From: Streptomyces seoulensis
GTDB taxonomy: Bacteria > Actinomycetota > Actinomycetes > Streptomycetales > Streptomycetaceae
Length of the DNA stretch: 64,000 nt
Reading direction: 5' to 3'
Assembly (NCBI RefSeq): GCF_004328625.1
Contig: NZ_CP032229.1
Location: forward strand, 3,658,001-3,722,000
Below are positions 1-64,000 of this stretch, in pieces. Below the pieces are notes generated by a model that saw only the letters and a list, made by a program, of their open reading frames with translations, was not told where the DNA came from and made no database searches. A program made the position numbers and the translations under genes. Position 1 is the stretch's first letter; each line of letters starts with the position of its first letter.

Positions 1-812
1 CGCAGGGGGACGTCCTCGGGCTTCTCGTAGACGCCGAGCGCCACGTTGGAGGCCGGGCAGACCTCGCAGGTGATGCCCCGGTCCGCCAGCCGCTTCAGCA
101 GGCGCGGGTCCTCCGCCGCGCGCACCCCGTGCCCGATCCGGGTGGCGTGCAGGTCGTCCAGGCAGTCCCGCACCGACGCCGGGCCGGTCAGCTCACCGCC
201 GTGCGGGGCGGAGAGCAGGCCGCCCTCGCGGGCGATGTGGAAGGCCCGGTCGAAGTCGCGGGCCATGCCGCGCCGCTCGTCGTTGGAGAGGCCGAAGCCG
301 ACGATGCCCCGGTCCGCGTACCGCACCGCGAGCCGGGCCAGGGTGCGGGCGTCCAGCGGGTGCTTCATCCGGTTCGCGGCCACCAGCACCCGCATCCCGA
401 GCCCGGTGTCGCGGGAGGCGGTGTCCACCGCGTCCAGGATGATCTCCAGCGCCGGGATCAGCCCGCCCAGCCGGGGGGCGTACGAGGTCGGGTCGACCTG
501 GATCTCCAGCCAGCCTGAGCCGTCCCGGACGTCCTCCTCGGCGGCCTCGCGGACCAGCCGCTGGATGTCCTCGGGCTCCCGTACGCAACTGCGCGCCGCG
601 TCGTACAGCCGCTGGAAGCGGAACCAGCCGCGCTCGTCGGTGGCCCGGAGTTTCGGCGGTTCGCCGCTGGTCAGGGCCTCGATCAGGGTCTCGGGCAGCC
701 GCACGCCGTATTTGTCGGCCAGCTCCAGGACGGTGCCGGGGCGCATCGAGCCGGTGAAGTGCAGATGCAGATGGGCCTTGGGAAGCTCCGAGAGATCACG
801 TACACGCTCCAT
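1..812 (-). CDS. add: Adenosine deaminase, 3' end beyond window
   Basis: Hydrolytic deamination of adenosine to inosine in purine salvage, in the cytoplasm. The protein begins MERVRDLSELPKAHLHLHFTGSM-like: the HLHFTGS segment near residue 14 corresponds to the first metal-binding His pair of the deaminase TIM barrel. Further on there are HGGE (catalytic Glu region) and IGHG (a later His ligand). About 270 residues are present; the C-terminal part with the last metal Asp lies left of base 1. ATG at 812 is the only start that leaves the N-terminal motif complete. It lies downstream of aspC on the same strand, separated by a strong palindrome. Family assignment is firm; substrate (adenosine rather than another aminopurine) is from family knowledge. 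Confidence 0.87.
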   Translation of the reverse strand, partial: MERVRDLSELPKAHLHLHFTGSMRPGTVLELADKYGVRLPETLIEALTSGEPPKLRATDERGWFRFQRLYDAARSCVREPEDIQRLVREAAEEDVRDGSGWLEIQVDPTSYAPRLGGLIPALEIILDAVDTASRDTGLGMRVLVAANRMKHPLDARTLARLAVRYADRGIVGFGLSNDERRGMARDFDRAFHIAREGGLLSAPHGGELTGPASVRDCLDDLHATRIGHGVRAAEDPRLLKRLADRGITCEVCPASNVALGVYEKPEDVPL

Positions 813-827
813 CCAGAGATCCTGCCA

Positions 828-871
828 GAAGCGGGCCCGACCTACTCACGTGAGTAGGTCGGGCCCGCTTC
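828..871. terminator. 44-bp perfect palindrome between aspC and add
   Basis: Bases 828-849 are exactly the reverse complement of 850-871, so 22 + 22 bases match with no spacer, centred on CACGTG. It begins 9 bases beyond the aspC stop on the minus strand and ends 16 bases before the add start. It most likely forms a GC-rich terminator hairpin for aspC, though there is no T-tract. A protein-binding role is also possible. Confidence 0.7.
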
Positions 872-880
872 CACAGGTCC

Positions 881-2107
881 TCAGTCCCGCGCCTCCGCCA
901 GCAGCTTCTGCATCCGGCTGACGCCCTCGATCAGGTCCTCGTCACCCAGCGCGTACGACAGCCGCAGGTAGCCCGGCGTGCCGAACGCCTCACCCGGGAC
1001 GACCGCGACCTCGGCCTCCTCCAGGATCAGCGCGGCCAGCTCGACCGTGGTCGCCGGGCGCTTGCCCCGGATCTCCTTGCCCAGGAGGTCCTTCACCGAC
1101 GGGTAGACGTAGAAGGCGCCCTCGGGCTCCGGGCACAGCACGCCGTCGATCTCGTTCAGCATCCGCACGATCGTCCGGCGGCGCCGGTCGAACGCCTCGC
1201 GCATCTCGGCCACGGCCTTCAGGTCGCCGGAGACGGCGGCCAGCGCGGCGGCCTGCGCCACGTTGGAGACGTTGGAGGTGGCGTGCGACTGGAGGTTGGT
1301 CGCGGCCTTGACCACGTCCTTCGGGCCGATGACCCAGCCCACCCGCCAGCCGGTCATGGCGTACGTCTTGGCGACACCGTTGACGACGATGCACTTGTCC
1401 CGCAGCTCGGGCAGGATCGCGGGCAGCGAGGTGAAGGTGGCGTCGCCGTAGACCAGGTGCTCGTAGATCTCGTCGGTCAGCACCCACAGGCCGTGCTCGA
1501 CGGCCCAGCGGCCGATGGCCTCGGCCTCGGACTCGCTGTAGACCGCGCCGGTCGGGTTGGACGGCGAGACGAAGAGGACGACCTTCGTCTTCTCCGTGCG
1601 GGCCGCCTCCAGCTGCTCGACGGTGACGCGGTAGCCGGTCGTCTCGTCGGCCACGACCTCCACCGGGACACCGCCCGCGAGCCGGATCGACTCCGGGTAG
1701 GTGGTCCAGTACGGGGCCGGGACGATGACCTCGTCGCCCGGGTCGAGGATCGCGGCGAACGCCTCGTAGATGGCCTGCTTGCCGCCGTTGGTCACCAGGA
1801 TCTGGGAGGCGTCGACCTCGTAGCCCGAGTCCCGCAGGGTCTTCGCGGCGATGGCCGCCTTCAGCTCCGGCAGGCCGCCGGCCGGGGTGTAGCGGTGGAA
1901 CTTCGGGTTCCGGCAGGCCTCTACGGCTGCCTCGACGATGTAGTCCGGGGTCGGGAAGTCGGGTTCACCGGCGCCGAAGCCGATCACCGGACGCCCGGCG
2001 GCCTTGAGGGCCTTGGCCTTGGCGTCCACGGCGAGGGTGGCGGACTCGGAGATCGCGCCGACTCGGGCGGAGACCCGGCGCTCGGTGGGAGGGGTTGCAG
2101 CGCTCAT
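881..2107 (-). CDS. aspC: Aspartate/pyridoxal-phosphate aminotransferase, fold type I
   Basis: Transfers amino groups between aspartate and 2-oxoglutarate using PLP, in the cytoplasm. The 408-residue protein shows the class I/II layout: [10 protein letters not shown] near residue 45, SPSNPTG near 181, [10 protein letters not shown] near 211, and the Schiff-base lysine K247 in [14 protein letters not shown]. The start ATG at 2107 gives [22 protein letters not shown], typical of streptomycete AspC; an in-frame upstream extension has no family support. It is divergent from tRNA-Trp/secE, with about 260 bases between. Substrate preference cannot be read from sequence alone. Confidence 0.92.
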
Positions 2108-2348
2108 ACGCCCATCGTTCCAGACCGGAAACACGGCGGGCACACGGGTTTCACAGACTGAACAGCACCGGGCGGCCGCCGGAACAAGGGTCCGAATCCG
2201 GGCCGCGGCCTGGACGATCTTCCACTCCGGGCGTCCGGCCGGGCACTTTCTGTTCGACGCCGGGCCGTGGAGCACGTACACTCATCCCTCGTTGGCCTCC
2301 AGCAGCCACCGCGTGAGCGCCCCACACCGGGCGGTCGGGCGGATGCGG

Positions 2349-2354
2349 TAGGTT
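2349..2354 (+). promoter_or_regulatory. Candidate -10 for tRNA-Trp
   Basis: TAGGTT lies 12 bases before the mature tRNA 5' end, so transcription would start about 6 bases upstream of the tRNA. The -35 region at the right distance is poor. The rest of the 2108-2366 spacer shows one more -10-like hexamer (TACACT at about 2277) and nothing else I can support. Confidence 0.4.
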
Positions 2355-2366
2355 GGGGGACACCAA

Positions 2367-2439
2367 AGGGTCGTAGCTCAATTGGTAGAGCACCGGTCTC
2401 CAAAACCGGCGGTTGGGGGTTCAAGTCCCTCCGGCCCTG
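2367..2439 (+). tRNA. tRNA-Trp (CCA anticodon)
   Basis: Complete cloverleaf: acceptor arms 2367-2373 and 2432-2438, D-arm GCTC/GAGC, anticodon arm CCGGT/ACCGG with loop CTCCAAA (anticodon CCA at 2400-2402), T-arm closing on loop TTCAAGT, discriminator G at 2439. The 3' CCA is not encoded and must be added by tRNA nucleotidyltransferase. It sits directly before secE-nusG, a conserved actinobacterial arrangement. Confidence 0.97.
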
Positions 2440-2550
2440 CTACACACACCGCCAGGATGTGTGCGCATGTACGTACAGCAATGCACCGCCGTGCGGCTCT
2501 GAATTCACCGGGCGCGGCACGGCCACGATTCCGGGATCAGGTGAGGACGC

Positions 2551-2835
2551 ATGACGGACGCCGTGGGCTCCATCGACACGCCTGATGCCCAGGACGAGCT
2601 GTCGGATGCCAAGAAGCCCCGCAAGGGCGGCAAGCGTGCCAAGAAGGGCCCGCTGAAGCGTCTTGCCACTTTTTACCGCCAGATCATCGCGGAACTCCGC
2701 AAGGTCGTCTGGCCGACCCGCAATCAGCTGACGTCGTACACGACCGTAGTGATCGTCTTCGTCGTCATCATGATTGGCTTGGTCACCGTGATTGACTATG
2801 GCCTCAACCACGCGGCCAAGTACGTCTTCGGCTGA
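2551..2835 (+). CDS. secE: Preprotein translocase subunit SecE
   Basis: Small essential partner of SecY in the Sec translocon in the cytoplasmic membrane. The 94-residue protein has a Lys/Arg-rich N-terminal region (residues 22-37), the conserved amphipathic stretch ending in [13 protein letters not shown], and one C-terminal membrane segment of about 20 residues ([16 protein letters not shown]). This is the short one-helix form, not the three-helix E. coli form. ATG at 2551 follows a GGTGAGGA ribosome-binding site. A strong terminator separates it from nusG. Confidence 0.96.
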
Positions 2836-2848
2836 GCCAAGAGCGAAG

Positions 2849-2874
2849 GGCGCCGTGGTACCGGCGCCTTTTTT
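2849..2874 (+). terminator. Intrinsic terminator between secE and nusG
   Basis: GGCGCCG (2849-2855) pairs with CGGCGCC (2862-2868) across a 6-base loop and is followed directly by six T (2869-2874). This is a textbook Rho-independent terminator inside what is usually treated as one secE-nusG unit. Confidence 0.8.
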
Positions 2875-2915
2875 CGCATGTTCCACCCCTATGTATCCAG
2901 GAAGAAGCAGCCATC

Positions 2916-3779
2916 GTGTCTGACCCGAACCTGAACGACGCCACCGAGCCTCGCCGAGAAACCGCGGAGGCGGTGGACGCCGAGCTCGACACCGTCGAGG
3001 GCGCGGACGAGCAGGACGAGTTCGAGGCTGCCGAAGCGGTCACCGAGGTCGACGAGGATGTCGTCGCGACCGACGCGACCGAGGAGACGGACGAGGCCGG
3101 CGACGACGTCGTCGAGGCCGAGGAAGCCGTCGAGGTCGTCGAGGAGGAGCCGGCCGAGCCGGTCGACCCCGTCGCCGCGCTCCGCGAGGAGCTGCGCACG
3201 CTGCCCGGCGAGTGGTACGTCATCCACACCTACGCGGGTTACGAGAACCGCGTGAAGACGAACCTGGAGCAGCGCGCCGTCTCGCTGAACGTCGAGGACT
3301 ACATCTTCCAGGCCGAGGTGCCGCAGGAAGAGGTCGTCCAGATCAAGAACGGCGACCGCAAGACGATCAAGCAGAACAAGCTGCCGGGTTACGTCCTGGT
3401 CCGCATGGACCTGACCAACGAGTCCTGGGGCGTCGTCCGCAACACCCCCGGCGTCACCGGCTTCGTGGGCAACGCCTACGACCCGTACCCGCTGACCCTG
3501 GACGAGATCGTCAAGATGCTCGCCCCGGAGGCCGAGGAGAAGGCCGCCCGCGAGGCCGCCGAGGCCGAGGGCAAGCCCGCCCCGCAGCGCAAGGTCGAGG
3601 TCCAGGTGCTGGACTTCGAGGTCGGCGACTCGGTCACCGTCACCGACGGCCCCTTCGCCACCCTGCAGGCCACGATCAACGAGATCAACGCCGACTCGAA
3701 GAAGGTCAAGGGCCTCGTCGAGATCTTCGGCCGCGAGACCCCGGTCGAGCTGAGCTTCGACCAGATCCAGAAGAACTAG
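2916..3779 (+). CDS. nusG: Transcription termination/antitermination factor NusG
   Basis: Binds the RNA polymerase clamp and influences elongation, pausing and termination. The 287-residue protein has a long acidic, low-complexity N-terminal extension (about residues 1-95, rich in Glu, Asp and Ala), typical of actinobacterial NusG. The NGN domain starts at [15 protein letters not shown] (W100), and a KOW domain occupies about residues 232-287. GTG at 2916 follows GGAAGAAG. E. coli NusG is about 181 residues, so the extension explains the extra length. A terminator with a T-tract follows. Confidence 0.96.
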
Positions 3780-3798
3780 TTCTTCTGGTCACACGCTT

Positions 3799-3848
3799 CC
3801 GTGCAGGTCAGACGGGCTCTCGTAGCCGGTCTGACCTGCACGGTTTTT
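3799..3848 (+). terminator. Intrinsic terminator after nusG
   Basis: A perfect 15-bp stem (3799-3813 with 3829-3843) with inner GGCT/AGCC pairs is followed by five T at 3844-3848. It isolates nusG from rplK-rplA. Confidence 0.88.
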
Positions 3849-3946
3849 AGCCGCACATCTATACCCGCTATCGTTGTGCGGTATGCCTGCGTCCGGGTTG
3901 GTCCCCTTACGCGGGCAGGACCCGAATCGAAAGGACCCGGAGAGCT

Positions 3947-4381
3947 ATGCCTCCCAAGAAGAAGAAGGTCACGGGGCTCATCAAGCTCCAGATCAACGCC
4001 GGTGCGGCGAACCCCGCTCCGCCGGTCGGCCCCGCGCTCGGTCAGCACGGCGTCAACATCATGGAGTTCTGCAAGGCCTACAACGCCGCGACCGAGTCGC
4101 AGCGTGGCTGGGTCATCCCGGTGGAGATCACGGTCTACGAGGACCGTTCCTTCACCTTCGTGACCAAGACCCCGCCGGCCGCGAAGATGATCCTCAAGGC
4201 CGCTGGTGTCGAGAAGGGCTCCGGCGAGCCCCACAAGACCAAGGTCGCGAAGATCACCGACGCGCAGGTCCGCGAGATCGCCACCACGAAGATGCCCGAC
4301 CTCAACGCCAATGACCTGGACGCCGCGGCGAAGATCATCGCCGGTACCGCGCGCTCCATGGGCATCACGGTCGAGGGCTGA
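3947..4381 (+). CDS. rplK: 50S ribosomal protein uL11
   Basis: Builds the GTPase-associated centre with 23S rRNA and is needed for RelA to sense stalled ribosomes (historically relC in Streptomyces). The 144-residue protein shows the proline-rich N-terminal domain ([25 protein letters not shown]), which also contacts thiopeptides such as thiostrepton, and the RNA-binding C-terminal domain ending in [15 protein letters not shown] at 3947 follows GGACCCGGAGAG. It is followed by rplA 108 bases on, the conserved L11-L1 pair. Confidence 0.97.
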
Positions 4382-4426
4382 GCCCCACCTTCGTAGTTCC
4401 CCGCGGCCGCCGAACCAGCCGTCGCA

Positions 4427-4458
4427 CGTGGTAGGGCCTGCTCGGCCCGTACACCACG
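4427..4458 (+). promoter_or_regulatory. Candidate L1-binding hairpin before rplA
   Basis: CGTGGT (4427-4432) pairs with ACCACG (4453-4458), and GGGCC (4434-4438) with GGCCC (4444-4448). They are separated by an asymmetric internal loop of one base on the 5' side and four on the 3' side. Two short stems around an asymmetric loop is the shape of L1 sites on 23S rRNA and L11-operon mRNA, and it lies 31 bases before the L1 gene. Function is inferred from shape and place. Confidence 0.5.
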
Positions 4459-4489
4459 ACTCCTTTTCCAGAACACACAGGAGCAAGTT

Positions 4490-5215
4490 GTGAGCAAGCG
4501 CAGCAAGGCTCTCCGCGCTGCGGACGCCAAGATCGACCGGGAGAAGCTGTACGCCCCGCTCGAGGCCGTCCGTCTCGCCAAGGAGACCTCCACGACCAAG
4601 TTCGACGGCACCGTCGAGGTCGCCTTCCGCCTGGGTGTCGACCCGCGCAAGGCCGACCAGATGGTCCGTGGCACCGTGAACCTCCCGCACGGCACTGGTA
4701 AGACCGCTCGGGTCCTGGTCTTCGCGACCGGTGACCGTGCCGAGGCCGCGCGTGCCGCCGGCGCCGACATCGTCGGTGCCGACGAGCTGATCGACGAGGT
4801 GGCGAAGGGCCGTCTGGACTTCGACGCCGTCGTCGCCACCCCGGACCTCATGGGCAAGGTCGGCCGCCTCGGCCGCGTCCTCGGCCCGCGTGGTCTGATG
4901 CCGAACCCGAAGACCGGCACCGTGACCCCGGACGTGGCCAAGGCCGTGACCGAGATCAAGGGCGGCAAGATCGAGTTCCGCGTCGACAAGCACTCGAACC
5001 TGCACTTCATCATCGGCAAGACGTCGTTCGACGACGACAAGCTGGTGGAGAACTACGGCGCCGCGCTGGAGGAGATCCTCCGCCTGAAGCCGTCCGCCGC
5101 CAAGGGTCGCTACATCAAGAAGGCCGCCATCAGCACCACGATGGGCCCCGGCATCCTGGTGGACCAGAACCGCACCCGCAACCTCCTCGTCGAGGAGGAC
5201 CCGGCCGCCGTCTGA
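4490..5215 (+). CDS. rplA: 50S ribosomal protein uL1
   Basis: Forms the mobile L1 stalk beside the ribosomal E site and helps release deacylated tRNA. In many bacteria it also represses its own L11-L1 mRNA. The 241-residue protein has the family signatures [30 protein letters not shown] and [16 protein letters not shown] at 4490 follows a CAGGAGCAAG ribosome-binding site. The hairpin at 4427-4458 is a plausible autoregulatory target. A long-stem terminator follows. Confidence 0.97.
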
Positions 5216-5260
5216 GCCTTCGCTCACCGGTAGCCGCGTCTGCGACGCGTGACGCAGGTC

Positions 5261-5302
5261 GAGGACCCCGCACCCCTCACGGGTGCGGGGTCCTCCCCTT
5301 TT
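5261..5302 (+). terminator. Terminator after rplA
   Basis: GAGGACCCCGCACCC (5261-5275) is the exact complement of 5281-5295 across the loop CTCAC, followed by CCCTTTT. The 15-bp GC-rich stem ends the rplK-rplA unit. Confidence 0.85.
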
Positions 5303-5390
5303 CTCCGTTTCTCCGTTTCCCCGTCCCCTCCCGGCCGCGCCCGCCCCTGGGTTACGGTGCGGACAGGCGCGTACAGGGGTGGGGGACCGG

Positions 5391-6263
5391 ATGAGGAGCA
5401 CGAACGTCCGCCGGGCGGGGTTCGCGGCGCTGGCGCTGGCCCTGTGCACCCCGGCCGCGTGCGGCCGGGCCCACGACGACGGTGACGGGAGCGGCGCCCG
5501 CCCGCTGGCCGCCCTGCGCTCCGCCGAACGCTCCACCGACCGCGCCGAGTCGGTCCGGGTGCGCTCCACGCTCAGCTACGGCAAGGCCCTCTCCCTGTCC
5601 TCCGACGGCGCCCTGCGCTGGCAGGACGGGGTCACCGGCCACCTCACCATCCGCTACACCGGCGGCGCCCTGGCGGCCGCGATGCGCAAGGCCGGCACCC
5701 CGTCCCTGACGGCCCGCTACCTCCCGGACGCCTACTACGCGCGGATGAGCGACACCTTCGCCGAGCGGGCCGGCGGCCGGCACTGGATCAGGTACGGATA
5801 CGCCGACCTGGCGCGCGGCGGCGACGGCCTCGGGATGTATCTGAAGGACCAGATGCGCAACACCACCCCCAACCAGTCGGTGAAGATGCTGCTGGCCTCC
5901 GGGGACGTGCGCCGGGCCGGCACCGGGCGGGTCCAGGGCGTCGAGGCGACGCACTACCGGGGCCGGGTCCGGGTCGCCGACCTGGCGGCCCGGGACAGCG
6001 GGCTCAGCGCGCGCGAGCTGGCCGGGCTGAAGCGGCAGCTCGACCAGGCCGGGGTGCGCACCGAGACCGTCGACCTGTGGATCGACCACCGGAACCTGCT
6101 GGTCAAGAAGGTGGAGCGGGCCGACACCGCCCAGGGCAGCCTGGTCAGCACCGCCTACTACCGGGACTACGGCGTCCGCGTCACCGCCGAGGCGCCCCCG
6201 GCCGCCGACACCCGGGACTTCACCGAGCTGGCCCGCTCCAAGGGCGTCGCCAGAGGCCGCTGA
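5391..6263 (+). CDS. Secreted lipoprotein, LolA/LppX-like (unknown function)
   Basis: Predicted extracytoplasmic lipoprotein of 290 residues. The N-terminus has basic residues (RSTNVRR), a hydrophobic stretch (FAALALALC) and a weak lipobox TPAAC with Cys24. The mature part alternates beta-strand-like segments (LTIRYTGG, LPDAYYARM, VEATHYRGRVRV, VDLWIDHRNLLVKKV), resembling the LolA/LppX fold that carries hydrophobic ligands; this is a pattern judgement, not an alignment. ATG at 5391 follows GTGGGGGACC. An upstream in-frame extension to 5283 would run through the rplA terminator and was rejected. It splits rplKA from rplJL. Confidence 0.75.
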   Translation: MRSTNVRRAGFAALALALCTPAACGRAHDDGDGSGARPLAALRSAERSTDRAESVRVRSTLSYGKALSLSSDGALRWQDGVTGHLTIRYTGGALAAAMRKAGTPSLTARYLPDAYYARMSDTFAERAGGRHWIRYGYADLARGGDGLGMYLKDQMRNTTPNQSVKMLLASGDVRRAGTGRVQGVEATHYRGRVRVADLAARDSGLSARELAGLKRQLDQAGVRTETVDLWIDHRNLLVKKVERADTAQGSLVSTAYYRDYGVRVTAEAPPAADTRDFTELARSKGVARGR

Positions 6264-6272
6264 GCACCGGAT

Positions 6273-6302
6273 TTGCCCGTCGGTGCCCGAGTCCCGTACT
6301 CT
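6273..6302 (+). promoter_or_regulatory. rplJ promoter
   Basis: TTGCCC (6273-6278), an 18-base spacer and TACTCT (6297-6302) fit the housekeeping sigma (HrdB) consensus. Transcription would start near 6309, giving a leader of roughly 240 bases. Confidence 0.65.
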
Positions 6303-6308
6303 CCTGGA

Positions 6309-6546
6309 GAAGCCAAAGACCGCTGGTCGTTGCCGCACGCTCACCTGAGGGTGTGGTGGCCGAAGGACTCACTGCAAAGTGGGCGACCCGCGCAGGTGTC
6401 AGTGGAAGAACTCCCGGAGCAGACGCTCTCACGCGTAAGCGCCCGGTCGAGTCCGCCCCGAGCGCCTGCGCCGGGGCGTTTGTTTTCCCAGTCTCCTCCT
6501 TCGGGGTCCGCGCGGTCAGAATCACCCGGAAGGAGGCCGAGACTCT
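6309..6546 (+). promoter_or_regulatory. Long structured rplJ leader (L10-leader type)
   Basis: About 240 untranslated bases precede rplJ, the position of the L10(L12) autoregulatory leader known from many bacteria. Near its end, CGCCCCG (6454-6460) pairs with CGGGGCG (6472-6478) and is followed by TTTGTTTT (6479-6486). This is a terminator shape upstream of the coding region. The ribosome-binding site AAGGAGG lies just before the start. Confidence 0.65.
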
Positions 6547-7077
6547 ATGGCGAGGCCCGACAAGGCTGCCGCAGTGGCCGAGTTGACGGAGCAGTTCCGC
6601 AACTCCAACGCTGCCGTGCTGACCGAGTACCGCGGTCTCACCGTGGCGCAGATCAAGACCCTGCGCCGGTCGCTCGGTGAGAACGCCAAGTACGCCGTGG
6701 TGAAGAACACGCTGACCAAGATTGCGGCCAACGAGGCCGGGATCACGCTGGACGACCAGCTCTTCGCTGGTCCGACGGCTGTCGCCTTCGTCACCGGTGA
6801 CCCGGTGGAGTCGGCGAAGGGTCTCCGTGACTTCGCCAAGGACAACCCGAATCTCATCATCAAGGGCGGTGTCCTTGACGGCAAGGCGCTGTCCGCCGAT
6901 GAGATCAAGAAGCTTGCGGACCTCGAGTCCCGCGAGGTTCTGCTCAGCAAGCTGGCCGGTGCCTTCAAGGGCAAGCAGTCCCAGGCTGCTCAGCTCTTCC
7001 AGGCGCTGCCCTCGAAGCTCGTCCGCACCGTGGACGCGCTCCGTGCCAAGCAGGCCGAGCAGGGCGGTGCCGAGTAA
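6547..7077 (+). CDS. rplJ: 50S ribosomal protein uL10
   Basis: Anchors L7/L12 dimers to the ribosome through its C-terminal helix and binds 23S rRNA next to L11. The 176-residue protein starts [31 protein letters not shown] and has [13 protein letters not shown] in the core, matching the family in order and length. ATG at 6547 follows GGAAGGAGGCC. With L12 it is the likely ligand of the long leader ahead of it. rplL follows 117 bases later. Confidence 0.97.
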
Positions 7078-7194
7078 TTCGGCTCGCTTTCTGATCCTGG
7101 CCGCGTGACGCGGCGAGGGTCGCAGCGGGCCCTAAGTACGCCCGCCTCACCCAGTACATCCGGCACCTGCCGATTTAGTGGAAGGACCGCCATC

Positions 7195-7578
7195 ATGGCG
7201 AAGCTCACCCAGGACGAGCTGCTTGCCCAGTTCGAGGAGATGACCCTCATCGAGCTCTCCGAGTTCGTGAAGGCCTTCGAGGAGAAGTTCGACGTCACCG
7301 CCGCCGCCGCGGTCGCCGTGGCCGGCCCGGCCGCCCCCGGCGCCCCGGCCGAGGCTGCCGAGGAGCAGGACGAGTTCGACGTCGTCCTCACCGGCGCCGG
7401 CGAGAAGAAGATCCAGGTCATCAAGGTCGTGCGCGAGCTGACCTCCCTGGGTCTGAAGGAGGCCAAGGACCTCGTCGACGGCACCCCGAAGCCGGTCCTC
7501 GAGAAGGTCACCAAGGAGGCCGCGGAGAAGGCTGCCGAGTCCCTCAAGGCCGCCGGCGCCTCCGTCGAGGTCAAGTAA
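7195..7578 (+). CDS. rplL: 50S ribosomal protein bL12 (L7/L12)
   Basis: Stalk protein that recruits and activates the translational GTPases EF-G, EF-Tu and IF2. It has 127 residues: an N-terminal dimerisation helix region ([31 protein letters not shown]), an Ala/Pro/Glu hinge (about 40-60) and a C-terminal factor-binding domain containing [28 protein letters not shown] at 7195 follows GGAAGGACC. The in-frame codons upstream lie in the rplJ-rplL spacer and lack family similarity. Confidence 0.97.
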
Positions 7579-7646
7579 GACCTCACGGGGTTCCCGCGAA
7601 CCTCACCCGCGTGACCGCGGCCTGAAAAGGCTGTAACGCGAACGCA

Positions 7647-7684
7647 CCGAAGAGCGATCATCCATCCGGGTGGTCGCTCTTCGG
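7647..7684 (+). terminator. Terminator hairpin after rplL
   Basis: CCGAAGAGCGATCA (7647-7660) pairs with TGGTCGCTCTTCGG (7671-7684) with one G-T wobble across a 10-base loop. There is no T-tract, but the 14-bp stem and position between rplL and the rpoB promoters support termination or attenuation. Confidence 0.75.
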
Positions 7685-7711
7685 CGTATCCGAGGGGGGA
7701 CCACGGTTGCC

Positions 7712-7739
7712 TTGCACTCGTCGTGGCGAGGGGTATGGT
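7712..7739 (+). promoter_or_regulatory. Candidate upstream rpoB promoter
   Basis: TTGCAC (7712-7717), a 16-base spacer and TATGGT (7734-7739). A hairpin (7760-7767 with 7779-7786) follows just downstream. It is weaker than the promoter at 7955-7983. Confidence 0.4.
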
Positions 7740-7954
7740 GATCTTCGTCGTGTCTCCGGAAGGCCCCATTCCGGCTGGGGGGCCTTGACGAACCGCACGC
7801 AGCGCGCAATTCTCAGGACGCGTCGTCACAACGATCCGGATCCGAGGCATGGATCGGAGGCGAAGCGGGCAGGATGAACCTGCGTCGAGGGCAGCAGGCC
7901 GAGGGCGTCGAAGACGAGGGCGTTGAGAAAAACGAGGGTCTCCGAAACCGGGAC

Positions 7955-7983
7955 TGGACATCAGTGTGCCAAGTGGCTACACT
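7955..7983 (+). promoter_or_regulatory. Main rpoB promoter
   Basis: TGGACA (7955-7960), exactly 17 bases, then TACACT (7978-7983): a near-consensus housekeeping promoter. The start site would be near 7990, giving an rpoBC leader of about 155 bases. The remainder of the 7685-8145 spacer holds only the hairpin at 7760-7786 and the weaker promoter. Confidence 0.75.
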
Positions 7984-8145
7984 GACCCTTTGCGCTGCCT
8001 GTTAGCTGCCCCCTGCCCGTCACCAGGGGTCTGCCCTCGCTCGAGCACCGACGCCGAACTTCCCTGACCTGGGGTTTCCCGTCGTGAGCCTGAGAGAGGG
8101 ACCGGTACGCGCGTAGTGAGTCCGAGCCCTCGGAAGGACCCCCTC

Positions 8146-11100
8146 TTGGCCGCCTCGCGCACTGCCTCGACCGCGAATACGAACAACGCCGCCAGCACCG
8201 CCCCGCTGCGCATCTCCTTTGCAAAGATCAAGGAGCCCCTCGAGGTTCCGAACCTTCTTGCGCTCCAGACCGAGAGCTTCGACTGGCTGCTCGGCAATGA
8301 CGCCTGGAAGGCTCGCGTCGAGAAGGCTCTCGAGAACGGTCAGGACGTTCCCACCAAGTCCGGTCTGGAGGAGATCTTCGAGGAGATCTCCCCGATCGAG
8401 GACTTCTCCGGGTCGATGTCGCTGACGTTCCGCGACCACCGCTTCGAGCCGCCGAAGAACTCCATCGACGAGTGCAAGGACCGCGACTTCACGTACGCCG
8501 CGCCGCTCTTCGTCACCGCCGAGTTCACCAACAACGAGACCGGCGAGATCAAGTCCCAGACGGTCTTCATGGGCGACTTCCCGCTCATGACGAACAAGGG
8601 CACCTTCGTCATCAACGGCACCGAGCGTGTCGTGGTGTCCCAGCTCGTCCGCTCGCCGGGTGTCTACTTCGACTCCTCCATCGACAAGACGTCCGACAAG
8701 GACATCTTCTCGGCCAAGATCATCCCGTCCCGGGGTGCCTGGCTGGAGATGGAGATCGACAAGCGCGACATGGTCGGTGTCCGCATCGACCGCAAGCGCA
8801 AGCAGTCGGTCACCGTTCTGCTCAAGGCGCTCGGCTGGACGACCGAGCAGATCCTCGAGGAGTTCGGCGAGTACGAGTCCATGCGCGCCACCCTGGAGAA
8901 GGACCACACCCAGGGCCAGGACGACGCGCTGCTCGACATCTACCGCAAGCTGCGTCCGGGCGAGCCGCCCACGCGTGAGGCCGCGCAGACGCTGCTCGAG
9001 AACCTGTACTTCAACCCCAAGCGCTACGACCTCGCCAAGGTCGGCCGCTACAAGGTCAACAAGAAGCTCGGTGCCGACGCCCCGCTCAACGCGGGTGTGC
9101 TCACCACCGAGGACGTCATCTCGACGATCAAGTACCTGGTCAAGCTGCACGCCGGCGAGACCGAGACGGTCGGCGACAGCGGTCAGTCGATCGTCGTCGA
9201 GACCGACGACATCGACCACTTCGGCAACCGCCGCCTGCGCAGCGTCGGCGAGCTGATCCAGAACCAGGTCCGTACGGGTCTCGCCCGTATGGAGCGTGTC
9301 GTGCGTGAGCGCATGACCACTCAGGACGTCGAGGCGATCACGCCGCAGACCCTGATCAACATCCGGCCGGTCGTCGCCTCCATCAAGGAGTTCTTCGGCA
9401 CCAGCCAGCTGTCGCAGTTCATGGACCAGAACAACCCGCTGTCGGGTCTCACCCACAAGCGCCGTCTGTCGGCTCTTGGCCCGGGTGGTCTCTCCCGTGA
9501 GCGGGCCGGCTTCGAGGTCCGTGACGTGCACCCCTCGCACTACGGCCGCATGTGCCCGATCGAGACGCCCGAAGGCCCGAACATCGGTCTGATCGGCTCG
9601 CTCGCCTCCTACGGCCGGGTCAACGCGTTCGGTTTCGTCGAGACCCCGTACCGCAAGGTCGTCGACGGCCAGGTCACCGACGAGGTGGACTACCTGACCG
9701 CCGACGAGGAGGACCGCTTCGTCATCGCGCAGGCCAACGCCACGCTCAACGACGACATGCGGTTCGAGGAGGCCCGCGTCCTGGTCCGCCGTCGTGGCGG
9801 AGAGGTCGACTACGTCCCCGGTGACGACGTCGACTACATGGACGTGTCGCCGCGCCAGATGGTGTCCGTCGCCACCGCGATGATCCCGTTCCTGGAGCAC
9901 GACGACGCCAACCGTGCCCTCATGGGCGCGAACATGATGCGCCAGGCCGTGCCGCTCATCAAGAGCGAGGCCCCGCTCGTCGGCACCGGCATGGAGTACC
10001 GCTCCGCCGTCGACGCCGGCGACGTGGTCAAGGCCGAGAAGGCGGGTGTGGTCCAGGAGGTCTCCGCGGACTACGTCACCACCGCCAACGACGACGGCAC
10101 GTACATCACGTACCGCCTGCACAAGTTCTCGCGCTCCAACCAGGGCACGTCGGTCAACCAGAAGGTCATCGTCAACGAGGGCGACCGGATCATCGAAGGC
10201 CAGGTCCTGGCCGACGGTCCGGCCACCGAGAACGGCGAGATGGCCCTCGGCAAGAACCTGCTCGTGGCCTTCATGCCGTGGGAGGGTCACAACTACGAGG
10301 ACGCGATCATCCTGTCGCAGCGCCTCGTGCAGGACGACGTCCTCTCCTCGATCCACATCGAGGAGCACGAGGTCGACGCCCGTGACACCAAGCTCGGCCC
10401 CGAGGAGATCACCCGGGACATCCCGAACGTCTCCGAGGAGGTCCTGGCCGACCTCGACGAGCGCGGCATCATCCGCATCGGCGCCGAGGTCACCGCGGGC
10501 GACATCCTCGTCGGCAAGGTCACGCCCAAGGGTGAGACCGAGCTGACGCCGGAGGAGCGCCTGCTGCGCGCCATCTTCGGTGAGAAGGCCCGCGAGGTCC
10601 GCGACACCTCCCTGAAGGTGCCGCACGGCGAGACCGGCAAGATCATCGGTGTCCGCGTCTTCGACCGCGAGGAGGGCGACGAGCTGCCCCCGGGCGTCAA
10701 CCAGCTCGTCCGTGTCTACGTCGCCCAGAAGCGCAAGATCACCGACGGTGACAAGCTCGCCGGCCGTCACGGCAACAAGGGCGTCATCTCCAAGATCCTG
10801 CCGATCGAGGACATGCCGTTCCTGGAGGACGGCACCCCGGTCGACATCATCCTCAACCCGCTGGGTGTCCCGTCCCGAATGAACCCGGGACAGGTCCTGG
10901 AGATCCACCTCGGCTGGCTCGCCAGCCGCGGCTGGGACGTCTCCGGCCTCGCGGAGGACTGGGCCGAGCGCCTCCAGGTGATCGGCGCCGACCAGGTCGA
11001 CCCCGGCACGAACGTCGCCACCCCGGTGTTCGACGGCGCGCGCGAGGACGAGCTGGCGGGTCTGCTGCAGCACACCATCCCGAACCGCGACGGTGAGCGG

Positions 11101-11631
11101 ATGGTGCAGCCGACCGGCAAGGCCCGGCTGTTCGACGGCCGCTCCGGTGAGCCGTTCCCGGACCCGATCTCCATCGGGTACATGTACATCCTCAAGCTCC
11201 ACCACCTGGTCGACGACAAGCTGCACGCCCGTTCGACCGGTCCGTACTCGATGATCACCCAGCAGCCGCTGGGTGGTAAGGCCCAGTTCGGTGGCCAGCG
11301 CTTCGGTGAGATGGAGGTGTGGGCGCTGGAGGCTTACGGCGCCGCCTACGCCCTCCAGGAGCTGCTGACCATCAAGTCCGACGACGTGACCGGCCGCGTG
11401 AAGGTCTACGAGGCCATCGTCAAGGGCGAGAACATCCCCGAGCCCGGCATCCCCGAGTCCTTCAAGGTGCTCATCAAGGAGATGCAGTCGCTCTGCCTCA
11501 ACGTGGAGGTGCTGTCCAGCGACGGCATGTCCATCGAGATGCGCGACACCGACGAGGACGTCTTCCGCGCTGCGGAGGAGCTCGGCATCGACCTGTCCCG
11601 GCGCGAGCCGAGCAGCGTCGAAGAGGTCTGA
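8146..11631 (+). CDS. rpoB: RNA polymerase beta subunit
   Basis: Catalytic core subunit of RNA polymerase. TTG at 8146, preceded by GGAAGGA at 8 bases, gives 1161 residues starting [18 protein letters not shown] at 8116 would add ten residues but has no good ribosome-binding site. The rifampicin region [20 protein letters not shown] spans about 418-437, with Ser433, His437, Arg440 and Ser442 in the sensitive state. The C-terminal conserved block includes [22 protein letters not shown]. It has its own promoter, so it is separable from rplJL, and rpoC follows 109 bases on. No sign of a second, variant rpoB. Confidence 0.98.
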
Positions 11632-11740
11632 CGGGAGTCCGGCAGGGGGCTCGGTCCCGCAAGGAACTGAGCCCCCGGCCGGCCCCAGGACCCCCGTTTC
11701 AGACCCCATGACTTACGACACTGAGAGGGATTGACGCATA

Positions 11741-15640
<3,900 letters not shown>

Positions 15641-15666
15641 GCGAGCAGCCGAAAGGCACGCCTGAT

Positions 15667-15710
15667 CCGAAGGGCGGTATCCCCCCGGGGATGCCGCCCT
15701 TCGGCGTTTT
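15667..15710 (+). terminator. Terminator of rpoBC
   Basis: Bases 15667-15684 pair with 15687-15704 over 18 bp with one G-T wobble, and CGTTTT follows. It is one of the strongest hairpins in the window. Confidence 0.88.
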
Positions 15711-15777
15711 CCCTCCGGCGGGCGGACATTTGGGCGCATGATGGAAGAACCCCGGTCGGGGGTTCGGGAGGTGCTCC

Positions 15778-16395
15778 GTGTCGCATCCGTCGTGGCATCC
15801 GTCGTGGCAGCCGTCGCGCCCGCAGAACTGGCCCGCCGTGCCCCCTCCCGGCGCCTTCCCCGGCCATCTCCCGCCGCAGCCCCCGGCGTACTGGCCGGCG
15901 CCGCCCCAGGGGCCGGCCGGGGGAGCGGCGTTCATGCTGGCCTCGCACGCGGACCGGGACCGGGCGGTGGACGTGCTGCGCGCCGGGTTCGCCGAAGGAC
16001 GGCTGGAGAAGGACGAGTTCGACCGCCGCGTCAGCCGGGTCTACGCGGCCCGTACGGTGGGGGAGCTGGCCCTGGTGGTGGCCGACCTGCCGCAGGGCCC
16101 GGCGCCGCATCCGGGGCCCGTGGCGGCCGTACCGCAGGTGTTCCTGGCCACACCCCGGCCGGCGCAGAACGGCAGGGCGGTCGGGTCGATGGTGTGCGGG
16201 CTGCTGTGCCTGCTGACCGCGGGGCTCACCGGAATCCCGGCCGTGGTGCTCGGGCACACCGCCCGCGCGGAGATCCGGCGCACCGGCGAGGACGGCGACG
16301 GCATGGCTCTGACCGGCCTCGTTCTGGGCTGGCTGTCCGTCGGCGGCTGGGCGCTGTTCTGGCTGCTGCTGATCGCGGTGGACGTGCTGGACTGA
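15778..16395 (+). CDS. DUF1707 / DUF4190 membrane protein
   Basis: Unknown function. The 205-residue protein has a Pro/Trp-rich, probably cytoplasmic N-terminus (1-50). A DUF1707 domain follows (about 55-105: ASHADRDRAVDVLRAGFAEGRL, DEFDRRVSRVYAARTVGELALVVADLP). Two membrane segments (about 135-160 and 180-203) match DUF4190, with the usual GHTARAEIRRTGEDGDGMALTGLVLGW signature between and into the second. GTG at 15778 follows CGGGAGG. It stands alone between the rpoBC terminator and the str-operon promoter, so context gives no hint of its role. DUF1707 proteins are very common in actinobacteria. Confidence 0.8.
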   Translation: MSHPSWHPSWQPSRPQNWPAVPPPGAFPGHLPPQPPAYWPAPPQGPAGGAAFMLASHADRDRAVDVLRAGFAEGRLEKDEFDRRVSRVYAARTVGELALVVADLPQGPAPHPGPVAAVPQVFLATPRPAQNGRAVGSMVCGLLCLLTAGLTGIPAVVLGHTARAEIRRTGEDGDGMALTGLVLGWLSVGGWALFWLLLIAVDVLD

Positions 16396-16523
16396 CGGCG
16401 GGGCGACGGCCGGGTGGTGACAGAGGTGTGGCGCGGTGTGTGCGCTACGTGAAATCCAAGATCGTTGACGGCGTTGGGACTTGACATGCCCTGTCCGTCA
16501 CGGGGGGCCGCCTCGCATTTGTT

Positions 16524-16552
16524 TTGACCGAAGTCCGTGCGATAGGTACGCT
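16524..16552 (+). promoter_or_regulatory. str operon (rpsL) promoter
   Basis: TTGACC (16524-16529), a 17-base spacer and TACGCT (16547-16552). The start site would be near 16559, giving a leader of about 185 bases before rpsL. Within the 16396-16743 spacer I see this promoter and the hairpin at 16676-16692 and nothing that codes. Confidence 0.75.
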
Positions 16553-16675
16553 CAGACCTTGTGCCTGGGGTGTGCCCTGGCTCCCGTGTGTGCCACTCAC
16601 CGCACGGCGAGCCGTCAGTGGCCGCCGAAATCCGCGCTCTTCCCTTTGCGGCGGGAGTCCGTGGGTTCGACACAC

Positions 16676-16692
16676 CCGACCGCGTGGGTCGG
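16676..16692 (+). promoter_or_regulatory. Leader hairpin, copy 1 (before rpsL)
   Basis: CCGACC (16676-16681), loop GCGTG, GGTCGG (16687-16692). The same arms and almost the same loop recur before tuf (19786-19802) and rpsJ (21622-21638). Copies 1 and 3 share a 22-of-23-base match around the hairpin. Confidence 0.65.
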
Positions 16693-16743
16693 AAGTCGTT
16701 CCAGGTTAGCTTCACCATTCGGCACACAGAAACCGGAGAAGTA

Positions 16744-17115
16744 GTGCCTACGATCCAGCAGCTGGTCCGTAAGGGCCGGCAGGACAAGGTCGAGAAGAAC
16801 AAGACGCCCGCACTCGAGGGTTCGCCCCAGCGTCGTGGCGTCTGCACGCGTGTGTTCACGACCACCCCGAAGAAGCCGAACTCGGCCCTGCGTAAGGTCG
16901 CGCGTGTGCGTCTGACCAGCGGCATCGAGGTCACGGCCTACATTCCGGGTGAGGGACACAACCTGCAGGAGCACTCCATCGTGCTCGTGCGCGGCGGCCG
17001 TGTGAAGGACCTGCCGGGTGTTCGCTACAAGATCATCCGCGGCTCGCTCGACACCCAGGGTGTCAAGAACCGCAAGCAGGCCCGCAGCCGCTACGGCGCC
17101 AAGAAGGAGAAGTAA
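16744..17115 (+). CDS. rpsL: 30S ribosomal protein uS12
   Basis: Decoding-centre protein that controls accuracy. The 123-residue protein keeps Lys43 in [11 protein letters not shown] and Lys88 in [12 protein letters not shown], the positions where substitutions give streptomycin resistance and, in Streptomyces, altered antibiotic production; this is the wild-type, sensitive form. GTG at 16744 follows CGGAGAAG. It is first gene of the str operon, three bases before rpsG. Confidence 0.98.
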
Positions 17116-17117
17116 GA

Positions 17118-17588
17118 ATGCCTCGTAAGGGCCCCGCCCCGAAGCGCCCGGTCATCATCGACCCGGTCTACGGTTCTCCTCTGGTGACCTCCCTCATCAA
17201 CAAGGTGCTGCTGAACGGCAAGCGCTCCACCGCCGAGCGCATCGTCTACGGCGCCATGGAGGGTCTGCGTGAGAAGACGGGCAACGACCCGATCATCACG
17301 CTGAAGCGCGCGCTGGAGAACATCAAGCCGACCCTCGAGGTCAAGTCCCGCCGCGTCGGCGGTGCGACGTACCAGGTGCCGATCGAGGTCAAGCCCGGTC
17401 GCGCCAACACGCTCGCGCTGCGCTGGCTCGTCGGTTACTCCCGCGCCCGTCGCGAGAAGACGATGACCGAGCGTCTGCTCAACGAGCTTCTCGACGCTTC
17501 GAACGGCCTCGGTGCGGCCGTCAAGAAGCGCGAGGACACGCACAAGATGGCCGAGTCCAACAAGGCCTTCGCGCACTACCGCTGGTAG
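17118..17588 (+). CDS. rpsG: 30S ribosomal protein uS7
   Basis: Primary assembly protein that nucleates folding of the 30S head and lies at the E-site mRNA exit. It has 156 residues with the family opening [29 protein letters not shown], the mid-region [24 protein letters not shown] and a [14 protein letters not shown] end. ATG at 17118 follows AAGGAGAAG that overlaps the end of rpsL, so the two are probably translationally coupled. Confidence 0.98.
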
Positions 17589-17627
17589 TCGCTACCCACA
17601 TCGAGACCGAGAGAAGACTGAAGCCTT

Positions 17628-19754
17628 ATGGCTACCACTTCACTTGACCTGGCCAAGGTCCGCAACATCGGGATCATGGCCCACATCGACGCGGGCAAGA
17701 CGACCACCACCGAGCGGATCCTGTTCTACACCGGTGTGTCGTACAAGATCGGTGAGGTCCACGACGGCGCCGCCACGATGGACTGGATGGAGCAGGAGCA
17801 GGAGCGTGGCATCACGATCACGTCCGCTGCGACCACCTGCCACTGGCCCCTCGAGGGCAGTGACTACACCATCAACATCATCGACACCCCGGGTCACGTC
17901 GACTTCACCGTCGAGGTGGAGCGTTCGCTCCGCGTGCTCGACGGCGCCGTGACGGTGTTCGACGGTGTCGCCGGTGTGGAGCCGCAGTCCGAGACGGTGT
18001 GGCGTCAGGCCGACCGTTACGGCGTGCCGCGCATCTGCTTCGTCAACAAGCTGGACCGTACCGGCGCCGAGTTCCACCGCTGCGTGGACATGATCAAGGA
18101 CCGCCTCGGCGCGGTCCCGATCGTCATGCAGCTGCCGATCGGTGCCGAGATGGACTTCCAGGGCGTTGTGGACCTCGTCCGCATGAAGGCGCTCGTGTGG
18201 TCCGCCGAGGCGGCCAAGGGCGAGATGTACGACGTCGTCGACATCCCGGCCACGCACGTCGAGGCTGCCGAGGAGTACCGCGGCAAGCTGGTGGAGACCG
18301 TCGCCGAGCACGACGACGAGATCATGGAGCTCTTCCTGGAGGGCCAGGAGCCCACCGAGGAGCAGCTCTACGCCGCGATCCGCCGGATCACCATCGCGTC
18401 CGGCAAGTCCGAGGGCGTCACGGTCACCCCGGTGTTCTGTGGCACCGCGTTCAAGAACAAGGGCGTCCAGCCCCTGCTCGACGCGGTCGTGCGCTACCTG
18501 CCGACCCCGCTCGACGTCGAGGCCATCGAGGGCCACGACGTCAAGGACCCCGAGGTCGTCGTCAAGCGCAAGCCGTCCGAGGACGAGCCGCTGTCCGCGC
18601 TCGCGTTCAAGATCATGAGCGACCCGCACCTGGGCAAGCTCACCTTCGTCCGGGTCTACTCGGGCCGCCTGGAGTCCGGCACCTCGGTGCTGAACTCCGT
18701 CAAGGGCAAGAAGGAGCGCATCGGCAAGATCTACCGCATGCACGCCAACAAGCGTGAGGAGATCGAGTCGGTGGGCGCCGGCGACATCGTCGCCGTCATG
18801 GGCCTGAAGCAGACCACCACCGGTGAGACGCTGTCCGACGACAAGAACCCGGTCATCCTGGAGTCCATGGACTTCCCGGCGCCGGTCATTCAGGTCGCCA
18901 TCGAGCCCAAGTCCAAGGGTGACCAGGAGAAGCTGGGTGTCGCCATCCAGCGTCTCGCGGAGGAGGACCCCTCCTTCCAGGTCCACTCGGACGAGGAGAC
19001 CGGCCAGACCATCATCGGCGGTATGGGCGAGCTGCACCTCGAGGTGCTGGTCGACCGCATGCGCCGTGAGTTCAAGGTCGAGGCGAACGTCGGCAAGCCG
19101 CAGGTGGCTTACCGCGAGACGATCCGCAAGGCCGTCGAGCGGCTCGACTACACCCACAAGAAGCAGACCGGTGGTACCGGTCAGTTCGCCAAGGTGCAGA
19201 TCGCGATCGAGCCGATCGAGAGTGGCGACACCTCGTACGAGTTCGTGAACAAGGTCACCGGTGGCCGCATCCCGAAGGAGTACATCCCTTCGGTGGACGC
19301 CGGTGCGCAGGAGGCCATGCAGTTCGGCATCCTGGCCGGCTACGAGATGACGGGCGTCCGCGTCATTCTTCTCGACGGTGGCTACCACGAGGTCGACTCC
19401 TCCGAGCTCGCCTTCAAGATCGCCGGTTCGCAGGCCTTCAAGGAGGCCGCGCGCAAGGCTTCTCCCGTGCTCCTCGAGCCGATGATGGCCGTCGAGGTCA
19501 CCACGCCCGAGGACTACATGGGTGAGGTCATCGGCGACATCAACTCCCGCCGTGGCCAGATCCAGGCCATGGAGGAGCGGGCCGGTGCCCGCGTCGTGAA
19601 GGGCCTCGTGCCCCTCTCGGAGATGTTCGGCTACGTCGGAGACCTCCGCAGCAAGACCTCGGGTCGCGCAAGCTACTCGATGCAGTTCGACTCCTACGCC
19701 GAGGTTCCCCGGAACGTCGCCGAGGAGATCATCGCGAAGGCCAAGGGCGAGTAA
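17628..19754 (+). CDS. fusA: Elongation factor G
   Basis: GTPase that drives ribosomal translocation and, with RRF, ribosome recycling. The 708-residue protein has G1 [13 protein letters not shown]3 DTPGH, G4 NKLD, the effector stretch [12 protein letters not shown], and C-terminal domains with [22 protein letters not shown] at 17628 lies 39 bases after rpsG. Its length and motifs match the main housekeeping EF-G, not the shorter paralogues known in some streptomycetes. Confidence 0.98.
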
Positions 19755-19779
19755 CGCACCCCGTTTACACGCTTTAGGC

Positions 19780-19785
19780 TTGACA
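19780..19785 (+). promoter_or_regulatory. Candidate tuf-specific promoter -35
   Basis: A consensus TTGACA (19780-19785) lies in the 142-base fusA-tuf spacer. The -10 at the expected distance is poor (ACCACA). A tuf1-specific promoter in this spacer is known from Streptomyces ramocissimus, which supports the idea but does not prove this site. Confidence 0.4.
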
Positions 19786-19802
19786 CCGACCGCCGGGGTC
19801 GG
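19786..19802 (+). promoter_or_regulatory. Leader hairpin, copy 2 (before tuf)
   Basis: CCGACC (19786-19791), loop GCCGG, GGTCGG (19797-19802): same arms, loop length and flanking A as the copies before rpsL and rpsJ. Confidence 0.55.
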
Positions 19803-19896
19803 ACCACACGGAAGGATCCCGGCGGGCGGCATCCCAGCAAAGATCACCTGGCGCCGATGAGTAAGGCGTACCAGAACCACTCCACAGGAGGACCCA

Positions 19897-21090
<1,194 letters not shown>

Positions 21091-21121
21091 GCACCCCTTG
21101 CTTGAGGGTCACTGACTGACC

Positions 21122-21163
21122 CAGAGAGGCCCGCACGACTTAGGTCGCGCGGGCCTCTTTGCT
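21122..21163 (+). terminator. Terminator of the str operon
   Basis: AGAGGCCCGC (21125-21134) pairs perfectly with GCGGGCCTCT (21149-21158), extended outward by three more pairs with one wobble. TTTGCTGTT overlaps and follows the 3' arm. Confidence 0.85.
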
Positions 21164-21304
21164 GTTGCGTGAGCGGTGCGTACAGCGGTGCTCAAGCGCT
21201 TCGTGGGCTCTCCCAGGGACCTTTGGTGCCCTCAAGGGGCCAAGGCCGCGGTGTGGGCGGGTCGTTGCGCGTGACGTTCACCTCAGGCGCTGATCCCGAT
21301 GGGT

Positions 21305-21332
21305 TTGACCTGCGTCACTATCGGGGTAATCT
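21305..21332 (+). promoter_or_regulatory. S10 operon (rpsJ) promoter
   Basis: TTGACC (21305-21310), a 16-base spacer and TAATCT (21327-21332). The leader to rpsJ would be about 365 bases, long enough for ribosomal-protein feedback. The 21163-21702 spacer holds this promoter and the hairpin at 21622-21638. I found no coding region in it. Confidence 0.7.
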
Positions 21333-21621
21333 ACTCGGCTCGATTGGCCAGGGGGGTAGGCCATATGGCAGACTGTCGGAGTTGCTCGGTCGAGTGTTGA
21401 TGCTGCGCGCCTCCCGCCGGGAGGACCGGAAGCGAGTCCCACAGTACTCGTCAACCCCCTGGGGTTGGACGTACGGGAATCTTCCGGGAAGCGTGGGCGC
21501 AGCACCGACCAGGCGCCCGGTGGGCCTTCCGCCCCCGGTCCGCGGTTCCGGCAGGGCCGTGTGCATTCCCTGAAGGGATGTTCCAGCGATGGGCATTCTC
21601 GTTAGCGGCAGTGCGACACGC

Positions 21622-21638
21622 CCGACCGCGTGGGTCGG
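21622..21638 (+). promoter_or_regulatory. Leader hairpin, copy 3 (before rpsJ)
   Basis: CCGACC (21622-21627), loop GCGTG, GGTCGG (21633-21638). It is identical in stem and loop to the copy before rpsL and lies 64 bases before the rpsJ start. Confidence 0.65.
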
Positions 21639-21702
21639 AGAGAAGGCAGTGTGAAACTGCCGGGTTCCAGAGCGTGAGAGAAGACAGGACTACTGAGTAG
21701 CC

Positions 21703-22011
21703 ATGGCGGGACAGAAGATCCGCATCCGGCTCAAGGCCTACGACCACGAGGTCATCGACTCCTCGGCGAAGAAGATCGTCGAGACGGTGACCCGCACTGG
21801 TGCGTCGGTCGCGGGCCCGGTGCCGCTGCCCACTGAGAAGAACGTGTACTGCGTCATCAAGTCGCCGCACAAGTACAAGGACTCGCGCGAGCACTTCGAG
21901 ATGCGCACGCACAAGCGCCTGATCGACATCCTCGACCCGACGCCCAAGACCGTTGACTCCCTGATGCGACTCGACCTCCCGGCCGGTGTCGACATCGAGA
22001 TCAAGCTCTAG
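21703..22011 (+). CDS. rpsJ: 30S ribosomal protein uS10 (NusE)
   Basis: 30S head protein that doubles as NusE, linking NusG and NusB to antitermination. The 102-residue protein opens [21 protein letters not shown] and has [26 protein letters not shown] at 21703 is the first codon after a long leader. It is first of the S10 block and lies only 612 bases after tuf. Confidence 0.98.
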
Positions 22012-22028
22012 GGATCGGTGATCTGAGA

Positions 22029-22673
22029 ATGGCTAAGCAGATCAAGGGCATCCTGGGCGAGAAGCTCGGCATGACGCAGGTGTGGGACGAGAACAACCGT
22101 GTTGTTCCGGTCACCGTCGTCAAGGCCGGCCCCAACGTCGTCACCCAGGTCCGTACGAACGACGTCGACGGCTACGAGTCGGTCCAGATCGCCTTCGGCG
22201 AGATCGACCCGCGCAAGGTGAACAAGCCCCTCAAGGGCCACTTCGCCAAGGCCGACGTCACCCCGCGCCGCCACCTGGTGGAGCTCCGCACCTCCGACGC
22301 CAGCGACTACACGCTGGGCCAGGAGATCACTGCCGAGGTCTTCGAGTCGGGCGTCAAGGTCGACGTCACCGCGAAGAGCAAGGGCAAGGGCTTCGCGGGT
22401 GTCATGAAGCGCCACAACTTCAAGGGTGGCAAGGCGTCCCACGGTGCCCACCGTGTGCACCGCATGCCTGGTTCCATCGGTGGCTGTGCCACCCCCGGCC
22501 GTGTCTTCAAGGGCATGCGCATGGCGGGTCGCATGGGCAACGAGCGGGTGACCACCCAGAACCTGACCGTTCACGCCGTTGACGCGGAGAAGGGCCTGCT
22601 CCTCATCAAGGGCGCGGTTCCTGGTCCGAACGGCGGCCTCGTCCTGGTCCGCACCGCGGCCAAGGGGGCCTGA
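22029..22673 (+). CDS. rplC: 50S ribosomal protein uL3
   Basis: Early-assembly protein whose long loop reaches the peptidyl-transferase centre. The 214-residue protein has the N-terminal [15 protein letters not shown] and the loop segment [38 protein letters not shown], where pleuromutilin- and oxazolidinone-resistance changes occur in other bacteria. ATG at 22029 lies 17 bases after rpsJ. rplD follows after five bases. Confidence 0.97.
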
Positions 22674-22678
22674 GGACT

Positions 22679-23335
22679 ATGAGCACCATTGACATTCTGT
22701 CGCCCTCCGGCGACAACGCCGGGACCGTAGAGCTCCCGGCCGAGATCTTCGACGTCGAGAAGATCAGCGTTCCGCTGCTTCACCAGGTCGTCGTCGCGCA
22801 GCTTGCCGCCGCCCGTCAGGGCACGCACAAGGTCAAGCGTCGTGGCGAGGTCCGCGGTGGTGGCCGCAAGCCGTACCGCCAGAAGGGCACCGGCCGCGCG
22901 CGCCAGGGTTCGACCCGTGCGCCGCAGTTCGCCGGCGGTGGCGTCGTCCACGGCCCCACGCCGCGTGACTACTCGCAGCGGACCCCGAAGAAGATGAAGG
23001 CCGCGGCCCTGCGCCACGCCCTCACCGACCGGGCCCGCAACGCTCGTATCCACGTCATCACCGGCGTGGTCGAGGGCGACACCCCCTCCACCAAGGCCGC
23101 GAAGAGCTTCCTCGGCAAGGTCAGCGAGCGCAAGAACGTGCTCCTGGTCATCGAGCGCTCCGACGAGGCCGCGCTGCTTTCCGCGCGCAACCTGCCCCAG
23201 GTCCACATCCTGGAGCCGGGCCAGCTGAACACGTACGACGTTCTCGTCTCGGACGACGTGGTCTTCACCCAGGCCGCTTTCGAGTCCTTCGTGTCCGGCC
23301 CGAAGGCCAATGACACCGAAGGGAGCGAAGCCTGA
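22679..23335 (+). CDS. rplD: 50S ribosomal protein uL4
   Basis: Lines the peptide exit tunnel. In enteric bacteria it also represses the S10 operon, a role not shown for Streptomyces. The 218-residue protein has the tunnel loop [38 protein letters not shown] segment at about 50-85, where macrolide-resistance changes map elsewhere. Its stop TGA shares its A with the rplW start, suggesting translational coupling. Confidence 0.97.
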
Positions 23336-23754
23336 TGGCTACGCGCCACCCGAGCATCGCCTCGAAGGCCGCCAAGGCCGCCAAGGCCGCGCGCGTCGCC
23401 AAGGCGAAGCGTCACGCCACCGAGGGCAAGAACACGGTCGAGACCCCGCTGAGCAAGTCCTTCACGGACCCCCGTGACGTGCTGCTCAAGCCGGTCGTCT
23501 CGGAGAAGAGCTACGCGCTCCTCGACGAGGGCAAGTACACGTTCATCGTCGCCCCGAACGCCAACAAGACCCAGATCAAGCAGGCCGTCCAGGCGGTCTT
23601 CGACGTCAAGGTCACCGGGGTCAACACGATCAACCGCCAGGGCAAGCGCAAGCGCACGAAGACCGGCTTCGGTCAGCGTGCCGGCAGCAAGCGTGCGATC
23701 GTGACCCTCGCCGAGGGCGACCGTATCGACATCTTCGGCGGTCCGACCGCCTGA
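23335..23754 (+). CDS. rplW: 50S ribosomal protein uL23
   Basis: Sits at the exit of the peptide tunnel and docks trigger factor and SRP. The 139-residue protein is longer than E. coli L23 (100). An Ala/Lys-rich N-terminal extension of about 40 residues ([19 protein letters not shown]) precedes the canonical start [29 protein letters not shown] at 23335 overlaps the rplD stop by one base, and no later start carries a better ribosome-binding site. Confidence 0.95.
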
Positions 23755-23766
23755 CGGCGGTCTGGA

Positions 23767-23784
23767 TCGTCCGATATCGGACGA
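23767..23784. repeat. 18-bp perfect palindrome between rplW and rplB
   Basis: TCGTCCGATATCGGACGA is exactly self-complementary and lies 12 bases after the rplW stop and 10 before the rplB start. In RNA it can form a 7-bp hairpin just upstream of the rplB ribosome-binding site. Confidence 0.6.
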
Positions 23785-23794
23785 GGACTGAGAA

Positions 23795-24631
23795 ATGGGA
23801 ATCCGCAAGTACAAGCCGACTACGCCGGGCCGTCGTGGCGCCAGCGTCGCCGACTTCGTCGAGGTCACGCGGTCCACGCCGGAGAAGTCGCTGGTCCGCC
23901 CGCTGCACAGCAAGGGCGGCCGTAACAACGCCGGTCGTGTGACCGTTCGCCACCAGGGTGGCGGACACAAGCGCGCCTACCGAGTGATCGACTTCCGTCG
24001 TCACGACAAGGACGGCGTGCCGGCGAAGGTCGCGCACATCGAGTACGACCCCAACCGCACCGCGCGCATCGCGCTGCTGCACTACGCGGACGGCGAGAAG
24101 CGCTACATCCTCGCCCCGCGCAACCTGCAGCAGGGCGACCGCGTCGAGAACGGTCCGGGCGCCGACATCAAGCCGGGCAACAACCTGGCGCTCCGCAACA
24201 TCCCGGTCGGTACCACGATCCACGCGATCGAGCTCCGTCCCGGTGGCGGCGCCAAGTTCGCCCGCTCCGCCGGTGCGTCCGTGCAGCTGCTCGCGAAGGA
24301 GGGCTCCATGGCCCACCTCCGCATGCCGTCCGGCGAGATCCGTCTCGTCGACGTGCGCTGCCGCGCCACCGTCGGTGAGGTCGGCAACGCCGAGCAGAGC
24401 AACATCAACTGGGGTAAGGCCGGCCGTAAGCGGTGGCTGGGCGTTCGCCCGACCGTCCGTGGTGTGGTCATGAACCCGGTCGACCACCCGCACGGTGGTG
24501 GTGAGGGCCGGACCTCCGGTGGTCGCCACCCTGTGTCCCCGTGGGGCAAGAAGGAAGGCCGTACTCGTTCGCCCAAGAAGGCGTCGAACAAGTACATCGT
24601 CCGCCGCCGCAAGACGAACAAGAAGCGCTAA
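23795..24631 (+). CDS. rplB: 50S ribosomal protein uL2
   Basis: Needed for subunit association and peptidyl-transferase activity. The 278-residue protein opens [21 protein letters not shown] and has the conserved [27 protein letters not shown], which contains the His important for peptide-bond formation. The C-terminus is basic ([18 protein letters not shown]). ATG at 23795 follows GAGGACTGAG. rpsS begins 12 bases later. Confidence 0.98.
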
Positions 24632-24643
24632 GGACGGGTTGAG

Positions 24644-24925
24644 ATGCCTCGTAGCTTGAAGAAGGGACCCTTCGTCGACGACCACCTGATCAAGAAGGTG
24701 GACGTCCAGAACGAAGCCGGTTCCAAGAACGTCATCAAGACCTGGTCCCGTCGCTCGATGATCGTCCCGGCCATGCTCGGCCACACGATCGCGGTGCACA
24801 ACGGCAAGACCCACATCCCGGTGTTCGTCACCGAGTCGATGGTCGGCCACAAGCTCGGCGAGTTCTCGCCGACTCGCACCTTCCGCGGCCACGTCAAGGA
24901 CGACCGGAAGTCGAAGCGCCGCTAG
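24644..24925 (+). CDS. rpsS: 30S ribosomal protein uS19
   Basis: 30S head protein that contacts A-site tRNA and the intersubunit bridge. The 93-residue protein has [19 protein letters not shown] at the start, [23 protein letters not shown] in the middle and [16 protein letters not shown] near the end, which is the full family pattern. ATG at 24644 follows GGACGGGTTGAG in the rplB-rpsS spacer. Confidence 0.97.
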
Positions 24926-24969
24926 TAGCGGATCGCATTCAGACACGTAAGTAACTGAGAGGGACAACC

Positions 24970-25317
24970 ATGGAAGCCAGGGCCCAGGCGCGGTACATCC
25001 GCGTTACGCCCATGAAGGCCCGCCGCGTGGTGGACCTTATCCGTGGCATGGATGCCACGGAGGCTCAGGCTGTTCTGCGATTCGCTCCGCAGGCAGCCTC
25101 CGTGCCGGTCGGCAAGGTGCTCGACAGCGCCATCGCCAACGCCGCGCACAACTACGACCACACCGACGCCGACAGCCTCTTCATTTCCGAGGCCTACGTC
25201 GACGAGGGCCCGACCCTGAAGCGGTTCCGGCCGCGCGCCCAGGGCCGTGCCTACCGGATCCGCAAGCGGACCAGCCACATCACCGTGGTCGTCAGCAGCA
25301 AGGAAGGAACCCGGTAA
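24970..25317 (+). CDS. rplV: 50S ribosomal protein uL22
   Basis: Its beta-hairpin lines the exit tunnel next to L4. The 115-residue protein opens [26 protein letters not shown] and the loop [25 protein letters not shown] is intact. ATG at 24970 follows GAGAGGGACA. Its stop TAA shares the last A with the ATG of rpsC, as with other tightly coupled pairs in this operon. Confidence 0.97.
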
Positions 25318-26147
25318 TGGGCCAGAAGGTAAACCCGCACGGGTTCCGGCTCGGTGTCACGACCGACTTCAAGTCGCGTTGGTACGCCGACAAGCTGTAC
25401 AAGGACTACGTCAAGGAAGACGTGGCCATCCGTCGCATGCTGACGCAGGGCATGGAGCGCGCGGGCATCTCCAAGGTGGAGATCGAGCGCACCCGTGACC
25501 GTGTCCGCGTGGACATCCACACCGCGCGTCCGGGCATCGTCATCGGCCGCCGCGGTGCGGAGGCCGACAAGATCCGCGGTCAGCTGGAGAAGCTGACGGG
25601 CAAGCAGGTCCAGCTGAACATCCTCGAGGTCAAGAACCCCGAGACGGATGCGCAGCTCGTGGCCCAGGCCGTCGCCGAGCAGCTCTCCTCGCGTGTCTCC
25701 TTCCGCCGTGCCATGCGTAAGAGCATGCAGTCGGCGATGAAGGCCGGCGCCAAGGGCATCAAGATCCAGTGCGGTGGCCGCCTCGGTGGCGCCGAGATGT
25801 CCCGCTCGGAGTTCTACCGCGAGGGCCGTGTGCCCCTGCACACGCTCCGCGCGAACGTGGACTACGGCTTCTTCGAGGCCAAGACGACCTTCGGCCGCAT
25901 CGGCGTGAAGGTCTGGATCTACAAGGGCGACGTCAAGAACATCGCCGAGGTCCGCGCCGAGAACGCTGCGGCCCGTGCGGGTAACCGCCCGGCTCGTGGC
26001 GGCGCCGACCGCCCGGCCCGTGGTGGCCGCGGCGGCGAGCGTGGCGGGCGTGGTCGCAAGCCGCAGCAGGCTGCCGGCGCCGAGGCCCCCAAGGCCGAGG
26101 CTCCCGCTGCCGCCGCTCCGGCTGAGAGCACCGGAACGGAGGCCTGA
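25317..26147 (+). CDS. rpsC: 30S ribosomal protein uS3
   Basis: Forms the mRNA entry channel. The KH domain (about 38-106, with [16 protein letters not shown]) and the S3 C-terminal domain ([32 protein letters not shown]) are intact. The 276-residue length exceeds E. coli S3 (233) because of a disordered tail from about residue 220. The tail has several Arg-Gly-Gly repeats ([20 protein letters not shown]), then an Ala/Pro/Glu stretch. It overlaps rplV by one base. Confidence 0.97.
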
Positions 26148-26152
26148 CCGTC

Positions 26153-26572
26153 ATGCTGATCCCCCGTAGGGTCAAGCACCGCAAGCAGCACCACCCGAAG
26201 CGCAGTGGTATGGCCAAGGGTGGCACGCAGGTCGCGTTCGGCGAGTACGGCATCCAGGCGCTGACCCCGGCGTATGTGACGAACCGTCAGATCGAAGCGG
26301 CTCGTATCGCCATGACCCGCCACATCAAGCGTGGCGGCAAGGTCTGGATCAACATCTACCCGGACCGTCCCCTCACCAAGAAGCCTGCCGAGACCCGCAT
26401 GGGTTCCGGTAAGGGTTCCCCGGAGTGGTGGATCGCCAACGTCAAGCCCGGACGCGTCATGTTCGAGCTGTCGTACCCCAACGAGAAGATTGCGCGTGAG
26501 GCCCTCACTCGTGCGGCTCACAAGCTGCCGATGAAGTGCCGGATCGTCAAGCGCGAGGCAGGTGAAGCGTGA
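26153..26572 (+). CDS. rplP: 50S ribosomal protein uL16
   Basis: Lies by the A-site tRNA elbow and is needed for late 50S assembly. The 139-residue protein opens [24 protein letters not shown] and contains [23 protein letters not shown], which includes the conserved Arg/Gly region contacted by avilamycin-type drugs in other bacteria. ATG at 26153 lies five bases after rpsC. The TGA stop shares its A with the rpmC start. Confidence 0.97.
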
Positions 26573-26796
26573 TGTCGGCCGGTACCAAGGCGTCCGAGCT
26601 GCGCGAGCTGGGCAACGAGGAGCTTCTTGCGAAGCTCCGCGAGGCCAAGGAAGAGCTTTTCAATCTCCGCTTCCAGGCGGCGACTGGTCAGCTCGAGAAC
26701 CACGGCCGTCTGAAGGCGGTCCGCAAGGACATCGCGCGGATCTACACCCTGATGCGCGAGCGTGAGCTGGGCATCGAGACGGTGGAGAACGCCTGA
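26572..26796 (+). CDS. rpmC: 50S ribosomal protein uL29
   Basis: Small protein near the tunnel exit, next to L23 and part of the trigger factor/SRP docking region. The two-helix hairpin is evident: [38 protein letters not shown], then [25 protein letters not shown] at 26572 overlaps the rplP stop and gives 74 residues, the usual streptomycete length. A GTG one codon earlier is possible but less likely. Confidence 0.96.
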
Positions 26797-27080
26797 TGAG
26801 CGAGAAGAACGTGACTGAGAACGCAGAGGCCCGCGGCTTCCGCAAGACCCGCGAGGGTCTCGTCGTCAGCGACAAGATGGACAAGACCGTCGTCGTCGCT
26901 GTCGAGGACCGCGTGAAGCACGCGCTGTACGGCAAGGTCATCCGCCGTACGAACAAGCTCAAGGCTCACGACGAGCAGAACGCCGCCGGCGTCGGCGACC
27001 GTGTCCTCCTCGCGGAGACCCGGCCGCTGTCGTCGACGAAGCGCTGGCGCATCGTCGAGATCCTCGAGAAGGCCAAGTAA
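26796..27080 (+). CDS. rpsQ: 30S ribosomal protein uS17
   Basis: Primary 16S rRNA binder at the bottom of the 30S body. The 94-residue protein has an OB-fold core ([45 protein letters not shown]) and the conserved ending [20 protein letters not shown] short polar N-terminal tail of about 12 residues precedes the core. ATG at 26796 shares a base with the rpmC stop. A structured 110-base spacer separates it from rplN. Confidence 0.96.
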
Positions 27081-27083
27081 TTT

Positions 27084-27105
27084 TCCTGCGGGATAATCCG
27101 CAGGA
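27084..27105 (+). promoter_or_regulatory. First hairpin in rpsQ-rplN spacer
   Basis: TCCTGCGG (27084-27091) pairs exactly with CCGCAGGA (27098-27105) across the loop GATAAT. It starts three bases after the rpsQ stop. There is no T-tract downstream, so processing or attenuation is more likely than simple termination. Confidence 0.55.
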
Positions 27106-27120
27106 CAGTTCCGCCAGGCT

Positions 27121-27162
27121 CGGTCGGGGTTCCCGTTCCTCATAGGGACGGGACCCCGGCCG
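27121..27162 (+). promoter_or_regulatory. Long hairpin before rplN
   Basis: 27121-27136 pairs with 27148-27162 over 15 base pairs with one bulged T (27131) and one G-T wobble, closed by an 11-base loop. It ends 28 bases before the rplN GTG and is followed by the AGGAGAT ribosome-binding site. Confidence 0.55.
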
Positions 27163-27190
27163 GGAACCGGCAGACAAACAGGAGATAGAC

Positions 27191-27559
27191 GTGATCCAGC
27201 AGGAGTCGCGGCTGCGTGTCGCCGACAACACTGGTGCGAAGGAGATCCTTTGCATCCGTGTGCTCGGTGGCTCCGGTCGCCGCTACGCGGGCATCGGTGA
27301 CGTCATCGTCGCCACCGTCAAGGACGCGATCCCCGGCGGCAACGTGAAGAAGGGTGACGTCATCAAGGCGGTCATCGTTCGCACCGTCAAGGAGCGCCGC
27401 CGTCCCGACGGCTCGTACATCCGCTTCGACGAGAACGCCGCTGTCATTCTCAAGAACGACGGCGACCCTCGCGGCACCCGTATCTTCGGCCCCGTCGGCC
27501 GTGAGCTGCGCGAGAAGAAGTTCATGAAGATCATCTCGCTCGCGCCGGAGGTGCTGTAA
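27191..27559 (+). CDS. rplN: 50S ribosomal protein uL14
   Basis: Intersubunit-bridge protein and docking site of the silencing factor RsfS. The 122-residue protein shows [28 protein letters not shown] and [20 protein letters not shown], full length for the family. GTG at 27191 follows ACAGGAGATAG. It restarts tight gene spacing after the 110-base gap: rplX begins two bases after its stop. Confidence 0.97.
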
Positions 27560-27561
27560 GC

Positions 27562-27885
27562 ATGAAGATCAAGAAGGGCGACCTGGTCCAGGTCATCACC
27601 GGTAAGGACAAGGGCAAGCAGGGCAAGGTCATTGCCGCTTACCCGCGCGACGAGCGTGTCCTGGTCGAGGGTGTCAACCGGGTCAAGAAGCACACCAAGG
27701 CCGGCCCCACCGCCAGCGGTTCGCAGGCGGGCGGCATCGTCACGACCGAGGCGCCCATCCACGTCTCCAACGTCCAGCTGGTCGTTGAGAAGGATGGCAA
27801 CAAGGTCGTCACGCGTGTCGGCTACCGCTTCGACGACGAAGGCAACAAGATCCGCGTTGCCAAGCGGACGGGTGAGGACATCTGA
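27562..27885 (+). CDS. rplX: 50S ribosomal protein uL24
   Basis: Assembly-initiator protein of the 50S subunit. The 107-residue protein begins [39 protein letters not shown], the KOW motif, followed by VKKHTK and [21 protein letters not shown] at 27562 follows CGGAGGTGCTGT within the rplN end. The stop TGA shares its A with the rplE start. Confidence 0.97.
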
Positions 27886-28442
27886 TGGCTACCACCACCA
27901 CTCCGCGTCTGAAGACGAAGTACCGCGAGGAGATCGCGGGCAAGCTGCGTGACGAGTTCAAGTACGAGAACGTCATGCAGATCCCCGGCCTCGTCAAGAT
28001 CGTGGTCAACATGGGTGTGGGCGACGCCGCCCGCGACTCCAAGCTGATCGAGGGCGCCATCCGCGACCTCACCACGATCACCGGTCAGAAGCCGGCCGTC
28101 ACCAAGGCCCGCAAGTCCATCGCGCAGTTCAAGCTGCGCGAGGGTCAGCCGATCGGTGCCCACGTCACGCTCCGTGGCGACCGCATGTGGGAGTTCCTGG
28201 ACCGCACCCTGTCGCTGGCGCTTCCGCGCATCCGCGACTTCCGCGGCCTGTCCCCCAAGCAGTTCGACGGCCGTGGCAACTACACCTTCGGTCTCACGGA
28301 GCAGGTCATGTTCCACGAGATCGACCAGGACAAGATCGACCGCGTCCGGGGTATGGACATCACCGTGGTCACCACGGCGACCAATGACGCTGAGGGCCGC
28401 GCGCTCCTTCGTCACCTCGGCTTCCCGTTCAAGGAGGCGTGA
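27885..28442 (+). CDS. rplE: 50S ribosomal protein uL5
   Basis: Binds 5S rRNA and P-site tRNA in the central protuberance. The 185-residue protein contains [55 protein letters not shown] and FPEIDQDK-type motif (here [25 protein letters not shown]). ATG at 27885 is fused to the rplX stop. rpsN begins six bases after its stop. Confidence 0.97.
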
Positions 28443-28447
28443 GCGAG

Positions 28448-28633
28448 ATGGCGAAGAAGGCTCTTATCGCTAAGGCTGCTCGCAAGCCCAAGTTCGGTGT
28501 GCGTGGCTACACGCGCTGCCAGCGCTGCGGCCGTCCGCACTCCGTGTACCGCAAGTTCGGCCTCTGCCGCGTGTGCCTTCGTGAGATGGCTCACCGTGGC
28601 GAGCTGCCGGGCGTGACCAAGAGCTCCTGGTAA
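28448..28633 (+). CDS. rpsN: 30S ribosomal protein uS14, zinc type
   Basis: Head protein of the 30S subunit. The 61-residue form carries two CxxC pairs (RCQRCGRP and GLCRVCLRE), so it is the zinc-binding type Z. Streptomycetes commonly also carry a zinc-free S14 elsewhere that is induced when zinc is scarce. ATG at 28448 gives [21 protein letters not shown]. An earlier GTG at 28439 sits inside the rplE stop and would add only three residues. Confidence 0.96.
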
Positions 28634-28844
28634 TCCCCCTAATCAGGGATTCCGGAAGCTCTCGGTAAGCAACTGGGTCGACAGGGCCCGCCCCCACATG
28701 CCGTAGGCTTGCGGGGTCGGGCGTCTGTCGCGCCCGTACGACTTACTACGCCGTAGGTCCACCGCGCCGCACCCGTCCCGTCCCGGATCGGGGAGAGGGA
28801 TGGCGCACCAGGAAACCCCGGCGAGAGAGGCCGAAGGCCAATTC

Positions 28845-29243
28845 ATGACCATGACTGATCCGATCGCAGACATGCTTACGCGTCTGCGGAACGCGAACTC
28901 GGCATACCACGACTCCGTGACGATGCCGTCCTCGAAGATCAAGTCTCACATCGCAGAGATCCTCCAGCAGGAGGGCTTCATCACGGGCTGGAAGGTCGAG
29001 GACGCCGAAGTCGGCAAGAACCTCGTCCTGGAGCTGAAGTTCGGCCCCAACCGTGAGCGCTCCATCGCGGGGATCAAGCGCATCTCCAAGCCCGGTCTCC
29101 GGGTTTACGCGAAGTCCACCAACCTGCCGAAGGTGCTCGGCGGCCTGGGCGTGGCGATCATCTCCACGTCGCACGGTCTCCTCACCGACAAGCAGGCCGG
29201 CAAGAAGGGCGTGGGTGGGGAAGTCCTCGCCTACGTCTGGTAA
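28845..29243 (+). CDS. rpsH: 30S ribosomal protein uS8
   Basis: Primary 16S rRNA binder and, in enteric bacteria, the repressor of the spc operon. The 132-residue protein opens [23 protein letters not shown] and ends [29 protein letters not shown] at 28845 follows a GAGAGAGG site; a second ATG at 28851 would remove two residues and cannot be excluded. The 211-base spacer ahead of it is unusually long for this operon and holds only weak -10-like hexamers. Confidence 0.96.
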
Positions 29244-29267
29244 CGGAAGGGAACGGAGGAAACAGCT

Positions 29268-29807
29268 ATGTCGCGTATTGGCAAGCTCCCCATCACGGTT
29301 CCCGCCGGCGTGGACGTCACCATCGACGGCCGCACGGTCGCGGTCAAGGGCCCCAAGGGCTCGCTGACCCACACCGTCGTCGCGCCGATCGACATCGTCA
29401 GGGATGAGGACGGCACCCTCGCGGTGACCCGTCCCAACGACGAGCGTCAGAACAAGGCCCTGCACGGCCTGTCCCGCACGCTGGTGGCGAACATGATCAC
29501 CGGCGTGACCCAGGGTTACGTGAAGAAGCTCGAGATCAGCGGTGTCGGTTACCGCGTCGTGGCCAAGGGTTCGAACCTCGAGTTCGCGCTCGGCTACAGC
29601 CACCCGATCGTCGTCGAGGCGCCCGAGGGCATCACCTTCAAGGTGGAGAGCCCGACCCGCTTCCAGGTCGAGGGCATCGACAAGCAGAAGGTCGGCGAGG
29701 TTGCGGCCAACATCCGCAAGCTGCGCAAGCCTGACCCGTACAAGGCCAAGGGTGTCAAGTACGAGGGCGAAGTCATCCGCCGCAAGGTCGGAAAGGCGGG
29801 TAAGTAA
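29268..29807 (+). CDS. rplF: 50S ribosomal protein uL6
   Basis: Lies near the sarcin-ricin loop and the factor-binding site. It has 179 residues in two repeated domains: [37 protein letters not shown], then [45 protein letters not shown], the family signature. ATG at 29268 follows GGAACGGAGGAAAC. rplR begins three bases after its stop. Confidence 0.97.
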
Positions 29808-29810
29808 GCC

Positions 29811-30194
29811 ATGGCATACGGACAGAAGATCCTCAAGGGCGACGCCTACAAGCGCGCCGCGATCAAGCGCCGCCACATCCGGATTCGCAAGAACATCTCC
29901 GGTACGGCGGAGCGTCCGCGTCTGGTCGTGACCCGCTCCAACCGTCACATCGTGGCGCAGGTGATCGACGACCTCAAGGGCCACACCCTGGCCTCCGCGT
30001 CCACGCTGGACGCGTCGGTCCGGAGCGGCGAGGGCGACAAGTCGGCGCAGGCCAAGCAGGTCGGCGCCCTGGTCGCCGAGCGTGCCAAGGCCGCCGGCGT
30101 CGAGGCTGTCGTGTTCGACCGTGGTGGCAACCAGTACGCCGGGCGCATCGCCGCCCTGGCGGACGCCGCCCGCGAAGCCGGCCTGAAGTTCTAA
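29811..30194 (+). CDS. rplR: 50S ribosomal protein uL18
   Basis: Binds 5S rRNA with L5 in the central protuberance. The 127-residue protein has [34 protein letters not shown] and ends with [29 protein letters not shown], complete for the family. ATG at 29811 follows GGCGGGTAAGC. The spacer to rpsE contains a 10-bp hairpin. Confidence 0.97.
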
Positions 30195-30205
30195 GGCCGC
30201 CCGTC

Positions 30206-30230
30206 GCGCCAGCGACAAAATCGTTGGCGC
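30206..30230 (+). promoter_or_regulatory. Hairpin in rplR-rpsE spacer
   Basis: GCGCCAGCGA (30206-30215) pairs with TCGTTGGCGC (30221-30230) with one G-T wobble across the loop CAAAA. It ends 32 bases before the rpsE start and lacks a T-tract. Confidence 0.5.
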
Positions 30231-30262
30231 GTAGCTAGCGGAAACAGAGAGAGGTAATTCCA

Positions 30263-30868
30263 ATGGCTGGACCCCAGCGCCGCGGTGGCGGTGCCGGTGG
30301 CGGCGAGCGGCGGGACCGGAAGGGCCGTGACGGCGGCGCAGCCGCCGCCGAGAAGACCGCTTACGTTGAGCGCGTTGTCGCGATCAACCGTGTCGCCAAG
30401 GTTGTGAAGGGTGGTCGTCGCTTCAGCTTCACCGCGCTGGTCGTGGTGGGCGACGGTGACGGCACCGTGGGTGTCGGTTACGGCAAGGCCAAGGAGGTGC
30501 CGGCCGCCATCGCCAAGGGTGTTGAGGAGGCCAAGAAGCACTTCTTCAAGGTCCCCCGTATCCAGGGCACCATCCCGCACCCCATCCAGGGTGAGAAGGC
30601 TGCCGGCGTCGTGCTGCTCAAGCCCGCGTCCCCGGGTACCGGTGTTATCGCCGGTGGTCCGGTGCGTGCCGTGCTCGAGTGCGCCGGTATCCACGACATC
30701 CTGTCGAAGTCCCTGGGCTCCGACAACGCGATCAACATCGTGCACGCCACCGTGGCGGCCCTCAAGGGCCTGCAGCGTCCCGAGGAGGTCGCGGCCCGCC
30801 GCGGTCTGCCGCTCGAGGACGTCGCCCCCGCGGCTCTGCTGCGTGCGCGTGCCGGGGCTGGTGCGTAA
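30263..30868 (+). CDS. rpsE: 30S ribosomal protein uS5
   Basis: Accuracy protein of the 30S body; loop changes give spectinomycin resistance in other bacteria. The 201-residue protein has a Gly/Arg-rich N-terminal tail ([23 protein letters not shown], about 30 residues beyond the core). The double-stranded-RNA-binding-like domain follows ([32 protein letters not shown]), then the C-terminal domain with [25 protein letters not shown] at 30263 follows GAGAGAGG. The stop TAA shares its A with rpmD. Confidence 0.96.
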
Positions 30869-31050
30869 TGGCGCAGCTCAAGATCACGCAGGTCAAGTCC
30901 TACATCGGCAGCAAGCAGAACCACCGTGACACCCTGCGTTCCCTTGGTCTCAAGGGGATCAACACGCAGGTCGTCAAGGAGGACCGCCCCGAGTTCCGCG
31001 GAATGGTGCACACCGTCCGCCACCTCGTGACGGTCGAGGAGGTCGACTGA
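30868..31050 (+). CDS. rpmD: 50S ribosomal protein uL30
   Basis: Small 50S protein next to 5S rRNA and L5. The 60-residue protein [28 protein letters not shown] and [11 protein letters not shown] matches the family from end to end. ATG at 30868 overlaps the rpsE stop. rplO follows two bases after its own stop. Confidence 0.96.
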
Positions 31051-31052
31051 TC

Positions 31053-31508
31053 ATGGCGGAGCAGAACCCGCTCAAGATCCACAACCTCCGTCCGGCCCCC
31101 GGCGCCAAGACCGCGAAGACCCGTGTCGGTCGTGGTGAGGCGTCGAAGGGTAAGACGGCCGGTCGTGGTACCAAGGGCACGAAGGCCCGTTACCAGGTTC
31201 CGGAGCGCTTCGAGGGTGGCCAGATGCCCCTCCACATGCGTCTTCCGAAGCTGAAGGGCTTCAAGAACCCGTTCAAGACCGAGTTCCAGGTCGTGAACCT
31301 CGAGAAGCTGGCCGCGCTCTACCCCGAGGGTGGCGAGGTCACCGTCGAGGGTCTGGTGGCCAAGGGTGCCGTTCGCAAGAACAGCCTCGTCAAGGTCCTG
31401 GGCCAGGGCGAGATCTCCGTGGCGCTGCAGGTGACGGTCGACGCCGTCTCCGGTTCCGCCAAGGAGAAGATCACCGCCGCCGGCGGTACGGTCACCGAGC
31501 TGGTCTGA
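31053..31508 (+). CDS. rplO: 50S ribosomal protein uL15
   Basis: Late-assembly 50S protein. The 151-residue protein starts with [36 protein letters not shown], the Gly/Arg/Lys-rich extension that threads into rRNA, and has a C-terminal globular domain ending in [16 protein letters not shown] at 31053 lies two bases after rpmD. A strong hairpin separates it from secY, so secY-adk-map may be partly uncoupled. Confidence 0.97.
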
Positions 31509-31552
31509 GGCCCTCAAGGGTCCCTCAGGGTCACTCGATGACGTAGACGATC

Positions 31553-31591
31553 CCGACCGGGGATACCCCACAATGGGGTATCCCCGGTTGG
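31553..31591 (+). terminator. Terminator/attenuator after rplO
   Basis: ACCGGGGATACCCCA (31556-31570) is exactly complementary to 31574-31588 with a three-base loop, extended outward by three more pairs including a wobble. No T-tract follows. Its very stable stem should end or attenuate spc transcription before secY. Confidence 0.75.
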
Positions 31592-31709
31592 TCGTTCCTA
31601 GGGGGGCGGTGTCGCCGGTAAGGTGGCCAGCGCTGTTCCCTTCCACTTATTCGTCGAACCTCTAGACCGTCACCCTTGACGCAGTTGCGCGGGGGTCGCA
31701 GGAGGCACC

Positions 31710-33023
31710 GTGCTCACCGCGTTCGCCCGGGCGTTCAGGACGCCCGACCTGCGCAAGAAGCTGCTCTTCACGCTGGGCATCATCGTGGTCTACCGGGTCG
31801 GTACCCACATCCCGATCCCCGGCGTCAATTACAAGGCCGTCCAGACCTGCGTGACCGAGGCCTCCGGCAACCAGGGCCTGTTCGGTCTGGTCAACATGTT
31901 CAGTGGTGGAGCGCTGCTCCAGATCACGATCTTCGCCCTCGGCATCATGCCGTACATCACGGCGAGCATCATCCTTCAGCTCCTCACCGTGGTGATCCCG
32001 CGTCTGGAGGCCCTCAAGAAGGAGGGTCAGTCCGGCACCGCGAAGATCACGCAGTACACCCGCTATCTGACCGTGGCGCTCGCCATCCTCCAGGGCACCG
32101 GCCTGGTGGCCACCGCCCGCAGCGGCGCGCTGTTCAGCGGGTGCACGGTGGCCGGGAACATCGTCCCGGACCAGGCGATCTTCACCACGATCACCATGGT
32201 GATCTGCATGACCGCCGGTACGGCGCTGGTGATGTGGCTCGGTGAGCTGATCACCGACCGCGGCATCGGCAACGGCATGTCGATCCTGATGTTCATCTCG
32301 ATCGCCGCGACCTTCCCGTCCGCGCTGTGGGCCATCAAGAAGCAGGGCACGCTGGCCGGCGGCTGGATCGAGTTCGGCACCGTCATCCTGGTCGGCCTGG
32401 TCATGGTCGCGCTCGTCGTCTTCGTGGAGCAGGCCCAGCGCCGCATCCCGGTGCAGTACGCGAAGCGCATGATCGGCCGCCGGTCCTACGGGGGTACGTC
32501 GACGTACATCCCGCTGAAGGTCAACCAGGCCGGTGTGATCCCGGTCATCTTCGCCTCGTCGCTGCTCTACATCCCCGCGCTGATCGCGCAGTTCGCCGGC
32601 GGCGACTCGGGCTGGAAGCGCTGGATCACGGCGAACCTGACCAAGGGCGACCACCCGATCTACATCACGATGTACTTCCTTCTCATCGTGTTCTTCGCGT
32701 TCTTCTACGTGGCGATCTCCTTCAACCCCGAGGAAGTCGCCGACAACATGAAGAAGTATGGTGGCTTCATTCCGGGTATCCGGGCAGGCCGGCCGACCGC
32801 TGAGTACCTGAGTTACGTACTCAACCGGATCACCTGGCCGGGCTCGCTGTATCTGGGTCTGATCGCTCTCGTACCGACGATGGCGTTGGTGGGCTTCGGA
32901 GCAAGTCAGAACTTCCCCTTCGGCGGGACCAGCATCCTGATCATCGTGGGTGTGGGTCTTGAGACGGTGAAGCAGATCGAGAGCCAGCTCCAGCAGCGCA
33001 ATTACGAAGGGTTCCTCCGCTGA
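31710..33023 (+). CDS. secY: Preprotein translocase subunit SecY
   Basis: Channel subunit of the Sec translocon in the cytoplasmic membrane. The 437-residue protein has ten predicted membrane segments, the plug-region sequence following KLLFTLGIIVVYRVGTHIPIPG, and the conserved cytoplasmic loops including GTSTYIPLKVNQAGVIPVIFASS and RAGRPTAEYL. GTG at 31710 follows a consensus GGAGG. The stop TGA shares its A with the adk ATG, the classic secY-adk junction. Confidence 0.98.
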   Translation: MLTAFARAFRTPDLRKKLLFTLGIIVVYRVGTHIPIPGVNYKAVQTCVTEASGNQGLFGLVNMFSGGALLQITIFALGIMPYITASIILQLLTVVIPRLEALKKEGQSGTAKITQYTRYLTVALAILQGTGLVATARSGALFSGCTVAGNIVPDQAIFTTITMVICMTAGTALVMWLGELITDRGIGNGMSILMFISIAATFPSALWAIKKQGTLAGGWIEFGTVILVGLVMVALVVFVEQAQRRIPVQYAKRMIGRRSYGGTSTYIPLKVNQAGVIPVIFASSLLYIPALIAQFAGGDSGWKRWITANLTKGDHPIYITMYFLLIVFFAFFYVAISFNPEEVADNMKKYGGFIPGIRAGRPTAEYLSYVLNRITWPGSLYLGLIALVPTMALVGFGASQNFPFGGTSILIIVGVGLETVKQIESQLQQRNYEGFLR

Positions 33024-33688
33024 TGCGTATCGTCCTCGTCGGGCCGCCGGGTGCCGGTAAGGGAACGCAAGCCGTCCGTCTCGCCGAGAAGCTGGGCGTA
33101 CCGCACATCTCCACGGGCGACCTGTTCCGCGCCAACATCTCTCGGCAGACGGAGCTGGGCAAGCTGGCCAAGTCCTACATGGACGCGGGGAACCTCGTCC
33201 CGGACGAGGTCACCATCGCCATGGCCAAGGACCGCATGGAGCAGCCGGACGCCGAGAGCGGCTTCCTGCTCGACGGCTTCCCGCGCAACGTCTCCCAGGC
33301 CGAGGCGCTGGACGAGCTGCTGCAGGGCGAGGGCATCAAGCTGGACGCCGTCCTGGACCTGGAGGTCCCGGAGGAAGAGGTCGTCAAGCGGATCGCCGGC
33401 CGGCGCATCTGCCGCAACGACTCCTCGCACGTCTTCCACGTGACGTACAGCGCGCCGAAGAAGGAGGGCGTCTGCGACGTCTGCGGCGGCGAGCTGTACC
33501 AGCGTGACGACGACTCCGAGGACACCGTCCGCAAGCGGCTCGAGGTCTACCACACGCAGACCGAGCCGATCATCGACTACTACAAGGCGCAGGGGCTCGT
33601 CGTGACGATCTCCTCGCTGGGCCCGGTGGACGAGATCACCAAGCGGGCGCTGGAGGCTCTCAAGCGCGAGAAGGCCGGCAGCGAGTAA
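33023..33688 (+). CDS. adk: Adenylate kinase
   Basis: Interconverts ATP + AMP and two ADP in the cytoplasm. The 221-residue protein has P-loop GPPGAGKGTQ (7-16), the AMP-binding STGDLFR, and LLDGFPRN (82-89). This is the long-LID form. The LID (about 127-164) carries Cys130, His136, Cys151 and Cys154, the pattern of zinc-binding adenylate kinases such as that of Paracoccus; zinc binding here is inferred. Translation is probably coupled to secY through the shared base. Confidence 0.97.
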   Translation: MRIVLVGPPGAGKGTQAVRLAEKLGVPHISTGDLFRANISRQTELGKLAKSYMDAGNLVPDEVTIAMAKDRMEQPDAESGFLLDGFPRNVSQAEALDELLQGEGIKLDAVLDLEVPEEEVVKRIAGRRICRNDSSHVFHVTYSAPKKEGVCDVCGGELYQRDDDSEDTVRKRLEVYHTQTEPIIDYYKAQGLVVTISSLGPVDEITKRALEALKREKAGSE

Positions 33689-33791
33689 GACCCCCGGTCC
33701 TTCCGGCCGCGGTGCCCGACCCGGGCGCCGCGGCCGTAGTGTTGTGCAGGTAACCCAGTCGGTGACGAGTGACGGAGAGCGCAGGCCCCCC

Positions 33792-34628
33792 ATGGTGCAG
33801 ATCAAGACCCCCGAGCAGATCGCGAAGATGCGGGCGGCGGGCCTGGTCGTCGCCGCGATCCACGCGGCCACCCGCGAGGCGGCGGTGCCCGGCGCGACCA
33901 CCAAGGACCTGGACGACGTGGCGCGCAAGGTGCTGGACGAGCACGGCGCGAAGTCGAACTTCCTCGGGTACGGCGGGTTCCCCGCGACCATCTGCACGTC
34001 GGTGAACGACGTGGTGGTGCACGGCATCCCCTCCGAGAACGTCGTCCTGAACGACGGCGACATCATCTCCATCGACTGCGGCGCGATCGTGGACGGCTGG
34101 CACGGTGACGCGGCCTACACCGCGTTCGTCGGCTCGGGGCACGCGCCGGAGCTGGTCGAGCTGTCCCGGGTGACCGAGGAATCCATGTGGGCCGGGATCG
34201 CCGCGATGAAGCTGGGCAACCGGCTGGTCGACATCTCCCGCGCGATCGAGACGTACATCCGCCGGCAGCCCAAGCCGGGCGGTGGCAAGTACGGCATCGT
34301 CGAGGACTACGGCGGCCACGGCATCGGCACCGAGATGCACATGGACCCGCACCTGCTGAACTACGTCGAGCGGCGCCGCGGCAAGGGCCCCAAGCTGGTC
34401 CCCGGCTTCTGCCTCGCCATCGAGCCCATGGTCTCCCTCGGCACCCCCCGCACGAAGGTCCTCGAAGACGACTGGACCGTCATCACCACGGACGGCACCT
34501 GGTCCTCCCACTGGGAGCACTCGGTAGCCCTGACGGAAGAGGGCCCCTTGGTCCTCACGTCTCCGGACGGCGGCAAGGCCAAGCTCGCCGAATACGGCGT
34601 CACGACGGCACCGGACCCGCTCGCCTGA
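33792..34628 (+). CDS. map: Methionine aminopeptidase, type I
   Basis: Removes the N-terminal Met from new proteins. From ATG at 33792 the protein has 278 residues. The five metal ligands of the pita-bread fold are visible: D95 (ISIDCG), D106 (GWHGDAAYT), H176 (YGGHGIG), E211 (AIEPM) and E242 (HWEHSVAL). The 16 codons upstream of 33792 lack similarity and a ribosome-binding site, whereas GGAGAG precedes 33792. No N-terminal zinc-finger or SH3-like extension. Lies after adk with about 100 bases between. Confidence 0.97.
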   Translation: MVQIKTPEQIAKMRAAGLVVAAIHAATREAAVPGATTKDLDDVARKVLDEHGAKSNFLGYGGFPATICTSVNDVVVHGIPSENVVLNDGDIISIDCGAIVDGWHGDAAYTAFVGSGHAPELVELSRVTEESMWAGIAAMKLGNRLVDISRAIETYIRRQPKPGGGKYGIVEDYGGHGIGTEMHMDPHLLNYVERRRGKGPKLVPGFCLAIEPMVSLGTPRTKVLEDDWTVITTDGTWSSHWEHSVALTEEGPLVLTSPDGGKAKLAEYGVTTAPDPLA

Positions 34629-34669
34629 GCCAGCGATGGGGCGGGCCGCCGATGGCGGCTGCGGGTGCC

Positions 34670-34716
34670 CGGCTGTGCCCACCCGTTCCGCCCTGCGGAA
34701 CGACTGCCCACAGCCG
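34670..34716. repeat. Nested inverted repeat, Streptomyces interspersed type
   Basis: CGGCTGTG (34670-34677) pairs with CACAGCCG (34709-34716), and inside it CGTTCCGC (34684-34691) pairs with GCGGAACG (34695-34702). The core CGTTCCGCCCTGCGGAACG resembles a short sequence I know to recur in many Streptomyces intergenic regions. Here it could also terminate map. Confidence 0.55.
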
Positions 34717-34779
34717 CCGCCGGGCCGCAACGCGTAGCTACCCGCATAACGATCAGCGGTATGGGGCAGAATTCTTCGA

Positions 34780-34809
34780 TTCGTTTTTCCGGGTGGGCTG
34801 ACGTAGACT
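34780..34809 (+). promoter_or_regulatory. Candidate infA promoter
   Basis: TTCGTT (34780-34785), an 18-base spacer and TAGACT (34804-34809). The -10 is good and the -35 weak. It would give infA-rpmJ-rpsM-rpsK its own start. Confidence 0.5.
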
Positions 34810-34901
34810 GACTCGTCGGCTCTCGTGCACCCGCATGTCCGCATGCGCCCGTTAGGGAACGCGGGGGAGTCGATCAAGGTAGTCGATTCGAAGGGCGAAG
34901 C

Positions 34902-35123
34902 GTGGCCAAGAAGCAAGGTGCCATCGAGATCGAGGGCACTGTCGTCGAGTCTCTGCCGAACGCCATGTTCAAGGTCGAGCTCCAGAACGGCCACCAGGTC
35001 CTGGCACACATCAGCGGCAAGATGCGTATGCACTACATCCGTATCCTCCCTGACGACCGGGTCGTGGTGGAGCTGTCTCCGTACGACCTGACGCGTGGCC
35101 GGATCGTCTACCGGTACAAGTAG
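34902..35123 (+). CDS. infA: Translation initiation factor IF-1
   Basis: Occupies the A site during initiation. The 73-residue single OB-fold protein [20 protein letters not shown], then [25 protein letters not shown] and [17 protein letters not shown], is full length. GTG at 34902 follows GAAGGGCGAAG. It precedes rpmJ and rpsM, as in other actinobacteria. Confidence 0.98.
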
Positions 35124-35183
35124 ATCTTGCCCGCATCCCGGTTCGCGCCGGGGTGATGGCACTGACCCGGAGAACCTCACCCC

Positions 35184-35297
35184 ATGAAGGTCAAGCCGAG
35201 CGTCAAGAAGATCTGCGACAAGTGCAGGGTGATCCGCCGTCACGGCCGGGTCATGGTCATCTGCGACAACCCGCGCCACAAGCAGCGCCAGGGCTGA
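35184..35297 (+). CDS. rpmJ: 50S ribosomal protein bL36, zinc-binding form
   Basis: Smallest ribosomal protein, stabilising the 23S core near the factor site. The 37 residues [20 protein letters not shown] and on to KQRQG contain Cys11, Cys14, Cys27 and His32, the complete zinc ribbon. Many actinobacteria have a second, zinc-free L36 elsewhere under Zur control. ATG at 35184 follows CGGAGAACC. It lies 60 bases after infA. Confidence 0.96.
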
Positions 35298-35485
35298 CGC
35301 ACGGCCGAACCCTCTGCCCTCATCGCAGAGATTCGCGCGACGCAAGCTGAATTTGTTCATACGCAGAGCCCGAGCCAACCAGCTCGACACCCTCGGTCGG
35401 AGGCCGAGGACCCGGTTCGTACCTAGTACGGCGGCCGGGAACCGGTTCTGTGGAAGACCTCCGAAGAATCACCAGGAGCCATTGA

Positions 35486-35866
35486 ATGGCACGCGTTTCC
35501 GGTGTTGACATCCCGCGCGAAAAGCGCGTGGAGGTCGCCCTCACCTACGTGTTCGGCATTGGCCGGACCCTCTCCCAGGAGACGCTGGCTGCGACCGGCG
35601 TCGACCCGAACACCCGCGTCCGCGACCTGAGCGAAGAGCAGCTCGTCGCGATCCGCGAGTACGTGGACAACAACATCAAGACCGAGGGTGACCTCCGTCG
35701 CGAGATCCAGGCCGACATCCGCCGCAAGGTCGAGATCGGTTGCTACCAGGGTCTCCGTCACCGTCGCGGCCTGCCCGTCCGCGGTCAGCGCACCAGCACC
35801 AACGCCCGCACCCGCAAGGGCCCGCGTCGCGCCATCGCCGGCAAGAAGAAGCCGGGCAAGAAGTAG
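35486..35866 (+). CDS. rpsM: 30S ribosomal protein uS13
   Basis: Head protein contacting L5 and P-site tRNA. The 126-residue protein has the helix-two-turn-helix [25 protein letters not shown] and the basic tail [39 protein letters not shown] at 35486 follows CAGGAGCC. The 188-base spacer before it has several short GC-rich inverted segments but no clear promoter. Confidence 0.97.
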
Positions 35867-35936
35867 TCCTCAGCGGACAACGCTTCATCAGCGGTCTTCG
35901 CTGTAGGACCGACCACCTCCCCGTAGGAGTTTGTAG

Positions 35937-36341
35937 ATGCCCCCCAAGGGACGTCAGGGCGCTGCCAAGAAGGTGCGCCGCAAGGAAAAGAAGAACGTCG
36001 CTCACGGCCACGCGCACATCAAGAGCACGTTCAACAACACGATCGTCTCGATCACGGACCCGTCCGGCAACGTGATCTCCTGGGCCTCCGCCGGCCACGT
36101 CGGCTTCAAGGGCTCCCGGAAGTCCACGCCGTTCGCCGCGCAGATGGCCGCCGAGTCGGCTGCCCGCCGCGCCCAGGAGCACGGCATGCGCAAGGTCGAC
36201 GTGTTCGTCAAGGGTCCGGGTTCCGGTCGTGAGACCGCGATCCGTTCGCTCCAGGCCACGGGCCTCGAGGTCGGCTCCATCCAGGACGTCACCCCGACCC
36301 CGCACAACGGCTGCCGCCCCCCGAAGCGCCGCCGCGTCTGA
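35937..36341 (+). CDS. rpsK: 30S ribosomal protein uS11
   Basis: Platform protein that shapes the mRNA exit channel. The 134-residue protein has [46 protein letters not shown] and the terminal [16 protein letters not shown], all conserved. ATG at 35937 follows GTAGGAG. rpsD, which follows rpsK in many bacteria, is absent here: rpoA comes next. Confidence 0.97.
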
Positions 36342-36370
36342 CGCACAGCGCTCCGCTGGTTTCGCGGGTC

Positions 36371-36404
36371 CGGGCGGTACGGCTCTTTCGGGCCGTGCCG
36401 CCCG
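36371..36404 (+). terminator. Hairpin between rpsK and rpoA
   Basis: CGGGCGGTACGGC (36371-36383) pairs with GCCGTGCCGCCCG (36392-36404) over 13 bp with one wobble and an eight-base loop. No T-tract follows. It may attenuate transcription before rpoA. Confidence 0.55.
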
Positions 36405-36465
36405 TACCCTTGCAGTACTGAGTCGGGCGTCAAATAGCGGGCGCCCCTGACTGAAGGATTCACAC

Positions 36466-37488
36466 ATGCTGATCGCTCAGCGTCCCTCGTTGACCGAAGA
36501 GGTCGTCGACGAGTTCCGCTCCCGGTTCGTGATCGAGCCGCTGGAGCCGGGCTTCGGTTACACCCTCGGCAACTCCCTCCGCCGTACCCTCCTCTCCTCG
36601 ATCCCCGGTGCCGCTGTCACCAGCATCCGGATCGACGGTGTCCTGCACGAGTTCACCACCGTGCCGGGCGTCAAGGAGGACGTCACCGACCTGATCCTCA
36701 ACATCAAGCAGCTGGTCGTCTCCTCGGAGCACGACGAGCCGGTCGTGATGTACCTGCGCAAGCAGGGCCCGGGTCTGGTCACCGCCGCCGACATCGCGCC
36801 CCCGGCCGGTGTCGAGGTGCACAACCCCGACCTCGTCCTCGCCACGCTGAACGGCAAGGGCAAGCTGGAGATGGAGCTGACCGTCGAGCGCGGTCGCGGC
36901 TACGTCTCCGCCGTGCAGAACAAGCAGGTGGGCCAGGAGATCGGCCGTATCCCGGTCGACTCCATCTACTCGCCGGTTCTCAAGGTCACGTACAAGGTCG
37001 AGGCCACGCGTGTCGAGCAGCGCACCGACTTCGACAAGCTGATCGTCGACGTCGAGACCAAGCAGGCGATGCGTCCCCGTGACGCCATGGCCTCCGCCGG
37101 TAAGACGCTGGTCGAGCTGTTCGGTCTCGCGCGCGAGCTGAACATCGACGCCGAGGGCATCGACATGGGTCCGTCCCCGACGGACGCCGCGCTGGCCGCT
37201 GACCTGGCTCTTCCCATCGAGGAGCTCGAGCTCACGGTCCGTTCCTACAACTGCCTCAAGCGCGAGGGCATCCACTCCGTGGGTGAGCTGGTCGCTCGCT
37301 CCGAGGCGGACCTGCTGGACATCCGCAACTTCGGTGCGAAGTCCATCGACGAGGTCAAGGCCAAGCTCGCGGGCATGGGCCTGGCGCTCAAGGACTCGCC
37401 TCCCGGGTTCGACCCGACCGCCGCCGCCGACGCGTTCGGCGCCGACGACGACGCGGACGCGGGTTTCGTGGAGACCGAGCAGTACTAA
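36466..37488 (+). CDS. rpoA: RNA polymerase alpha subunit
   Basis: Dimerises to start polymerase assembly and touches UP elements and activators. The 340-residue protein has the N-terminal assembly domain ([49 protein letters not shown], about 1-230) and the C-terminal domain with [23 protein letters not shown] (about 255-315). An acidic, Ala/Asp-rich tail follows. ATG at 36466 follows GAAGGATT. It lies between rpsK and rplQ in the alpha block. Confidence 0.98.
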
Positions 37489-37510
37489 GCGCTCCGCGGG
37501 GAGGCCGTAC

Positions 37511-37560
37511 TGCGTCTGCGGGCCGGCTGTGACTGGTTCGCGCAGTTCCCCGCACCCCTT
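37511..37560. repeat. Streptomyces interspersed intergenic repeat
   Basis: The stretch TGCGTCTGCGGGCCGGCTGT followed by CGCGCAGTTCCCCGCACCCC closely matches a short sequence known to me as scattered in intergenic regions of many Streptomyces genomes. It sits in the 179-base rpoA-rplQ spacer directly before a hairpin. The match is from memory, not from a search. Confidence 0.6.
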
Positions 37561-37588
37561 CCGAGCGGGCCCTTCAGGGCCTGCTCGG
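37561..37588 (+). terminator. Hairpin between rpoA and rplQ
   Basis: CCGAGCGGGCCC (37561-37572) pairs with GGGCCTGCTCGG (37577-37588) with one G-T wobble and the loop TTCA. It abuts the interspersed repeat. No T-tract. Confidence 0.6.
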
Positions 37589-37667
37589 ATCTCCGAAGAG
37601 CAACCGCTCGCTCGGATACTGACCTCGGTACCTGACACGGCCGGGGCAGACACTTAGGAGAAACATC

Positions 37668-38153
37668 ATGCCGAAGCCCGCCAAGGGTGCCCGTCTGGGC
37701 GGCAGCGCCGCGCACGAGAAGCTGCTTCTCGCGAACCTCGCGAAGAGCCTCTTCGAGCACGGCCGCATCACCACCACCGAGGCGAAGGCGCGCCGTCTGC
37801 GCCCGTACGCCGAGCGTCTGGTCACCAAGGCGAAGAAGGGCGACCTTCACAACCGCCGTCAGGTGCTCCAGGTGATCACGGACAAGAGCGTCGTCCACAC
37901 GCTCTTCGCCGAGATCGGCCCGCGCTACGAGAACCGCCCCGGTGGTTACACCCGCATCACCAAGATCGGTAACCGCCGTGGCGACAACGCGCCCATGGCT
38001 GTCATCGAGCTGGTCGAGGCGCTGACCGTCGCGCAGCAGGCCACCGGTGAGGCCGAGGCCGCCACCAAGCGTGCGGTCAAGGAGTCCGACGAGGCGAAGG
38101 TCGAGCAGACCGAGGCCACCGAGGCTCCCGCCGAGGAGTCCAAGGACGCCTGA
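37668..38153 (+). CDS. rplQ: 50S ribosomal protein bL17
   Basis: 50S protein near the tunnel exit. The 161-residue protein has the canonical domain to about residue 120 ([60 protein letters not shown]). An acidic tail of about 40 residues follows ([37 protein letters not shown]) that E. coli lacks. ATG at 37668 follows TTAGGAGAAAC. It ends the alpha block. Confidence 0.96.
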
Positions 38154-38167
38154 GGCTGACGCCTGAG

Positions 38168-38207
38168 AGCGGGCCTGCCCTTCCGGGGGCGGGCCCGCTT
38201 TCGCGTT
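38168..38207 (+). terminator. Terminator after rplQ
   Basis: AGCGGGCCTGCCC (38168-38180) pairs with GGGCGGGCCCGCT (38187-38199) with one wobble, followed by TTTCGCGTTT. Confidence 0.8.
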
Positions 38208-38242
38208 TCCCGACCGATACGGCGCCCTGAGAGGATTCCCGC

Positions 38243-39097
38243 GTGAGTGACGAAGCACAGCCCGGCCATGTCCGTATCCGCCTCGACCTGTCCTACGACG
38301 GCACCGACTTCCACGGCTGGGCCAAGCAGGCCGGCGGGCGGCGGACCGTGCAGGGCGAGATCGAGGACGCCCTGCGCACGGTGACCCGGTCCAAGGAGAC
38401 GTACGAGCTGACGGTGGCCGGGCGGACGGACGCCGGGGTGCACGCGCGCGGCCAGGTCGCCCATGTCGACCTGCCGGAGCCGGTGTGGGCCGAGCACCGG
38501 GAGAAGCTGCTGAAGCGGCTCGCGGGCCGGCTGTCCAAGGACGTACGGGTCTGGTCCCTGACCGAGGCCCCGCCCGGCTTCAACGCCCGTTTCTCCGCCG
38601 TCTGGCGGCGCTACGCGTACCGCGTCACCGACAACCCCGGCGGTGTCGACCCGCTGCTGCGCAACCATGTCCTGTGGCACGACTGGCCGTTGGACGTGGA
38701 CGTGATGAACGAGGCGGCCCGCGCCCTGCTGGGCGAGCACGACTTCGCGGCGTACTGCAAGAAGCGCGAGGGCGCCACCACCATCCGCACCCTCCAGGAG
38801 CTGAGCCTGGTGCGCGGCGCGGACGGGGTGATCACGGCCACCGTGCGCGCGGACGCCTTCTGCCACAACATGGTGCGCTCGCTGATCGGCGCCCTGCTGT
38901 TCACCGGCGACGGGCACCGGGGCCCCGAGTGGCCCGGGAAGGTGCTGGCGGCCGGGGTGCGGGACTCCGCCGTGCACGTGGTGCGGCCGCACGGGCTGAC
39001 GCTGGAGGAGGTCGGCTATCCCGCCGACGAGCTGCTGGCCGCCCGGAACAAGGAGGCCCGCAACCGGCGCTCGCTCCCGCCGGCGGGCTGCTGCTGA
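38243..39097 (+). CDS. truA: tRNA pseudouridine synthase A
   Basis: Isomerises uridines 38-40 in tRNA anticodon arms. The 284-residue protein has [17 protein letters not shown] near the start and the catalytic Asp63 in [16 protein letters not shown]. The conserved [21 protein letters not shown] and [14 protein letters not shown] motifs follow. GTG at 38243 follows TGAGAGGATT. It lies after rplQ, as in many bacteria, but behind a terminator. It converges with the next gene, 16 bases apart. Confidence 0.96.
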
Positions 39098-39113
39098 GCC
39101 GGCGGGCGGCCGC

Positions 39114-39992
39114 TCACTGGCCCGCGGCCGCCGACGCCTGGGCCTCGCCGCGCCGCCGGATCTGGCGGAAGGAGAACTGGGCCAGGTCGTTGCCGGCCGC
39201 GAACACCTTGGTGTCCTTGGTCGTCACGTCCTTGCCGTTGGTGAACCCGGCGATGGTGAAGTAGGCGTACCGGCCCAGGGTGTTGGTGGTGGAGCGGCAG
39301 ATCGCTGAGTCGCAGAACGCCTTGACGCCCTTGCCGGGCAGCGCGGCGACGATGCTCTTCTTGTCGGCGCGGTCCTTGAAGCGCTGGGCGTCGGTGTCGT
39401 TGTCGAAGACGGCGACGCCCACGGTGACGGCCACGCCGTCCTTCACATAGCTGACCCGCATCAGGCGGGTGCACTTCCCCGCGGTGAGCGCCTTGGCCAG
39501 GGTGCCGCCGGCGCCGGACGCGCAGTCCTTGCTGTCGCTGGTGGCGCCCTTCTTGTACACCGTCTCGCCCATGGTGAGCTGGGTGCCGGGGAACAGGGTC
39601 TCCGGGCTCAGCGGGGCGGTGTCCTTGTTGGCGCTGGCGATGAAGTCCTTCGGGTCCAGCGGCGGGGGCGCGCTGGTCGGGGCGAAGGAGGGGGCCGTGG
39701 TCGCCGTGCCGCCCGGCAGGGACGCGGTCGCGGGCAGGCCGGAGGGACCGCCCGCCCGGCTGTCGCCGCCCGTGTTCGAGACGGCCATGGCGACGGCGGT
39801 GCCTATCGCGCCCGTGGCGAGCACGCCGCCCGCGACGAGCAGCACCTTGCGACGCTTCTTACGGTTCTCCGAGGCGTCCGCGAGCGCGGCCCAGTCCGGG
39901 GTTCCGTCGTCGTCGCCGCTCTTCCACGGCTGCTGGGATTGAGGTGTCCAAGGGTCCCACTGAGACTGGGGACCCCCCTGCCCGTAACTCAT
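39114..39992 (-). CDS. Membrane-anchored protein of unknown function
   Basis: I do not recognise a family. From ATG at 39992 the protein has 292 residues. A Gln/Trp/Pro-rich cytoplasmic head with DWAALADASENRKKRRKV comes first, then one membrane segment (about 50-72). A Pro/Ser/Thr-rich linker follows to about 120, and then an extracellular domain with four Cys in its second half (two disulfides possible). The layout resembles actinobacterial one-pass proteins with an exported domain. A start at 40001 (MRPMSYGQ) is an equally possible alternative. Divergent from rplM. Confidence 0.7.
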   Translation of the reverse strand: MSYGQGGPQSQWDPWTPQSQQPWKSGDDDGTPDWAALADASENRKKRRKVLLVAGGVLATGAIGTAVAMAVSNTGGDSRAGGPSGLPATASLPGGTATTAPSFAPTSAPPPLDPKDFIASANKDTAPLSPETLFPGTQLTMGETVYKKGATSDSKDCASGAGGTLAKALTAGKCTRLMRVSYVKDGVAVTVGVAVFDNDTDAQRFKDRADKKSIVAALPGKGVKAFCDSAICRSTTNTLGRYAYFTIAGFTNGKDVTTKDTKVFAAGNDLAQFSFRQIRRRGEAQASAAAGQ

Positions 39993-40117
39993 GGGGCGCA
40001 TCTTAGAGGGGGCCGCGAGGTCCCGGCGCGCCCGAGGGGAGCGGGCCCGGAGACGATACGGGGACCTTCGGCGCACGGGGGAACATTGCGGCCGGGAGGA
40101 TTTCCGGCAAGCTCGTT

Positions 40118-40147
40118 TTGACCCGTGTGGGGGCGGGCTAGTAACCT
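40118..40147 (+). promoter_or_regulatory. rplM-rpsI promoter
   Basis: TTGACC (40118-40123), an 18-base spacer and TAACCT (40142-40147). The leader to rplM would be about 170 bases. The rest of the 39993-40322 divergent spacer shows nothing else I can support. Confidence 0.7.
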
Positions 40148-40322
40148 AGCTCCTCGTTGTGTATTGGCTTGCTCATTCTCACGGGACGGGCCCTTACACC
40201 GGTCCACCGGGCCGATGACCAGCGATCAGCACGCGGTTGCGTCACCGCAGTGTGATCCAGGCTGTCGTGATCGTTTCGGTGACCTGTTCAGGACCATTCA
40301 CTCGAAGCGAAGGCTACGAACC

Positions 40323-40766
40323 GTGCGTACGTACAGCCCCAAGCCCGGCGATGTGACGCGCCAGTGGTACGTCATCGACGCTCAGGACATCGTCCTGGGT
40401 CGTCTCGCCACCACCGCCGCGACCCTTCTCCGGGGCAAGCACAAGCCGATCTACGCGCCGCATGTCGACACCGGTGACTTCGTCATCGTCGTCAACGCCG
40501 ACAAGGTGCACCTGTCCGGCAACAAGCGGACCCAGAAGATGGCTTACCGCCACTCCGGCTACCCGGGTGGTCTGCGCTCCGTCCGTTACGACGAGCTGCT
40601 GGACAAGAACCCCGAGAAGGCCGTCGAGAAGGCCGTCAAGGGCATGCTCCCCAAGAACTCCCTTGGCCGTCAGATGCTCTCGAAGCTGAAGGTCTACAAG
40701 GGTGACCAGCACCCGCACGCTGCCCAGCAGCCGGTGCCGTTCGAGATCACCCAGGTCGCGCAGTAA
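40323..40766 (+). CDS. rplM: 50S ribosomal protein uL13
   Basis: Early-assembly 50S protein. From GTG at 40323 (after GCGAAGGC) the protein has 147 residues: [38 protein letters not shown], and [22 protein letters not shown], with the family ending [13 protein letters not shown]. The 66 codons upstream in the same frame run through the promoter and are not coding. It forms the universal pair with rpsI. Confidence 0.97.
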
Positions 40767-40808
40767 TTCCGGCCACCCTTTAAGACTGAAGAGAATCTGA
40801 GGAGAATC

Positions 40809-41330
40809 GTGGCCGAGACCACCCCCGAGCAGCCGCTCGAAGAGACTGAGCTCGTCGACATCGAGAGCTACACCACCGAGACCGAGCTCCCCGTCGAGGG
40901 CGAGTACACGTCGGAGTCCCTCGCGTCCCACTTCGGCGAGCCCCAGCCGGCCGCCGGCCTGGGCCGTCGCAAGAACGCCATCGCCCGCGTCCGGATCGTC
41001 CCGGGCACCGGCAAGTGGAAGATCAACGGTCGCACCCTCGAGGACTACTTCCCGAACAAGGTGCACCAGCAGGAAGTCAACGAGCCCTTCAAGGTGCTCG
41101 AGCTCGAGGGCCGTTACGACGTCGTCGCCCGCATCGCGGGTGGCGGTGTCTCCGGTCAGGCCGGTGCGCTCCGTCTCGGTGTCGCCCGTGCGCTGAACGA
41201 GGCGGACGTCGACAACAACCGCGGCGCCCTGAAGAAGGCCGGGTTCCTCAAGCGCGACGACCGTGCGGTCGAGCGCAAGAAGGCCGGTCTCAAGAAGGCC
41301 CGCAAGGCTCCGCAGTACAGCAAGCGCTAA
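40809..41330 (+). CDS. rpsI: 30S ribosomal protein uS9
   Basis: 30S head protein whose C-terminal tail reaches P-site tRNA. The 173-residue protein has an acidic N-terminal extension of about 48 residues ([21 protein letters not shown] and on), absent in E. coli S9 (130). The canonical core follows, [26 protein letters not shown], and the tail ends [12 protein letters not shown], with the last Arg that contacts tRNA. GTG at 40809 follows TGAGGAGAATC. Confidence 0.96.
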
Positions 41331-41354
41331 ACAGCGGCGCTTCGCGCGTACTCC

Positions 41355-41400
41355 GAACGCCCCGGCGGCACGCCCTGTGTGCCGCCGGGGCGTTCGTTTA
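41355..41400 (+). terminator. Terminator after rpsI
   Basis: Bases 41355-41371 are exactly complementary to 41379-41395 (17 bp, loop GCCCTGT), followed by GTTTA. Confidence 0.88.
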
Positions 41401-41415
41401 TCTCCGCCAAGGGCG

Positions 41416-41447
41416 TATAACGACACAAGACGCTCAAAGTCTTGTGT
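41416..41447 (+). promoter_or_regulatory. glmM promoter -10 with overlapping inverted repeat
   Basis: TATAAC (41416-41421) is a good -10. The predicted start falls in a perfect inverted repeat ACACAAGAC (41423-41431), seven bases, GTCTTGTGT (41439-41447). This is suitable as an operator or as a 5' stem in the transcript. The -35 (TTCGTT at 17 bases) is weak. Confidence 0.5.
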
Positions 41448-41509
41448 GATCGGATGCTCGGGCGCATGCCATGATTCCTGGCAGCAGTGACGCTTTCTCG
41501 GGAGGACAA

Positions 41510-42868
41510 GTGGGACGACTCTTCGGTACCGACGGCGTGCGTGGCGTCGCCAACGCGGACCTGACGGCCGAGATGGCGCTCGGCCTGTCCGTCGCGGCGG
41601 CGCACGTGCTGGCCGAGGCGGGCACGTTCGAGGGCCATCGGCCGACCGCCGTGGTGGGCCGTGATCCGCGTGCGTCCGGGGAGTTCCTGGAGGCCGCCGT
41701 CGTCGCGGGCCTCGCCAGCGCGGGCGTGGACGTGCTCCGCGTCGGTGTGCTGCCCACCCCCGCCGTCGCCCACCTGACCGGAGTGCTCGGCGCCGACCTC
41801 GGTGTGATGCTGTCCGCCAGCCACAACGCGATGCCGGACAACGGCGTCAAGTTCTTCGCCCGCGGCGGCCACAAGCTCGCGGACGAGCTGGAGGGCCGTA
41901 TCGAGGCCGTCTACGAGTCGCACCGCCACGGCGAGCCCTGGGAGCGCCCCACCGGCGCCGGGGTCGGCCGGGTCCGTGACTACGAGGCGGGCTCGGAGAC
42001 GTACGTCTCCCACCTGCTGTCGGTACTGCCCAACCGGCTCGACGGGCTGACGATCGTCCTGGACGAGGCGCACGGCGCGGCCGCCGGTGTCTCCCCGGAG
42101 GCGTTCTCCCGTGCCGGTGCGACCCTCGTCACCATCGGTGCCGAGCCGGACGGCCTCAACATCAACGACGGCTGTGGCTCGACCCACCTGGACCTGCTGA
42201 AGGCCGCCGTGCTGGAGCACGGCGCGGACCTCGGCATCGCGCACGACGGGGACGCCGACCGCTGCCTGGCCGTGGACCACACCGGCGAGGAGGTCGACGG
42301 CGACCAGATCCTCGCGGTGCTGGCGCTGGCGATGCGGGAGCGCTCGGCGCTGCCCGCCGACACCGTCGTGGCCACCGTCATGTCCAACCTGGGCTTCAAG
42401 CTCGCCATGGAGCGGGCCGGCATCCGCCTGGTGCAGACGGCCGTGGGGGACCGGTACGTGCTGGAGGAGATGAAGGAGCACGGCTACGCCCTCGGCGGCG
42501 AGCAGTCCGGGCACGTCATCATCCTGGACCACGCCACCACCGGTGACGGCACGCTGACCGGGCTGCTGCTGGCGGCGCGGGTCGCCGAGACCGGCCGGGC
42601 GCTGCGTGAGCTGGCCTCGGTGATGGACCGGCTGCCGCAGGTGCTGGTCAACGTCCCGGACGTGGACCGCTCGCGGGTGGGCACCTCGGCCGACCTCGCG
42701 GCCGCCGTGGGCGAGGCCGAGCGTGAACTCGGGCAGACCGGGCGGGTGTTGCTCCGCCCCTCGGGCACCGAGCCGCTGGTCCGCGTGATGGTCGAGGCCG
42801 CCGACATCGACCAGGCCCGCACGGTCGCCGGGCGGCTGGCGGACGCGGTCAAGTCGGCGCTGGGCTAA
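41510..42868 (+). CDS. glmM: Phosphoglucosamine mutase
   Basis: Converts glucosamine-6-phosphate to glucosamine-1-phosphate for UDP-GlcNAc, the peptidoglycan precursor. The 452-residue protein has [11 protein letters not shown] at the N-terminus, the phospho-serine S104 in [13 protein letters not shown], the metal loop HDGDADRC and the phosphate-binding [18 protein letters not shown] at 41510 lies after GGAGGACAA; the 13 codons upstream are outside the family. It works with the GlmS-type gene at 47292. Its stop overlaps that of the convergent neighbour. Confidence 0.97.
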
Positions 42869-43830
42869 GCCGTTTCGGGCTTGCCGCCCTTTGTACCCTG
42901 CGCGCTCTTCCTGCCCTTCCTGGCCCAGAACGCCTTCTGGGCCAGGAGGGTCAGCACGCCCGCCACCACGATGCCGAACAGGTTCAGCAACAGTTGCTCG
43001 CTGGAGCCGACGGTCTGCGTGGTGTCCCCGTAGGCGAGGGCCACGGCCGCGTTCGCGGCGGCCGGCACGGTGGTGACCGAGATGGCCACGCCGACCAGCG
43101 CGCCTGACTTGGCCGAGGTCAGCGAGAGCGTGCCCGCCGCCCCCGCGAGCAGCGCCACCACGAACGAGAACGCGTCCGGCGCGTACACGAACCCGGTGTT
43201 GGGCCGGGACCCGTCCAACTGGTCCTTGCTGAACTGGCCGAGCAGGTCCATCAGCACGCTGAAGCCGACGGTGAGCGCCATCGCCACGGCGAAGCCCACC
43301 ACCAGCGCGATCAGCGATCGCGCCGCGAGCCGGGGCTTCCCACGCACCAGCGCGGTACTGATCCCCGCCAGCGGTCCGAACTCCGGGCCCACCGCCATCG
43401 CGCCGACGATCAGCACCGCGTTGTCCAGCACCACACCGCAGGCCGCGATCATCGTGGCGATGGCGAGGAAGGCGACGTAGGTCACCGAGAGGGTCGACTC
43501 CTCGTGCGTCTCCTCCACCAGGTGCTGCCACAGCACGGCGTCCGCGGCCTCGCCGGGCGCCTCCTCCTCGGCGCGGTCGGCGCGTGTCGACAGCGACAGG
43601 TCCACGTTGTCCGCGGCGATCGAGCCGGTGCGGTCGATGCCGAGGTCCTGGAGCCGGGAGAGCAGGCCGTCGCCCGCCTCCCGGGCCACGTCGCACATCA
43701 CCACGTCCCCGGCCGGGTCGCGGGCGGCGCCGGGCAGCACCACGAGGTGGACGGCGCCGACCGTGGACTCGATCAGGCGCACCACCTCGTCCGTGCGGTC
43801 GGACGGGACGATCAGGCGCAGATGCAGCAT
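42865..43830 (-). CDS. DUF389 integral membrane protein
   Basis: Unknown function. The 321-residue protein has a soluble ACT-like N-terminal part (about 1-100: [37 protein letters not shown]). About six hydrophobic segments follow, holding the DUF389 core [39 protein letters not shown] at 43830 is favoured over a TTG at 43842. It lies 22 bases after coaA on the same strand and probably shares its transcript. The stop TAG overlaps the glmM stop in a four-base shared end. Confidence 0.85.
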
Positions 43831-43852
43831 GCGCCCATCCAACCGTCCCCGG

Positions 43853-44842
43853 CTACAGCTTGCGCAGCCGGAGTCGCTGCACGGTGTGGTCGGGGCCCTT
43901 GCGGAGCTGGAGGGTGGCCCGGCCGCGGGTGGGGGCGATGTTCTCGGTCAGGTTGGGCTTGTTGATGGTCCGCCAGAGCATGCGCGCGTAGTCCACCGCC
44001 TCCTGCTCGGAGACCTGGGTGTACTTGCGGAAGTACGAGGACGGGTTGTGGAACGCGGTCTGGCGCAGCTTCTTGAACCGCTCCAGGTACCAGCGCTCGA
44101 TGTCCTCGCCGCTCGCGTCGACGTACACGCTGAAGTCGAAGTAGTCGGCGAGACCGACCCGGGTGCGGCCGTCGCTGCCGGGCAGGGCGGGCTGGAGGAC
44201 GTTGAGTCCCTCGACGATGAGGATGTCCGGGCGGCGCACGGTGAGACGCTCGCCGGGGACGATGTCGTAGATCAGGTGGGAGTAGACCGGTGCGGTGACC
44301 TCGTCCTTGCCGGCCTTGATGTCGGCGACGAAGCGGGTCAGGGCGCGGCGGTCGTAGGACTCGGGGAAGCCCTTCCTGGACATCAGTCCGCGGGCCTGCA
44401 GCTCCTTGGTGGGCAGCAGGAAGCCGTCGGTGGTGACCAGCTCCACGCGGGGGTGTTCGGGCCACCGGGAGAGCAGGGCCTGGAGCAGGCGGGCCACGGT
44501 GGACTTGCCGACGGCCACCGAGCCGGCCACGCCTATGACGAAGGGGGTGCCGGACTGGGAGCCCTTCTCGCCCAGGAAGGTGTTCAGGGCGCCTCTGAGG
44601 CCGTCGGTGGCGCCGACGTAGAGGTTGAGCAGCCGGGAGAGCGGGAGGTAGATGTCCCGCACCTCGTCGAGGTCGATGACGTCGCCGAGGCCGCGCAGCT
44701 TCTCCACCTCCTCGGCGGTGAGCGGCTGCGGCGTCTTGTCGCGCAGCGCGCTCCATTCGGCGCGGGTGAGATCGACGTAGGGAGTCGCCTCCGGCCTGTG
44801 CCGGTGGGCGCTCCGGGGCATCGCGGAGACCGGTGAGATCAC
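43853..44842 (-). CDS. coaA: Pantothenate kinase, type I
   Basis: First and committed step of coenzyme A synthesis, phosphorylating pantothenate. The 329-residue protein has the P-loop [17 protein letters not shown] and the family signatures [21 protein letters not shown] and [13 protein letters not shown] at 44842 gives [25 protein letters not shown], close to known streptomycete CoaA. ATG at 44821 is an alternative. It leads the coaA-DUF389 pair. Confidence 0.96.
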
Positions 44843-44915
44843 ATTCCATTGTTAACGCTGTTTGAACGGGGACGAGCGTGGGGTGCGTCACGCGTCCCGG
44901 TATGGAGATCACATT
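44835..44915. repeat. Two direct copies of GAGATCACATT 70 bp apart
   Basis: GAGATCACATT occurs at 44835-44845, over the coaA start codon, and at 44905-44915 in the divergent spacer. The spacing is exactly 70 bp, close to seven helical turns. It could be a pair of binding sites for a regulator of coaA or the lipoprotein gene, or chance. Confidence 0.35.
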
Positions 44916-45033
44916 GCCGTCACGGTCCGCCTCCGGTTGCCATCGCCATGATCATTTGTGTGTCGGCCGTACGTAATGTGTGTCTCAATCGTGCGCAAAG
45001 CGCGGGGAAAGCGCCGAAGAGAAGAGTGTTCAC

Positions 45034-45819
45034 ATGAGTGCCACCGCCGTCCGCCGTACCGTCCTGGCCGCGTCCGCCGCCGCACTGGCCCTGCTCGCCA
45101 CCGCCTGTGGCGGCTCCGGTGACTCGGACAAGGCGGCCGATGGCAAGGGGGAGGGCTCGTCCACCGCCGCGGCCGCCCCGGCGGCCAGGGCGCTGACCGG
45201 CGCCGAGCTGGAGAAGGCCGCGCTCGCGCAGTCGGACGTGAAGAGCGGCAAGGTCACCGCGAAGGTCCCGGCGAGGGACGACATCGCCGCGGGCAAGGTC
45301 ACCGCCGACGACGCGGCGTGCCTGCCGCTGGCCCGTGCCCAGGCGGGCGTGGCGCAGGGTGAGCCCGCGGCGACGGCGAAGCGGTCCTGGCTCGGCACGC
45401 CGAAGAAGCCGGCGGCCGGCAGCAAGCCCGAGGACGCCCTGCTGGCCGCGCTCGACGTGAACAAGACGCTGATCGGTCTCGCGTCCTACGACGGCGGTGC
45501 GGCCGAGGCCGCCCTCAAGGGGCTGAGCACGGCCGCGCGCAAGTGCGCGGGCGGCTTCACGGCCACCATCGACGGCGAGAAGACGAAGTTCCCCGCGGTC
45601 GCCACCACCGCCGCCCCGCAGGGTGGGGACGAGGGTGTCGCGCTGACCCTGACCATGGCCGCCGACGAGGGCGTGAAGGCCCCGGTCAAGGTCGTCGTGA
45701 TCCGTGAGGGCGCCACCCTGGCCACCTTCAGCACGATCAACATGGCCGCCATGACCGCCGGCCAGGACTACCAGGTTCCGGCCGACGTCATCGGCGCTCA
45801 GGTGGCCAAGCTGGGTTGA
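45034..45819 (+). CDS. Lipoprotein of unknown function
   Basis: The 261-residue protein starts MSATAVRRTVLAASAAALAL and has a lipobox LATAC with Cys25. A Ser/Ala/Gly-rich linker follows, and then an Ala/Lys-rich mature domain with two further Cys (near residues 92 and 172) that could form a disulfide. No enzymatic motif is visible. ATG at 45034 follows GAAGAGAAG; the in-frame upstream extension to 44980 has no signal-peptide logic. It is divergent from coaA and followed by an acyltransferase gene with its own promoter. Confidence 0.8.
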   Translation: MSATAVRRTVLAASAAALALLATACGGSGDSDKAADGKGEGSSTAAAAPAARALTGAELEKAALAQSDVKSGKVTAKVPARDDIAAGKVTADDAACLPLARAQAGVAQGEPAATAKRSWLGTPKKPAAGSKPEDALLAALDVNKTLIGLASYDGGAAEAALKGLSTAARKCAGGFTATIDGEKTKFPAVATTAAPQGGDEGVALTLTMAADEGVKAPVKVVVIREGATLATFSTINMAAMTAGQDYQVPADVIGAQVAKLG

Positions 45820-45874
45820 GGGGTGAGGGAGTTGTTCTGAGACGGCAGGGCAACTTTTCTCCCGCCCACGTGTC

Positions 45875-45906
45875 GTGTGAACGTAAGTTCGCACAGCACG
45901 TATGCA
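45875..45906 (+). promoter_or_regulatory. Acyltransferase promoter with operator-like repeat
   Basis: TGAACG (45878-45883), a 17-base spacer and TATGCA (45901-45906) form a plausible promoter. An inverted repeat GTGTGAAC (45875-45882), four bases, GTTCGCAC (45887-45894), one mismatch, overlaps the -35. Confidence 0.45.
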
Positions 45907-45932
45907 GAGCCCGGCACTGAAACGGTGGATGG

Positions 45933-47144
45933 ATGACCCAGAGGGATGACACGGCCGTGGCCGTCACGGCCGATGAGCGACACATGGAGGAGGCCGTCAG
46001 CGTCCACGTTCCGGTGTCACAGGCACCGTCGGAGCCGAAGGAGGCCGCGCCCACTGCGCGGGCGAAGGGGCAGCGTCTTGCCGCGCTGGACGGGCTGCGG
46101 TTCCTGGCCGCCGTCGCGGTGGTGGTCTTCCACTTCACCGGGCAGACGCCGGGCACGATGGAGCACATCTGGGGGCGCCCGTACCAGGCGATCTTCCCGG
46201 ACTCGCACCGCTATCTGGCCTTCGGCCGGCTCGGGGTCGACCTGTTCTTCCTGATCAGCGGCTTCGTGATCTGCATGAGCGCCTGGGGCCGCTCGCCCCG
46301 CGACTTCTTCATCTCCCGGGTGACCCGGCTGTACCCGATGTACTGGATCGGCGTGCTGGTGTCGACGGCCGTCATCTACCTGTTCGACACCCCGATGGGG
46401 CACCCGAACCCGAGGGTGATCTTCGCCAACCTCACGATGCTGCAGAAGCCGCTGGGCGTGGACGACCTGGACTCGGTGTACTGGACGCTCTGGCCGGAGC
46501 TGTGCTTCTACCTGACGTTCTCGATCGTGGTGTGGAAGGGGCTGACGTACACCCGTGTCGCCGTCTTCGCCGGTATCTGGACGGTCGCCGCGGTGCTGGC
46601 CCCGGCCGCGCATCTGCCGCTGCTGACGGTGCTGGTCAACCCGGTCTCCGCGCCGTTCTTCATCGCGGGCATGGCGTTCTACCTGATGTACCGGTTCCGG
46701 GCGACCCCGCTGCTGTGGGGGATCGTGCTGATGTCGTGGCTGCTGGCGATGCACTTCATCCTCACCCCGCACGGCGGCCGGCTCGACTGGGACACCTGGC
46801 ACCCGTGGCGCGGCTGGCTGGTGCTGACGATCACCGGCTTCTTCGCGCTGATCGCCGCCATCGCGCTCGGCTGGACCAGCCGCATCCAGTGGCGCTGGCT
46901 GAGCGTGGCGGGGACGATGACCTTCCCGCTGTACCTGCTGCACGACGTGATCGGCCTGACCGTCGCCCATCACTTCGGTGACCGGATGGACCCCCGCCTG
47001 CTGGTGGTGTGCACGGTGGCCGCGCTGGTCCTGCTCGCCTACGTGGTGCACCGGCTGGTGGAGCGCCCGATAGCGAAGTACATGCGCCGCTGGCTCAACA
47101 GCGCCTCCTTCGGCCTGGAGGCCCCGGCGGTCCGCCGAGGCTGA
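45933..47144 (+). CDS. Membrane acyltransferase, family 3 (OafA/YrhL type)
   Basis: Predicted polytopic membrane protein that transfers an acyl group, usually to a sugar or glycan. The 403-residue protein has a cytoplasmic N-tail of about 48 residues, then LAALDGLRFLAAVAVVVFHFTG (first helix with the conserved R and H). LGVDLFFLISGFVICMS and FFISRVTRLYPMYWIGVL follow, the RxxRLYP motif of the family. About ten hydrophobic segments follow, ending VERPIAKYMRRW. No SGNH domain. The acceptor cannot be told; its place near glmM/glmS allows cell-envelope decoration. Confidence 0.88.
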   Translation: MTQRDDTAVAVTADERHMEEAVSVHVPVSQAPSEPKEAAPTARAKGQRLAALDGLRFLAAVAVVVFHFTGQTPGTMEHIWGRPYQAIFPDSHRYLAFGRLGVDLFFLISGFVICMSAWGRSPRDFFISRVTRLYPMYWIGVLVSTAVIYLFDTPMGHPNPRVIFANLTMLQKPLGVDDLDSVYWTLWPELCFYLTFSIVVWKGLTYTRVAVFAGIWTVAAVLAPAAHLPLLTVLVNPVSAPFFIAGMAFYLMYRFRATPLLWGIVLMSWLLAMHFILTPHGGRLDWDTWHPWRGWLVLTITGFFALIAAIALGWTSRIQWRWLSVAGTMTFPLYLLHDVIGLTVAHHFGDRMDPRLLVVCTVAALVLLAYVVHRLVERPIAKYMRRWLNSASFGLEAPAVRRG

Positions 47145-47156
47145 GCCCCGCGAAGA

Positions 47157-47199
47157 GGGGCACCGCGTGGACGACGTTCCCGCGGTGCCCCCTTTTTTT
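47157..47199 (+). terminator. Intrinsic terminator after acyltransferase
   Basis: GGGGCACCGCG (47157-47167) pairs with CGCGGTGCCCC (47181-47191), one C, then seven T (47193-47199): the strongest T-tract in the window. Confidence 0.9.
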
Positions 47200-47278
47200 G
47201 TCTCTTTCGGCCTCCGTACCCGGGTGAAAATTTCCGAATCCGGGCACGCGGAAGCGGTTTCCGATCGCTGACGGACCG

Positions 47279-47284
47279 TAGGCT
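47279..47284 (+). promoter_or_regulatory. -10-like TAGGCT 7 nt before glmS (leaderless type)
   Basis: TAGGCT (47279-47284) leaves only seven bases before ATG at 47292, and no ribosome-binding site is present, so the transcript probably starts at the A of ATG. The same layout recurs at 49151, 49568, 54999 and 63176. Confidence 0.55.
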
Positions 47285-47291
47285 GCGGCAC

Positions 47292-49139
47292 ATGTGCGGA
47301 ATCGTGGGATACGTAGGGGCGCGGTCGGCGCTCGATGTCGTGATGGCCGGGCTGAAGCGGCTGGAGTACCGGGGCTACGACTCGGCCGGTGTCGCGGTAC
47401 TCGCGGACGGCGGCCTGGCCACGGCGAAGCGGGCCGGGAAGCTGGTCAACCTGGAGAAGGAGCTGGCCGAACACCCGCTCCCGGCCGGCGCCACCGGCAT
47501 CGGGCACACCCGCTGGGCCACCCACGGCGGCCCCACGGACGCCAACGCCCACCCGCACCTGGACAACGCGGGCCGGGTCGCGGTCGTGCACAACGGCATC
47601 ATCGAGAACTTCGCCGCCCTGCGTGCCGAACTCGCCGAGCGCGGCCACGACTTGGCCTCCGAGACCGACACCGAGGTGGTCGCGCACCTGCTCGCGGAGG
47701 AGTTCTCCGCGAGCGCCGACCTCGCGGAGGCGATGCGGCTGGTGTGCCGCCGTCTGGAGGGCGCGTTCACCCTGGTCGCGGTGCACGCCGACGAGCCGGA
47801 CGTGGTCGTGGGCGCCCGCCGCAACTCCCCGCTGGTGGTGGGCGTCGGCGAGGGCGAGACGTTCCTCGCCTCCGACGTGGCCGCGTTCATCGCGCACACC
47901 CGCGAGGCGATCGAGCTGGGCCAGGACCAGGTCGTCGAGCTGCGCCGCGACGGCGTCACCGTGACCGGCTTCGACGGCAGCCCCGCCGAGGTCCGCGCCT
48001 ACCACGTCGACTGGGACGCCTCGGCCGCCGAGAAGGGCGGCTACGACTACTTCATGCTCAAGGAGATCGCCGAGCAGCCCAAGGCGGTCGCGGACACCCT
48101 CCTCGGCCGCATCGACCCGGCCGGCTCGCTCACCCTGGACGAGGTGCGGATCGGAGCGGCCGAGCTGCGCGAGGTGGACAAGGTCGTCATCGTCGCCTGC
48201 GGCACCGCCTTCCACGCCGGGATGATCGCCAAGTACGCCATCGAGCACTGGACCCGCATCCCCTGCGAGGTCGAGCTGGCCAGCGAGTTCCGCTACCGGG
48301 ACCCGATCCTGGACGGGCGTTCGCTGGTCATCGCCATCTCCCAGTCCGGCGAGACCATGGACACCCTGATGGCGCTCAGGCACGCCCGCGAGCAGGGCTC
48401 CAAGGTGCTCGCCATCTGCAACACCAACGGCTCGACCATCCCGCGCGAGTCCGACGCCGTGCTCTACACGCACGCCGGGCCCGAGGTCGCCGTCGCCTCC
48501 ACCAAGGCGTTCCTGACCCAGCTGGTCGCCTGCTACCTCGTCGCCCTCTACCTGGGCCAGGTGCGCGGCACCAAGTGGGGCGACGAGATCCGGGACGTCG
48601 TGCGCGACCTCTCCCGCATCTCCGGCGCGGTCGACCGGGTCCTGGAGACCATGGAGCCGGTACGGGAACTCGCCCGCTCCCTCGCCGGGAAGAACACCGT
48701 GCTCTTCCTCGGCCGCCATGTGGGCTACCCCGTCGCCCTGGAGGGCGCCCTCAAGCTCAAGGAACTCGCCTACATGCACGCCGAGGGCTTCGCGGCCGGC
48801 GAGCTGAAGCACGGCCCGATCGCGCTGATCGAGCCGGACCTGCCGGTCGTCGTCATCGTGCCCTCCCCGCGCGGCCGCTCGGTGCTGCACGACAAGATCG
48901 TCTCCAATATCCAGGAGATCCGCGCCCGGGGCGCCCGCACCATCGTCATCGCCGAGGAGGGCGACGAGGCGGTCGTCCCGTACGCCGACCACCTGATCCG
49001 CGTCCCGGCCACGCCGACGCTGCTCCAGCCGATGGTCTCGGCGGTGCCGCTCCAGGTGTTCGCCTGCGAACTGGCCACCGCGCGCGGCAACGAGGTGGAC
49101 CAGCCGAGGAACCTGGCGAAGTCGGTGACGGTCGAGTAG
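47292..49139 (+). CDS. glmS: Glutamine-fructose-6-phosphate aminotransferase
   Basis: Makes glucosamine-6-phosphate from fructose-6-phosphate and glutamine, entering the UDP-GlcNAc pathway ahead of GlmM. The 615-residue protein begins with the nucleophile Cys2 (CGIVGYVGARSALDVV). The GATase2 domain has GIGHTRWATHGGPTDANAHPH. Two SIS domains follow (VVIVACGTAFHAGMIAKYAIE and ISQSGETMDTL), and the end is AKSVTVE. ATG at 47292 leaves Cys2 exposed after Met removal. Streptomycetes often have more than one glmS. Which copy this is cannot be told here. Confidence 0.96.
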   Translation: MCGIVGYVGARSALDVVMAGLKRLEYRGYDSAGVAVLADGGLATAKRAGKLVNLEKELAEHPLPAGATGIGHTRWATHGGPTDANAHPHLDNAGRVAVVHNGIIENFAALRAELAERGHDLASETDTEVVAHLLAEEFSASADLAEAMRLVCRRLEGAFTLVAVHADEPDVVVGARRNSPLVVGVGEGETFLASDVAAFIAHTREAIELGQDQVVELRRDGVTVTGFDGSPAEVRAYHVDWDASAAEKGGYDYFMLKEIAEQPKAVADTLLGRIDPAGSLTLDEVRIGAAELREVDKVVIVACGTAFHAGMIAKYAIEHWTRIPCEVELASEFRYRDPILDGRSLVIAISQSGETMDTLMALRHAREQGSKVLAICNTNGSTIPRESDAVLYTHAGPEVAVASTKAFLTQLVACYLVALYLGQVRGTKWGDEIRDVVRDLSRISGAVDRVLETMEPVRELARSLAGKNTVLFLGRHVGYPVALEGALKLKELAYMHAEGFAAGELKHGPIALIEPDLPVVVIVPSPRGRSVLHDKIVSNIQEIRARGARTIVIAEEGDEAVVPYADHLIRVPATPTLLQPMVSAVPLQVFACELATARGNEVDQPRNLAKSVTVE

Positions 49140-49150
49140 CCCGGCCGCCG

Positions 49151-49156
49151 TAGGCT
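49151..49156 (+). promoter_or_regulatory. -10-like TAGGCT 6 nt before acpS (leaderless type)
   Basis: TAGGCT (49151-49156) is followed by six bases and the ATG at 49163, within the 23-base glmS-acpS gap. No ribosome-binding site fits. Confidence 0.5.
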
Positions 49157-49162
49157 CCCGGC

Positions 49163-49534
49163 ATGAGCATCATCGGGGTCGGGATCGACGTGGCCGAGAT
49201 CGACCGGTTCCGGGCGGCGCTGGAGCGCACCCCCAACCTGGCCGCCCGGCTGTTCGTCGCGGCGGAGCTGACGCTGCCGGGCGGGGAGCGGCGCGGGATC
49301 GCCTCGCTCGCCGCCCGCTTCGCGGCCAAGGAGGCCCTCGCCAAGGCGCTGGGCGCCCCCGCCGGGCTGCTGTGGACCGACGCCGAGGTGTACGTCGAGG
49401 CCAGCGGGCAGCCCCGGCTGCGGGTCAAGGGCACCGTCGCGGCCCGCGCGGCCGAGCTGGGGGTGCGGTCCTGGCACGTCTCGCTCAGCCATGACGCGGG
49501 CGTCGCCTCCGCCGTGGTGATCGCCGAGGCGTGA
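49163..49534 (+). CDS. acpS: Holo-[acyl-carrier-protein] synthase
   Basis: Transfers 4'-phosphopantetheine from CoA to fatty-acid ACP (and often polyketide ACPs). The 123-residue protein has the two metal-binding motifs of the small phosphopantetheinyl transferases: [12 protein letters not shown] with Asp9, and [14 protein letters not shown] with Glu57, and ends [23 protein letters not shown] at 49163 is the first possible start. It is functionally linked to coaA nearby, which feeds CoA. Confidence 0.95.
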
Positions 49535-49567
49535 ACCATCCGGGTGCGCGGGCCCGCGCACCGGGGG

Positions 49568-49573
49568 CAGACT
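49568..49573 (+). promoter_or_regulatory. -10-like CAGACT 7 nt before nnr (leaderless type)
   Basis: CAGACT (49568-49573), then seven bases and ATG at 49581. No ribosome-binding site is evident. Confidence 0.4.
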
Positions 49574-49580
49574 CGGACCC

Positions 49581-51014
49581 ATGCGACGTGCGTACAGCGT
49601 GGAGACGGTACGGGCCGCCGAGCGCGCCCTGATGGCCCGGCTGCCCGAGGGCACCCTGATGCAGCGGGCGGCCGCCGGACTGGCCGCCGCCTGCGCCGAT
49701 TTCCTCGGGCGGGTGTACGGCAGCCGGGTGGTGCTGCTGGTCGGCAGCGGCGACAACGGCGGCGACGCGCTGTACGCCGGGGCCCGGCTGCGCCGGCGCG
49801 GCGCCGGGGTCACCGCCGTCCTCCTCTCGCCCGACCGCGCCCACGAGGGCGGCCTCGCCGCGCTGCGCCGGGCGGGCGGCGCCGTCATCGGCCCCGAGCG
49901 GGCGCTCGGCGCGATCGAGCGGGCCGACCTCGTGGTGGACGGAGTCGTCGGCATCGGCGGCAAGGGGGGCCTGAGGCCCGACGCCGCCCGCCTCGCCTCG
50001 GCCGCCGAGCGGGCGCGGGCCGCGATCGTCGCCGTGGACCTGCCCAGCGGGGTCGACGCGGACACCGGCGAGGTGTCCGGCGCCGCCGTACGCGCCGACC
50101 TCACCGTCACGTTCGGCGCCTACAAGCCCGGCCTGCTGATCGACCCCGGCCGGGAGTACGCCGGGACGGTACGGCTCGTCGGGATCGGCCTCGAACTCCC
50201 CCCGGACCCGGTACTTCAGGCGCTCCAGCACGAGGACGTGGCCCGGCTGCTGCCCCGGCCCGGCGCGGAGAGCGACAAGTACCGGCGCGGGGTGCTCGGC
50301 GTCGCCGCCGGCTCCGCGCGCTACCCGGGCGCCGCCGTCCTCGCCGTCTCCGGCGCCCTGCGCGGCGGCGCGGGCGCCGTACGGTACGTCGGCCCCGCCG
50401 GGGACGCGGTCATCGCCCGTTTCCCCGAGACCCTCGTCTCCGACCAGGGCCCCGACCACGCGGGTCGGGTGCAGGCGTGGGTGGTGGGACCGGGCGCCGG
50501 GGACGACGCGGCGACCGTGGCGAAGGTGCTCGGCGCCGACGTACCCGTGCTGCTGGACGCCGACGGGCTGCGCCTGGCCGACCGCGACCTCGTACGCGGG
50601 CGCACCGCGCCGACCCTGATGACCCCTCACGCGGGCGAGGCCGCCGCCCTGCTGGGGGTGCGCCGCGAGGAGGTCGAGGCGGCCCGGCTGACCTCGGTGC
50701 GCGAACTGGCCGCCACCTACCGGGCGACGGTGCTGCTGAAGGGCTCCACCACCCTGGTCGCCGACCCCGGCGGCGGCCCGGTCCGGGTCAACTCCACCGG
50801 CACCGGCTGGCTGGCCACGGCCGGCAGCGGTGACGTGCTGTCAGGGCTCGCCGGATCACTGCTCGCCTCCCACCTGTCCGCGCTGGACGCGGGCAGCGTC
50901 GCCGCCTACCTCCACGGCCTCGCCGGCCGCCTGGCCTCGCGCGGTGCCCCCATCGCGGCCCTGGACATCACCGAGCACCTGCCCGACGCCTGGCGGGACG
51001 TCGTACGGGACTGA
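49581..51014 (+). CDS. nnr: Bifunctional NAD(P)H-hydrate repair enzyme Nnr
   Basis: Repairs hydrated NADH/NADPH. The N-terminal epimerase domain (about 1-215, YjeF_N type) has AYSVETVRAAERALMARLPEG and VGSGDNGGDALYAGARLRRRG. The C-terminal dehydratase domain (about 225-477, ribokinase-like) has DLPSGVDADTGE at the domain boundary region, LMTPHAGEAAALLG and NSTGTGWLATAGSGDVLSGL, the nucleotide-binding signature. The 477 residues fit the fused form. ATG at 49581. alr follows 65 bases on. Confidence 0.95.
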   Translation: MRRAYSVETVRAAERALMARLPEGTLMQRAAAGLAAACADFLGRVYGSRVVLLVGSGDNGGDALYAGARLRRRGAGVTAVLLSPDRAHEGGLAALRRAGGAVIGPERALGAIERADLVVDGVVGIGGKGGLRPDAARLASAAERARAAIVAVDLPSGVDADTGEVSGAAVRADLTVTFGAYKPGLLIDPGREYAGTVRLVGIGLELPPDPVLQALQHEDVARLLPRPGAESDKYRRGVLGVAAGSARYPGAAVLAVSGALRGGAGAVRYVGPAGDAVIARFPETLVSDQGPDHAGRVQAWVVGPGAGDDAATVAKVLGADVPVLLDADGLRLADRDLVRGRTAPTLMTPHAGEAAALLGVRREEVEAARLTSVRELAATYRATVLLKGSTTLVADPGGGPVRVNSTGTGWLATAGSGDVLSGLAGSLLASHLSALDAGSVAAYLHGLAGRLASRGAPIAALDITEHLPDAWRDVVRD

Positions 51015-51079
51015 GCACGGCGGATCGCCGAGGAGTGCGGCCGGGGGCCGCCGACGCCCTCTGAGAGACTGGGGGCGCC

Positions 51080-52234
51080 ATGAACGAGACTTCCGCTGTG
51101 CCGACCGCGCCCCTGCGCGCCCGCGCCGAGATCGATCTGGGTGCCCTGCGCGCCAACGTCCGGGCGCTGCGCGCCCGTGCCGAGGGCGCGCACCTGATGG
51201 CCGTCGTCAAGTCGGACGCGTACGGCCACGGTGCCGTGCCGTGCGCCCGCGCGGCCCTGGACGCCGGGGCGACCTGGCTGGGCACGGCCACCCCGGAGGA
51301 GGCCCTCGCGCTGCGCGCGGCCGGACTGCCGGGCCGGATCATGTGCTGGCTCTGGGTGCCCGGCGGGCCCTGGCGGCAGGCGATCGAGGCCGACCTCGAC
51401 GTCGCGGTCAGCGGAATGTGGGCGCTGCGCGAGGTCACCGAGGCGGCGCGCGCGGCGGGCCGTACCGCGCGGGTGCAGCTCAAGGCCGACACCGGGCTCG
51501 GCCGCAACGGCTGCGGGCCCGAGGACTGGCCCGAACTGGTCGGCGCGGCCCTCGACGCCGAGGCCGCCGGGCTGGTCAAGGTCACCGGACTGTGGTCCCA
51601 CTTCGCCTGCGCCGACGAACCCGGCCACCCCTCCATCGCCGCCCAGCTCACCCGGTTCCGCGAGATGGTGGCGTACGCCGAGGAGCGGGGCGTGGCGCCC
51701 GAGGTGCGGCACATCGCCAACTCCCCGGCCACGCTGACCCTTCCGGAGACCCACTTCGACCTCGTCCGCACCGGCATCGCGATGTACGGCATCTCGCCCA
51801 GCCCCGAGCTGGGCACCCCGGCCGACTTCGGGCTGCGCCCGGTGATGACGCTGAGCGCGTCGCTGGCGCTGGTCAAGCGGGTGCCGGGCGGGCACGGCGT
51901 CAGCTACGGCCACCACTACGTCACCCCCGGCGAGACCACCCTCGGCCTGGTGCCGCTGGGGTACGCCGACGGCATCCCCCGGCACGCCTCGGGCGGCGGG
52001 CCGGTGCTGATCGAGGGCAAGCTGCGGACCGTCGCGGGGCGGGTCGCTATGGACCAGTTCGTGGTCGACCTCGGCGGCGACGAGCCCGAACCGGGCACCC
52101 GCGCCGTGCTGTTCGGCCCCGGCGACCGGGGCGAGCCCACCGCCGAGGACTGGGCGCAGGTGTGCGGCACGATCGCGTACGAGATCGTCACCCGGATCGG
52201 CACCCGCGTGCCCCGCGTCCATCTGAACGGATGA
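51080..52234 (+). CDS. alr: Alanine racemase
   Basis: Makes D-alanine for peptidoglycan using PLP. The 384-residue protein opens RAEIDLGALRANVRALRA and has the PLP lysine K44 in VVKSDAYGHGAVP. The second catalytic base is Tyr276 in HGVSYGHHYVTPGETTLGLVPLGYADG; the C-terminal domain has AGRVAMDQFVVDLG. ATG at 51080 lacks a strong ribosome-binding site; GAGACT nine bases earlier may be a -10. It lies in the conserved actinobacterial order nnr-alr-hydrolase-tsaE. Confidence 0.96.
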   Translation: MNETSAVPTAPLRARAEIDLGALRANVRALRARAEGAHLMAVVKSDAYGHGAVPCARAALDAGATWLGTATPEEALALRAAGLPGRIMCWLWVPGGPWRQAIEADLDVAVSGMWALREVTEAARAAGRTARVQLKADTGLGRNGCGPEDWPELVGAALDAEAAGLVKVTGLWSHFACADEPGHPSIAAQLTRFREMVAYAEERGVAPEVRHIANSPATLTLPETHFDLVRTGIAMYGISPSPELGTPADFGLRPVMTLSASLALVKRVPGGHGVSYGHHYVTPGETTLGLVPLGYADGIPRHASGGGPVLIEGKLRTVAGRVAMDQFVVDLGGDEPEPGTRAVLFGPGDRGEPTAEDWAQVCGTIAYEIVTRIGTRVPRVHLNG

Positions 52235-52324
52235 CCCTCGCGGGTACCGGGCACGCTACTGTCCGGTAGCTCCGGGGCGCACCGGCCCGGGCAGGACGGC
52301 AGGACGGCGAGGAGGGAACGGTAC

Positions 52325-53566
52325 GTGAGCGAGAGCAGTGCCAAGGCCGTGGTGGACGCGGTGGCCGCGACGGCCGCGTCCGGCGGCTGGCGCAAGGCGA
52401 CCGGTCTCGCCGGCGCCGCGATAGGCGTCCTCGCCGCGGGCGCGGCGGCCGGGGTGGCCATAGAGCGGATGACGGTCGGCCGCGGCATGCGCCGCAAGGC
52501 CGCCCTGGCGCTGGACTCCACCGGCCCCTACGGCACCCTGCGCGGCACCCCCGGCAGGGCGACCGCCGACGACGGCACCGAGCTGTACTACGAGGTCGAC
52601 GACGTCGAGCCCGACCCCGGCCCGCACGTCTCCCCGCGCCGCCGCAGGCTCTTCGGCCGCAAGGCGCCCGCCCCGGTGACCGTCGTCTTCTGCCACGGCT
52701 ACTGCCTCGGCCAGGACTCCTGGCACTTCCAGCGGGCCGCCCTGCGCGGCGTCGTCCGCACCGTCCACTGGGACCAGCGCAGCCACGGGGAGTCCGGGCG
52801 GGGCGTGGCCCAGACCCGCGACGGGCTGCCCGTCACCATCGACCAGCTCGGCCGGGACCTGAAGGCGGTGCTGGACGCGGCGGTGCCCGAGGGGCCCGTG
52901 GTGCTGGTGGGGCACTCGATGGGCGGGATGACGGTGATGGCACTGGCCGCGCAGTTCCCGGAGTACATCCGGGAGCGGGTCGTCGCCACCGCGTTCGTCG
53001 GCACCTCCTCCGGGCGGCTCGGCGAGGTCAACTTCGGGCTGCCGGTGGCCGGGGTGAACGCGGTGCGCCGCGTACTGCCGGGCGTACTGAAGGCGCTGGG
53101 GCAGCAGGCGGAGCTGGTGGAGAAGGGGCGCCGGGCCACCGCGGAGCTGTTCGCCGGGGTGATCAAGCGGTACTCGTTCGCGGGGCGGGACGTCGACCCG
53201 GCGATCGCGCGGTTCGCGGAGCGGATGATCGAGTCCACGCCGATCGACGTGGTCGCGGAGTTCTACCCGGCCTTCACCGACCACGACAAGACCGACGCGC
53301 TGGCCTGCTTCACGGACATGCCGGTGCTGGTGCTGGCCGGGGTGCGGGATCTGGTCACGCCGAGCGAGCACAGCGAGGCCATCGCGGACCTGCTGCCCGA
53401 CGCCGAGCTGGTGCTCGTGCCGGACGCCGGGCATCTGGTGATGCTGGAGCACCCCGAGGTCGTCACCGACCGGCTCGCGGACCTGCTGACCCGCGCGGGA
53501 GCCGTCCCGGCAGGAGCTACCGTTAGCGGCTATGGACGAGGCAGCAGTACCGCACAACCCGGCTGA
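52325..53566 (+). CDS. Alpha/beta-fold hydrolase, membrane-anchored
   Basis: Predicted esterase-type hydrolase of unknown substrate. The 413-residue protein has an N-terminal membrane segment (about 27-47), then the oxyanion region VVFCHGYCLGQDSWHFQ. The nucleophile is Ser198 in VLVGHSMGGMTVM, the acid Asp lies in LAGVRDLVTPSEHS, and the His in VPDAGHLVMLEHPE: a complete triad. GTG at 52325 follows GAGGAGGGAAC. Conserved between alr and tsaE in streptomycetes. Its 3' end overlaps tsaE by 35 bases in another frame. Confidence 0.88.
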   Translation: MSESSAKAVVDAVAATAASGGWRKATGLAGAAIGVLAAGAAAGVAIERMTVGRGMRRKAALALDSTGPYGTLRGTPGRATADDGTELYYEVDDVEPDPGPHVSPRRRRLFGRKAPAPVTVVFCHGYCLGQDSWHFQRAALRGVVRTVHWDQRSHGESGRGVAQTRDGLPVTIDQLGRDLKAVLDAAVPEGPVVLVGHSMGGMTVMALAAQFPEYIRERVVATAFVGTSSGRLGEVNFGLPVAGVNAVRRVLPGVLKALGQQAELVEKGRRATAELFAGVIKRYSFAGRDVDPAIARFAERMIESTPIDVVAEFYPAFTDHDKTDALACFTDMPVLVLAGVRDLVTPSEHSEAIADLLPDAELVLVPDAGHLVMLEHPEVVTDRLADLLTRAGAVPAGATVSGYGRGSSTAQPG

Positions 53567-54044
53567 GATCCGGCTCACCGTCACCTCCCCCGAGCAGATG
53601 CGGGAGCTGGGCCTCAGACTGGCCGGGCTGCTGCGCGCGGGCGACCTGGTGATGCTCACCGGGGAGCTGGGCGCGGGCAAGACGACGCTGACCCGGGGGC
53701 TCGGCGAGGGGCTCGGGGTGCGCGGCGCGGTCACCTCGCCGACCTTCGTCATCGCCCGGGTCCACCCCTCGCTGGTGGACGGACCGCCGCTGGTCCACGT
53801 CGACGCCTACCGGCTCTCCGGCGGCCTGGACGACATGGAGGACCTCGACCTCGACGTGTCCCTGCCCGAGTCGGTCATCGTCGTGGAGTGGGGCGAGGGC
53901 AAGGTCGAGGAACTCACCGACGACCGGCTGCAGATCCTCATCCACCGCGCGGTCGGCGACACCACCGACGAGGTCCGCCACGTCACCCTGACCGGGCTCG
54001 GGGACCGCTGGGCGAAGACCGACCTGGACGCGCTCGCGGGCTGA
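53532..54044 (+). CDS. tsaE: tRNA t6A synthesis ATPase TsaE
   Basis: ATPase that cycles the TsaB-TsaD complex during N6-threonylcarbamoyladenosine formation at position 37 of ANN-decoding tRNAs. The 170-residue protein has the P-loop LTGELGAGKTTLTRGLGEGLG, SPTFVIARVH, HVDAYRL and VEWGEG, all family signatures. ATG at 53532 lies inside the end of the hydrolase gene. Its partners tsaB and tsaD follow at 55011 and 56160. Confidence 0.95.
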   Translation: MDEAAVPHNPAEIRLTVTSPEQMRELGLRLAGLLRAGDLVMLTGELGAGKTTLTRGLGEGLGVRGAVTSPTFVIARVHPSLVDGPPLVHVDAYRLSGGLDDMEDLDLDVSLPESVIVVEWGEGKVEELTDDRLQILIHRAVGDTTDEVRHVTLTGLGDRWAKTDLDALAG

Positions 54045-54100
54045 GGACGCCGATATCCCGACAGGCTGTCGGAAACGTATTGCGCGGGACGTACCGGGCG

Positions 54101-54139
54101 TGGTCACATGGTACCCAGCCCGTAGTTAGGCATACCTAA
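54101..54139 (+). promoter_or_regulatory. Promoter with iron-box-like palindrome
   Basis: TGGTCA (54101-54106), a 16-base spacer and TAGTTA (54123-54128). Overlapping the -10 is TTAGGCATACCTAA (54126-54139), which matches 12 of the last 14 positions of the IdeR/DmdR1 box TTAGGTTAGGCTAACCTAA; the first five positions match only once. Confidence 0.45.
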
Positions 54140-54172
54140 CTCCGCCCGCCCCCGCAGCTCAGGAGGCGCCCC

Positions 54173-54319
54173 ATGCCCGCTCCGCACCGCCCCGAGCCGA
54201 CCCCCCAGGTCCCCATGCGAGCCCTGCTGGCGTCCTGCGCGGCGGCCAAGGCCGTCTCCACCCCACCTCCGCCCCCGGACCCGGTCGAACACGCGCCGGT
54301 CCACCGCGAAGCGGCGTAA
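54173..54319 (+). CDS. Small 48-residue protein, unknown
   Basis: ATG at 54173 follows CAGGAGGCGCCCC, a good ribosome-binding site, and opens 48 codons ending TAA at 54317. The peptide is Pro/Ala-rich with a central RALLASCAAAKAVSTPPPPP stretch and a single Cys. There is no clear membrane segment. No function can be given. The palindrome just upstream suggests metal-dependent control. It is convergent with the next gene, seven bases apart. Confidence 0.6.
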   Translation: MPAPHRPEPTPQVPMRALLASCAAAKAVSTPPPPPDPVEHAPVHREAA

Positions 54320-54326
54320 AGCCACG

Positions 54327-54878
54327 TCATCGGATCACCACCACCGGCACCCCGATCGTGGCGAACTGCCACATCGCCTCGCCGTCCGGGCGGGTTTCGC
54401 GGATGGCGCCGGTGTGGGGGGCGCCGGGGTCGGGGGACTGGTTGCGGGTGGCGGCGCTGAAGCCGACGGTGACGCCGTTGACCTGGGTGAAGCGGACGAC
54501 GTGTTCGACGGGGAGGCCGTCGCTGCCGGTGATGGCGTTGGAGCGGGAGGTCACCCAGTAGGAGCCGGGGACCGGGTCGACGCCGCCGGGGCGGACGCCG
54601 AAGGTGCGGGTCACCCGGTTGTGGTCGTTCACCAGCCAGACGCGGTCGTCGTCGACCGAGTACACGACCCGCTCGCCCTTGCCCGAGTCGGCCGGCAGCG
54701 CCGTGGGGTGGCGGCGGTCGCGCGGGGCCTTGGTGACGGCCACCGAGGGGGAGGCGCTCGCCGAGGGGGTGCGCAGGCTCGCCGGGACGGTCGCGTCGGC
54801 CCGGTAGGCGAGGATGCCGACGGTGCCGACGGACACCGCGACGAGTCCGGCCACGATCCCCGAGCTGGTCCCTGTCAC
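54327..54878 (-). CDS. L,D-transpeptidase-like protein lacking the catalytic Cys
   Basis: From GTG at 54878 (after AGGGGTGG) the protein has 183 residues: an N-terminal membrane segment (about 7-25), a Ser/Pro-rich linker and a domain of about 115 residues. The domain order WLVNDHNRVTRTFGV, PVPGSYWVTSR, VVRFTQVNGVTVGFS, HTGAIRE and IGVPVVVIR resembles the YkuD L,D-transpeptidase fold. Where the active-site motif would read HGC[IV]R, it reads H155-T-G-A158-I-R160, so the nucleophile is Ala. This is pattern-based and needs a profile comparison. It lies alone between convergent and divergent neighbours. Confidence 0.6.
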   Translation of the reverse strand: MTGTSSGIVAGLVAVSVGTVGILAYRADATVPASLRTPSASASPSVAVTKAPRDRRHPTALPADSGKGERVVYSVDDDRVWLVNDHNRVTRTFGVRPGGVDPVPGSYWVTSRSNAITGSDGLPVEHVVRFTQVNGVTVGFSAATRNQSPDPGAPHTGAIRETRPDGEAMWQFATIGVPVVVIR

Positions 54879-54998
54879 GTGCGCCACCCCTGTCTCGTAC
54901 CGACCCGTTGCGGTTCGCGGACTTTGTCGTAATTCATACAGACCGTAGCAGTCAGTGACGGTCCGACCGGGACGGGCGTGCGCGAGCCGTCGGCGCCG

Positions 54999-55004
54999 TA
55001 GGCT
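54999..55004 (+). promoter_or_regulatory. -10-like TAGGCT 6 nt before tsaB (leaderless type)
   Basis: TAGGCT (54999-55004), six bases, then GTG at 55011. No ribosome-binding site. Confidence 0.5.
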
Positions 55005-55010
55005 GTTCGC

Positions 55011-55667
55011 GTGCTTCTGCTCGCTCTGGATACCGCCACCCCCGCCGTCACCGTCGCCCTGCACGACGGGACGGACGTCGTCGCCTCGTCGAGCCAGGTG
55101 GACGCCCGCCGCCACGGAGAGCTGCTGCTGCCCGCCGTGGACCGCGTCCTCGCCGCCGCCGGGGTCAAGCTGGACGCCGTCACCGGCATCGTCGTCGGCA
55201 CCGGACCCGGCCCCTACACCGGGCTGCGGGTCGGCCTGATGACCGCCGACACCTTCGGGCTCGCCCTCGGCGTCCCCGTGCACGGCGTGTGCACGCTGGA
55301 CGGTCTGGCGTACGCGGCCGACATCACCGAGGGCCCCTTCGTCGTGGCGACCGACGCCCGCCGCAAGGAGGTCTACTGGGCGACGTACGCCGACTCCCGC
55401 ACCCGGCTCACCGGCCCGGCCGTGGACCGCCCGGCCGACATCGCCGAGCAGGTCGCGGGGCTGCCCGCCGTGGGCGCGGGCGCGCTGCTCTACCCGGACG
55501 CCTTCCCCGACGTGCACGAGCCGGAGCACGTCTCCGCCGCCGCGCTCGCCTCGCTGGCCGCCGAGAGGCTGGCCGCCGGGCAGGAGCTGGACGAGCCCCG
55601 CCCGCTGTACCTGCGCAGGCCCGACGCCCAGGTGCCGAAGAACTACAAGGTGGTCACCCCCAAGTGA
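55011..55667 (+). CDS. tsaB: tRNA t6A synthesis protein TsaB
   Basis: Non-catalytic partner of TsaD in t6A synthesis. The 218-residue protein has the ASKHA N-terminal strand LLLALDTATPAVTVALHDG, the family's RRHGELLLPAVDRVLAAAG and the conserved GTGPGPYTGLRVGLMTA. GTG at 55011 is the first possible start. Its stop TGA lies inside the GTGA that begins rimI, so translation is coupled. The order tsaB-rimI-tsaD is typical of actinobacteria. Confidence 0.95.
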   Translation: MLLLALDTATPAVTVALHDGTDVVASSSQVDARRHGELLLPAVDRVLAAAGVKLDAVTGIVVGTGPGPYTGLRVGLMTADTFGLALGVPVHGVCTLDGLAYAADITEGPFVVATDARRKEVYWATYADSRTRLTGPAVDRPADIAEQVAGLPAVGAGALLYPDAFPDVHEPEHVSAAALASLAAERLAAGQELDEPRPLYLRRPDAQVPKNYKVVTPK

Positions 55668-56167
55668 CCGCGAAGCTGCGCGAGATGCGCTGGTGGGACA
55701 TCGACCGGGTCCTGGAGCTGGAGAAGGACCTGTTCCCCGAGGACGCCTGGTCGCGGGGGATGTTCTGGTCCGAGCTGGCCCACGCGCGCGGGGACGGCGC
55801 CACCCGCCGCTACCTCGTCGCGGAGGACGGCGCCCGGCTCGTCGGGTACGCCGGGCTCGCCTCCTCCGGCGACCTGGGCGACGTGCAGACCATCGCCGTC
55901 GCCCGCGACCAGCAGGGCACCGGCCTCGGCGCCCGCCTGCTGACCGAGCTGCTGCGGGCCGCCACCGCCTTCGAGTGCGCCGAGGTGATGCTGGAGTGCC
56001 GGGTGGACAACACCCGCGCCCAGAAGCTCTACGAGCGCTTCGGCTTCGCCCCCATCGGCTTCCGGCGCGGCTACTACCAGCCGGGCAACGTGGACGCCCT
56101 GGTGATGCGCCTGACCGACCCCTCTTCCTCCCTGGAAGACGTACAAGGAACCGAGATCAATGGCTGA
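55664..56167 (+). CDS. rimI: GNAT acetyltransferase, RimI type
   Basis: Probable N-terminal acetyltransferase (S18-alanine acetyltransferase family). The 167-residue protein starts [35 protein letters not shown] and has the acetyl-CoA loop [19 protein letters not shown]. The family ending [28 protein letters not shown] is intact. GTG at 55664 overlaps tsaB by four bases, and its stop runs eight bases into tsaD. The target protein cannot be read from sequence. Confidence 0.93.
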
Positions 56168-57263
56168 CGAACCTCTCGTCCTCGGCATCGAGACCTCCTG
56201 CGACGAGACCGGCGTCGGCATCGTGCGCGGCACCACCCTGCTCGCCGACGCGGTCGCCTCCAGCGTCGACGAGCACGCCCGCTTCGGCGGTGTCGTGCCC
56301 GAGGTGGCGTCACGCGCGCACCTGGAGGCGATGGTCCCGACCATCGACCGCGCCCTGAAGGAGGCGGGCATCACCGCCCGTGACCTGGACGGCATCGCGG
56401 TCACGGCCGGTCCCGGCCTCGCGGGCGCCCTCCTGGTCGGAGTCTCCGCCGCCAAGGCGTACGCCTACGCCCTCGGCAAGCCGCTGTACGGCGTGAACCA
56501 CCTCGCCTCGCACATCTGCGTGGACCAGTTGGAGCACGGCCCGCTGCCCGAGCCGACCATGGCCCTGCTGGTCTCCGGCGGCCACTCCTCGCTGCTGCTC
56601 TCCTCCGACATCACCTCCGACGTCCGGCCGATGGGCGCGACCATCGACGACGCGGCCGGCGAGGCGTTCGACAAGATCGCCCGCGTGCTGAACCTGGGCT
56701 TCCCCGGCGGCCCGGTCATCGACCGCTACGCCCGCGAGGGCGACCCGACGGCCATCGCCTTCCCGCGCGGCCTGAGCGGCCCCCGCGACCCCGCGTACGA
56801 CTTCTCCTTCTCCGGTCTGAAGACCGCCGTGGCCCGCTGGATCGAGGCGAAGCGCGCGGCCGGCGAGGAGGTGCCGGTGCGGGACGTGGCCGCGTCCTTC
56901 CAGGAGGCCGTGGTGGACGTGCTGACCCGCAAGGCGGTGCGCGCCTGCAAGGACGAGGGCGTGGACCACCTGATGATCGGCGGCGGTGTCGCGGCCAACT
57001 CCCGGCTGCGGGCGCTTGCCCAGGAGCGCTGCGAGGCGGCCGGCATCCGGCTGCGCGTGCCGCGCCCCAAGCTGTGCACGGACAACGGCGCGATGGTGGC
57101 CGCGCTCGGCGCCGAGATGGTCGCCCGCAACCGGTCCGCCTCCGACTGGGACCTGTCCGCCGACTCCTCCCTGCCGGTGACCGACCCGCATGTGCCGGGC
57201 ACCGGGCACAGCCACGACCACGACCATGTGCACGAGGTCAGCAAGGAGAACCTGTACTCGTGA
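56160..57263 (+). CDS. tsaD: tRNA t6A transferase TsaD
   Basis: Catalytic subunit that moves threonylcarbamoyl from its AMP adduct to A37 of tRNA. The 367-residue protein has [16 protein letters not shown], the metal ligands His114 and His118 in [46 protein letters not shown] and [12 protein letters not shown]. After the usual end comes a His-rich tail, [10 protein letters not shown] (His350, 352, 354, 356, 358), which most bacterial TsaD lack. ATG at 56160 overlaps rimI by eight bases. Confidence 0.96.
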
Positions 57264-57514
57264 GCGTCGCCCTGATGTGGGAGGCGAAGGCCGCCGAGGG
57301 CCGGGGCGGGGAACTCCTCGCCTGGGCCCGCGCGCAGCGGCTCGACGGCAGCCCGCTGCGCCGCGAGACCTTCCGCGCGCCGGGCGACCGGGTCCTGGTC
57401 ATCACCTGGTGGGACGCGGCCTACGACGCGGACGTGCCGGAACTCCCGGCGCCGGACGCGGAGCTGGTGTCCCGGCCGGTGCACCGGTGGCGGTTCGAGC
57501 CGGTCGACGACTGA
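57260..57514 (+). CDS. Small conserved-looking protein, unknown
   Basis: GTG at 57260 overlaps the tsaD stop (GTGA), so it is probably co-translated. The 84-residue product, [22 protein letters not shown] and then [25 protein letters not shown], ends RWRFEPVDD. It could be a small alpha/beta-barrel (ABM-like) fold by its strand-helix pattern, but I do not recognise the family. Position suggests a link to the t6A genes only through transcription. Confidence 0.7.
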
Positions 57515-57558
57515 GGGGCCCGGTCCGGCTCGGGTGGCGCACCTCCGCGATCACGCGC

Positions 57559-57564
57559 TATGAT
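57559..57564 (+). promoter_or_regulatory. -10 element of the tRNA-like gene
   Basis: TATGAT (57559-57564) is nearly the consensus TATAAT. Transcription would start near 57571, about 38 bases before the tRNA-like 5' end. No good -35 lies 16-19 bases upstream. The element is flanked by GATCA and TGATC in inverted orientation. Confidence 0.55.
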
Positions 57565-57608
57565 CATCACACAGCGAACGGCCGGAACAACTCCGGTACG
57601 AACGCCGC

Positions 57609-57681
57609 GCGTTGGTGGTCCAAGTCAAGACGCCCCGCTTCCTGCGGGGAAATGCAGGTGCAATCCCTGCCCAGCGCTCCA
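57609..57681 (+). tRNA. Divergent tRNA-Gly (UCC), candidate non-proteinogenic tRNA
   Basis: All arms pair. Acceptor GCGTTGG (57609-57615) pairs with CCAGCGC (57671-57677), discriminator T57678 and an encoded CCA (57679-57681). The D-stem GTC/GAC (57618-57620, 57629-57631) has an eight-base loop. The anticodon stem CCCCG/CGGGG (57633-57637, 57645-57649) has loop CTTCCTG, anticodon TCC at 57640-57642. The T-stem GCAGG/CCTGC (57654-57658, 57666-57670) has loop TGCAATC. G1-C72, C2-G71, G3-C70, U73 and C35-C36 are glycine identity elements. Deviations: D-loop without GG, G at 55 instead of U, U37, and C32 able to pair with G38. A degenerate pseudogene is the main alternative. Confidence 0.75.
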
Positions 57682-57685
57682 GCAC

Positions 57686-57719
57686 GAAGGCCGCTCCGGT
57701 TCCGACCGGGGCGGCCTTC
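57686..57719 (+). terminator. Terminator of the tRNA-like gene
   Basis: GAAGGCCGCTCCGGT (57686-57700) pairs with ACCGGGGCGGCCTTC (57705-57719) with one wobble and the loop TCCG. It begins five bases after the encoded CCA. It may also serve the minus-strand glycosidase gene that ends at 57732. Confidence 0.8.
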
Positions 57720-57731
57720 GCCGTTCCCGGC

Positions 57732-60038
57732 CTACTCCACCGGTGCCACCGAGGTCCCGCAGCGCAGCACCCGGTCCGGCCCGGCCTCCCGCACCGGCCC
57801 GGTCAGCCGGAGCCGGGTGGTGTGCCGGACCTCGGTACTGGACGGGCCGAGCCGCAGCTCCAGCAGCCCCGGCTCGACCACCCGTACCCCGGCGGGGCCG
57901 GTGAAGGACGCCAGGTCGGCGTGGAAGGCAAAGGTGATCCGGCGGGCCTCGCCGGGCGCCAGCCCGACCCGCTGATAACCGACCAGCCGTACGTCCGGCC
58001 GGGTCACCGAGGCCACCGGGTCGTGCAGATAGAGCTGGACCACCTCCGCGCCTGCCCGGTCCCCGGTGTTGCGCACGGTCACCGTCACCTCGTACGAGCC
58101 GTCGGTGCCGGTCTCCGCCTCCGGCGGGCCGAAGTCCGTCCAGGTGAAGGAGGTGTACGACAGGCCGTGGCCGAAGGGGTGCAGCGGGGTCGGGTCGAGG
58201 CTGCTGACCTCGCTCGCCAGACCCAGCGGCGGCTGGAGGTAGGTCCACGGCTGGCCGCCCGGCGTACGCGGCACGCTCACCGGCAGCCGCCCGGAGGGGT
58301 TCACCCGGCCCGCCAGGACCCCGGCCAGCGCGGAGCCGCCCTCCTCGCCGGGGAAGAACGCCTGCACCACCGCGCCGAGCCGGCCCGCCCAGCGGCCCAG
58401 CGCGTAGGGGCGCCCGGTGAGCAGCACCAGCACCACCGGCGTACCGGTCGCCACCAGTGCGTCCAGCAGCTCGCCCTGGACGCCCGGCAGGCTCAGGTCG
58501 GCCGCGTCGCAGCCCTCGCCCGAGGTGCCGCGTCCGAACAGCCCGGCCCGGTCGCCGAGCACCGCCACGCACACATCGGCCTCCGCCGCGCGGGCCACCG
58601 CCCCGGCGAACCCGGAGGAGTCCGGGTCCGACACCCCGCAGCCCTGTGTGAACGTGACCTCGCAATCGGGGAGTTCGGCCCGCAGCGCCTCCAGCACGGT
58701 CGGGATCCCGATGCCCGGCGCGACCCCGGGGTGGTGGGGGAGGACATGGGCCGGGAAGGAGTAGCAGCCCAGCATGGCCAGCGGATCGGCGGCACGCGGG
58801 CCGACCACCGCGACGCTCGCGCCGGGGCTCAGCGGGAGCAGCCCCGCCGGGTTCTCCAGCAGGATCACCGACTCCTCCGCCAGCCGCCGGGCCAGCGTCC
58901 GCCCCTCGGGGGAGTCCAGGACGACGGGACCGGCCGGCTCCGGGTCCCAGTCTGGGTCCAGCAGACCCAGCTCGCACTTCTGCAGCAGCACCCGGCGGGC
59001 CGCCCGGTTCACCAGCGCCTCGGGGACGCGGCCCGCCTCGACGGCGTCAACCAGCGACGTGCCGTAGCAGTCCACGGTGGGCAGTTCCACGTCCACGCCT
59101 GCCTCCAGCGCCAGGTGGGCGGCGCCGGCGCGGTCCTCGGCGAGGCGGTGCTGGGTGCGCAGGAAGCCGATGCCGAAGTAGTCCGCGACCACCGTGCCGG
59201 TGAACCCCCACTCCTCGCGCAGCACCCCGGTCAGCAGCCGGGCGTCGGCCGAGGCGGGCACCCCGTCGGTCTCGGTGTACGCGGCCATCACCGACCGGGC
59301 CCCGCCCTCGCGCAGCGCCAGCTCGAACGGGGGCAGCGTCACATCGGCCAGCTCCCGCGCGCCCGCCCGCACCGGCGCCAGATTCCGGGCGCCCGCCGAG
59401 GCCGCGTACCCGGCGAAGTGCTTGAGCGTGGCCACGATCCCGGCCGACTCCAGGCCGCGTACGTAGGCGGCGCCGACCGTGCCGACGAGGTACGGGTCCT
59501 CGCCGACCGTCTCCTCCACCCGGCCCCAGCGCGCGTCGCGGACCACGTCCAGCACCGGGGCGAGGCCCTGGTGGACGCCGGCCGCGCGCAGGTCGGCGCC
59601 GATGCGGGCGCCCACCTCGGCCACCAGCTCCGGGTCGAAGGAGGCGCCCCAGGCGAGCGGCACCGGGTAGGCGGTGGCGCCCCAGGCGGTGAACCCGGCC
59701 AGGCACTCCTCGTGGGCGAGGGCGGGGATGCCGAAGCGGTTGGCGGCGGCGATCCGGCGCTGGGCTGCGGCCAGCGCACGGGCGCCCTGGCCGGCCTCCA
59801 CCGGGGCGGTGCCGAAGGAGCGGGTCAGCTGGCCGAGGCCGTGCGCGATCAGCTCGTCCCAGTCCGGCACCGCGCTCATCTCGCTCTGCAGCGGGGCGAC
59901 TTCGCCGCCGTCCGGACCGGCGCCCACCCAGACGCCGTACAGCTGGGCGGTCCTCTCGCGCAGCGTCATCCGGGACAGCAGGTCCTCGACGCGTTCGGCG
60001 GCGGGCAGGGCGGGGTCGCGCCAGGCGGCGGAGGTCAT
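57732..60038 (-). CDS. bxlA: GH3 beta-glycosidase (beta-xylosidase/beta-glucosidase)
   Basis: Predicted intracellular exo-glycosidase releasing sugars from imported oligosaccharides. The 768-residue protein has no signal peptide. The GH3 barrel shows GAYVRGLESAG-type, TLKHFAGYAASAGARNL (K206, H207) and the nucleophile Asp286 in GTVVADYFGI. The second alpha/beta domain (about 330-560) and a fibronectin-III-like end (VTVTVRNTGDRAGAEVVQLYL) follow. ATG at 60038 follows ACAGGAGTTCC. As last gene of binding protein-permease-permease-GH3 it matches bxlA, so xylosidase is favoured, but glucosidase cannot be excluded. Confidence 0.85.
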   Translation of the reverse strand: MTSAAWRDPALPAAERVEDLLSRMTLRERTAQLYGVWVGAGPDGGEVAPLQSEMSAVPDWDELIAHGLGQLTRSFGTAPVEAGQGARALAAAQRRIAAANRFGIPALAHEECLAGFTAWGATAYPVPLAWGASFDPELVAEVGARIGADLRAAGVHQGLAPVLDVVRDARWGRVEETVGEDPYLVGTVGAAYVRGLESAGIVATLKHFAGYAASAGARNLAPVRAGARELADVTLPPFELALREGGARSVMAAYTETDGVPASADARLLTGVLREEWGFTGTVVADYFGIGFLRTQHRLAEDRAGAAHLALEAGVDVELPTVDCYGTSLVDAVEAGRVPEALVNRAARRVLLQKCELGLLDPDWDPEPAGPVVLDSPEGRTLARRLAEESVILLENPAGLLPLSPGASVAVVGPRAADPLAMLGCYSFPAHVLPHHPGVAPGIGIPTVLEALRAELPDCEVTFTQGCGVSDPDSSGFAGAVARAAEADVCVAVLGDRAGLFGRGTSGEGCDAADLSLPGVQGELLDALVATGTPVVLVLLTGRPYALGRWAGRLGAVVQAFFPGEEGGSALAGVLAGRVNPSGRLPVSVPRTPGGQPWTYLQPPLGLASEVSSLDPTPLHPFGHGLSYTSFTWTDFGPPEAETGTDGSYEVTVTVRNTGDRAGAEVVQLYLHDPVASVTRPDVRLVGYQRVGLAPGEARRITFAFHADLASFTGPAGVRVVEPGLLELRLGPSSTEVRHTTRLRLTGPVREAGPDRVLRCGTSVAPVE

Positions 60039-60082
60039 GGAACTCCTGTCGTGAGACGTGGGGGAGGCGTGGCGGAAGGGGG

Positions 60083-60901
60083 TCACTTGCCGCCCGCGCC
60101 CATCAGGCCGCCGACCAGGGTGCGCCGGGCCACCAGGTAGACGGCGAACACGGGGACGCCGGAGAGGACGACCGAGGCGAGCAGGGCGGGGATGTCCACG
60201 CCGAACTGGCTGACGTAGGTGAACAGGCCGAGGGTGAGCATCCGGCTGTCCTCGGACTGGGTGAAGATCAGCGGGAAGAGGAAGCCGTTCCACGCCTGGA
60301 GGGACGCGTAGACCACCACCGTCCCGATGCCGCCCCGGGCCAGCGGTACGACCAGCCGGAACAGCATCCTGGCCGGGGACGCGCCGTCCAGGGCCATCGC
60401 CTCGTACAGCTCCTCGGGGATGTCCCGCAGGGTGCCGGTGAGGACCAGGACGGAGACCGGCATGGCGAAGGCGGCGGTCGGCAGGGCGACGGCGAGCAGG
60501 CTGTCGTACAGGTTCAGCTTGGTGATCATCAGGTAGAGCGGGACCACCACCGCCTGCGCGGGGACGGCGACGCCCAGCAGGAACAGCCGGAACGCGCCGC
60601 CCGACCAGAAGCCGCGGGTGCGCACGGCGACGTACGCCAGCGGGACGCACAGCACCAGGACGATCCCCACCACCACGGCCGCGACCAGCACGGTATTGCC
60701 CAGGAAGTGGCCGAAGCCGCCCGCCAGGACGGTGCCGTAGTTGGCGAGGGTGGGGTGGCGCGGCGGGCGCAGGGCGTTGCTGCCGAGCGCCTCGTCCTGG
60801 CGGGTCAGGGACACCGACACCATGACGTAGACCGGGACGAGGACGACGGCGAGCCAGATCACCGCGCCCAGGCCCGCCAGTGGGTTGGCCGGGCGCTTCA
60901 C
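60083..60901 (-). CDS. bxlG: ABC sugar transporter permease (MalG type)
   Basis: Second membrane subunit of the sugar importer. The 272-residue protein has six predicted membrane segments and the cytoplasmic EAA loop EELYEAMALDGASPARMLFRLVVP that docks the ATPase. GTG at 60901 lies four bases after the stop of the other permease, so the two are co-translated. The glycosidase gene follows after 44 bases. Symbol given from gene order. Confidence 0.88.
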   Translation of the reverse strand: MKRPANPLAGLGAVIWLAVVLVPVYVMVSVSLTRQDEALGSNALRPPRHPTLANYGTVLAGGFGHFLGNTVLVAAVVVGIVLVLCVPLAYVAVRTRGFWSGGAFRLFLLGVAVPAQAVVVPLYLMITKLNLYDSLLAVALPTAAFAMPVSVLVLTGTLRDIPEELYEAMALDGASPARMLFRLVVPLARGGIGTVVVYASLQAWNGFLFPLIFTQSEDSRMLTLGLFTYVSQFGVDIPALLASVVLSGVPVFAVYLVARRTLVGGLMGAGGK

Positions 60902-60905
60902 GGCC

Positions 60906-61766
60906 TCACATCCCTTCCCGGGTGCTGCGCATGGCGCCGAAGCCGGTCACCCGGACCAGCAGCAGCGACAGCGTGGTGGCGGCCACGACCAGGAAGGACG
61001 CGATGGCGCTCGCGTAGCCGAAGTCGTAACTCTTGAAGCCCGCCTCGTACATCAGGTACGGCAGGATCGCGGTGTCGGTGCCGGGGCCGCCCTGGGTGAG
61101 GATCAGCACGGTCTCGAAGTAGGTCAGCGAGCCGACCACCATCAGCACCAGCGAGGTCGCCGCGGTGTTGCGGAGCTGGGGGAGCGTGATGGAACGGAAC
61201 CGGCGCAGGCGTCCGGCGCCGTCGATCGCGGCCGCCTGGTAGAGCACCTCGGGGATCTGCCGGGCGCCGCCCTGGTAGATCAGGGTGTGGAACGGGATGA
61301 ACTGCCAGCCGCCGACGAAGACCAGCGCGAGGAACGCCCCGGAGGTGGTGCCGAGGGTGTCGCCGGGCACGATGCCGAAGTTGGGGTCGAGCAGGGCGTA
61401 GAACAGCAGCGAGACGGCGGTCGAGGAGAGCAGGAACGGTACGAAGAACACCGCCGACAGCACCGCCCGGTTGCGCTGCGGGCCCGCCGCCCAGACGCCG
61501 AGGAGCAGGGCGGCGGTCGTCTGGAAGGCGCAGCTCACCACGGTCAGCGCGACGGTGACGGCCAGCGAGCGGGCCAGCCGGCCGTCGGTCAGCAGGGCGT
61601 GCCAGTTGGCGAGTCCGGCCGGGCGGGGCTCGCCCAGGCCGTTCCACGTGGTGAAGGACAGGCCGAACGCCAGGGCCATCGGGGCCAGGGCGAAGAAGCC
61701 GAAGAACAGCACGGCGGGCAGCGCCCAGGAGGGGTGCGGGCGTCCGGCGCCTCGCTGGTGGCTCAC
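60906..61766 (-). CDS. bxlF: ABC sugar transporter permease (MalF type)
   Basis: First membrane subunit of the importer. The 286-residue protein has six hydrophobic segments and the EAA loop [27 protein letters not shown] at 61766 overlaps the stop of the binding-protein gene by four bases. It has no large MalF-type periplasmic loop, as usual for CUT1 permeases in actinobacteria. Symbol given from gene order. Confidence 0.88.
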
Positions 61767-63070
61767 TTCAGCTCCTTCAGCGCCGCCACGAACCGCTCCG
61801 GCGAGGACTTGCCGACGAACAGCTTGTTGACCTCGGTGAGCATCGGGGTGGCCGCGTCCGGGTCGACCGCCTGGTCCCAGCTGAGCGTGAAGGCGGGGGC
61901 CTCGCGGACCATCCGGTACTGGAAGCGGGCGAACTCGGGGCTGGGGGAGGCGTCCAGCAGCTTGTCGGCGCCGGCGGTGGCGGGCACGTCCCCGTTGGCG
62001 ATCAGCTCGCGGGCGTAGGTGTCCGAGGCGCAGGTCCGCAGGAAGGCGAGCGCGGTGTCCTTGTTGCGGGTACGGGTGTTCACGGACCAGTAGTTGGTGG
62101 GGTTGCCGACCACGTTGCGGATGTCACCGGCACCTCCGTCGAACGTGGGGAACGGGCACCAGCCGAGCTGCTTGCGGGCGAAGTCGGGGAACTTGCCGAG
62201 CTGGGTGGAGTACTCCCAGGACCCCATCAGATGCATCGCGGCCTTGCCCTTGGCCAGCGCGGCCGGGGCCCCGCCGTTGGTGTACGCGACCGAGCTGAAG
62301 CCCTTGCCGAAGGCGCCGTCGTCGACGAGTTCGCGTACCGTCCGGGCCGCCTTCAGCACGGCGGGGTCGCCCCAGCCGGCCGGGTCGCCGTTCTTGACCC
62401 GGTCGAAGACCTTCGGGCCGCCGATCCGGTCCACCAGGTACTCCAGCCACATGAGTTCGGGCCAGATGTCGGCGCCGCCGAGGGCGAAGGGGGTGATCCC
62501 GGCCTTCTTGAGCTTGGCGTTGTTGTCGAGGAGCTGGTCCCAGGTGGCGGGAGGCTTCAGGCCGTGCTCGGCGAACAGGGTCTTGTTGTAGAAGAGGATC
62601 ACCGGCTGCATGCCGCGCATCGGGATGCCGTACTTCCGGCCGCCGAGCGCGCCGGCGTCGAGGACGGAGGGCAGGAAACCGTCCCCCAGTACCGGGTCGC
62701 CGGCGATGACATCGGTGAGGTCGAGGATCTGGCCGGCCTCCCGGTACGCCTTGATGGAGCCGCCGCCCCAGTTGAAGAACACGTCGGGGGCGTTCGGGGA
62801 GCCCATCGCGGTGCGCAGCTTGGCCGGGTACTCGGCGCCGGGCACCTTCTCCAGCCGGAGGCTGCCCTTGGTCTCGCGGGCCGCCGCCGAGGAGTTGAAG
62901 CGGGAGACCGCCTTCGCCTGCACCTTGGCCGCGTCGTCGCCGTACACGAACGCGGTGAGGGTGCCGTCAGAGCCGCCGGAGCCGCCCGAGCCGCAGGCGG
63001 TGAGACCGGCGGCCGAGACGAGGGCGGTGGTACTCGCGCCGAGGAACCAGCGTCTGCTGTAGGTCTCCAT
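61763..63070 (-). CDS. bxlE: Sugar-binding lipoprotein of ABC importer, Tat-type signal
   Basis: Extracellular ligand-binding subunit. The 435-residue protein starts [20 protein letters not shown]. The twin-arginine motif S5-R6-R7-W-F-L and the lipobox LTAC (Cys26) predict a Tat-exported lipoprotein, known for many Streptomyces lipoproteins. The mature part is a solute-binding protein of the CUT1 class ([40 protein letters not shown]). ATG at 63070 follows GAGGGG; a start at 63088 would add six residues. Ligand inferred only from the operon layout. Confidence 0.88.
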
Positions 63071-63097
63071 GTGCCGGGCACCCCTCATGATCGCGGC

Positions 63098-63160
63098 CGA
63101 AAGTTTCGAGCGACAACTCGAATGTTCCGGGAACGTAAGGCCCTCCTGAGGGTTCGTCAA
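63098..63160 (-). promoter_or_regulatory. bxlE promoter with operator palindromes
   Basis: On the minus strand, TTGACG (63160-63155), exactly 17 bases, then TACGTT (63137-63132). Over and downstream of the -10 lie GTTCCGGGAAC (63124-63134), TTCGAG-N6-CTCGAA (63105-63122) and CGAAAGTTTCG (63098-63108), all inverted repeats. The CGAA/TTCG arms resemble the CGAA-N-TTCG site reported for BxlR in Streptomyces thermoviolaceus. Binding here would block bxlEFGA transcription. Confidence 0.65.
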
Positions 63161-63175
63161 GGGGTCGCGCAGGGA

Positions 63176-63181
63176 TACGAT
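63176..63181 (+). promoter_or_regulatory. -10-like TACGAT 7 nt before regulator (leaderless type)
   Basis: TACGAT (63176-63181), seven bases, then ATG at 63189. A weak -35 TTCGTC (63153-63158) lies 17 bases upstream and overlaps the divergent -35. No ribosome-binding site. Confidence 0.5.
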
Positions 63182-63188
63182 CGCGGCC

Positions 63189-64000
63189 ATGGAACCGCCG
63201 AAGACCGCAGCGAAGCGGAGCGCCACGCTCGCCGAGATCGCCCGAGAGGCCGGGGTGTCGGCTCCGACTGTTTCGAAGGTGCTGAACGGCCGGGCCGACG
63301 TGGCCGCCGCCACCCGCACCCGGGTCGAGGAGCTGCTGCGCACCCACGGCTACCGGCGCAGGCGTGCCGAGGTGAGCCGCTCGCCGCTGATCGACCTGGT
63401 CTTCCACGAGCTGGAGAGCGCCTGGGCGATGGAGGTCATCCGGGGCGTGGAGAACGTGGCCCGCGACGCCGGGCTGAGCGTGGTCCTCTCCGAGAGCGCC
63501 GGGCGCCTGACACCGGGCCGCACCTGGGCCGACCAGGTGGCCGGACGCCGGCCGCACGGGGTGATCCTGGTGCTGTCCGGGCTCGACGCGGCCCAGCAGG
63601 CGCTGCTGACCAGCCGTTCGGTGCCGTTCGTGGTGATGGACCCGGCGGGCGACCCGGGGGCCGACGTGCCCTCGGTCGGCGCCACCAACTGGCAGGGCGG
63701 GCTGGCCGCCACCCGGCATCTGATCGACCTCGGCCACACCCGGATCGGCGCGATCGGCGGGCCCTCGCGCATGATGTGCGCCCGCGCCCGGCTCGACGGC
63801 TACCGGGCCGCGCTGGACACCGCCGGGCTGCCCGCCGACCCGGCGCTGATCCTGGAGGGCGACTTCCACCACGAGTCCGGCCACCGCCTCGGCCTCGACC
63901 TGCTCGGCCGCCCCGACCGGCCCACGGCCGTCTTCGCGGGCAACGACCTCCAGGCGCTCGGCCTGTACGAGGCCGCCCGCGAACTCGGGCTGCGGGTACC
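63189..64000 (+). CDS. bxlR: LacI-family transcriptional regulator, 3' end beyond window
   Basis: About 270 residues are visible. The helix-turn-helix is at about 12-35 ([21 protein letters not shown], then [19 protein letters not shown]). The periplasmic-binding-protein-like core has [32 protein letters not shown] and [21 protein letters not shown]. It is divergent from the binding-protein gene, 118 bases between the start codons, with palindromes in the spacer, so it most likely represses bxlEFGA and is relieved by an imported oligosaccharide. The symbol is from layout. The C-terminus lies outside the window. Confidence 0.85.

Follow-up and report, generated by a model that had tools for sequence, protein, structure and literature searches.

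A dispersed family of divergent tRNA-Gly genes in Streptomyces that may donate glycine outside translation

Introduction

The tRNA-Gly species dedicated to pentaglycine synthesis in Staphylococcus carry a GUGC T-loop. In S. aureus these donors are non-proteinogenic tRNA-Gly(UCC) species encoded by extra UCC genes, and altered D- and T-loops together with a low tRNA score have been reported for them (PMC8007984). G49-U65 and G51-C63 are strong EF-Tu pairs which are changed to A49-U65 and A51-U63 in the dedicated species, where G18G19 is also replaced, and how aminoacyl-tRNAs come to serve cell-wall enzymes instead of the ribosome is called somewhat unclear in most instances (PMC4052509). A second related case is tRNA-Other of Bacillus cereus, a regulatory pseudo-tRNA tied to a genomic island. 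It is thought to act outside translation, bears a Trp anticodon and is charged poorly, and it forms part of a long transcript (PMC3399842). In Streptomyces, a review of natural-product FemABX enzymes covers Orf11, which uses Gly-tRNA, and DhpK (PMC12945691). A published table of tRNA genes places four UCC tRNA-Gly genes of S. ghanaensis, two of S. clavuligerus and one of S. coelicolor under codon GGA (PMC4932002).

The gene described here lies in a stretch of 64,000 nucleotides of Streptomyces seoulensis (NZ_CP032229.1, positions 3,658,001 to 3,722,000), referred to as the window. It is a member of a dispersed gene family, here named class B. Like the S. aureus donors, class B consists of additional UCC genes with a low tRNA score and altered D- and T-loops, and in both A51-U63 replaces G51-C63. 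It differs from them in that the 49-65 pair is G-C and not A-U, GG is kept in most D-loops and the purine at position 37 is lost; in addition, class B is dispersed, multi-copy and plasmid-borne, was matched in about half of the Streptomyces genomes and shows no link with the number of FemAB matches. With tRNA-Other it shares a tRNA-like gene thought to be extra-translational, whereas class B has its own short predicted unit, bounded by a -10-like element some 47 nt before the core and by a hairpin that follows immediately, and keeps the glycine identity bases. Among the titles and abstract openings listed by searches of an open-access library, none describes class B or the second variant reported below (class A) in Streptomyces.

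Results

The tRNA-Gly gene of the window

The window copy was found with a -10 element, a leader hairpin and a terminator-like hairpin all in place (Table 1). It was called as tRNA-Gly(tcc) by ARAGORN and scored 42.6 bits with the Rfam tRNA model against a cut-off of 29, which bears out the full cloverleaf with encoded CCA described in an earlier note on this DNA. The TATGAT element of the note lies at 57559-57564. A wider Rfam search of 2501 bases did not have the window core among its matches. The hairpin downstream of the core is strong and no long T run follows it. The D-loop of this copy, CAAGTCAA, lacks GG, and G55, U37, C32-G38 and the main glycine identity bases were all found as the note had listed them. 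What the note observed in the window is thus confirmed, and its interpretation proved half right.

Table 1. Features of the class B copy in the window (positions of the window)
Feature	Position	Strand	Basis and remarks
-10-like element TATGAT	57559..57564	+	sequence; family members have it at a similar place (median distance to core 47 nt)
5' leader hairpin (CCGG/CCGG)	57574..57606	+	coordinates by eye; sequence variable among copies, fold persists
tRNA-Gly-like RNA, class B1, anticodon UCC, encoded CCA	57609..57681	+	ARAGORN, Rfam, family table
Anticodon arm CCCCG CUUCCUG CGGGG; C32-G38 a possible sixth pair	57633..57649	+	family table, predicted folds
T arm GCAGG UGCAAUC CCUGC, with C50-G64, A51-U63 and G55	57654..57670	+	family table
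Terminator-like hairpin	57685..57720	+	sequence; position kept in the family, sequence not

Ordinary tRNA-Gly genes with UCC, CCC and GCC anticodons are present in the same genome and decoding therefore needs no class B copy. A second class B copy was also found in this genome, upstream of a kdgD-like gene (named by eye), and was not among the matches of an Rfam tRNA search of the whole genome.

Size and distribution of the family

Class B was matched in 101 of 199 Streptomyces genomes by a DNA search in which at most four candidates were scored per genome, so that its counts stop at four, and which may overlook very divergent copies. With a stricter pattern (at most 3 mismatches) it was found in 88 of the 199 genomes with up to six copies each, and a reversed control pattern gave zero matches in the same set. 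Taking the larger of the two counts for each genome, 98 genomes have no copy, 60 have one, 24 have two and 17 have three to six. Genomes with class B are larger (mean 9.0 versus 8.1 Mb, p 4e-7) and copy number climbs with genome size (rho 0.32), in statistics that ignore kinship.

Among 72,556 plasmid records, 67 carry class B at 133 places (E <=0.01), 65 of them from Streptomyces and two from Streptantibioticus. Large plasmid records of S. clavuligerus were observed to hold 4 to 8 places each at the same threshold. In two genomes, copies were found at mirrored positions close to the two ends of the chromosome contig, an arrangement reminiscent of terminal inverted repeats (G068:C1:31069 and 12093705; G091:C1:37168, 49214, 10217401 and 10229447); one of the terminal copies of G068 has C33 (L331). 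A phage tRNA origin was rejected, as the window copy had no match in phage records and viral contigs had no exact match to the class B pattern.

Outside the genus, a covariance model found clear members in three genomes (G203, G279 and G294) of two other genera among 150 genomes of the family. Family-level matches in two further genera (g11 and g15) turned out to be ordinary tRNA-Gly(CCC) and tRNA-Arg. A class-wide sample of 296 genomes gave 11 matches outside the family, all weak, and the six that were inspected were four tRNA-Arg, one tRNA-Met and one without a tRNA.

Conserved and covarying nucleotides

A family table of 45 distinct sequences was built from 257 redundant places. The regular expression used for the harvest fixes much of the core outside the anticodon arm and divergent members are therefore under-sampled. 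Bases were counted with a custom script, the automatic alignment having put the loop gap of subclass B2 (described below) into a stem.

The cloverleaf shows compensatory changes, more than expected by chance. Acceptor pair 5 was observed as U-G, C-G or U-A and pair 6 as G-C, C-G, U-G or U-A, while anticodon pair 4 occurs as C-G, A-U or G-C and pair 5 as G-C, A-U, C-G or G-U; only two cells of the whole pair table for the 45 sequences are non-standard. The check suggested in the earlier note, compensatory stem changes together with conserved G55 and U37, thus succeeded for the pairs and for G55, which was found in all 45 sequences in place of the U54-U55-C56 T-loop of canonical tRNA-Gly, and failed for position 37, where U was counted in 31 sequences and C in 7 and the base is absent in 7. 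The missing GG of the D-loop, also put forward in the note, is a property of the window copy and three other sequences and not of the family, as 41 of the 45 sequences keep it. The most common D-loop, CAAGGAAA, has no U at all and was found in 36 of the 45. We noticed that all four sequences without GG have a T-loop ending in UC, GC or GA and that 40 of the 41 with GG in the D-loop have GG at positions 59-60, a possible loop-loop covariation.

One reading frame is open through the core, but inspection by hand showed that substitutions alter the amino acids while keeping the pairs, and class B is therefore an RNA rather than a protein gene. Apart from tRNA, Rfam families gave only matches below the cut-off.

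Charging, decoding and EF-Tu features

Nucleotides that are invariant in all 45 sequences are G1-C72, C2-G71, G3-C70, G10, C50-G64, U73, C74, C35 and C36, the last two partly by construction since the search patterns for the main subclass, B1, contained both bases. The bacterial glycine identity set comprises G1-C72, C2-G71, U73, C35 and C36, and Thermus GlyRS further reads C50-G64, G10 and U16 (PMC9976931). The bacterial set is present in all 45 sequences, as the note had stated for the window copy. U16 is not kept in most copies, which counts against a chargeable tRNA. The invariant C35 and C36 could also serve a partner other than GlyRS.

The anticodon loop was observed to be CUUCCUG in 30 sequences, CUUCCCG in 7, a six-base C-A-R-C-C-G in 7 and CCUCCUG in 1. 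A purine at position 37 was found in none of the 45 and U33 is absent in 8, one of which has C33, so that the canonical seven-base loop with U33 and purine 37 does not occur in any of the 45. The six-base loops define subclass B2, which lacks U33 and one loop base (A33 is present) and retains C35-C36; it was seen in five genomes (G064, G137, G191, G194 and G203). Because the harvest left the B2 loop unconstrained, these copies are the telling case for the anticodon loop. C32-G38 is universal among the 45 sequences, as claimed earlier for the window copy, and forms a sixth anticodon-stem pair in predicted folds. ARAGORN called 159 of 168 distinct segments, all B1, as tRNA-Gly(tcc) and none of eight B2 loci (L333-L340). 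Since 37 of the 45 sequences retain U33 and the UCC anticodon in a seven-base loop, weak decoding is possible for B1.

The 51-63 pair is A-U, a weak EF-Tu pair, in 44 of the 45 sequences. In the genome of the window, the ordinary tRNA-Gly genes compared (UCC, CCC and one GCC) instead carry G49-U65 together with G51-C63. The 49-65 pair is G-C in 43, G-U in 1 and A-C in 1. The claim that features favouring translation are lost while the glycine bases are kept is supported by these counts, in which the decoding features and the strong 51-63 pair are gone. Charging marks kept with decoding lost fit a non-ribosomal glycyl-tRNA, and because the charging marks are kept and the codon-reading parts are lost, class B probably gives its glycine to a non-ribosomal receiver. 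The sequence evidence for a chargeable and poorly decoding tRNA-Gly is strong in B2 and fair in the rest.

A free-standing unit at many sites

In 165 of the 168 distinct segments the core is preceded, at 30-75 bases, by a TANNNT hexamer, the median distance being 47 nt (5th-95th percentile 45-53). Mean fold z-scores against shuffles are -2.35 for the leader and -5.6 for the trailer (55 nt after the core) compared with -0.3 for an upstream control, and the trailer is below -2 in 98% of the segments. Copies diverge in their leader and terminator sequences but hardly at all in the 71-nt core, and recognisable similarity beyond the core is confined to the -10 region and some stretches of the leader. 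The recurring -10, leader fold and trailer hairpin argue for the autonomous gene that had been proposed. C74 is encoded in all 168 segments and CCA in 76, and the encoded CCA is therefore not a family trait. Its absence is no argument against maturation, since the ordinary tRNA-Gly genes compared likewise encode U73-C74 without the full CCA.

TsaD is encoded upstream at 24 of the 168 loci, and the tsaD site of the window is therefore one of many. The 303 nearest genes fall into 194 clusters; in a Pfam scan of the 130 shortest cluster representatives, long proteins being left out, no domain occurred in more than four, and no conserved neighbour gene pointing to a receiving enzyme was found among the 168 loci. 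A riboswitch or attenuator for the next gene was rejected, as that gene is convergent at 102 of the 168 loci and belongs to no dominant family. The neighbour gene of the tsaD site was matched in 110 of 121 genomes, and the element was present in 10 of 30 such loci fetched. In some of the empty sites (for example L308 and L321) the flanking genes almost abut when compared by eye, and the same comparison revealed no clear target duplication. No means of movement was identified.

Class A and the cell wall

Dedication to cell-wall glycine bridges, the role suggested in the earlier note, is not supported for class B. FemAB (PF02388) was matched in all 199 Streptomyces genomes and class B was not found in 98 of them, divergent copies possibly being missed, and the gene is often plasmid-borne. 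Genomes with and without class B have 3.71 and 3.53 FemAB matches (p 0.66) and FemAB number is unrelated to class B copy number (rho -0.02), again in statistics over the 199 genomes that ignore kinship.

A second divergent tRNA-Gly(UCC), class A, was found just upstream of a tRNA-Gly(GCC) gene (G000:C1:2973260-2973331; L199:1350-1422) and at loci L242-L247 and L266-L294. A 27-base pattern (at most 2 mismatches) detected it in 198 of 199 Streptomyces genomes, mostly as a single copy. A longer pattern found it in 19 of 20 Streptomyces genomes, the twentieth being positive with the 27-base pattern, and in none of 206 genomes of other families in the class; class A occurs in genus g7 too. A tRNA-Gly(GCC) gene lies within 700 nt downstream at all 28 places with enough sequence. 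In four genomes (G018, G035, G051 and G060) class A was observed as three tandem copies about 114-119 bases apart.

The 17 distinct class A sequences have a D-loop of AGUAGUA or near, with A at the place of G18, and a T-loop with G55, and all 17 retain U33 and A37. The T stem is irregular and was read by eye as having a bulged U and A51-U63, while RNAfold favours a different T-arm fold. Class A thus shares with class B the UCC anticodon, G55, the glycine identity bases, encoded C74 and, under the bulged-U reading, A51-U63. It differs from class B in its place beside tRNA-Gly(GCC), its mostly single copy, its A37 and U33 and its D-loop. Class A is the better candidate for a Staphylococcus-like cell-wall donor; its near-universality matches the universal FemAB, from which we infer a link between the two.

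Two prophage-like regions, in which the genes were judged by eye, contain further divergent tRNA-Gly(UCC) genes that have G37 and a T-loop with UGCAA, at L346 about 8036-8107 (-) and L347:7557-7627 (+), and neither had a match in phage records. The corresponding UCC/UGCAA pattern matched one viral contig, IMGVR_UViG_3300015371_000025 (L354:1331-1363).

Discussion

The best explanation, which we put forward tentatively and with close to even confidence, is that class B is a dispersed, free-standing tRNA-Gly family of Streptomyces and close relatives that can be charged, decodes poorly and gives glycine to a process outside translation. The transcript would be processed like a tRNA and would be a substrate of the ordinary GlyRS, since most bases that this enzyme is known to recognise are retained. 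A51-U63 would make it poor at binding EF-Tu, and the lack of a purine at position 37, the loss of U33 and the six-base loop suggest that codon reading is bad, or nil in B2. Because both EF-Tu binding and decoding would be poor, the Gly-tRNA would be free for use by a non-ribosomal enzyme, the most plausible being a transferase of the FemABX type or another that depends on aminoacyl-tRNA. A more specific form, which is possible although we are inclined to doubt it, is that class B is a mobile, multi-copy, private glycyl-tRNA of large plasmids and chromosomes with which accessory gene sets bring their own non-ribosomal donor, class A being the one for the cell wall.

Alternatively, class B might be a regulatory tRNA mimic that occupies GlyRS or another tRNA-binding protein or forms the tRNA-like domain of a small RNA, in the manner of tRNA-Other. 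The repeated occurrence of a leader fold within a unit about 150 nt long, the almost frozen loops and the precedent of a regulatory pseudo-tRNA (PMC3399842) agree with such a role. We nevertheless consider it unlikely, as the conservation of acceptor pairs 1-3, U73 and C74 is that of a substrate, and the copies have little recognisably in common beyond the core except the -10 region and some of the leader.

The many unrelated sites, the rise of copy number with genome size and the presence or absence of the element at the tsaD site would also be expected of a compact selfish or passenger cassette that comprises its promoter and terminator, travels on plasmids and islands and has little host function. 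Compensatory evolution and invariant identity bases point instead to selection on the RNA and no means of movement was identified, which makes the cassette improbable. It is slightly more improbable that class B is an ordinary extra tRNA-Gly(UCC) which helps to read GGA and GGG: most copies have the UCC anticodon and U33, ARAGORN calls most segments as tRNA-Gly(tcc) and a published table counts extra UCC genes, which may or may not be class B, as GGA readers (PMC4932002), but no sequence has purine 37, B2 has a six-base loop with A33 and the 51-63 pair is A-U. Least probable of all is a decoy for toxins that target tRNA or Gly-tRNA (anticodon nucleases, or TacT-type acetyltransferases reading U73 and G71), where the plasmid location and the kept U73 and G71, reported as TacT determinants (PMC9976931), are set against the antitoxin family PF08681, weakly matched in 20 of 199 genomes of which 12 carry class B, near the expectation of about 10, so that a TacT decoy is not supported.

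Tables in which every UCC gene counts as a reader of GGA may have to be corrected. Furthermore, two natural tRNA-Gly variants, one near-universal and one dispersed, in an antibiotic-producing genus make the question of how aminoacyl-tRNAs are diverted directly testable in a tractable host.
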